Below, piece by piece: positions 1 to 28,338 of a stretch of DNA of 28,338 bases (position 1 is its first letter; every line of letters starts with the position of its first letter). Source of the stretch: a virus; IMG/VR virus record IMGVR_UViG_3300021964_000384, positions 1-28,338 of that record. One strand, written 5' to 3'. The translations under genes and the position numbers were made by a program. The notes beneath the pieces were generated by a model that searched no databases, was not told where the DNA came from, and was given only the letters and a program-made list of their open reading frames with translations.

Positions 1-45
1 GTCGCGCGTTACCCGTATAACAGCAAGCCAGAAAGAACCTATCAT
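1..45 (-). CDS. Start of an unidentified gene running off the left edge (15 codons visible)
   Basis: An ATG at 45-43 overlaps the TGA stop of the gpZ-like gene at 44-42 (ATGA), the coupling arrangement used throughout this operon. The frame stays open to base 1. It encodes 15 residues, MIGSFWLAVIRVTRD, with a short hydrophobic stretch followed by basic residues. Nothing can be said about function. The overlap is the only support for this being a real gene. Confidence 0.4.
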   Translation of the reverse strand, partial: MIGSFWLAVIRVTRD

Positions 46-677
46 GCGGCAGCCTTAAGCTTTGCCCGCTTGAACTCGCGGTTGAAGTGCTTATTGAACG
101 CTCTGCGGGCGGTCTGGTTCGCCTCATCATAAAAGTCGAACTGCTTTCTGATCCTGCCATCAGGTTCAAGGATATAAAGCATTTGCAGCGGATAGCGTGA
201 CTTGCCTACCCGCCGGACAATAGCGTCCTGTCCTGACTTCAGCTTAGTCTTAAACACCTTTGGCCTGTTCAGGATGTTGCGCGGCCTTCTCGCAGCCGTA
301 ACGCCGCCCCTAGATCGCAGTGGCATATCCCTGCCGGGGATAGCAATGTTCTGACCACGCGGTGTCTTAACGCCGCCAGTCGCCAGCCTTTGCAGATATT
401 CTCTATTACGCGGGCCAGTAGGATAGTTCTGCACAGTTGATACCAGCCTTTGAGTGGTCGCCCGGTTCTGTCCCCTGATAGGCATAAGCATCGCCTTCAG
501 GAAGGCAGGATTGCGAACAGTGACACTGCTGGGCCAGACACGCTCAATCGTATCTTTACGCACATCAAATGCGGTATCGTTCAGAGCATTACGGGTCGCC
601 TTTGGGATAAGCTGCTTGCCCAGACCATCTAAAGCTCTGGTCACTTGAGACAAATTGCTTTGAACGCTTATCTGCAT
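42..677 (-). CDS. Minor tail protein Z-like protein (211 aa)
   Basis: This basic protein resembles the gpZ family of minor tail proteins, which act at the head-proximal end of siphovirus tails during tail completion. The family-like signature is at the N terminus: a short strand, then LGKQLIPKATRNALNDTAFD (residues 20-39), matching the usual pattern of 'P.A...ALN.TA.DVR'. The rest is rich in Arg and Lys, and the last 25 residues are helical and strongly basic. The start ATG overlaps the stop of the zinc-ribbon gene upstream. The position is odd: it ends the early minus-strand operon, about 20 kb from the tail genes at 20-21 kb, where gpZ is normally found. Another basic nucleoid or head-tail protein is possible. 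Confidence 0.55.
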   Translation of the reverse strand: MQISVQSNLSQVTRALDGLGKQLIPKATRNALNDTAFDVRKDTIERVWPSSVTVRNPAFLKAMLMPIRGQNRATTQRLVSTVQNYPTGPRNREYLQRLATGGVKTPRGQNIAIPGRDMPLRSRGGVTAARRPRNILNRPKVFKTKLKSGQDAIVRRVGKSRYPLQMLYILEPDGRIRKQFDFYDEANQTARRAFNKHFNREFKRAKLKAAA

Positions 678-865
678 TACTGCATTACCTCATCATCAAG
701 CTCTAGGATCACCACTGTGCCATTGCCCAGCCCGGACGCATCGAACAGAACTGCATCACAGTTGTCGCAGTTTATCTTGCAGGAATGCTCATAGACAATG
801 CCCATTGTGTCGGCATTGCAAGAGTGGCAGACCACATAATCATCGAAAAAAGAAACCGCATCCAT
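677..865 (-). CDS. Small zinc-ribbon protein (62 aa), start lying in a hairpin
   Basis: The protein carries two Cys pairs, CHSC near residue 13 and CDNC near residue 33, plus another Cys between them. This is the layout of a small zinc ribbon, and the C terminus is acidic. The frame is open further upstream to an ATG at 1000, but that would overlap most of the lipoprotein gene and give an unconvincing N-terminal sequence. I therefore chose the ATG at 865, which has a weak CAGG ribosome site six bases ahead. Both that site and the start codon sit in the loop of a 12-bp hairpin (851-889), so translation or transcription may be controlled there. The exact role is unknown; a DNA- or RNA-binding accessory role would be typical for phage mini zinc ribbons. 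Confidence 0.55.
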   Translation of the reverse strand: MDAVSFFDDYVVCHSCNADTMGIVYEHSCKINCDNCDAVLFDASGLGNGTVVILELDDEVMQ

Positions 866-889
866 AGCCTGAGCATAGATGCGGTTTCT
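851..889 (-). terminator. 12-bp perfect hairpin with U-tract, over the start of the zinc-ribbon gene
   Basis: The arms at 851-862 (AGAAACCGCATC) and 878-889 (GATGCGGTTTCT) are perfect inverted repeats around a 15-base loop. On the minus strand the stem ends in TTTCT and is followed directly by TTTTT, the form of a rho-independent terminator. It lies 20 bases past the lipoprotein stop, but the next gene starts inside its loop. It may be a partial terminator or attenuator limiting expression of the zinc-ribbon and gpZ-like genes, or an RNA structure exposing the start codon. Confidence 0.6.
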
Positions 890-909
890 GCCGGGGTCAA
901 TCCTGATTG

Positions 910-1140
910 TCAGGAATGAGAGAGAACGCTGTGGCCCCGACCTGTTAAACACTTGTTGACCATCGTCCGGTCGACAGGTTCGCCGGGGATCACAAACCAC
1001 CCCCGGCTATCCTTTATGATCTGTCGGCATTCATTGAGGTCGCGCTGATAATATTCAGCCTTCCCCCCGGATGCCCGCAGATCAACAACCGGCTGATAGC
1101 TGCAAGCAGATAGCATAAATGCTATAATCAGATACCTCAC
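910..1140 (-). CDS. Small outer-membrane lipoprotein (76 aa)
   Basis: The N terminus is a lipoprotein signal peptide: MRYLIIAFMLSAC with lipobox LSAC and the modified Cys at residue 13, giving a mature protein of about 63 residues. The mature part contains Tyr-Gln-Arg-Asp-Leu near residue 31 and ends with a CLTGRGHSVL segment, a pattern shared with small 'glycine-zipper-like' lipoproteins of bacteria and phages. Two further Cys residues are present. The start is GTG, overlapping the stop of the upstream 41-aa membrane protein as GTGA, with a GGGGGTG ribosome site. It could act in lysis (o-spanin-like), superinfection exclusion or envelope modification. I cannot choose between these. Confidence 0.7.
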   Translation of the reverse strand: MRYLIIAFMLSACSYQPVVDLRASGGKAEYYQRDLNECRQIIKDSRGWFVIPGEPVDRTMVNKCLTGRGHSVLSHS

Positions 1141-1262
1141 AGCGCACCCCCGAACTTAGCAATCAGATGCCAGAAGGTATATTCCGGCCCGAATATGTTG
1201 AACCAGCCCATCACAAACAGGGCGATGCAAACATACATGATGAACTCAAACACCGCTTGCAT
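1137..1262 (-). CDS. Single-span membrane mini-protein (41 aa)
   Basis: This reading frame encodes a short protein with one strongly hydrophobic segment (about residues 5-22, FEFIMYVCIALFVMGWF) followed by an aromatic, weakly charged tail ending FGGAL. A good ribosome site, AAGGG, lies nine bases before the ATG. The gene starts inside the end of the upstream 135-aa gene (17-base overlap), and its TGA overlaps the GTG of the lipoprotein gene. Membrane protein plus lipoprotein resembles an envelope-acting pair such as a spanin or exclusion pair, but the protein is much shorter than a normal i-spanin. Function is unknown. Confidence 0.6.
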   Translation of the reverse strand: MQAVFEFIMYVCIALFVMGWFNIFGPEYTFWHLIAKFGGAL

Positions 1263-1653
1263 CTGACTTGCCCTTTCTTACAAAACTGCTCACGCCCTTC
1301 TTAAGAAAATTGCGGTCAAGAAACTCACCCTCAAGCGGCACTTGCTTGCATTCCAGACGATTGACATACCCGTATGCTGAAACTGCTCTCATCGCCACCG
1401 GCTGCATCTTACGCATCCTGAACTTGCAGGAGAAAGGCTTGCCGCTGGTGTCATAGCCTCTGATCTCAAGAAGCTGACCCCTCCGCTTCGGGTCTTGTTG
1501 CAGCAAAAAGGTGATGCCGGTCGAAATCAGATCATCATCTTCTGGGCAATCATCTGCCTCACAAACATCCACATCAAAATCTGAGTTTCGGTATTTGTCG
1601 CGGATTTGCTTTGCAAAAAGTTCACCCAGTTCTGGATCAAAAATATCAGTCAT
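1246..1653 (-). CDS. Hypothetical phage protein (135 aa)
   Basis: I do not recognise this family. The protein has an acidic N-terminal half (MTDIFDPELGELFAKQIRDK, then an Asp/Glu/Cys-rich segment) and a basic C-terminal half ending in Lys- and Arg-rich sequence. No membrane segment or catalytic motif is evident. The frame extends ten codons upstream to 1683, but the ATG at 1653 is preceded by a textbook ribosome site (AAGGGAGAGTAAG) and begins two bases past the upstream TAA, so I use it. It belongs to the minus-strand early operon and shares its translation leader exactly with the gene starting at 2154. Confidence 0.65.
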   Translation of the reverse strand: MTDIFDPELGELFAKQIRDKYRNSDFDVDVCEADDCPEDDDLISTGITFLLQQDPKRRGQLLEIRGYDTSGKPFSCKFRMRKMQPVAMRAVSAYGYVNRLECKQVPLEGEFLDRNFLKKGVSSFVRKGKSDASGV

Positions 1654-1654
1654 C

Positions 1655-1954
1655 TTACTCTCCCTTTTCTTTGCGTTCTTCAAGAACTTCCATCAGGTCT
1701 CTAATTGAGCCAGTGTTATTAAGCATCTCAAGGTCTCCAATATAATCATCGAGCATCAGAACAACCTCATCGAATTTGCGCCAAATTTTACGATAGTCAT
1801 CCTCAAGAGGTATTTGGCCAGTGCCTTCGCCGAACTTTGCGACATGAATGAAGCCCTTACGAACAGCATCATCGGCTGACATCATTTCAGCAAGGAACTT
1901 CTGTTCAATGATCCAGTTGCCCTTTTCATGAGAAATAACACTCATTTTTTTCAT
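1655..1954 (-). CDS. Hypothetical helical acidic protein (99 aa)
   Basis: This is a mostly helical, acidic protein with no motif I recognise. It starts MKKMSVISHEKGNW and ends in a charged helix rich in Glu and Lys (MEVLEERKEKGE). The spacing of Leu and Ile in the final 40 residues suggests an amphipathic or short coiled-coil helix. A strong GAGGAGGGTGAG ribosome site precedes the ATG, which overlaps the end of the 67-aa gene upstream by four bases. It is an early-operon accessory gene of unknown role. Confidence 0.65.
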   Translation of the reverse strand: MKKMSVISHEKGNWIIEQKFLAEMMSADDAVRKGFIHVAKFGEGTGQIPLEDDYRKIWRKFDEVVLMLDDYIGDLEMLNNTGSIRDLMEVLEERKEKGE

Positions 1955-2154
1955 CTCACCCTCCTCTCAACAGTTGTGTCTTGCCCGAAAAAAAAGCCCC
2001 CACCATCTACAAAACTTCCCCAGCTGGTTTTTTCCAGCAGGATAGCATTGTAATGACCCAGACAATTAGCATTGTCTTGCATTTTTTGATAAAGCTGACC
2101 GGCGAACTCAAATCTTGCGCCGCCCTTGATTGAAGAAAATTTACAACGATACAT
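1951..2154 (-). CDS. Small conserved-looking phage protein (67 aa)
   Basis: The pattern 'F.F.G..Y.K....A' (FEFAGQLYQKMQDNANCLGH, residues 15-34) resembles a widespread group of short phage proteins that fold as a small beta-barrel-like unit and have no assigned function. The N terminus, MYRCKFSSIKGGARF, fits the 'F..I..G..F' lead-in of the same group. The start has the AAGGGAGAGTAAG ribosome leader identical to that of the gene starting at 1653. The role is unknown. Confidence 0.6.
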   Translation of the reverse strand: MYRCKFSSIKGGARFEFAGQLYQKMQDNANCLGHYNAILLEKTSWGSFVDGGGFFFGQDTTVERRVR

Positions 2155-2183
2155 CTTACTCTCCCTTGATTGGGGCGGGGCCG

Positions 2184-2402
2184 TTAGGCCACCAACCCAT
2201 TAGTGTTCAGCAATTCAAAAACATCAGCCTTACATTCGCGCAGGGTCTGATGACTTCCACCGATATAGTTATCTGTCCACGCCCCGTCATCGCAGCTTTT
2301 GTAGATGTATATTGGGCTAATTTTTCCATCGCCGTAACCGTCCCAGTTGTGGCCGACCACCTCATATTCACTGTCAAGATTGGTGCGTTTAATTTTAAGC
2401 AT
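2184..2402 (-). CDS. Hypothetical protein, first gene after an early promoter (72 aa)
   Basis: I do not recognise this family. The protein is rich in Asp, Gly and aromatic residues in its first half (EYEVVGHNWDGYGDGKISPI) and ends in a short helix. No membrane segment or metal site is clear. A GAGGGAGAGAACG ribosome site sits directly before the ATG. It is the first gene downstream of the strong sigma70-type promoter at 2438-2466, with a predicted leader of only about 30 bases, so it should be among the best expressed genes of the left-hand operon. Confidence 0.6.
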   Translation of the reverse strand: MLKIKRTNLDSEYEVVGHNWDGYGDGKISPIYIYKSCDDGAWTDNYIGGSHQTLRECKADVFELLNTNGLVA

Positions 2403-2437
2403 CGTTCTCTCCCTCGATGATTTGTTTCCACAATACC

Positions 2438-2466
2438 TTAATACGACACCTCAATAGTATTGTCAA
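2438..2466 (-). promoter_or_regulatory. Sigma70-type promoter inside the 3' end of the zinc-ribbon gene, with flanking inverted repeat
   Basis: On the minus strand, TTGACA (2466-2461), exactly 17 bases, then TATTAA (2443-2438). The -35 element matches the consensus perfectly. The -10 contains the stop codon of the 59-aa zinc-ribbon gene. A 7-bp inverted repeat, ACAATAC (2430-2436) and GTATTGT (2457-2463), brackets the spacer and touches both elements, so a repressor could bind there. It would drive the genes from 2402 leftward. Confidence 0.65.
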
Positions 2467-2617
2467 CACTTTTTTCATCTTTTTTTTCCACAACCACTAG
2501 AGAGCAAGTCGGGCAAGTCCAGCCTTTCTCTGATTTTTGCAGATAAGTCCTACAAGCTGGGCAGCGATCCTGCTCAAGCAATTCCCTCATATAGCCGTTA
2601 CCGATCTCAATCGTCAT
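2438..2617 (-). CDS. Two-CXXC zinc-ribbon protein (59 aa)
   Basis: This short gene encodes two knuckles, CPAC (residues 19-22) and CPTC (35-38), separated by 12 residues including a central Trp (KGWTC), a typical zinc ribbon. The C-terminal tail is charged (VEKKDEKSVDNTIEVSY). It starts at an ATG overlapping the stop of the replication-initiator gene (ATGA at 2617-2614). The last 30 bases double as the promoter for the next block. The role is unknown, but overlap with the initiator gene suggests it is made together with it and may bind nucleic acid. Confidence 0.7.
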   Translation of the reverse strand: MTIEIGNGYMRELLEQDRCPACRTYLQKSEKGWTCPTCSLVVVEKKDEKSVDNTIEVSY

Positions 2618-3432
2618 CGCATTAGCCCCAATTCTCGCGGATTATCTAGCCCATTGCCCAGCCCCAGCCAGTCCGCATCTGTCTGGTCGGTCTGCATGAA
2701 AGCTAAAACATCTTTGTGGATCATGTCGAAAAGAAAGCCCTGCGACTTGTATCGCTCCCACATCTGGGTCGCCACCCTGTGCGCGTATTCCTTTTGCCGG
2801 TCAGACAACCCCCGCTGCCTTTTCTGCTGTGAAGGCGCATTTCCGGGCCGCTGGGCGGTCTTAGCATCAGTCCTGCACCACCGCTGCCAGAATGCTTTGA
2901 GGGAACTGTAAGCGGCTTTATGCCCGTTCTGAGCATCCCACAGCTGAATATTAGTCCAGACTTCCTGCCAATCTAGGCCCAAATCCTGTGCATACTGCTT
3001 GCAATCATCATCTGGTTCCCAATCAGCCAGCTTTTGCCGTTTAACACTTTTGGCCTTTTTCTTAACTGGCTCCCTATTATTTATAGGTAACGGTTCTATA
3101 TAATGGTTTGTGTGCCAACCTGTCACCCCAGAAAGTGACAGATTGTCACCGCAGAAAGTCTGACCTGACAGATTGTCACCCCAGAGAATGTTATACAAAT
3201 CGGATCGTTTGTAACGCTTTTGCCGCGTAATCCGGCCTGTGGTTTCCAGCCATTTGAGCTTGCGGATCACAGTCCTCTTGCTGCAACCAGAAATGGTCGC
3301 AATCCTGTCGATGCTGGGCCAGCACTCGCCTGTGCTTTCGTTGTAGTGATCTGCCAGAATGACCAGAATGAACTTAGCCACCGGGTCATCAATCTGCATA
3401 TCAAATACCGCTGAAATGCGCTTAATGCTCAT
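2614..3432 (-). CDS. Phage replication initiator with winged-helix domain (272 aa)
   Basis: The N-terminal ~75 residues form a helix-turn-helix/winged-helix domain of the kind found in phage O-like replication proteins: AKFILVILADHYNESTGECW, a recognition helix in SIDRIATISGCSKRTVIRKL, and the wing after WLETTGRI. A low-complexity, Gly/Asp/Asn-rich linker (about 82-104) is encoded by iteron-like DNA repeats, then a Lys-rich stretch. The C-terminal half (about 150-190, Trp-rich) resembles the helical tail of phage initiators that recruits the host or phage helicase. The frame extends to 3465, but the ATG at 3432 has a GAGG site and an 11-base overlap with the upstream gene. No helicase or loader gene is in the window. 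Confidence 0.75.
   Translation of the reverse strand: MSIKRISAVFDMQIDDPVAKFILVILADHYNESTGECWPSIDRIATISGCSKRTVIRKLKWLETTGRITRQKRYKRSDLYNILWGDNLSGQTFCGDNLSLSGVTGWHTNHYIEPLPINNREPVKKKAKSVKRQKLADWEPDDDCKQYAQDLGLDWQEVWTNIQLWDAQNGHKAAYSSLKAFWQRWCRTDAKTAQRPGNAPSQQKRQRGLSDRQKEYAHRVATQMWERYKSQGFLFDMIHKDVLAFMQTDQTDADWLGLGNGLDNPRELGLMR
3073..3189. other. Candidate replication origin: iterons plus AT-rich stretch inside the initiator gene
   Basis: Three copies of a TGTCACCSCAGARARW-type repeat start at 3121, 3144 and 3174. Next to them, 3073-3108 is AT-rich (TATTATTTATAGG, TTCTATATAATGG) and could be the first melting region. Iterons beside an AT-rich block within the initiator gene is the design of the lambda origin inside gene O. 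Function is inferred from that analogy. Confidence 0.6.
3121..3189. repeat. Iteron-like direct repeats with internal dyads
   Basis: The 16-base units are TGTCACCCCAGAAAGT (3121-3136), TGTCACCGCAGAAAGT (3144-3159) and TGTCACCCCAGAGAAT (3174-3189). The 14-mer GACAGATTGTCACC is exactly repeated at 3137 and 3167, 30 bases apart. TGACA-GAT-TGTCA dyads occur at 3136-3148 and 3166-3178, and TGTCAC/GTGACA pair at 3121-3126/3135-3140. They encode the repeated GDNLSG-like peptide of the initiator. Confidence 0.75.
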
Positions 3433-3622
3433 CGGCCTCATCCAAAAAAGTCTGATATTCTGCATCCAGCTTTTGCCGGGTCAGGCCCATCCGCAAATCC
3501 CAGTAATTGTCGGGCAGCTGACCAGTCGTGTCACAGGTCATACATTCCTCTCTAACCTCATCGCCCCAGATGCCAATGACAAAGATATAGCCCTCACCAT
3601 CACAGTCCCAGCACTTAATCAT
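3422..3622 (-). CDS. Small DnaJ-type zinc-finger-like protein (66 aa)
   Basis: Two Cys pairs in 'CxxCxGxG'-like settings, CWDCDGEG (residues 4-11) and CMTCDTTGQL (27-36), resemble half of a DnaJ cysteine-rich zinc domain. Many phages carry such short stand-alone versions. The C-terminal 30 residues form an acidic helix. It overlaps the gene upstream by eight bases and the initiator gene downstream by 11 bases, so it is expressed immediately before the initiator. The function is unknown; protein or nucleic-acid binding is the general expectation. Confidence 0.65.
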   Translation of the reverse strand: MIKCWDCDGEGYIFVIGIWGDEVREECMTCDTTGQLPDNYWDLRMGLTRQKLDAEYQTFLDEADEH

Positions 3623-4025
3623 CCTTGCCCCCCATCAATTCAGCTGCAATCGCGGCATAACCAGCCACATCCACCCAGCTGTCCCAGTGATCTTCTTTGC
3701 CGGTCATCCGGGCAATCTTCACCGCTATCATCATGCGCGAAACAGTCAGCGGGGTGATTTTCTGCCCCAATATCGCCGACCACATATCAGCGATGTTCTG
3801 TAAATTCTGCTCCGGCTTCCCGTAGTTTTGCTGACGCATAGTGGTGACTTTTTTTGCTTCATCAAGCAAATCGTTTCTGTCCATTTTTACCTCTCTGAAA
3901 AAGTATCCAAAGCCCGGCCCTTCTTCGCCCCGGCTTTCTCCGTGATGCCCGCCAAAGTCTCGGTATTGCCAACCTTCAGGCGGTTCAGCACCCTTGACGC
4001 AATACCGAAAAACCAAATCACTCAC
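3615..4025 (-). CDS. DUF6378-like phage protein with N-terminal extension and possible second start (136 or 89 aa)
   Basis: Residues about 50-130 match a common phage domain (I believe DUF6378): LLDEAKKVTT, then NYGKPEQN, MMIAVKIARMTG and a final DSWVDVAGYAAIA. It is helical and resembles MazG-like folds, but its function is unknown. The first 47 residues are a separate Gly/Arg-rich segment (GWQYRDFGGHHGESRGEEGP), in the same frame from a GTG at 4025 that overlaps the upstream TGA. An internal ATG at 3884 has a much better ribosome site (AGAGAGG) and gives the normal 89-aa length. Both products may be made, or two ancestral genes may have fused. Confidence 0.65.
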   Translation of the reverse strand: MSDLVFRYCVKGAEPPEGWQYRDFGGHHGESRGEEGPGFGYFFREVKMDRNDLLDEAKKVTTMRQQNYGKPEQNLQNIADMWSAILGQKITPLTVSRMMIAVKIARMTGKEDHWDSWVDVAGYAAIAAELMGGKDD

Positions 4026-4236
4026 TGCTGTCAGGCCACCCGCCGTAGTCTAGGCCGGTAACAATCTGGGTCGCTTCCCGGTTTATGCGGCCAAACTTAT
4101 CAAAGTCAGCCCCAGCAGCCTCATCGCCAAAAGCATCGTCAGGCAGCGCAGCATCCCATTGTTGCCGCAAATATTCGACCTGATTGATGCCCATCACCCG
4201 GCCCTTTTCAAGTGCGTCATTTCTAGGTGGTTTCAT
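4018..4236 (-). CDS. Hypothetical acidic protein (72 aa)
   Basis: I do not recognise this family. The first 14 residues are basic (MKPPRNDALEKGR) and the rest is acidic, with EYLRQQWDAALPDDAFG in the middle and an Asp/Gly-rich end. No Cys pair or membrane span is visible. The ATG at 4236 carries the AAGGGAGAGT ribosome leader that recurs in this operon. The gene overlaps the GTG start of the DUF6378-like gene. Confidence 0.6.
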   Translation of the reverse strand: MKPPRNDALEKGRVMGINQVEYLRQQWDAALPDDAFGDEAAGADFDKFGRINREATQIVTGLDYGGWPDSSE

Positions 4237-4256
4237 TACACTCTCCCTTTTTTAGA

Positions 4257-4673
4257 TTAGATTTTTACAAAGTCCTTTATGTTAAAGTAACCTTGCAGCT
4301 GGAAGTCATCTGGGTCGCCCCGGTCAAACCGACCGCCCAGAGAAATGTCCCGCCAACGCTCAAAATCCACCAGACCGATGCAATCAGTCCAGCGCACCGC
4401 CAGCCAGCAGGGCAAATAGGTTATCATAGTCATCTGATTTGCGTTAATTATTTTATCAAGAGAAATCATGAAATTCGGATATTTGAAGCTGGTGCAATTT
4501 CTGTTTTTGACCTCGACCAGAGCAGTGACTTTGCCGTTCTTCACCATCGCAAAATCCATCCGATACTTAAAGGGCAGCTTGTATGCCTCGCATCCTCTGG
4601 CTGCACAAATCTGGTCGATGATTTCACGCTCATTATCGCGGTCGGCTTGCGTTTCGTATAGCTTGCGACTCAT
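4257..4673 (-). CDS. PD-(D/E)XK nuclease-like phage protein (138 aa)
   Basis: The core is an N-terminal helix with Glu16, then Asp40 in YRMDFAM and EVK at 54-56 in ALVEVKNRN. This is the acid, strand, E-x-K order of the PD-(D/E)XK nuclease fold. The following YPNFMISLDKI helix is typical of short versions found in marine phages. The rest has several aromatic residues but no other recognised motif. It ends in a basic FNIKDFVKI. Its start overlaps the end of the upstream 73-aa gene by four bases. It is likely a DNA-processing enzyme acting with the nearby resolvase, but its substrate is unknown and it may be a non-catalytic relative. Confidence 0.6.
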   Translation of the reverse strand: MSRKLYETQADRDNEREIIDQICAARGCEAYKLPFKYRMDFAMVKNGKVTALVEVKNRNCTSFKYPNFMISLDKIINANQMTMITYLPCWLAVRWTDCIGLVDFERWRDISLGGRFDRGDPDDFQLQGYFNIKDFVKI

Positions 4674-4891
4674 GTAGACCTCTTAGGAATGCACACAGCG
4701 GATACGACAGGCGCACCCGGATCGGAAGCATTATAGTGGAACTCGACCAACATTTCCATCTGTCCATTAGCGTCCAGAATGCACTGATTGTAGGTTTCAT
4801 AGACCGGGTGGCTCCGAAATCCAAAGCATCGATTTACTGGCTCACCCGTTACGCTGTGAGCGATGCACATGATAATCGTAAATTCCCACAT
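4670..4891 (-). CDS. Small probably secreted protein (73 aa)
   Basis: The N terminus, MWEFTIIMCIAHSVTGEPV, is hydrophobic and may be a signal or anchor. The rest contains a Cys in a YNQCILDA context and ends AVCIPKRST. A similar 'FRS...C....CVPR' layout occurs in the gene at 9303-9530, so the two could be distant relatives with a disulfide. A TTG at 4894 lengthens the frame by one codon, but the ATG at 4891 overlaps the upstream TGA (TGATG) and follows a GGGGAGG site. The function is unknown. Confidence 0.6.
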   Translation of the reverse strand: MWEFTIIMCIAHSVTGEPVNRCFGFRSHPVYETYNQCILDANGQMEMLVEFHYNASDPGAPVVSAVCIPKRST

Positions 4892-5196
4892 CAAAGCCTC
4901 CCCGCCAATAGATCAAGAAAGTCCTCATAATCAATGACCGCCAGCGGCTTCTGCCTGTCGGCCCCGACCACCAGAACATCCGCATCAGCGATGTGCTGGT
5001 AAAGGAACTTGAAACCATCAGCCCGCTTTTTTGCCTCGATTTCCCAGAGCGTCCTGCCGATTTTTATATGCACATCGTTCTTGATTGACCCGGCCCCGGA
5101 TAGCGGGACGCGGTATGCTTCAAGCCCGTGAGCCTTAGCTTTGTCAACCAGTTCACGCTCAAATCTTGAGCCTTTTTCTTTTTGTCGGTTCGGCAT
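4891..5196 (-). CDS. Hjc-like Holliday junction resolvase (101 aa)
   Basis: The length and motifs fit archaeal-type Hjc resolvases used by many phages: KGSRFERELV with Glu13, a conserved Ser/Gly loop RVPLSGAGS (residues 29-37), Asp41 in KNDVHI, and EAK at 54-56 in WEIEAKKR. The final 45 residues form the usual helix and strand after the active site. Such dimeric enzymes cut four-way junctions, here likely clearing recombination and replication intermediates before packaging. It is the first gene of the minus-strand operon and lies opposite the recombination operon. A -35-like TTGACA lies 46-51 bases upstream. Confidence 0.75.
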   Translation of the reverse strand: MPNRQKEKGSRFERELVDKAKAHGLEAYRVPLSGAGSIKNDVHIKIGRTLWEIEAKKRADGFKFLYQHIADADVLVVGADRQKPLAVIDYEDFLDLLAGRL

Positions 5197-5217
5197 CTGA
5201 AAAGCTCCTTTGCTATG

Positions 5218-5247
5218 ACGCTATGATGCTGTGCGTAATTTTGTCAA
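5218..5247 (-). promoter_or_regulatory. Minus-strand half of a divergent promoter pair
   Basis: TTGACA at 5247-5242 on the minus strand is a perfect -35. The best -10 I see is TAGCGT at 5223-5218 with an 18-base spacer, a weak match. The direct repeat GCTATGA (5212-5218 and 5220-5226) overlaps the -10 and could be an operator. It would transcribe the resolvase gene starting at 5196. Confidence 0.45.
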
Positions 5248-5269
5248 GAAAAAATGTAAAAAGTATATT
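5241..5269 (+). promoter_or_regulatory. Plus-strand promoter of the recombination operon
   Basis: TTGTCA (5241-5246), 17 bases (A-rich), then TATATT (5264-5269). Both elements match sigma70 consensus well. Its -35 overlaps the minus-strand -35 (5242-5247) by five bases, so the two promoters cannot easily be used at once. Transcription would begin near 5276 and reach the nuclease gene at 5303. Confidence 0.65.
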
Positions 5270-5302
5270 GACCTGTGCTTATACTGGTGATTAAGGTGGG
5301 GC

Positions 5303-6151
5303 ATGAGCAAGAACCTTGAAATTTCTCCAGAGTGGTCGGCGGCAGGACAGACACACCTGTCGCCGTCCAGCCTTACCATCACCCCGGCGATGTATAATTT
5401 CAAGTATCTATACCTCAAAGAACGCCGCCGGGACATTGTGGTCGGTGAACGCGCAGCATTAGGGACAGCGGTGCATAACGCGGCGCAAAACATCGTCTGC
5501 AAAGGCGCAGATATTGAAGGGGAAATCACTCAGGCCCAGCTAGATTACGATTTTCATGACGCGAATGAGGATCAGGTTCTGCGCGACAAGTTGCGCGAAT
5601 GTATCGACCCGATGGTTCGCAATGCGGTTGATTTGCTGCTGGAAGCCGGTTTCGCCGGGTCAGTTTCAGAAGAAAAGATAAACACCCGGCTGACAGATGT
5701 GAACATCCCGGTCATCGGCTTTGTCGATTTGCTAGTGCCGGGGACAATGTTTGTCGAGATGAAAACCAAAGGGCCGCGCAAAACAAAGCTGCTCAAATCT
5801 GGTGAGCAGGGCTGGGCAAAAGCCAGCTTGCCGAAAACAGTGGAATACAATCACCTCATTCAGTGTGCGATTTATCAACACGCGCTGCAAGTGACCCCTT
5901 CAGTGATGTATATCGCGGAGCATGAGGCGGTGCTTTATACGCCCTTTAACTGCGATGAACTTAAGGCTGACAGTCTCGCAGACGCGCTAGAGGATGCCCG
6001 GCAGCGGGCTTTGATCCGGCAGAACCTTGTCAAAGTATCAAGCGACCCGAAAGTGCTTGCCCGGATTATAGACCCAGACTGGCGGCATATGTATCAGTGG
6101 AAAATGGAACCAGAATTTATCAAGGAGGCTAGAGAACTGTGGAAACAATGA
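5303..6151 (+). CDS. RecB/Cas4-like PD-(D/E)XK exonuclease (282 aa)
   Basis: The motif order is that of phage RecB/Cas4-type nucleases: LSPSSL near residue 19, GTAVH with His58, GFVDLL with Asp142, VEMKTK with Glu152 and Lys154, and a 'Q...Y' helix (HLIQCAIYQHAL, about 184-195). The start has an AAGGTGGGG site. It is followed, with overlapping frames, by an ERF annealing protein and an SSB-like protein. By analogy with Red-type systems it probably degrades DNA ends to expose single strands for annealing. I see no Cys cluster, so an iron-sulphur cluster is unlikely. Confidence 0.75.
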   Translation: MSKNLEISPEWSAAGQTHLSPSSLTITPAMYNFKYLYLKERRRDIVVGERAALGTAVHNAAQNIVCKGADIEGEITQAQLDYDFHDANEDQVLRDKLRECIDPMVRNAVDLLLEAGFAGSVSEEKINTRLTDVNIPVIGFVDLLVPGTMFVEMKTKGPRKTKLLKSGEQGWAKASLPKTVEYNHLIQCAIYQHALQVTPSVMYIAEHEAVLYTPFNCDELKADSLADALEDARQRALIRQNLVKVSSDPKVLARIIDPDWRHMYQWKMEPEFIKEARELWKQ

Positions 6152-6744
6152 AATTATATCAGGCACTGGCAAAATTTAGGCAGGATGCCACTGTCAGCAA
6201 ATCGGGCAAAAACCCTATGTTTAAGTCCGAATATACCACTCTGGGCGATGTCCTGACTGCGCTGCATAATTTGCCAGATTACGGCCTGACTTTCAGCCAG
6301 TTTTTTGCAGATGATTTGCTGGTCACTGAGGTTATCCATTTAGAGACAGGCAATAAAGCACTTAGCCAGATTGTGATCAAGCCAGAAAAGGACACGCCTC
6401 AAGCATTCATGTCCTGCCTCACCTATTATCGCCGGGCCAGCCTGATGACAATGTTTGGCCTCAATGCAGACGATGATGATGGCAATAAGGCATCGAATAG
6501 TGGCGCAGCCGGGAACTCTCCCTCACGGCTTGCTGCCGCTAAGACCTCGCCCGGCTCTGTCTCCTCCACCTCGCCGGGCGGGGTCGCCCCAACAGATGAA
6601 CAGCTGGCAGCCGCACTCGCAAGCTGCAATGCTGTCAAAGAGGTCAATGCGGTTTATATGCGCTTGTTTAAGACAAAAGGCATCGAACCGAATGACAGTC
6701 AATTAGCAAAACTCAAGCAACGGAAGGCAGAACTCAATGTCTGA
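6139..6744 (+). CDS. ERF-family single-strand annealing protein (201 aa)
   Basis: The N-terminal 115 residues match the ERF recombinase family: KLYQALAKFRQDA, the signature KNPMFKSEYTTLGDV (residues 24-38), then MSCLTYYRRASL near 94-105 and an Asp-rich MFGLNADDDDG. ERF proteins form rings on single-stranded DNA and anneal homologous strands. A flexible Ser/Pro/Gly linker separates this core from a C-terminal helical piece. The GTG at 6139 is ten bases from a perfect AAGGAGG site (6122-6128), while the ATG at 6148 is 19 away, so I take the GTG. It overlaps the exonuclease gene by 13 bases. Confidence 0.8.
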   Translation: METMKLYQALAKFRQDATVSKSGKNPMFKSEYTTLGDVLTALHNLPDYGLTFSQFFADDLLVTEVIHLETGNKALSQIVIKPEKDTPQAFMSCLTYYRRASLMTMFGLNADDDDGNKASNSGAAGNSPSRLAAAKTSPGSVSSTSPGGVAPTDEQLAAALASCNAVKEVNAVYMRLFKTKGIEPNDSQLAKLKQRKAELNV

Positions 6745-7003
6745 GTATGACAACACAAACACAGGTGTCTTTTTTATAAATACCTACAAAGAAAAGGACA
6801 CTCAGCCTGATTATAAAGGCAAAATCAATGTCGAGGGCATCGAAAAAGAAATAGCTATCTGGCACAAGTTTTCCAAAAACAACAAGGAAATGTGGCAGAT
6901 AAAAGTGTCCGATCCTTATGTGAAGCCAGATGTGCAACAAACCGCGCAACAGGCCCAGCAGCCGCTTGATAGTGGTGGTTTAGATGATGAAATTCCATTC
7001 TGA
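6737..7003 (+). CDS. SSB-like protein with acidic DDEIPF tail (88 aa)
   Basis: The first 60 residues (NTGVFFINTYKEKD, then YKGKINVEGIEKEIAIW) look like a compact beta-rich nucleic-acid-binding unit. A Gln/Ala linker follows, and the protein ends DDEIPF (residues 83-88). That is the tip by which bacterial SSB recruits partner enzymes. It is much shorter than cellular SSB (about 170 residues) and I cannot assign it to the classical OB family by eye. Its place directly after ERF, overlapping it by eight bases, supports a role in coating single-stranded DNA and docking replication or repair proteins. Confidence 0.7.
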   Translation: MSEYDNTNTGVFFINTYKEKDTQPDYKGKINVEGIEKEIAIWHKFSKNNKEMWQIKVSDPYVKPDVQQTAQQAQQPLDSGGLDDEIPF

Positions 7004-7181
7004 TGCCGATCAGATAGGCTTGAAGGTTGACGGCGGTGGTATATCCATCGCTGTCAATGACCGGCACTATTTCATCAAACTGACCCCCGGAGATGCAAGT
7101 TATCTTGCGGTTGATTTATTGAGGCTGGCGAATGCTGCACACGCGTCTAAAAAAGAAAAAGAGTTCACAAAAGAAACCTAG
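6984..7181 (+). CDS. Hypothetical protein (65 aa)
   Basis: I do not recognise this family. The protein starts MMKFHSDADQIGLKVDGGGI, suggesting a small beta sheet, followed by a helix (SYLAVDLLRLANAAH) and a very basic and acidic tail. A GGTGG sequence lies about eight bases upstream. It overlaps the end of the SSB-like gene by 20 bases. The function is unknown, though the coupling places it with the recombination genes. Confidence 0.55.
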   Translation: MMKFHSDADQIGLKVDGGGISIAVNDRHYFIKLTPGDASYLAVDLLRLANAAHASKKEKEFTKET

Positions 7182-7341
7182 AGTTTTCAGGTATGTATGC
7201 GTTTGGTGTGAAAAGGATGTGTATAGTTCACAAAATAACTGGGTCGCAGACGGGGCCGGTGAAATCCTGCATGACAGCTGCTATCAAGAGAGATTAGGTA
7301 TAATCAATGAAAATCGAAAAAAACATCCCTCTGCCCTCTGA
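7132..7341 (+). CDS. Small basic Cys/His protein, possible zinc ribbon (69 aa)
   Basis: A Lys-rich N terminus (TRLKKKKSSQKKPR) is followed by CVWCEKDV (residues 23-30) and HDSC near residue 47. Two Cys plus a His and Cys could bind one zinc ion in a ribbon. The ATG has a GAGG site seven bases before it but overlaps the upstream gene by 50 bases, which is long. No better start was found in frame. A nucleic-acid-binding role is plausible but unproven. Confidence 0.55.
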   Translation: MLHTRLKKKKSSQKKPRVFRYVCVWCEKDVYSSQNNWVADGAGEILHDSCYQERLGIINENRKKHPSAL

Positions 7342-7522
7342 AACCAGAGGCCGCCCGCCTTCAGGCAAATACGGCTGGGTCAGCGATTTTGAAATCGGCG
7401 ATAGCGTTCTCATCGAGGATGAAAAAAACTATCACCTGACCCGCTATGCGCTGCGCCACTACAGCATCAAGTATCGCTCACATAAGGTTGATGGTGGCTG
7501 GCGGATTTGGCGCACCCAGTAG
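7307..7522 (+). CDS. Small phage protein of the GRP/KYxW type (71 aa)
   Basis: The opening 'PLP...GRPPSGKYGW....F.IGDSVLI' resembles a family of short phage proteins with a GRP motif followed by a VGDS-like strand (possibly DUF7303, stated from memory and unverified). The C-terminal half is basic with repeated aromatic residues (YALRHYSIKYRSHK), suggesting DNA binding. It overlaps the upstream gene by 35 bases. It is the last plus-strand gene and its TAG lies one base from the holin stop on the opposite strand. Confidence 0.6.
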   Translation: MKIEKNIPLPSETRGRPPSGKYGWVSDFEIGDSVLIEDEKNYHLTRYALRHYSIKYRSHKVDGGWRIWRTQ

Positions 7523-7523
7523 G

Positions 7524-7901
7524 CTATTTCTTGCCGAAATTAGCACCCAGATTTTTCAAGGCGCGTTCACCATACCAGAAGCCCAGAGACAGCAGGTTCA
7601 GCTGCCAGAGCATTTCCATCGTATCCGGGTCGAAATCGCGGGTGAGAAAGCCGTAAATGAACGCCCCGGCCAGCAGATAGGTCAGGATAGGACGCACAGA
7701 GCCGCGCAGGATTTGGATCACCGGATGCACTTGATCGCCCCGGCCCTCATAGGCAACCACAAAGTCGCGGAAGCTGCCCTCAGCTTTCTCAATCTCTTTA
7801 GCCATTTCCTGCCGGGCCTTTTCCTTAGCCTTTGGGTCGGGAATAAGGTCTAGCGTTTTTTCTATTGCGGGCTGTAACAGGGGCAAAAGTGCTTGCAACA
7901 T
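7524..7901 (-). CDS. Holin of the 3-TM/GTA type (125 aa)
   Basis: The protein begins with a hydrophobic helix (MLQALLPLLQPAIEKTLDLI), a charged cytoplasmic segment (DPKAKEKARQEMAKEIEKAE) and then two predicted spans at about 71-87 and 97-112, ending with a basic tail. This is the pattern of the holins used by gene transfer agents and related phages. Such holins permeabilise the inner membrane so the endolysin can reach the cell wall. The start has an AGGTGA site. It lies downstream of the endolysin and of the 36-aa basic peptide, and is the last gene of the late operon. Confidence 0.75.
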   Translation of the reverse strand: MLQALLPLLQPAIEKTLDLIPDPKAKEKARQEMAKEIEKAEGSFRDFVVAYEGRGDQVHPVIQILRGSVRPILTYLLAGAFIYGFLTRDFDPDTMEMLWQLNLLSLGFWYGERALKNLGANFGKK

Positions 7902-7909
7902 GATATCAC

Positions 7910-8020
7910 CTATCCAAAATAGTTCTTCGGCTTGCTGCGCCGGTTCAGCTTCTTCTTATGCCGCCCCGGTCGCCTGATCCGCTTCTTTGCGATAAAATCT
8001 GACCTGATTTGTTTAGCCAT
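7910..8020 (-). CDS. Highly basic 36-residue peptide between endolysin and holin
   Basis: This short gene begins with ATG at 8020 overlapping the endolysin stop (TAATG) and ends with TAG at 7912-7910, nine bases before the holin start. It encodes MAKQIRSDFIAKKR followed by a RRPGRHKKKLNRR block, so about 15 of 36 residues are Lys or Arg. It fills a gap of nearly 120 bases in an otherwise packed operon, which is why I treat it as real. I recall similar RRPGRHKK-type mini-proteins in other marine phages, without known function. Membrane, DNA or RNA binding are all possible. Confidence 0.6.
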   Translation of the reverse strand: MAKQIRSDFIAKKRIRRPGRHKKKLNRRSKPKNYFG

Positions 8021-8394
8021 TAATAGCTCCAGACATTAGGCCGGGGACCGCCCTCATAGTCGTCAACATGAACGAACCGGGCTGATCCGCGCTGGGATAC
8101 TCCGATGCCGGTCATGCCGACCAGAGTGGCCGCTTTAATGATCTGAAAAGCAAACCGACCATCACAGGCTATGTCAGCCGCCCGGCCCATTGTGTGAATG
8201 CCCGGCTTCTCTTTTTTGACCTCGACAGAGTGTTTTTCAGAGCGAAAGCCGCTGGTGATTGTGAACGGATGTCCGACCAGCGTTCTCATCTGTTGCAGCT
8301 TTTCAAGAAAGTCCGGGTGCATTTTGCACTCGCCGGTCTCGCTGCATTTAAACTCATCTTCATTAAAGTTTTTATAATCTTTCCAATTTATCAT
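8020..8394 (-). CDS. M15-type peptidase endolysin (124 aa)
   Basis: This is a zinc carboxypeptidase-like enzyme that cleaves peptidoglycan cross-bridges or stems. The expected ligands are visible: His67 and Asp74 in GIHTMGRAADIA, and His109 in RFVHVD. The substrate-loop sequence ITSGFRSEKH (residues 46-55) is typical of the family. The length of about 125 residues fits the single-domain phage form, with no wall-binding module or signal peptide, so it needs the holin for release. It overlaps the nuclease gene upstream (ATGA) and precedes the basic peptide and holin. Confidence 0.85.
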   Translation of the reverse strand: MINWKDYKNFNEDEFKCSETGECKMHPDFLEKLQQMRTLVGHPFTITSGFRSEKHSVEVKKEKPGIHTMGRAADIACDGRFAFQIIKAATLVGMTGIGVSQRGSARFVHVDDYEGGPRPNVWSY

Positions 8395-8813
8395 GATCTC
8401 ACCTCGCGCATGATTTCAACCGCCCTTTGCCAGCTATCTTCCTCAAGATGCGTCTTAGCAAAGAACGCTCGCGGCAGTCTTTTTGAACTCTGCCGCAGTT
8501 GCAAAATCGGGAAGAACGCGGCCTTTCGGTCTGTGGTGGCCACCAGAGCAAGAATGTCATAATCGTCTTTTCCCGGTAGTTGTTTCTTCAGGCCAGTGCC
8601 TAGATTGAAGTGATAGCCCTCAGACCGGCCCTTTCTGTATTTCAATCTGGATGATTTCACCTGAATCCGCAAGAATAAATTAGGATCATCATCATGCCAG
8701 CTGATTAAGTCAATCTTGTCCTGCTGCGACATAGCGCATCGCCAGCCCAGCGATAAAATCACACTCGCAGCGATATGCTCTCCGATTAGCCCAAATGTGG
8801 TGTTTGTAATCAC
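8391..8813 (-). CDS. PD-(D/E)XK-type endonuclease-like protein in the lysis block (140 aa)
   Basis: The fold order is recognisable: GLIGEHIAASVILSLGW with Glu12, KIDLIS with Asp35, then QVKSS with Gln51 and Lys53, then further helices. Gln replaces the usual Glu in the E-x-K position, a known variation in some nucleases of this superfamily (PDDEXK_5/PF11645-like). The start is GTG, two bases short of overlapping the upstream TAG, with no strong ribosome site. It sits between a membrane protein and the endolysin, far from the other nucleases. It may process DNA at the end of infection, but the role is not known. Confidence 0.65.
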   Translation of the reverse strand: MITNTTFGLIGEHIAASVILSLGWRCAMSQQDKIDLISWHDDDPNLFLRIQVKSSRLKYRKGRSEGYHFNLGTGLKKQLPGKDDYDILALVATTDRKAAFFPILQLRQSSKRLPRAFFAKTHLEEDSWQRAVEIMREVRS

Positions 8814-8817
8814 ATCG

Positions 8818-9303
8818 CTAAATCTTATTGGTCATCCCCAGATAGATTATAGCACCTATGCCCACAATTACAAATAGACCCAATATCATTAGAATAGTTG
8901 TTATAATAATCGCCACAAATCTCTTGCGCCTCTCCCGCTGCCGATAGATGGTTTCCTGCCTCTGCTTCCTGATTGCGGCTTCCTGCTTCAGCAGTTGTTC
9001 CCACGTCCCGGCCTTGCAGGTGTATTGAATAAGCTGCCGCAGCTGATCCCGCTGCTCTTGCATCTTACGCTTGTTCATCACAATCTCAAGAGCTTCCTGC
9101 TCTACAGATTTGCCCTTAAACAGCTTCTTAAATATCGGGGGATTTTTTGCCTCTTTTTCGGCTTGCTCTATGTCAGATAGCGCACCCATCCAGCGGGACA
9201 GGTCACTGACCATACTCTCGATGTCCCGGCCTATCTGGAACCCTTTTTTAAGTGCTGAAAAGGCGGCTGAAGCGGTGGCCATTGCAGTAATTGGATCGGG
9301 CAT
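8818..9303 (-). CDS. Conserved marine-phage membrane protein with coiled coil (161 aa)
   Basis: The N terminus, MPDPITAMATASAAFSALKK, is a mild hydrophobic helix. The middle (SVEQEALEIVMNKRKMQEQR, to about residue 125) is heavily charged and helical, suggesting a coiled coil. Residues about 128-157 form a long membrane span. Very similar layouts ('RDIESMVSDLSRWMGAL', 'KNPPIFKKLF') recur in marine phages next to the tail fibre and lysis genes, with no proven function. A structural or holin-associated role has been suggested only by position. Confidence 0.65.
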   Translation of the reverse strand: MPDPITAMATASAAFSALKKGFQIGRDIESMVSDLSRWMGALSDIEQAEKEAKNPPIFKKLFKGKSVEQEALEIVMNKRKMQEQRDQLRQLIQYTCKAGTWEQLLKQEAAIRKQRQETIYRQRERRKRFVAIIITTILMILGLFVIVGIGAIIYLGMTNKI

Positions 9304-9530
9304 CAGTAAATCTCCACACTGCTCTCATCCACCAGCCGGGGAACGCAGTAAGCAGTCACCTTGTCCCGGTCATCTACAAAACTATAGTATCTATAATTGC
9401 CGAACCTCTTTGATAGCTCTGATGCAAAGAAATTGCACTCAGTGACGCTGCGGAAATACATTGTTTCCGATATCAGCTGCCGATAATCACCGACCCCCAA
9501 ATATAAAAGCAGTAGGAAAGCGTGTGTCAT
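9303..9530 (-). CDS. Small probably secreted two-Cys protein (75 aa)
   Basis: A hydrophobic N terminus (THAFLLLLYLGVG) looks like a signal peptide or anchor. The rest has 'MYFRSVTECNFFA' and a C-terminal 'AYCVPR' motif, so a disulfide in the periplasm is plausible. Similar short 'F.S...C....CVP' proteins are frequent next to fibre genes in marine phages. Function is unknown. The gene couples tightly to its neighbours, overlapping by four bases upstream (ATGA) and one base downstream. Confidence 0.6.
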   Translation of the reverse strand: MTHAFLLLLYLGVGDYRQLISETMYFRSVTECNFFASELSKRFGNYRYYSFVDDRDKVTAYCVPRLVDESSVEIY

Positions 9531-9697
9531 CCATTCATAAACGCCTCTGCTAAGATTGCCAGAACGCCTGTCAGCGTCCCAAACACTGCCATCTCAAGCC
9601 GCTTGATACGGGTGATAGTCTCACGCCATCTCTCAGCGCACACAGCCTCATGTGTGTCTATCTGGCCCTTTACATCCTGCACACTGGGTCTGCTCAT
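9527..9697 (-). CDS. Small membrane-anchored protein, hemolysin XhlA-like layout (56 aa)
   Basis: A charged helical N-terminal half (MSRPSVQDVKGQIDTHEAVC, then WRETITRIKRLE) is followed by one C-terminal membrane span (about residues 36-51, MAVFGTLTGVLAILAE). This matches the layout of small XhlA-type or phage gp-like proteins that pair with holins. The frame extends four codons upstream to 9709, but the ATG at 9697 has a GGAG site at a good distance and lies just past the upstream TAG. Role: likely membrane-associated, possibly lysis. Confidence 0.6.
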   Translation of the reverse strand: MSRPSVQDVKGQIDTHEAVCAERWRETITRIKRLEMAVFGTLTGVLAILAEAFMNG

Positions 9698-9699
9698 AA

Positions 9700-10044
9700 C
9701 TAGCTCCAATTTGCGGGAACTTTGCCAACAATAGGGGGAGTGATCATGTTTTGCAGCTGCTCTGAAAGCATAGCCTCAAGCTCTGCCTCAGTCTTGTCCA
9801 GATGCGCTAGAACAATCTCTTTGCACCAGTCCTGCGTCAAATCATCAAAAGCTACAAAATTGTCCGGGTCAGCTTCACCAGCTGATGCTGTTCCGTAGGC
9901 TGTTACTGAAAGCGGTGCGCCTTCTTCAGTGGTTTCGGTCTCATGCTGCAAAACCGCACGCCAGTGGATAGTCTTGCATACATCAATCAAATCGCCCTCT
10001 GCCGGGGCTGCATCAAGTTGTGGGAAAGTCCATTGAATAGCCAT
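9700..10044 (-). CDS. Conserved phage protein next to tail fibre (114 aa)
   Basis: The first part (MAIQWTFPQLDA, then IDVCKTIHWRAVLQ) resembles a beta sandwich. The second part, rich in Asp and Glu with a Trp (LTQDWCKEIVLAH), ends in a helix. This type of protein is common directly after fibre genes in marine phages (I recall the DUF7936 label, not verified) and may be a fibre-attached or virion protein. A strong AAAGGAG site precedes the ATG. No enzymatic motif is seen. Confidence 0.6.
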   Translation of the reverse strand: MAIQWTFPQLDAAPAEGDLIDVCKTIHWRAVLQHETETTEEGAPLSVTAYGTASAGEADPDNFVAFDDLTQDWCKEIVLAHLDKTEAELEAMLSEQLQNMITPPIVGKVPANWS

Positions 10045-10056
10045 TGGTTTGCTCCT

Positions 10057-12756
10057 TTAGTTGGCTTCTAATGCGGTCAGGCGTGTCTCAATATTTGCCA
10101 GCCGTTGCTCTGTTGCTGCCCCTACAAATGACAGCAGTTCTGGGTAGCGGATGCCCTTACGGTTATGCTCTGTTGCGCCTTCTGGTGCATCATCAGCGTT
10201 ATAGTAGGTCTCGCCATCTGCTTCCCACCAGCTTGCGCTAATGAAGAAAGCATAATCACCAGCATCCAGTCCAGCGGCAGTCATAGCGGCCTCAACATCC
10301 TGTGCAACAACACCCGTATGCCGCCGGGCTGCATCACCTTTTGCCGCAACCTTGTCGTTCCATTTGAAGGTTTTGAACAGCTGGCTGATTGCCTTTGCAG
10401 CCGTAATCTCCGCATCTGTCAGGCTGGCAATCTGCTGCTTCTCATTCTGGTCAGATGTTTGGATTGTGCCGTTGGTGGCGTATATGTCATCCCAGCGGGC
10501 ATCACTTACACCAAAGTCGTGCAAGTTGTCAGCCTTTGCACCAGTAGATGTGCAGGGCAACGGTGCGCCATTGGTTGGGCCGTATTGGTCAAACTTGATG
10601 CCGCCAGCTGCTGGGCCGCTTACAAATACTCGCCCGCCGTTTGTGCCAATAGAGCCGACAACTCCATCGTCTTTGCGAACCTGTATAATAGCACCATCGC
10701 TGGTTTTTCTATTTACCAAAAGGCACAAGCCCGCGTCTCTTGTGTGGTAAGCTACACCATTTGCTCGAATTTCATGACCAACAGTATTTGTTGCGCTGCT
10801 TGTTTTGGCAGTTAGAACATTGCCGCTGCTGTCTATGCGGAGGCGTTCTGTGTAAGACGAGCCATTGTAAAACTTTAGGTTTCCACCCGCAGAAGTGCCG
10901 ATGTTCAAGTCATTTGACGACATTGCAATAGCTGTTCTCTGACTGCCGCCGCTGTCCTTAAATCTAATTTCTTGATTGTTGTTAAGCAGAAAGGTGCCGC
11001 TAATATGTAATTGCTGGTCGGGGCTGCTAACCCCGATTCCGACCCGTCCAGCCGATGTGATGCGGAGGCGTTCTGACAAATTTGCTCTGTCGTAGAACCT
11101 AAAATCATCTCCAGTGCCTTGCAAATACATACGCTGAGTTGAGCCGTTACCAATCTCAACAGTGCCGCGAACATCCAATTCGTTTTGAGGGCTGGATGTG
11201 CCAATGCCGACATTGCCGCTGCTGTCTATGCGCATGCGTTCTGTGTTGGCTGTTAAAAACTCAATTTGACCGCTTGCCTGATTGTTTATTCGCAATGCGT
11301 CTGCTGGCCCACCAATATGTTCTATGTGACTGTTCGTAGAGTCACTACGCATTTGAATGTATTTTGCAGTGCCGCTAGAGTTCTGCATACGAATTGCGCC
11401 GCCAGCGGCAACAGCGTGAATGATTGTGCTAGGCGAACTCGTCCCAATGCCCACATTGCCGCCATCTTTAATGACCATATGTGCGCCAACACCGCCCTCA
11501 ACAAACCGCAATGCGTTGGTTCCAGTGTCATACTGGATGCTGAACTCATCTACGCCACCATCGCTAAACTGCAATTCTGGAACGCCAGCAGTTGAATTGA
11601 TTTCTAAGATTGGTGATGAACCAGAAATTTCAAGCAGATTGCCGGGCGAAGTCGTTCCCAGCCCTAATCGCTGCGTTGAGGCATCCCAGAACAGACCTTG
11701 CGTCACGCCTGTGCTGTCGTAGAAGGAGATGTCGCCGTTGGACGCAATTAATAACCGTTGATTGTTATTGGTAGATACCGCAACACTGTCTGCAACTGGT
11801 CTATATATTGCCGCACCTTCAGATGGTGTAGATACTTGTCCAGAAAACGCAAGGTAAGACGTAGTTAATCGTGCTACACCGGAGTCAACAGTCAGCCCAT
11901 CAGCCGTCACTGTGCCTGTGACATCAATGCCTGTGGCTGTGGTGGCGAGTTTTTCCGATGAAACGCCGCTGCCAACATGAAACAGCTTTACTACCCCGCC
12001 AGCAACATTTGCATTGAACAGCGTTAAGTCGCTGGGGTTGTTTATGAGAACGCCACCAGCACCGTTTTCTTTCAGGATACTATTGCTACCATCGTGATAA
12101 ATCTGCAAGTCAGAACTAGCACCAAAGATAGCCTTGTCGTTGTCGCCGAATGTGATGTCATTGCCATTGGTGTCAAGGTCGCCGCCCAGCTGCGGGGTGG
12201 TGTCGCCAACAAGGTCGGTTGAAATGCCAGTCAAAGATGAGCCATCGCCAGAAAAGGATGTCGCAGTTACAGTGCCAGTGACATCTAGCGGCTTGTTCAT
12301 AGTCCACTTGTCGCCTGTTGATGCATAATTGAATGTGGCACTCGCACCATCCACAGTCAGACCAGCCCCGTCTGCCGCTGCCGCATCAGCCGCCCCAGAC
12401 GCAACAGTGATATTGATATCGTCCACATCCAGAGTGGTGCTGTTGACAGTGGTGGTCGTTCCATTAACTGTCAGGTTGCCGCCAACAGTCACATCCCCGG
12501 TGGTATCAACAGTGGTGAAATCCCCGGTTGACGGGGTGGTTGCCCCAATAGGAGTATTGTCGATTGTGCCGCCATCAATGTTTGCACTGGTGATGTCCAC
12601 CTGTGCGAGAACATCCTGCTCAATAGCGTTATTGAGTTCTGCCCGGCTTATTTTCTTTGTGGCTGACCCGCTGGTATCGACAACAATGAAAAAATCATCC
12701 GCTGCGGTAGCCGCACCAGTAATCGCATCAAGCTCTGAAATCTTTTTATCAGCCAT
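10057..12756 (-). CDS. Tail fibre with C-terminal intramolecular chaperone S74 (899 aa)
   Basis: A short N-terminal attachment domain (KKISELDAITGAATA) leads into a long shaft with VDGLTV/GTVTATSF segments. From about residue 335, repeats of the form 'ERLRI.SSGNVGIGTSSP' recur about six times (e.g. 363, 433, 506, 562, 637), suggesting a trimeric beta shaft. The C terminus is a peptidase S74 domain: SDARWDDIYA, TSDQNEK with Ser768 and Lys773 as the expected cleavage dyad, VVAQD, then a coiled coil (EQRLANIETRLTALEAN). The domain folds the trimer and removes itself. It binds the host surface during adsorption. Upstream is a second, glycine-rich fibre gene. Confidence 0.85.
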   Translation of the reverse strand: MADKKISELDAITGAATAADDFFIVVDTSGSATKKISRAELNNAIEQDVLAQVDITSANIDGGTIDNTPIGATTPSTGDFTTVDTTGDVTVGGNLTVNGTTTTVNSTTLDVDDINITVASGAADAAAADGAGLTVDGASATFNYASTGDKWTMNKPLDVTGTVTATSFSGDGSSLTGISTDLVGDTTPQLGGDLDTNGNDITFGDNDKAIFGASSDLQIYHDGSNSILKENGAGGVLINNPSDLTLFNANVAGGVVKLFHVGSGVSSEKLATTATGIDVTGTVTADGLTVDSGVARLTTSYLAFSGQVSTPSEGAAIYRPVADSVAVSTNNNQRLLIASNGDISFYDSTGVTQGLFWDASTQRLGLGTTSPGNLLEISGSSPILEINSTAGVPELQFSDGGVDEFSIQYDTGTNALRFVEGGVGAHMVIKDGGNVGIGTSSPSTIIHAVAAGGAIRMQNSSGTAKYIQMRSDSTNSHIEHIGGPADALRINNQASGQIEFLTANTERMRIDSSGNVGIGTSSPQNELDVRGTVEIGNGSTQRMYLQGTGDDFRFYDRANLSERLRITSAGRVGIGVSSPDQQLHISGTFLLNNNQEIRFKDSGGSQRTAIAMSSNDLNIGTSAGGNLKFYNGSSYTERLRIDSSGNVLTAKTSSATNTVGHEIRANGVAYHTRDAGLCLLVNRKTSDGAIIQVRKDDGVVGSIGTNGGRVFVSGPAAGGIKFDQYGPTNGAPLPCTSTGAKADNLHDFGVSDARWDDIYATNGTIQTSDQNEKQQIASLTDAEITAAKAISQLFKTFKWNDKVAAKGDAARRHTGVVAQDVEAAMTAAGLDAGDYAFFISASWWEADGETYYNADDAPEGATEHNRKGIRYPELLSFVGAATEQRLANIETRLTALEAN

Positions 12757-12766
12757 CTCTCAGCCC

Positions 12767-13675
12767 CTATCCAAAAACCAAAAACTCAACAAAGCCACCC
12801 GTTCCGGCGGTTGAATAGCTTGCATTACCCGGTGCGCCACCAGCCCCGACAGTGAATGAAATTGTCTCTGTGGTGGGGTCATCTAGTTCAGCAACCACCA
12901 GACTGCCAGAGCCGCCAGAATGTCCAGAACCAACCGCGCCTGAGTGACCGCCCGGCTGACCGCCGTTTGATCCGCCACCATCCAGCACAGTCCCGCCAGT
13001 GCTGCCGGTCTTGAAGCCTCCAGACGCGCCTACATTCTCACCGGCCAGACCTTTGTTTCCGCCCTTTGCGGTGATGCTAATCCCCAGAGTGACTTGTGTG
13101 ACAGTCGTATCTCCGCCATCAGAGCCGTTCTGATTTGAAAAGCTGCCGGGAATAACGCAAGCCCCACCACCGCCGCCACCTGATGCGCGGATGATCAGCT
13201 TCTTTGTTCCGGCTGGAACCGCAAAGGTGCTGGATGAGGTATATAGAGCGTAATCAATCAGACCCTTCGCTTGCTCAGTAATCGCTTGAGCAGTTCGCAG
13301 CGGGGTCATCAATTCGGTGTTATTTGTCCCGGCTTCAGCGGTCGCCTGTGAGGTCACTTGCAAATCAATAATCTTAGTGCCGCTGCTGTTCAGAACATCA
13401 ATCCCGCCAGCTGATGCGGCCTTCAGGCTGTCAGATATCAGCTTAAAGCGGCTGTTTGTGACATCGAACTCGCCCACAATGATCCAGTTCGCATCATTCT
13501 TGTCGCGTATTTTGAGATAGTTGTTTGTGGTGTCCAGCCACCAGAGGCCCGCATAGGTGGTCGCAGGGGCCGATGTGCTGCTGTTGTTTGTGGCAATAGC
13601 AGCCAGCGCGTTATTCAGGTCTGACCTGAAAGCCGGGGTGGTCTGGTCGTCAATAACATAATCATGAGTGGCCAT
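12767..13675 (-). CDS. Tail tip/fibre protein with glycine-rich receptor-binding-like domain (302 aa)
   Basis: The N-terminal half (ATHDYVIDDQTTPAFRSDLN, then AGLWWLDTTNNYLKIR) is a common fibre attachment and neck module. From residue 151, VPAGTKKLIIRASGGGGGGA begins a long Gly-rich part with many GG turns to the C terminus. This resembles the polyglycine sandwich domains of phage adhesins, which carry variable receptor-binding loops. Its start overlaps the stop of the J-like gene by one base. It probably attaches to the tail tip and determines host range with the large fibre. Confidence 0.75.
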   Translation of the reverse strand: MATHDYVIDDQTTPAFRSDLNNALAAIATNNSSTSAPATTYAGLWWLDTTNNYLKIRDKNDANWIIVGEFDVTNSRFKLISDSLKAASAGGIDVLNSSGTKIIDLQVTSQATAEAGTNNTELMTPLRTAQAITEQAKGLIDYALYTSSSTFAVPAGTKKLIIRASGGGGGGACVIPGSFSNQNGSDGGDTTVTQVTLGISITAKGGNKGLAGENVGASGGFKTGSTGGTVLDGGGSNGGQPGGHSGAVGSGHSGGSGSLVVAELDDPTTETISFTVGAGGAPGNASYSTAGTGGFVEFLVFG

Positions 13676-16299
13676 CAGTTATACCTCACTACGGCGGTCA
13701 ATTCGTCAATGCCGGGCGTAATATCCGCGCCAGTGCTTTGCAGTTCTATTCTAAACCTAAATGCCCTGCCAGAAAAGTCCCCTGACTTAAATCGCTTGTA
13801 AGACGACCAGCTAGGCGACCCCGCCGGGTCATCATCTGTAGTCGATACGAACTGGATCACATCCGTGTCAGCAAAGCTCGAACCGCCCGACAGGTCGTCA
13901 AAATTACCGGCAAGGCTGTCAAAGTTGCCGGTCAGCGTGTCGAATGTCACAGTCGCAGCATCATTTAGGCGCAGACTGTCGATATTCATAAAAACTCGCG
14001 CAACCCTGACCGACCCGGTGTCAATGTAATTGCTGAAATCATAAGTCGCGCTGCTAGGCGCAGTGGACGGGTCAGTGATCCGCAATCTGCCCGATGATAC
14101 ACTACAGCCGGTTTTTGTGCCAGAAAAAGTCGAATGCTCTGCTTGCGTCTGTTCATTCGCAAACACATCCAAATCCTCAGCCCTAACAACCACACTGGTC
14201 GCATTGACCGATTGGTTGCCAGATTTGTCATACGCCTTTATTAGATAAGTGCCAGAACGGGGCGGCACTGTCACGCTGTTGCCGGGCCGGGCAACCTTAT
14301 TCACCGCAGTGGTCGCATTCGCAAAAGTCACCCCGGTCTCTGCCGCAGCGTGTCGGATGCGGTAAAAAGACAAGTCAAGATCGCCCACCGCTGTCCACTC
14401 AAGATGTATCCCGGCAGAGGTCACATTGAAGCTGAAATCGGTCACATCTTCAGGCGGGTCAGCCAGCCCAGCCACAGTCACATTGCTGCGGGTCAGGAAA
14501 TCGCCTTTAATCCCGAAAGTATTGATTGCCCTTGCCCGGATATCGTAATCAGCATCCTCGACATCCAAAATTTCAAACACGCCCAAATCACCAAAGCCAG
14601 CAGAGGCGTAATCTGTCCCAGATGATTTCTTGAATTGAACCTCAATCTGGTCAATTCGCTCCGGGGCATCGCTGGTCACAGTGGCCAGAATGACATTAGT
14701 CAAATGCTCATTGATAACCCGCGCCTCCGATGTGATTGCGAGGCCGATAGGCGGGACATCAAAAGGATCGGCCAGTGTGGTATTATTCTGCTCAAAAGCG
14801 GTTTCTTCTGCATCCCAATCAAAGACCGCGCTGCTGATTTCCCGCAAGGTCATCCGGGTCTCTAAACTGCCCTCATTGGTCGGAACAAAAGTCCAGTTGA
14901 TGACCTCAAAGGGCTTTTCACTGAACCCGGCCCGCGTATTTGTGAACTTGATGATGTCGCCCACTTGCACCTGAAAGCCGCGCATTCCAAATGCCGCTGA
15001 AACAGTAAGTTGCTCCCGGTTCCTGAAAAGAGCTATTTTAGCTATTCTTTGTGCGGTGGCTGCTGATGAGGTAAAACCCAAATCAAGATCGATTGCGCTT
15101 TCATCGCCCCCGTCCACAGAGATAAAGGTGGTGGACTTGACCTCTGGGAAATCAGATGTCTGCCAGTTGCTCTCAGCACCCCGGAAAGTTCCCCGGACAA
15201 TATTGAAATTATCACGCCGGGAGTGCCGGGTCTGGATAGTCACCCCTGACCGCAAATCATCCTCATCAAACACAAGGGTCGGTGTGGTATAGGATGCCGC
15301 CTTCACGCGCCATCTGCCCTGTGCATACCAAATCATCCCGCCCATTGACCGCAGCAGTGCGTCAATAGCGTCCTTCGGCTTTGAGGATGTGCTGAAAGAG
15401 CCGTTTGTGGTGTATCGGCTTTCTGTCCCCCCGGCAGCCAGCGTCACGCTCTCATCGCACACATTAGCCGCCGCAATGAACAGCGTTTCATCAATCTCTG
15501 AAACCTCTGCATTCAGCCCGTAATCGCTCACCAGATAATCGCGCAAGCACAGAGCCGCGTTGTCCGTCCAGCTGGTTGTTTCAGTGTTTGGATTATAAAC
15601 CTTCTTGCCCTTTACGACCGCCGTAATGTTCGGCTCACCATTCGGGAAGGCATCCGCATTGAACTCAAGCCGGGCATAGAGATATGCCACACCCTGCAAG
15701 CGGTGATCCGCAGTCCACAAGCCCGCGCTTTCGGTAATCAGGTCTGCGTCTGCCGCCTGAGTGGGGCTTCCGTTGTGCTTGTTGATCCGCACAAGCCCGT
15801 TATATTTTGACGGGGCGGTCGCAAATCCGTCACCATCCAGCGTCAATGCCTCATCATTCAGATAGACAGTTTCAATTTCCTCAATCTCATGACCAGCCAG
15901 AGCGATCACAATATGCAGGAACTTATTATTGTCGGTCGCCTCTTTATAAACAATCACCCCGCCGACCCGCGTTTTTCCGTAAATTATAGCGTGATCGGAT
16001 GCCGGGGACACGCCGCTGACCAGTATCGCGCTTTGTGCGGGCTGTGTCGGCCCCTTCGGTTTCGGGCTTAGGGCGTTTAGGGCATAGCCAGCTGCCGCTG
16101 ACAAAAAGAATGAATTTGCGGCATAGGCAAGAACACTGCCGGTGATTGCGCTGGTAGCATAGGCCAAAGCGGTCGATGCAGCTGCGCTGACTGCTGCCGA
16201 CAAAACGATAGGCCCGGCCTCTGCTGCTTGTGGGGCAAGGGTGATGAGCAGGGTGGATGACAGGAAAGTGCCAGCTTGCAAAAGAAAACGCTTGCTCAT
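13675..16299 (-). CDS. Tail-tip (J-like) host specificity protein (874 aa)
   Basis: The position after the NlpC-like gene, the length and the composition fit the central tail tip protein of siphoviruses. A hydrophobic N terminus (about residues 1-75, including SKRFLLQAGTFLSSTLLIT and a second stretch ending AAGYALNALSP) precedes a region with SGVSPASDHAIIYG, followed by the large hub-like domains and probable fibronectin-type segments near 560-690 (FEILDVEDADYDIRARAIN). The C terminus is beta-rich with Asp/Thr repeats. It contacts the host envelope and carries the fibres. The start overlaps the previous stop (ATGA). Function by family and position. Confidence 0.8.
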   Translation of the reverse strand: MSKRFLLQAGTFLSSTLLITLAPQAAEAGPIVLSAAVSAAASTALAYATSAITGSVLAYAANSFFLSAAAGYALNALSPKPKGPTQPAQSAILVSGVSPASDHAIIYGKTRVGGVIVYKEATDNNKFLHIVIALAGHEIEEIETVYLNDEALTLDGDGFATAPSKYNGLVRINKHNGSPTQAADADLITESAGLWTADHRLQGVAYLYARLEFNADAFPNGEPNITAVVKGKKVYNPNTETTSWTDNAALCLRDYLVSDYGLNAEVSEIDETLFIAAANVCDESVTLAAGGTESRYTTNGSFSTSSKPKDAIDALLRSMGGMIWYAQGRWRVKAASYTTPTLVFDEDDLRSGVTIQTRHSRRDNFNIVRGTFRGAESNWQTSDFPEVKSTTFISVDGGDESAIDLDLGFTSSAATAQRIAKIALFRNREQLTVSAAFGMRGFQVQVGDIIKFTNTRAGFSEKPFEVINWTFVPTNEGSLETRMTLREISSAVFDWDAEETAFEQNNTTLADPFDVPPIGLAITSEARVINEHLTNVILATVTSDAPERIDQIEVQFKKSSGTDYASAGFGDLGVFEILDVEDADYDIRARAINTFGIKGDFLTRSNVTVAGLADPPEDVTDFSFNVTSAGIHLEWTAVGDLDLSFYRIRHAAAETGVTFANATTAVNKVARPGNSVTVPPRSGTYLIKAYDKSGNQSVNATSVVVRAEDLDVFANEQTQAEHSTFSGTKTGCSVSSGRLRITDPSTAPSSATYDFSNYIDTGSVRVARVFMNIDSLRLNDAATVTFDTLTGNFDSLAGNFDDLSGGSSFADTDVIQFVSTTDDDPAGSPSWSSYKRFKSGDFSGRAFRFRIELQSTGADITPGIDELTAVVRYN

Positions 16300-16721
16300 T
16301 TGACGCTCCAGAAAATATCACCCGGCACTATGCTCACAAACTGCAAGCCATCCTCGCTCAAAAAAACCGCTTTGTCGCTGATTACCACCCCCAAAATTAG
16401 GCCAGTTACCATCGGTTCGGCCTTCCGGCCTATGATGCTGCCTCTGGGCGGTAACTTGCCAGAAAAACGGCTTAAACGGCTATCTATAGCCTCTATAATA
16501 TCACAAAAACCCGTCCTGCGTAATTGCCGCCGATAATTGAGCAGACAGCCCCACTCCGTCTTATATCGACCATACCAGTCGGTAAAAATAAGTTCCCCGG
16601 TCTGCGCCTCGATAGCACCATCGGCAAATTTCAGGCAATCATGCAGACCCCACTCAAAAGGTTCATGCCTGATGTCGTCAAAATATTGCGCCAGCCGCAG
16701 TTCCCAGTTTTGCAGCATCAT
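16296..16721 (-). CDS. NlpC/P60-like tail peptidase-family protein, DUF6950-like (141 aa)
   Basis: The segment WGLHDCLKFADGAIE (residues 24-38) gives a Cys in the 'H-D-C' context of NlpC/P60-related proteins that sit between the hub and tip proteins in siphovirus tails. The remainder (PPRGSIIGRK, then VVISDKAVFL and a GLQF... strand) matches the DUF6950 type, a degenerate relative whose enzyme activity is uncertain. It may locally open the cell wall during DNA entry. It overlaps the hub gene (four bases) and the tip gene. Confidence 0.7.
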   Translation of the reverse strand: MMLQNWELRLAQYFDDIRHEPFEWGLHDCLKFADGAIEAQTGELIFTDWYGRYKTEWGCLLNYRRQLRRTGFCDIIEAIDSRLSRFSGKLPPRGSIIGRKAEPMVTGLILGVVISDKAVFLSEDGLQFVSIVPGDIFWSVK

Positions 16722-17347
16722 CCCCGGCCCCAGTTAAACTGCTTATCCTGCAAATCCTCAACGAACTCAAAGCCCCGGTCATTCGGATAGCGGGCCTTCT
16801 GGCTCTGGTCTGTATAACGCCGGATGCGGGAACGCTCTAAATCAATCAGCTTGCTTTCAACCGACATCGCAATGGTGGATGTCTCCGGGCCTTCGTCAAT
16901 GTTCATTTGATCCATATAACCGCTGAACACCTCGACAATCCCATCCGGGTCGCCAGTGCTGATATCTATACGGCTGGTATCCTCGGCCAGAATATAGTTG
17001 CCATCCTCATCAGTCAGATAAACCCGGTTCGCATCAATCGCCCCAAAGTAAATCTTGCACAGTCGCCCCTGATACGGCTCCGACAGGGCCAGAGACAGCA
17101 GTTCGCTAGGGATGCCGGATAGGGTCAGGTTCGCGCCTGTTGCGGCTATCTCTGCGGTTTCAGATATTTCTGAAAGCTGCAAAAGCTGGCCAGTGCCGGT
17201 ATAGACTGTCCCCTCGATGACCAAATCGCCCAGCCCTGTCCACATCCGCAGGGTGGTAGTATCAAAAAAAAGTTCAACCGCAAAAAACGGCTGGATTTCT
17301 GCGGCTGACAAAACACTCAGGATGCCATCTGTGAGTGACCGGCTCAT
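16718..17347 (-). CDS. Tail hub protein, DUF2163 family (209 aa)
   Basis: The protein fits the DUF2163/BR0599 family of baseplate-hub proteins, known from the Rhodobacter gene transfer agent and alphaproteobacterial phages. Features are FAVELFFDTTTLRMWTGLGD, the TGTGQLLQLSEI strand, a repeated ISETAEIAATGANLTLSGIP segment, and the terminal RGFEFVEDLQDKQFNWG motif. It caps the distal tail protein and holds the tip. The gene overlaps the distal tail gene upstream and the peptidase gene downstream by four bases each, so the four tip genes are translationally coupled. Confidence 0.8.
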   Translation of the reverse strand: MSRSLTDGILSVLSAAEIQPFFAVELFFDTTTLRMWTGLGDLVIEGTVYTGTGQLLQLSEISETAEIAATGANLTLSGIPSELLSLALSEPYQGRLCKIYFGAIDANRVYLTDEDGNYILAEDTSRIDISTGDPDGIVEVFSGYMDQMNIDEGPETSTIAMSVESKLIDLERSRIRRYTDQSQKARYPNDRGFEFVEDLQDKQFNWGRG

Positions 17348-17976
17348 GTTACCGCCTCCACTGCGCTAAAGCTGATGCCGTAAAAAGATGCGCTGTTTAT
17401 GTTCCAATCAGAGGCATTTGACAGAAGCCGGAAAACACCCTTTGCGCTGCTCACCACCACAGTCGCATTATCATCCGGCGCAGAGCGAATATAGGGCCAC
17501 AGGTCAAGAGTTGCCTGACCGCTTCCGTTTGTGTCCACATCAGCCAGAACCTTATGCAAGGTCGCGCTGGAACCGCCGCCCAGCTGGATATAATCGCCCG
17601 CCTTCAGATAGCCAGTGGCACTAGTCGGCAGTCCGTCAATCGCCAAACTGTCCCCGGTCTGCCCCGCACCATTGACCACAGGTGTGCCGGGTGTGCTGGA
17701 TGCGCTGCCCTGCGGGGTGGCCGCATTAGGATCGCCCAGCAGGAAAGTCCCCTTTGCCCCGTTCAAAGACAGCAGAAAAGACAGCCAGACCTCTGCATTC
17801 GCCCGCTTCATTGGCGGCAGGGTGATATCCGCTTCCCACCGCTGCCCGGTGTGCGCGATGACTTGCTGCTTAAAAGTGAAGGGGCTTTCAGAGATTGCGA
17901 CCGCGTTTGAAGCCCGCAAGTTCACATTTGCGATCCCGGTGGCTGTCGGCAGTGCTAGAGGATAGGAAATAGCCAT
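17344..17976 (-). CDS. Distal tail protein (210 aa)
   Basis: The opening AISYPLALPTATGIANVNLR and the block SPFTFKQQVIAHTGQRWEAD, followed by MKRANAEVWLSFLLSLNGAK and GTFLLGDP, match a conserved minor tail protein at the tape-measure-proximal end of the tip module. By position it corresponds to the Dit/DUF2460 slot in gene transfer agent-like tails. The C-terminal half is a Gly/Ser/Ala-rich beta domain. It probably forms the ring linking the tube to the hub. A GAGG site precedes the ATG, nine bases past the tape-measure stop. Confidence 0.75.
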   Translation of the reverse strand: MAISYPLALPTATGIANVNLRASNAVAISESPFTFKQQVIAHTGQRWEADITLPPMKRANAEVWLSFLLSLNGAKGTFLLGDPNAATPQGSASSTPGTPVVNGAGQTGDSLAIDGLPTSATGYLKAGDYIQLGGGSSATLHKVLADVDTNGSGQATLDLWPYIRSAPDDNATVVVSSAKGVFRLLSNASDWNINSASFYGISFSAVEAVT

Positions 17977-17985
17977 TTTTTAACC

Positions 17986-19569
17986 TCATGAAAATGCCGC
18001 TGAGAATGAACCACCCCGGCGGCGGGCATCCAGAACAGCCGCTTTGCTGGCCTCTGCAATTTGTGGCAACAATGAGGCAATTTCAGACCGAACTGTGGCA
18101 GATACGCCGGTCGAGATATTGATGCTCTGATTGACCACCACCCCGCCGCCAGCGATGTCGCCATTAGGTATTATAGACCCACTGCGTGACGGGACAAACA
18201 TCTCCGGCCCCCTCTCGCCAACCAAATAGGGCTGACCGCGCTGGACAGGCCCGCCGATAGCCTTGCCGGTTGCCTTGCCGGGAAGATTGGGAACTGTGAA
18301 ACCCATCAGCTGCGCCAGCGGGCCAGTGATTTGTTGCTGAATAGCTATCCGCGCCAAATCAGCTATGATTGATCGCGCCATCGACCTGAAAGCATCTGTC
18401 ACAGTGGTCGTCCGGGTGGCTAGACCGACAAGCGCATCTTCAAGTGAAGTTATGCCGCGAAATCTGACATCTTCCATTGTCATCAAGACTTTTTTCATAG
18501 CCTCATCGACATCTTCGCCCGATTCATTCCCGGCAACCCCCATTTTCATAACGCTGTTTGTTGTGCCTTCTACGCTTTTTATAAGGTCATCGAAAATAGT
18601 GGTCAAATTCTTGAATGGGACAAACTCTAGCTTTTTCAGGGCCGGATCAAGATCAATGTTTATTGCGTCAGCAACCTCTCTGACAAAATCAAGCAGCCTA
18701 TTGAATTGCCGACCGACAGAGTTTGAAAAATTAACAATCGCCTGAAACGCTTTTTGAAAAATAGTTATGATGCTGATAGCCAGAGATTTGCCGAATTTTT
18801 CAACACCGCCCGCTTCTTGAATTGCGACCAGAACTTTTTTCCTGATTGTGTCAGCAATGAATTGAAAAGCGGGGGCCAGTGCGCCAACCAGCGTATCGCG
18901 CAGACCTTTGAACAAAGAACCCAGCCGGGTGAAAGCGTCATTTGCTTCTTCAACATTCCGGGCGGTGGCAGTAGACAGAACCAGACCAAAGTCCTGCGCC
19001 TCTTGAGCAATCTTTGCCAGCCCTTCTGCCCCTTCTTCAAGAACCAGCAGCAGTTCGGATGCCCGGCCCCCAAAGAGTTCTTGTGCGATAGATGACCGCA
19101 GTGCGCTGTTCTCAACAGTTTGCAGCCTATCAGCCACAAGCTCCAGAACCTTGAACTGGTCTCCCATCACCCCGCGCAAATCATCAGCACTCACGCCTAG
19201 ACGCTCAAAAGCGTCCTTTGCCTCGCCAGTGCCTTCCTGAACAAAGTCCACCATCCCCTTGTTGAGAGTTCGGACACCTCGCGCCAGCGTGTCCAGCTGG
19301 ATGCCAGACAAGTCTGCCGCAAGCTCTAATTTTCGCAAATCTTGAACGCTGATGCCCAGAGTGCGGGATAGCTTTGAAATCTTGTCGATGCCATCAAGGC
19401 TAGACTTTACCAGCAGTCCCAGACCGCCGACCCCAACCGCACCCAGAATAGCGGTGCGGAAGCTGAACAGTGCGCGGGTCACACTGCCCAGACCCTTCTT
19501 GATCGATGCAAAAGCCCGCTGAGTTCTGTCAATGGCTGCAATGCGGATATTAAGATTTTGATCTGCCAT
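17986..19569 (-). CDS. Tail tape measure protein (527 aa)
   Basis: The layout fits a short tape measure: ADQNLNIRIAAIDRTQRAFA at the start, a hydrophobic stretch near 38-55 (RTAILGAVGVGGLGLLV), long helical segments, and a C-terminal signature GGPVQRGQPYLVGERGPEMF that recurs in siphovirus tape measures. Tape measures set tail length at about 1.5 angstrom per residue, which would suggest a tail of about 80 nm (inference). Its ATG lies inside the -1 frame extension of the tail chaperone. It ends with a Ser/Arg-rich tail and is followed by the distal tail gene. Confidence 0.85.
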   Translation of the reverse strand: MADQNLNIRIAAIDRTQRAFASIKKGLGSVTRALFSFRTAILGAVGVGGLGLLVKSSLDGIDKISKLSRTLGISVQDLRKLELAADLSGIQLDTLARGVRTLNKGMVDFVQEGTGEAKDAFERLGVSADDLRGVMGDQFKVLELVADRLQTVENSALRSSIAQELFGGRASELLLVLEEGAEGLAKIAQEAQDFGLVLSTATARNVEEANDAFTRLGSLFKGLRDTLVGALAPAFQFIADTIRKKVLVAIQEAGGVEKFGKSLAISIITIFQKAFQAIVNFSNSVGRQFNRLLDFVREVADAINIDLDPALKKLEFVPFKNLTTIFDDLIKSVEGTTNSVMKMGVAGNESGEDVDEAMKKVLMTMEDVRFRGITSLEDALVGLATRTTTVTDAFRSMARSIIADLARIAIQQQITGPLAQLMGFTVPNLPGKATGKAIGGPVQRGQPYLVGERGPEMFVPSRSGSIIPNGDIAGGGVVVNQSINISTGVSATVRSEIASLLPQIAEASKAAVLDARRRGGSFSAAFS

Positions 19570-20040
19570 CTTCTACTACCTTAAAATACGCGAGCCATTC
19601 ATTCATTTCAGACAGAGATAAATCCTCTATCTCCGCCTGTGTCTTGTGAAGCCGATCCGCTAAGGCCAAAACATTGAGCCGAAACGGATCGCTCTTTAGT
19701 TTTTTTCATGTTCCTCAATGCTCTCTGCATCGCCGAACATTTGCGACGCTAGGATGCTAATAGTGTTCAAAGGCTCTCGCATCAGGATCGGTTTGTCCTC
19801 AAGGGTGAAAGCCTTTTCCCCGTCTTTTGTCTCAGCCTTCAGGATTATCAGATCAACCATCGCATCAATCGTCTGGTTGGCCAGAAAATTCTTGTGCTTT
19901 CGTTGCAGCTTGTTGATATCGCCACAGGTCATCTGCCCACAATAAAGCTGCATCGGCGCATCATCGTCACCCCATTCCGGGATGCTAATGACGCGCCGCT
20001 TCTCGTCACGCTTCTCAGCGATTTGTGCAGCTATGCTCAT
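19550..20040 (-). CDS. Tail assembly chaperone GT fusion made by -1 frameshift (163 aa)
   Basis: The in-frame chaperone runs to GAA AAA AAC TAA. A -1 slip on the A AAA AAC heptamer (19705-19699) moves translation to CTA AAG AGC..., which stays open for 49 more codons to TAA at 19552-19550. The added segment includes LALADRLHKTQAEIEDLSLS and ends with an EMNEWLAYFK motif, the type of C-terminal tail seen in GT chaperones. Such fusions hold the tape measure while the tube assembles. The region overlaps the start of the tape-measure gene by 20 bases. Efficiency is unknown. Confidence 0.8.
19696..20040 (-). CDS. Tail assembly chaperone, G product (114 aa)
   Basis: This acidic protein (MSIAAQIAEKRDEKRRVISI, then PEWGDDDAPMQLYCG) matches phage tail assembly chaperones that coat the tape measure before tube assembly. 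The stretch CGDINKLQRKHKNFL and a C-terminal acidic end (GDAESIEEHEKN) are typical. It is located between the tail tube and tape measure, as in lambda gene G. Its ATG overlaps the tail-tube stop (TAATG). The last codons are the slippery site, where some ribosomes shift to make the longer GT product. Confidence 0.8.
   Translation of the reverse strand: MSIAAQIAEKRDEKRRVISIPEWGDDDAPMQLYCGQMTCGDINKLQRKHKNFLANQTIDAMVDLIILKAETKDGEKAFTLEDKPILMREPLNTISILASQMFGDAESIEEHEKN
19699..19705 (-). other. A AAA AAC slippery heptamer for -1 frameshifting
   Basis: On the minus strand the bases are GAA AAA AAC TAA: seven A then C, giving X XXY YYZ = A AAA AAC in the zero frame directly before a stop. This is one of the most efficient bacterial -1 slippery sequences. 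The -1 frame downstream is open for 50 codons including stop. I did not identify a clear pseudoknot or internal ribosome-like stimulator. Confidence 0.8.
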
Positions 20041-20444
20041 TAGGCAGCAGTGCCAGTGGTCAGCGCACCAGTCCCCTGCAAGCTAAAGCTGGCCTCGACC
20101 ATCCCATCAAAAGATGAGTTGACAGTCCGGCCAGTAATGATCGCGCTGCCGGAGTAATAGGTATCACCCGTTGTCGCGCCTTCCGGATAGAAAGTCACAG
20201 TGACCTCTGACCCGACAGTGAACGCCCCCTGCCCGCTGGTGTCTGTTTCATCCCAGAAACAGTCAACAGAGCCGGAAAAACTTTTAAGGCCGGTGGAATA
20301 GGTGCGATCAGTATCGCCCATTGTTGAGGTCTCAATCGTATCAGCGGTGGCCTCGATTGAGAAAGTGCGGATTTCGGCAATCGCATCATCACTGCCGACC
20401 GTCCCAGTTTTTACAGTCCCTTCGGACCCGGTGTGTGTAGCCAT
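20040..20444 (-). CDS. Major tail (tube) protein (134 aa)
   Basis: The composition and position are those of a small siphovirus tail-tube protein: ATHTGSEGTVKTGTV, alternating beta strands with Thr and Asp, FSGSVDCFWDET in the middle, and a TGRTVNSSFDGMVEASFSLQ terminal segment. Hexameric rings of this protein stack to form the tail tube. At 134 residues it is near the short end for the family. A strong AGGAG site lies before the ATG and the next gene, a tail chaperone, overlaps its stop. Confidence 0.75.
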   Translation of the reverse strand: MATHTGSEGTVKTGTVGSDDAIAEIRTFSIEATADTIETSTMGDTDRTYSTGLKSFSGSVDCFWDETDTSGQGAFTVGSEVTVTFYPEGATTGDTYYSGSAIITGRTVNSSFDGMVEASFSLQGTGALTTGTAA

Positions 20445-20455
20445 CTTAAAATCTC

Positions 20456-20899
20456 CTAAGCGGCAGTTTCGACATCATTTTCTGCGGTTCTATAAACCAC
20501 TTCGACAGTGAAGCGACCCACAGCGACAGTTTGCTCACCATCACCAGCGAAATCAGCCTCAAACGCGGTGACTTGCAAATCCTTTGACAAGCCTCCCAGC
20601 GTCACATCGGAAGCCAGAGCTTCCTCAACCTCAACAGCGATTGTGTCCAGCGTGTTATCATAATTGATAACCGATTTCACATACGCCTCAACCATTACAT
20701 CCAGCCGCCGCATGACAGACCGGCTGATGGTCAGTGTGTCAAACTCCACAGCCTCGCTGCGTGTATATACACAAAGACCGGGCAGCTTGCCACCTTCCAG
20801 CGGATATACCCGGCTGCGGAAAACATTTGAGCCGGTGGTGGCCAGCCCGGTGACTGCGGTCACAATCGCATCCCTAATTTGCTTGCGAACATGAGCCAT
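20456..20899 (-). CDS. Tail terminator/completion protein, gpU-like (147 aa)
   Basis: The gene lies between the head-tail joining protein and the tail tube, where lambda gene U sits. It has VRKQIRDAIVTAVTGLA, SRVYPLEGGKLPGLCVYTRS and an SVMRRLDVMVEAYVKSV segment, in keeping with the terminator fold (strand, helix, sheet). It would form the ring that stops tail growth and joins tail to head. The stop of the upstream gene overlaps its start by one base. The family assignment is from position and pattern. Confidence 0.7.
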   Translation of the reverse strand: MAHVRKQIRDAIVTAVTGLATTGSNVFRSRVYPLEGGKLPGLCVYTRSEAVEFDTLTISRSVMRRLDVMVEAYVKSVINYDNTLDTIAVEVEEALASDVTLGGLSKDLQVTAFEADFAGDGEQTVAVGRFTVEVVYRTAENDVETAA

Positions 20900-21210
20900 C
20901 AGTCAAGTTCCAACACCAGCATAGTCATCCCCGTCCCATCATCCTGAACGATCCGAATTGTATAGCTCACCCCGCCGATCACAATCGCATCGCCCTCTGC
21001 GGCGGTGGAAACATCGGCAGTCCGGCAATGAAACCGGGGCTGCTGCAATGCAACCCCGACCCCGCCACCAGCATCAACCTCGATAAAGTCATTGTCAAAA
21101 ATGCCATTGACAGTCGATGCCACTCCGCCGGTAGGCGTGTAAGTTGCGGCAGAGCCGAAATCATCAATGGCCACAAATACGGCCCGGTCGTCTGCGCTTT
21201 CAACAGCCAT
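20899..21210 (-). CDS. Head-tail joining protein, FII-like (103 aa)
   Basis: A small beta-rich protein with AVESADDRAVFVAIDDFG, FDNDFIEVDAGGGVG and GDAIVIGGVSYTIRIVQDDG segments, resembling lambda FII-type joining proteins (a pattern like '...G......I.Y.I..I..D'). It is located between the capsid and tail terminator genes, consistent with completing the head opening. Its start overlaps the upstream stop (TAATG). No cofactor site is visible. Confidence 0.65.
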   Translation of the reverse strand: MAVESADDRAVFVAIDDFGSAATYTPTGGVASTVNGIFDNDFIEVDAGGGVGVALQQPRFHCRTADVSTAAEGDAIVIGGVSYTIRIVQDDGTGMTMLVLELD

Positions 21211-21416
21211 TACTCAGCCTCTGGAACCTCAATCTCTGTCTCATCAACCTTGCGATTTGACAGGTTAAATCCTTTTTTCTTCTTTGCGGCCTTCGCCTTT
21301 TCAGCATAACCGCGCTTAATCAGCTTGTCTGCGATGCGGTCATTGACCTCAATCTCATCACCGGCAAAAGCATTATTGCCATCGACAAAGCATTTTTTCA
21401 AAATCTTGATTTTCAT
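21210..21416 (-). CDS. Small head-region protein, DUF7210-like (68 aa)
   Basis: MKIKILKKCFVDGNNAFAGD followed by DRIADKLIKRGYAEKAKAAK fits a small family common just after the capsid gene in siphoviruses: a beta hairpin with 'G' and a basic helix, then a Lys-rich tail and acidic end. Function is unknown; it may bind the head-tail interface. A GAGGG site lies before the ATG, and a short hairpin separates it from the capsid gene. Confidence 0.6.
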   Translation of the reverse strand: MKIKILKKCFVDGNNAFAGDEIEVNDRIADKLIKRGYAEKAKAAKKKKGFNLSNRKVDETEIEVPEAE

Positions 21417-21441
21417 GTCATGCCCTCAAAAGGTGGAAGCA

Positions 21442-21461
21442 GGGGCGACCTCAGCCGCCCC
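21442..21461 (-). promoter_or_regulatory. GC-rich stem-loop just after the capsid gene
   Basis: GGGGCG (21442-21447) and CGCCCC (21456-21461) form a 6-bp all-GC stem with an 8-base loop, about ten bases after the capsid stop. On the minus strand it is followed by TGCTTCCACCTTTT rather than a clean T run, so it is a poor terminator. It could protect the 3' end of capsid RNA or partly reduce readthrough into the next genes. Confidence 0.4.
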
Positions 21462-21471
21462 CGCCAATCAG

Positions 21472-22773
21472 TTACGCCACTGAGACCTCATCGGTCTTAG
21501 CGAAAGAGGCATCGTTGCGAACAGCGATGTCCAAATCCTGATGCACGATCAGGCGGACAGTGCCAGCCAGACCGCCAGTGGTCTCATCAACCAGAATTGA
21601 AGGCGCACCGAACAGGCCAACAATCAGCTGTGAGAAGTCACCGAAAATCAGTGCAGATGCGTCATTGCCAGCATCGCCCGGATCATAGGTGGACAGAACA
21701 TTGCTGGTGAACTCAGCCTTGTAACCATACAGGTTGTCCCAAGGATCGTTCATCAGGAACACGCTGTCTGTGCCAGACACACGCTCGATGCTTGCCAGCT
21801 GCGCCTTAACAGCCGGGCTGGACAGCCAACCCAGTGTTTGACCATTGACTACGCCGTTTGCGTTCTCAACAGTCTTAACCAGAGCCACAATGTCGGCCCA
21901 AGTCAGAGCAGCAACAGAGGTATCTGCGGAGATGTCCACATTACCGATGCTGCTGTTGCTCACCAGACCTTGCGGCTGACCAGATGCGCCGGAACCATTG
22001 ATCGCATAATATTCGATGCGGTCAGCGATTGAACGCAGCAGATCGTCCTGCACAATTTGGTCGATTGCCGGGATGCTCTCTTTGATGAGCAGCCGGGACA
22101 TATCAACATACGCACCCATCGTCTTAGGGGTCAGGGTCACTGCGGCATCAGTCTGTGACTGATCGGACACATCGCCCAGTTCTTCCACAAAGCCCGCATT
22201 TGCGCCAGCAGAGAACTTCGGCATCTTGATCCGATTGGTCAAGCCACCCATAAAGGTCACGCCCAGATTGGCCATTACTTGCTTTGCCCGCAGTGCCTCG
22301 ATGAACATATCACCACGATGAACAGTCGGAACAAAGTTGTCAGTGACATTCTCAGTGCCAACCGCGCCAGTTGCGCCAGTTGACAGCGGGCCAGCCCGGA
22401 AAGCGAAATCAGGCACATAGATGCCGTCAGAATGCTTACCAGTGCGGCGGGTGATTTCCTCGTGAATTTCACGCTCGAAACCAGCCTTTGACCAATCGTG
22501 ATCCAGCTGCGCCTGAACCATACGGCCCAGTGAATATTGACGCTGCTCTTTCACGGGTGCGTCCACAACATGAGCCGGGGTGTCAATCGGGGCATCCCCG
22601 ATAGCGTCCAGCAAAGTCCCCCGGAACTCGTCCAGAGACAGGCCATTTTTCAGAGCTTGATCGCCCAGATCAGCCTTGTTGTGCTTCCGCGCCAGAGACA
22701 TAATCTCTGATGCGTTTTTCGTTGCGGCTTTGGCAGCTTCCTGCCGAACCGCATCAAGATCGATGTCAGACAT
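21472..22773 (-). CDS. HK97-type major capsid protein, internal start (433 aa)
   Basis: This is the C-terminal module of the long frame, starting at its own ATG (22773). MSDIDLDAVRQEAAK and the following ~85 residues form the helical scaffold-like delta domain. The capsid proper starts near YSLGRMVQAQLDHDW and contains FVEELGDVSDQSQ and IKESIPAIDQIVQDDLL, typical of HK97-fold capsids. The strong ribosome site AAGGAGATAATACT precedes this ATG with ideal spacing, so free capsid is probably the main product. About 415 copies per head are needed in a T=7 shell, so a separate start makes sense. The delta domain would be cut off by the protease. Confidence 0.8.
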   Translation of the reverse strand: MSDIDLDAVRQEAAKAATKNASEIMSLARKHNKADLGDQALKNGLSLDEFRGTLLDAIGDAPIDTPAHVVDAPVKEQRQYSLGRMVQAQLDHDWSKAGFEREIHEEITRRTGKHSDGIYVPDFAFRAGPLSTGATGAVGTENVTDNFVPTVHRGDMFIEALRAKQVMANLGVTFMGGLTNRIKMPKFSAGANAGFVEELGDVSDQSQTDAAVTLTPKTMGAYVDMSRLLIKESIPAIDQIVQDDLLRSIADRIEYYAINGSGASGQPQGLVSNSSIGNVDISADTSVAALTWADIVALVKTVENANGVVNGQTLGWLSSPAVKAQLASIERVSGTDSVFLMNDPWDNLYGYKAEFTSNVLSTYDPGDAGNDASALIFGDFSQLIVGLFGAPSILVDETTGGLAGTVRLIVHQDLDIAVRNDASFAKTDEVSVA

Positions 22774-24396
22774 AGTATTATCTCCTTCTGCCTTGACAGT
22801 TGCGTTTAATGGTTCGGAACTCGACCGACCAACGCCCACAAGATTTGACTGATCCGCAGGGATTGAAACGATAGAAATTTCCATTGGAGTTGTCGCAACC
22901 CGATAGTAATCTTCCGGGTCGCCTTCACGCTCTATCCGACCATCAATGCGATAGCCGACAGAGATGTTTTGACGGATACCATCCGTCACATCGCCGAACA
23001 CTTCAGAGGCCAGTGCGCTTCTTCCAAAACGCACAGATGCCCGCAACCTACGCGCATCCTCATCCAATTCGACAGATTCCACTACACCAATCTGGCGTTC
23101 CATATCGTGATCCAGCAGCAGGGGTGCGCGGCCAGAATTAAGAAAATCCAGCCTCATATTATCTGCGCTATGATCGATAACTTCCATCCCGAACTCGCGT
23201 TTCACCGGCTCCTCAGATGAAACCCCCACCCGGACGACCCGCTTTTCTTCATCAATAGCCTTGCCATCAAGGTGAATTGCCCGCTGCACCATCTCGCTGC
23301 GGTCAAAACGCTCTTCATCATCATCATGATAAGGGCGGGCTTCTTCTGTGGCCATTTCTTCAGCCGCTTCTTCTGCCGGGGCTTCTTCTTCATGATGCTT
23401 TGAGAAAACGATCGTCACATTCTCATCATCTTCAGTCACATCAACAATATGTCTCTGTTCGTCCATTTCATCACCCCTTGCAGCCGGTTCAAACTTGATA
23501 GGCTCAAAATCATTTTCGCGCAGCCAATCCTGCGCCTCACTCACCGACCAGCGGTCAGCATCAAATCGGATAGATTGTATCTCCGACCCATTATCACCCA
23601 AACCATAAATAAAATCAATTCCCGCCCCACCAGCATCAGCCTCGCGGCGAAACTCATCATACTTGTCCGGCTCATTGATCCGGGCAGCGTGTTCATTCGG
23701 ATAGGGCCGGGCCTCATGCCATTCACGCTCTGCCTCTGTTTTCATCGGGTGGCCTTCTGGCAAAAGGTCAGTGTCATGCTTGCCAGAGCGAAAGCGGCCA
23801 TTCCTCACAGCGTATAGAAAGCTGTTCACGCGGGCCATCGCCCACTGTTCTTCAGACTGCACATTAGGCCGGACGCTTTCAGGATTGGTATTATATGCCC
23901 CGACCCCGCGCTTATAAACAGCGGCCAGCATTGATAAAGTGACGCGCTTTGACTGCGTGTCGCCGTGTTCCTCATTATGCTCATCAACCTTGTTCTGCAA
24001 GCCGGTCAAGGTGGCCTCTGGGAACTCATCAGCCAGTGCGCGGGTCGCTTCCTCATCGATGCGATCCATCACCCTGTCCTTTTCTTCGGCCCACGCCTTA
24101 CCAGCATCACTGCCCCAAAGCTGCCACGCGATGCGGCCCGCAGACGGGAAACCTTCCTCTCCCTGACTAAATCCTTCAGCTTCTTTGTCCACCTCATGCC
24201 GGGCAAAATAGCTGACCATCCGGCGCACTGTTTCCGGCGATAATTCCTGCCGGTTGACCAGCTGCCTAGCCCTAGCCACACCGACCTCAGTGCCACCGCG
24301 TCCGTGTTCTTTGCGCCAATCAAGCCCGCGCTGGGCTTCTTCTGCCATTGTTGCGGTCGGCTTCAGGTCTATTTCTTCGCCCTTATAGGTCGCCAT
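21472..24396 (-). CDS. Prohead protease fused in frame to major capsid protein (974 aa)
   Basis: The long frame combines several modules. Residues about 31-106 form a phage domain with VGVARARQLVNRQELSPETV and GRIAWQLWGSD. Residues about 150-215 contain VYKRGVGAY and EEQWAMARVNSF. Near 277-300 lies a segment like those found in XkdF-type proteins (SVSEAQDWLREND). Residues about 385-525 are an S78-type prohead protease with His430 in LLLDHD and Ser479 in NISVGY. From residue 542 the HK97-type capsid follows. The start is the second of two ATGs at 24399/24396 after a GAGGGGG site. The frame extends to 24546 but would overlap the portal gene heavily. Confidence 0.8.
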   Translation of the reverse strand: MATYKGEEIDLKPTATMAEEAQRGLDWRKEHGRGGTEVGVARARQLVNRQELSPETVRRMVSYFARHEVDKEAEGFSQGEEGFPSAGRIAWQLWGSDAGKAWAEEKDRVMDRIDEEATRALADEFPEATLTGLQNKVDEHNEEHGDTQSKRVTLSMLAAVYKRGVGAYNTNPESVRPNVQSEEQWAMARVNSFLYAVRNGRFRSGKHDTDLLPEGHPMKTEAEREWHEARPYPNEHAARINEPDKYDEFRREADAGGAGIDFIYGLGDNGSEIQSIRFDADRWSVSEAQDWLRENDFEPIKFEPAARGDEMDEQRHIVDVTEDDENVTIVFSKHHEEEAPAEEAAEEMATEEARPYHDDDEERFDRSEMVQRAIHLDGKAIDEEKRVVRVGVSSEEPVKREFGMEVIDHSADNMRLDFLNSGRAPLLLDHDMERQIGVVESVELDEDARRLRASVRFGRSALASEVFGDVTDGIRQNISVGYRIDGRIEREGDPEDYYRVATTPMEISIVSIPADQSNLVGVGRSSSEPLNATVKAEGDNTMSDIDLDAVRQEAAKAATKNASEIMSLARKHNKADLGDQALKNGLSLDEFRGTLLDAIGDAPIDTPAHVVDAPVKEQRQYSLGRMVQAQLDHDWSKAGFEREIHEEITRRTGKHSDGIYVPDFAFRAGPLSTGATGAVGTENVTDNFVPTVHRGDMFIEALRAKQVMANLGVTFMGGLTNRIKMPKFSAGANAGFVEELGDVSDQSQTDAAVTLTPKTMGAYVDMSRLLIKESIPAIDQIVQDDLLRSIADRIEYYAINGSGASGQPQGLVSNSSIGNVDISADTSVAALTWADIVALVKTVENANGVVNGQTLGWLSSPAVKAQLASIERVSGTDSVFLMNDPWDNLYGYKAEFTSNVLSTYDPGDAGNDASALIFGDFSQLIVGLFGAPSILVDETTGGLAGTVRLIVHQDLDIAVRNDASFAKTDEVSVA
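22771..22788 (-). promoter_or_regulatory. Strong ribosome binding site for the internal capsid start
   Basis: On the minus strand the sequence is GAAGGAGATAATACTATG. The AAGGAG core is eight bases from the ATG and closely resembles the very strong phage T7 gene 10 leader. It lies inside the protease-capsid frame and supports separate capsid translation. Confidence 0.75.
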
Positions 24397-25876
24397 CATC
24401 GCCCCCCTCAACAATCGCATCGGTCGGGAACTTATTGCCAAAAGGCTCAAATGCAGTCTTGATGCCAAATTGATCCGCAATCTCTTTGTCGCGAGCAATC
24501 TGATTGAAGGTTTCCTCGACATCCCGCCCGTAATGACCAGCGACATCCTGCATTGACATGATGCCGTTATTCAGGCCGACCACAGCCGCATTGATTTCCT
24601 TAACAGGATCAACCCACTGCCAGCCCCGGCCCCGGAATGAGGCATTGTCAGCGAACTTGTCAAACTTGCTGCTGGGGATTGGAATACCGCCGAAATCCAT
24701 CGCTGACATGAGCCAGTCGCGGAAAACAGGGTCAATAAAATGCTGGATCATGAACTGGTGCAGCATACGATAGCCATCACGCTCATCTAGCGCACCCTGC
24801 CGGATGCTGCTGTAATTCACAGATGACAGGTCGTTTGACAGGCTGGCATAGGACACATTCAGGCCAGATGCTATGCCCCGCAGCAGCGCACTCTCGAACT
24901 CAGCAAAGCCGGTATTCGGATGGTTCGGGTCAAACATATCCAGATTGTAGCCAGCTGGAAGCTGGTGGAATGTCCCCGGCTCCACATCAATGACCGGGAC
25001 AATATCATCCTCTAGGTCATTGCCCACAAAGTCATCCCCGGTCGGAGTGGTCAGAATGCCCATCTTTGACGCGCCAATCCGGGCCGCAGTAATCTCAGAA
25101 TCCCGATATCCAGCCATCATCTTCAGGCTGGTGATGACAGAGGACATGAACGGCTCACCCCGCGTCTGATGTGTGCGGGTCGGCATATAAACATGAATAA
25201 TATCATCGGCAGGAACCCGGATGTGCTTTTGACTGCCAGCAGAATACTGGAAGCGGTCGCCGGGGTGCGATTGCAGTATCCAATAAGCAACCGGGCGATG
25301 ATAGCGGTCAAGCTCTACGCCCATCCTGATTTGATTGCCATTCGGCAGAGTTTCATTTTTCTTGTGGTCAACCAGATCGGCCTCGATAAACTGCAAAGCA
25401 AAATTATCGCGGAAATTGCGACCTGACATCTTTTTGATAAATACCTCACCATCGCGGGCCAGTGCTTCAATCGCATAACGCTGGCAATCCAGCCAGCTTA
25501 GACGACCATCCACTGTCGGATTGCCCATTCTCCCCCAGCTTTTGAAGGCATTTTCGATGATAGTATTGCCAGCAGCATCCAAAGACCCGTCATCATTCCG
25601 GGCCTTAACCTGAAGATGAAAGCCGGTCTCGCCGACAATGTTTGTTTTCAATAGGTTAATATATCGCCGGGCGAACTCATTATCGCGCACCAGTTCCCGG
25701 CTGCGGTTACGCATAAGCTCAAGAGAATAGCGCAGTTCACTGTCTGCGCTGTTGCTGCTGGATGTAAAATCTGCAAAAAGGCGGCCAGACGATGCTGCTT
25801 TGTAAGAGCGTTTGCTGCGCCGCTGCGGTTTTTGTTCTGCTTGATAATCCCGCTTGAAAATATCTAAAATGCCCAT
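24383..25876 (-). CDS. Lambda-type portal protein (497 aa)
   Basis: The protein matches lambda-family portals, which form the dodecameric DNA gateway in the head vertex and bind terminase. Features are a basic N terminus (KRDYQAEQKPQRRSKRSYK), RNRSRELVRDNEFARRYINL, a WGRMGNPTVDGRLSWLDCQR block, the PVAYWILQSHPGDRFQY stretch, and IIHVYMPTRTHQTRGEPFMS. The C terminus is acidic. The length is near the family norm (about 500-530). It starts three bases downstream of the connector stop and overlaps the protease-capsid start by 14 bases. Confidence 0.85.
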   Translation of the reverse strand: MGILDIFKRDYQAEQKPQRRSKRSYKAASSGRLFADFTSSSNSADSELRYSLELMRNRSRELVRDNEFARRYINLLKTNIVGETGFHLQVKARNDDGSLDAAGNTIIENAFKSWGRMGNPTVDGRLSWLDCQRYAIEALARDGEVFIKKMSGRNFRDNFALQFIEADLVDHKKNETLPNGNQIRMGVELDRYHRPVAYWILQSHPGDRFQYSAGSQKHIRVPADDIIHVYMPTRTHQTRGEPFMSSVITSLKMMAGYRDSEITAARIGASKMGILTTPTGDDFVGNDLEDDIVPVIDVEPGTFHQLPAGYNLDMFDPNHPNTGFAEFESALLRGIASGLNVSYASLSNDLSSVNYSSIRQGALDERDGYRMLHQFMIQHFIDPVFRDWLMSAMDFGGIPIPSSKFDKFADNASFRGRGWQWVDPVKEINAAVVGLNNGIMSMQDVAGHYGRDVEETFNQIARDKEIADQFGIKTAFEPFGNKFPTDAIVEGGDDGDL

Positions 25877-25878
25877 TT

Positions 25879-26460
25879 TTAGAACCTCACCTTGATAGTG
25901 GCTGCGGTTTGCTTGCCATTGACGACACGCTCTCGCCGCTTATCCTGCGCCACCTCTGCGCGGTAATAATCCCGCCACTCGCGCAGTTCATTAGGTGCGA
26001 TTTTTGTCAGCGACCGGCCATTGATAGAATAAGAAGCAACATCAGCATCAGCGCGGCCCAGAAGAATGCTCTCGATTTTATCGACCATCTTTTCTGCGTG
26101 ACTGCGAGGGTCAACATTGTTGTCATAGTCCTCAACCACCTCAAAGCTGCCGCGCCGTAAAGTGAGACGCTCGCTGTCAGCGGTTCGAGTAATCTCAAGC
26201 TGCCAGTGATGATGCCCCGCATCAAATCCGGCACTTGTCGCAGAAGGGATTGCAAAATACCAATCATTATCGTCCACTGTCCCATTTACTGTAAATTCAT
26301 GTGAGCCGCCAGCTGCATCGCGGGCAACATAAGCCGCCGAATATGCTGATGAAGGATAATCGACCGCCAGATTTTGCCGCTTCCACTGGACAAAATCGCC
26401 CTTCACTATTAAATCCGGCTCAGTGTAAGAGGCTTCACTTGTGCTGAACGCATTTGTCAT
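25879..26460 (-). CDS. Head completion protein: beta domain fused to gpW-like C terminus (193 aa)
   Basis: Residues about 100-193 resemble the gpW head-tail connector: EKMVDKIESILLGRADADVA, then YSINGRSLTKIAPNEL and WRDYYRAEVAQDKR. gpW plugs the portal channel and prepares tail attachment. The first ~100 residues are an extra beta-rich module (DLIVKGDFVQWKRQNLAVDY, later HHHWQLEITRT) not present in the 68-residue lambda protein. The extra module may be an Ig-like surface or binding domain. It lies between terminase and portal, the position of lambda W. Confidence 0.7.
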   Translation of the reverse strand: MTNAFSTSEASYTEPDLIVKGDFVQWKRQNLAVDYPSSAYSAAYVARDAAGGSHEFTVNGTVDDNDWYFAIPSATSAGFDAGHHHWQLEITRTADSERLTLRRGSFEVVEDYDNNVDPRSHAEKMVDKIESILLGRADADVASYSINGRSLTKIAPNELREWRDYYRAEVAQDKRRERVVNGKQTAATIKVRF

Positions 26461-26464
26461 CGGC

Positions 26465-28255
26465 CTATCTCCAGCTGTTCACAAAACCGCCAGATGACCG
26501 GCGCGTGTTCATAGGCCGCTTTTTTGGCTGGTCATTGCTGACTGGCGCGGCCCGGTCTCTCTTTTCTGCGATTGCATTCAGGTTCAAATTCAAGATCGCC
26601 AAAGCCCCAATCGCATAAACCCTGCAATCAAGAGCTTCATTGCGGGGTCTCGTTTTTACAAACTCGCGGCGCGGAAATCCCTTGTGGAACTTTGTGACAA
26701 TTTTTTCACTGGCCGCCAGCTGCTTGAAATACTCGTCCGGGCGGTCATTTGGAAAGTGACAATAACCCGGCCCCTCGATTGTAATCTTTAAGCGGGAAAA
26801 AATCAATTCCTTGATATTGTCAACCCCTAGAGTGAACAGGCGTATCTTGCCGATGTTGTTTCTGGTGGGGCGGCTGACAATCGGTCGGCTCTCGCCAGCT
26901 GCACCCTTTATCGCAAAAATGCGCTTCCCTTCGCGGGGTCTGACATAATTATAGACCGCTTGTGTGTAGTGACCGCCGCTGTCGATACAAGTCGATCTGA
27001 TTTGCAGTTCCCGGCCATCTTCGGTCTCATACTTGCCCGATAGAATGTTATCTAAATCCTGCCACAGTTGCGGGGTGCTAGGATCGCCGTAAAGGGTGCG
27101 ATAATCTACAGACCAGCTTTCTTCTTCTTTGCCCCAGCCAACAACCTCAAGCTCTAGCCGGTCGTCCTGAACATCCACCCCGCAGCTTAGAACCAAAATA
27201 TTGCGATCCAGCTTCGGGCCGTATTCTTCAGCCCTCTCCGCAACCGCAAAGTCGTCCACCCTCTCCCCTGCATCTTCCCAGCTTTCTGCTAGGGTGGTAT
27301 TCAAAAACACGCGCAGAGTGTCAGGCAGCTTTTTTGCTTTTAGGAACTCGCGAGCGATATCACCCAGTGGTGTCCACGGGCTGTAAAGGCCCGATAGATG
27401 AAAGCCCGCAGTTCCATTAAACTCAGCAGTGGCCCGCCATTCCCCCCGGCTTACCGCCCGGTAACGCTTCGCATCGTCCCAGCAAGACCCGCAATCTTCG
27501 CAAATATACTGCGCGGTCTCCGGCGCATCTTTGTCCCACTGAACCTGTGACCAGACTAGCACCTGATGATGCCCGCAATCAGGACAGGCGACAAAATACT
27601 TGCGCTGATCCGATTGCTCATAAGCGGTCTCAATGCGCGATGCGCCTTTATTGGTCGGGGTCGAAACCATCACAATCTTGCGGTTATATGTGAATGTTTT
27701 TGTTCTGGCGCGGGCCAAATCAATCGGGTCGCCCTCTGATCCGGCAGATGCCGGGTAGCGGTCAACCTCATCGAGAAACACGCAGCGGATGGGTCGGCTG
27801 GCAAGACCAGCAGCAGAGTTCGCGCCGACAATCGCAATATAGCCGCCGGGAAAAGATTTCTGATAAAGCGTATTGCCGCTGTCCCGCGTCCGGGCATCCT
27901 TGACCTTATCTTTCAGAACCGGAGTGTCGCGTAGCATCGGGGCCAATCGGTCAGATGACCACATCTTTGCAAGCTCAAGAGTGGGCTGGACAACCAGCAT
28001 CGGGCTGGGGTCTTGATGAATGAAATAGCCGACAGAATTATTGATGATCTCAGTCTTGCCCACCTGTGCGCCTGTCATGAAAACAATATTTTCAACAGTC
28101 GGATCAGAGATAGCTTGCATCATACCGCGCTGATAAGCCGCCCGGTCAGTGTTCCACAAGCCCGGCTCCGCTGATGCTTCCGGGCTTAAGCGGCGGTGAG
28201 CATCGGCCCATTCGTCAATTTTTAGGTCGGGCGGGGGCTTCAGAGCCGCCAGCAT
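26465..28255 (-). CDS. Terminase large subunit, GpA family (596 aa)
   Basis: ATP-driven packaging motor and DNA-cutting enzyme. Visible are WADAHRRLSPEASAEPG near the N terminus, Walker A TGAQVGKTE (residues 61-69), Walker B CVFLDEVD (158-165), a zinc finger with Cys224, Cys227, Cys252 and Cys255, and nuclease acids at Asp361 (SCGVDVQDD), Asp425 (CIDSGGH) and Asp543 (NEALD). This is the lambda gpA layout. The frame is open upstream to the window edge, but no other start lies there; the ATG at 28255 lacks a clear ribosome site and overlaps the upstream gene by 41 bases. Confidence 0.9.
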   Translation of the reverse strand: MLAALKPPPDLKIDEWADAHRRLSPEASAEPGLWNTDRAAYQRGMMQAISDPTVENIVFMTGAQVGKTEIINNSVGYFIHQDPSPMLVVQPTLELAKMWSSDRLAPMLRDTPVLKDKVKDARTRDSGNTLYQKSFPGGYIAIVGANSAAGLASRPIRCVFLDEVDRYPASAGSEGDPIDLARARTKTFTYNRKIVMVSTPTNKGASRIETAYEQSDQRKYFVACPDCGHHQVLVWSQVQWDKDAPETAQYICEDCGSCWDDAKRYRAVSRGEWRATAEFNGTAGFHLSGLYSPWTPLGDIAREFLKAKKLPDTLRVFLNTTLAESWEDAGERVDDFAVAERAEEYGPKLDRNILVLSCGVDVQDDRLELEVVGWGKEEESWSVDYRTLYGDPSTPQLWQDLDNILSGKYETEDGRELQIRSTCIDSGGHYTQAVYNYVRPREGKRIFAIKGAAGESRPIVSRPTRNNIGKIRLFTLGVDNIKELIFSRLKITIEGPGYCHFPNDRPDEYFKQLAASEKIVTKFHKGFPRREFVKTRPRNEALDCRVYAIGALAILNLNLNAIAEKRDRAAPVSNDQPKKRPMNTRRSSGGFVNSWR

Positions 28256-28338
28256 TTGACTGGCTAGGCGTATCGCTGTCGGATGCGCGGATAGGCTCAG
28301 AGACTTTGACCTCGATTTCTGCGATTTCTTGTAGGGCA
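28215..28338 (-). CDS. 3' end of an upstream gene, probably terminase small subunit (40 codons)
   Basis: A frame open from the window edge ends at TGA (28217-28215). It encodes ALQEIAEIEVKVSEPIRASD and then a Ser/Pro/Ala-rich tail ending in ARPKN. A coiled helix followed by a flexible tail fits the end of a small terminase subunit, which lies here in most lambda-like genomes. It overlaps the terminase ATG by 41 bases. Identification is by position only. Confidence 0.5.
   Translation of the reverse strand, partial: ALQEIAEIEVKVSEPIRASDSDTPSQSNAGGSEAPARPKN

Follow-up and report, generated by a model that had tools for sequence, protein, structure and literature searches.

A head gene with a predicted three-start nested polyprotein scheme in a tailed phage related to CRP-822-type roseophages

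We propose that the window (the whole 28,338-nucleotide stretch analysed here, a single viral record) comes from a tailed phage related to CRP-822-type roseophages, and that its head gene probably follows a three-start nested polyprotein scheme. Translation from three nested starts, each at a domain boundary, would give a 974-aa protein joining N-terminal modules, protease and capsid, a 664-aa protease-capsid protein, and an excess of the 433-aa capsid. The capsid part common to all three products would let them co-assemble, and covalent linkage in the longer forms would carry the protease and the modules preceding it into the procapsid. The protease would cut the linkers and delta regions to leave a shell of ~291 residues per subunit, and the N-terminal modules would be interchangeable parts of the procapsid interior, most likely cargo. 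Such a scheme suggests that the protease:shell ratio in fused-gene phages is set by nested translation starts and not by separate genes, and the marine phage group concerned has cultured members. Moreover, recurrent small modules on unrelated procapsid-interior proteins offer a lead in the search for uncharacterised head cargo.

The reading frame and its relatives

Translation of the minus-strand frame from 24396 to 21472 gives 974 codons without a stop. As the earlier note had read it, this frame runs from an N-terminal half through an S78 protease to the HK97 capsid: Pfam searches place both PF04586 (S78, residues 422-522, 35.5 bits against a gathering score of 21 bits) and PF05065 (HK97-fold capsid, residues 694-967, 101.5 bits against 24.2 bits) in the one ORF, and PHROG 617 ("major head protein") spans residues 370-971 with an E value of 1e-111. 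The features discussed below are as follows.

24383..25876, minus strand: portal gene (lambda family), directly upstream, with a 14-nt overlap with the polyprotein start
24394..24399, minus strand: tandem start ATGATG (24399 or 24396), with SD-like GAGGGGGG at 24402-24409 overlapping the portal gene end
21472..24396, minus strand: polyprotein ORF, 974 aa, M1-M2-M3-acidic linker-S78 protease-delta-HK97 capsid
24076..24369, minus strand: module M1, residues 10-107, a small helical domain that many other phage head proteins also carry
23743..24063, minus strand: module M2, residues 112-218, helical, DUF5824-like under the Pfam cut-off
23473..23721, minus strand: module M3, residues 226-308
23464..23479, minus strand: internal start 2, AAGGGG (23479-23474) and ATG 23466, predicted to open a 664-aa protease-capsid protein
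22807..23310, minus strand: S78 (HK97-type) prohead protease region, residues 363-530
22771..22787, minus strand: internal start 3, AAGGAG (22787-22782) and ATG 22773, predicted to open the 433-aa capsid
22348..22773, minus strand: delta-like capsid N-terminal region, residues 542 to ~683, the end inferred from 8gta
21475..22347, minus strand: mature HK97-fold shell protein, residues ~684-974

Our set of related loci comprises 116 ORFs, two of which are cut by a contig end; protease and capsid lie in frame in all 114 that are testable, a count to be read with caution because the search that finds these loci puts long single matches first. The stretch from protease to capsid takes 16 different lengths among the related ORFs, and the frame is kept in each. 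Since loss of frame would be tolerated were the two parts independent, the joint product appears from this comparison to be under selection. Unbroken ORFs of the same kind are present in isolates CRP-821, CRP-822, CRP-831, CRP-406, CRP-811, S-CBS1 and S-CBS3, and in dozens of independent contigs. The earlier note had allowed that a missed stop or an assembly error might join two genes. In CRP-823 (L003, PV211013.1), one extra T relative to CRP-831 (TTT to TTTT, locus ~2197) does split the polyprotein ORF between M2 and M3, and this difference may come from an error in sequencing, or may be a true frameshift made tolerable by internal starts. The 114 of 114 other testable ORFs, however, are continuous over protease and capsid, as are those of isolates from other hosts, so that the continuous ORFs of isolates and independent contigs rule out an artefact, which we consider exceedingly improbable.

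The closest isolates are the CRP-822-type roseophages (CRP-821, CRP-822, CRP-823, CRP-831, CRP-406 and CRP-811), with 62-65% identity, or 43% for CRP-811. Gene order and the kind of module array are as in the window, and the head gene is annotated only as major capsid protein (PMC12629253), in a paper whose text yields no instance of the word "protease" when searched. Fusion of protease and capsid is already a known kind, curated as NCBIfam NF045541 ("prohead protease/major capsid protein fusion protein"), and fusions also occur in Vibrio VP882, Halomonas phiHAP-1, Rhodobacter RcCronus, Xanthomonas Murka, E. coli ECO1230-10 and Dinoroseobacter R4C. The window protein matches NF045541 at 133.9 bits (residues 381-613), far under the 525-bit cut-off, and so falls outside the curated model. 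The fusions of NF045541 and PHROG 617 and 4523 (VP882, phiHAP-1, ECO1230-10, R4C, Murka) resemble it in having an S78 protease and an HK97 capsid in one frame, and in most of those examined an SD-ATG at the joint; the window adds an N-terminal module array and a conserved start at the protease boundary. Beside the known fusion, the predicted nested starts and the exchangeable module slot are new.

Elsewhere in the window, residues 223-259 of the large terminase (GpA type, 26465-28255) match a zinc ribbon (PF01096) with 23 bits, which exceeds the Pfam cut-off.

Candidate internal starts at domain boundaries

The SD-ATG that the earlier note took to open a 433-aa capsid is present exactly at 22773 as AGAAGGAGATAATACT-ATG, with a spacing of 8 nt between AAGGAG and ATG and an SD pairing energy of -8.8 kcal/mol; the median over the starts of 22 likely genes in the window is -6.2. 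All 116 related proteins were aligned and then reduced to 57 cluster representatives; in every one of these, the joint columns contain an in-frame ATG. The anti-SD pairing energy at the joint is -5 kcal/mol or lower in 52 of these 57, compared with 6.3% of 907 other internal ATGs; the exceptions without a good joint SD are the cyanophages S-CBS1/3 and S-LBS1, a Murka-type phage, and L114. Because the codon phase of the joint SD varies, as do the amino acids that it encodes (KAEGDNT-M, TTTQRSDP-M, SSLEDVT-M, TEEKE-M), protein conservation fails to explain it. Synonymous recoding weakens the joint sites to a mean of -3.6, as opposed to the -7.4 observed (Stouffer p 1.7e-16, a value overstated in that it takes the clusters as independent, which they are not fully). 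When all Met columns are scanned the joint ranks first, the strongest SD being found at the capsid joint together with the starts of the protease and of the gene, and sliding windows (best ATG in each) find an SD-ATG in no more than 15 representatives away from these three starts, versus 52 at the joint. Chance is ruled out as the source of the joint SD-ATG by the 907-ATG control, the recoding and the sliding-window scan.

On these comparisons, the start at 22773 is very probably used, and the earlier note's proposal of two products, a polyprotein and free capsid, gains strong comparative support from the universal joint ATG and the prevalence of a strong SD. SD strength is only a proxy for start use, and product ratios are unreadable from sequence because a strong SD-like site (SD pairing energy, -11.8) precedes the full-length start as well. 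Searches of open-access papers found no documented internal start in a protease-capsid fusion.

The Met-column scans place a further SD-ATG at the boundary between modules and protease, which in the window is ATG 23466 (residue 311, RGDE-MDEQRHIVDV). An ATG is found in the protease-start columns of 36 of the 57 representatives, 30 of them with a good SD (synonymous-recoding p 3e-6), and is missing from the other 21, several of which are without N-modules. The evidence is weaker than that for the capsid start, and we consider use of the 23466 start likely. This conserved second internal SD-ATG, starting the protease part, is new here; with it, the predicted nested products number three, of 974, 664 and 433 aa. 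A weaker SD-ATG signal, in 15 of the 57 representatives, lies at ~24067 (residue 110), near the M1/M2 boundary, and may mark one more start at a module boundary or be left over from the joining of modules.

Two other readings of these sites were weighed. Capsid and protease might be made from the internal starts only, the long frame being functionless, incidental read-through; both internal starts are indeed well conserved, but the frame is stop-free over 16 linker lengths in 114 of 114 ORFs, the N-modules are themselves conserved at the protein level, and an SD-like site precedes the 5' start, so that this reading seems very improbable. Alternatively, only the full-length polyprotein might be made, free capsid arising by rapid proteolysis before or during assembly and the internal SD-ATGs being relics of separate genes. 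Fused and unfused protease and capsid genes both occur (those of phiPsal1 are separate), which makes it plausible that the joint ATG is a former capsid start, and the strength of the full-length SD-like site also fits. A relic would decay, however, yet 52 of the 57 representatives keep the SD in a linker that varies in amino acids and length, and the joint SD is stronger than synonymous recoding yields. We therefore judge relic starts improbable, and prefer nested starts that are in use.

Precedents for such nesting are lambda C/Nu3 and herpesvirus UL26/UL26.5, in which an in-frame nested gene gives a protease-assembly protein together with an excess of the assembly protein alone; UL26.5 has its own transcript. 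The hallmark of the C/Nu3 type, a conserved in-frame internal SD-ATG at a domain boundary, is what we find in 52 of the 57 representatives. The nested product is a scaffold in both precedents, whereas in the window gene it is the capsid itself.

Protease, shell and procapsid volume

His430 (LLLDH-D) and Ser479 (NIS-VGY) are invariant in 12 aligned relatives, and from knowledge of the S78 family we take them to be the catalytic residues. The protease and capsid families are those of HK97 gp4 and gp5, and HK97 too has a removable delta region on its capsid. The HK97 protease and capsid are separate genes, protease entry is non-covalent, and the prohead has an inner radius of 18-21 nm, taken here as the procapsid value. 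For the mature form, the capsid profile matches 8gta, the solved 268-residue shell protein of R4C, at 3e-47. The gene it comes from, vBDshSR4C_006, is fused, and the alignment begins only at window residue 687. It follows that the ordered mature shell is without protease and delta region, and the delta-like region (residues 542 to ~683) is predicted to be removed at maturation. The R4C head has T=7 and 415 copies (PMC10276861), and a search of the structure paper's text found no occurrence of "protease"; CRP-822 heads are 64 nm wide (PMC12629253).

Assuming T=7, 415 subunits and an inner radius of 18-21 nm for the procapsid, we estimate that residues 1-683, if present on every subunit, would take up 99-157% of the procapsid interior, as opposed to 20-32% for the delta regions (residues 542-683). 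Overfilling implies that most subunits enter without modules or are cut before assembly, and an excess of free capsid seems to be needed. Assembly from full-length polyprotein only, as supposed if the internal sites are relics, would have to be preceded by cutting.

Composition and carriers of the N-terminal modules

The earlier note had described two N-terminal modules (about residues 31-106 and 150-215) as unusual for a head protease. Both are present, but their bounds are wider (M1 at 10-107, M2 at 112-218) and a third, M3 (226-308), had been missed; such modules are uncommon and yet recur on head proteins. The structure prediction that the note suggested gives a confident small helical domain for M1 alone (pLDDT 94) and a pLDDT of 79 for the 310-aa model of the N-modules. 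M1 has no PDB match at a Foldseek E value of 0.001 or lower, the best VIA score being Z 4.8, to a designed protein, and searches by sequence found no PDB relatives of M1 or M2. A likeness of M2 to sigma-factor domain 2 consists of weak helical matches (Z about 5) and was not taken as meaningful.

Module sets among relatives are M1-M2-M3, M1-M2, M1-M3, M1 alone, and an M1-like variant with M2, to which some relatives add an Hva1_TUDOR-like domain (PF11160, E 2e-4, just under the cut-off) or a cupredoxin-like domain; the latter and the M1-like variant were called by eye. In all, about six module types are combined in different ways. Even the close isolates differ from the window, CRP-406 having M1 only and CRP-811 M1 with a TUDOR-like module. 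S-CBS1 and S-CBS3 also have M1 and M3 upstream, and within the search set M3 occurs only in the capsid family of the window polyprotein (roseophages, S-CBS1/3). Nearly all modules lie upstream of the protease start, an apparent exception being a TUDOR-like domain after the protease-start motif in L124. The cupredoxin-like domain, with a YYCVNHSGMG-type motif, is seen in the module arrays of L099, L100, L103 and L108.

M1 has at least 600 matches in viral contigs. Examination of 77 new M1 loci gave 24 further protease-capsid fusions, 4 truncated loci and 49 other ORFs; the latter include 21 matches to Phage_portal, 4 to Phage_portal_2, 12 to S78, 7 to ClpP-type protease and 6 to MuF, which we read as ~40-45 head proteins because families may overlap in one ORF. 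M2, too, has other carriers: in a portal (L034) it lies close to the C-terminus, and in a Salinibacter phage it precedes a weak S78-like match. Location inside the procapsid is the common factor of the M1 carriers and suggests cargo, with a structural or regulatory role as the alternative. We infer a cargo role tentatively, at somewhat below even probability.

A specific form of this idea, which we hold to be possible and no better than doubtful, is that the N-terminus of the triple-start polyprotein is a cargo slot, through which swappable domains (M1, M2 and M3, with TUDOR-like and cupredoxin-like domains in relatives) are brought into the procapsid in limited number by fusion to protease-capsid. 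The protease would free them inside the head, where they would remain alongside the DNA and on infection pass into the host, and other phages would bring the same modules into the head on a portal, MuF or ClpP-type protease. Phage polyvalent proteins, in the part of their description that we consulted (PMC5512222), likewise have mosaic domains on head proteins and are proposed to travel in the head; a protease-capsid polyprotein is not among the carriers in that part. Polyvalent proteins combine several recognised effector domains in one polypeptide, and the window modules include no known effector domain, Pfam giving only the sub-threshold DUF5824 beside protease and capsid.

The starts might be nested while the modules serve as scaffold, regulate the protease or act as tethers at the portal vertex, and are degraded during maturation. 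We regard this as a credible possibility, short of likely. The modules do stand beside proteases and on portals, in HK97 the delta domain serves as a scaffold and is removed (PMC5957328), and the restriction of M3 to one capsid family fits such a role. Free swap, loss and gain among close relatives, however, are unlike a scaffold bound to fit a conserved shell, and M1 has unrelated carriers and also stands alone as a gene in cellular genomes.

The solitary M1 genes, of ~115 aa, occur in Mesorhizobium, Aminobacter, Henriciella and Patescibacteria genomes (L226-L290), and their bacterial neighbourhood gives no functional clue. A solitary M1 gene is also present in Pseudomonas phage PaBG (L054, locus 3983-4315), where it is annotated as a putative DNA-binding protein and adjoins topoisomerase II genes, not head genes.
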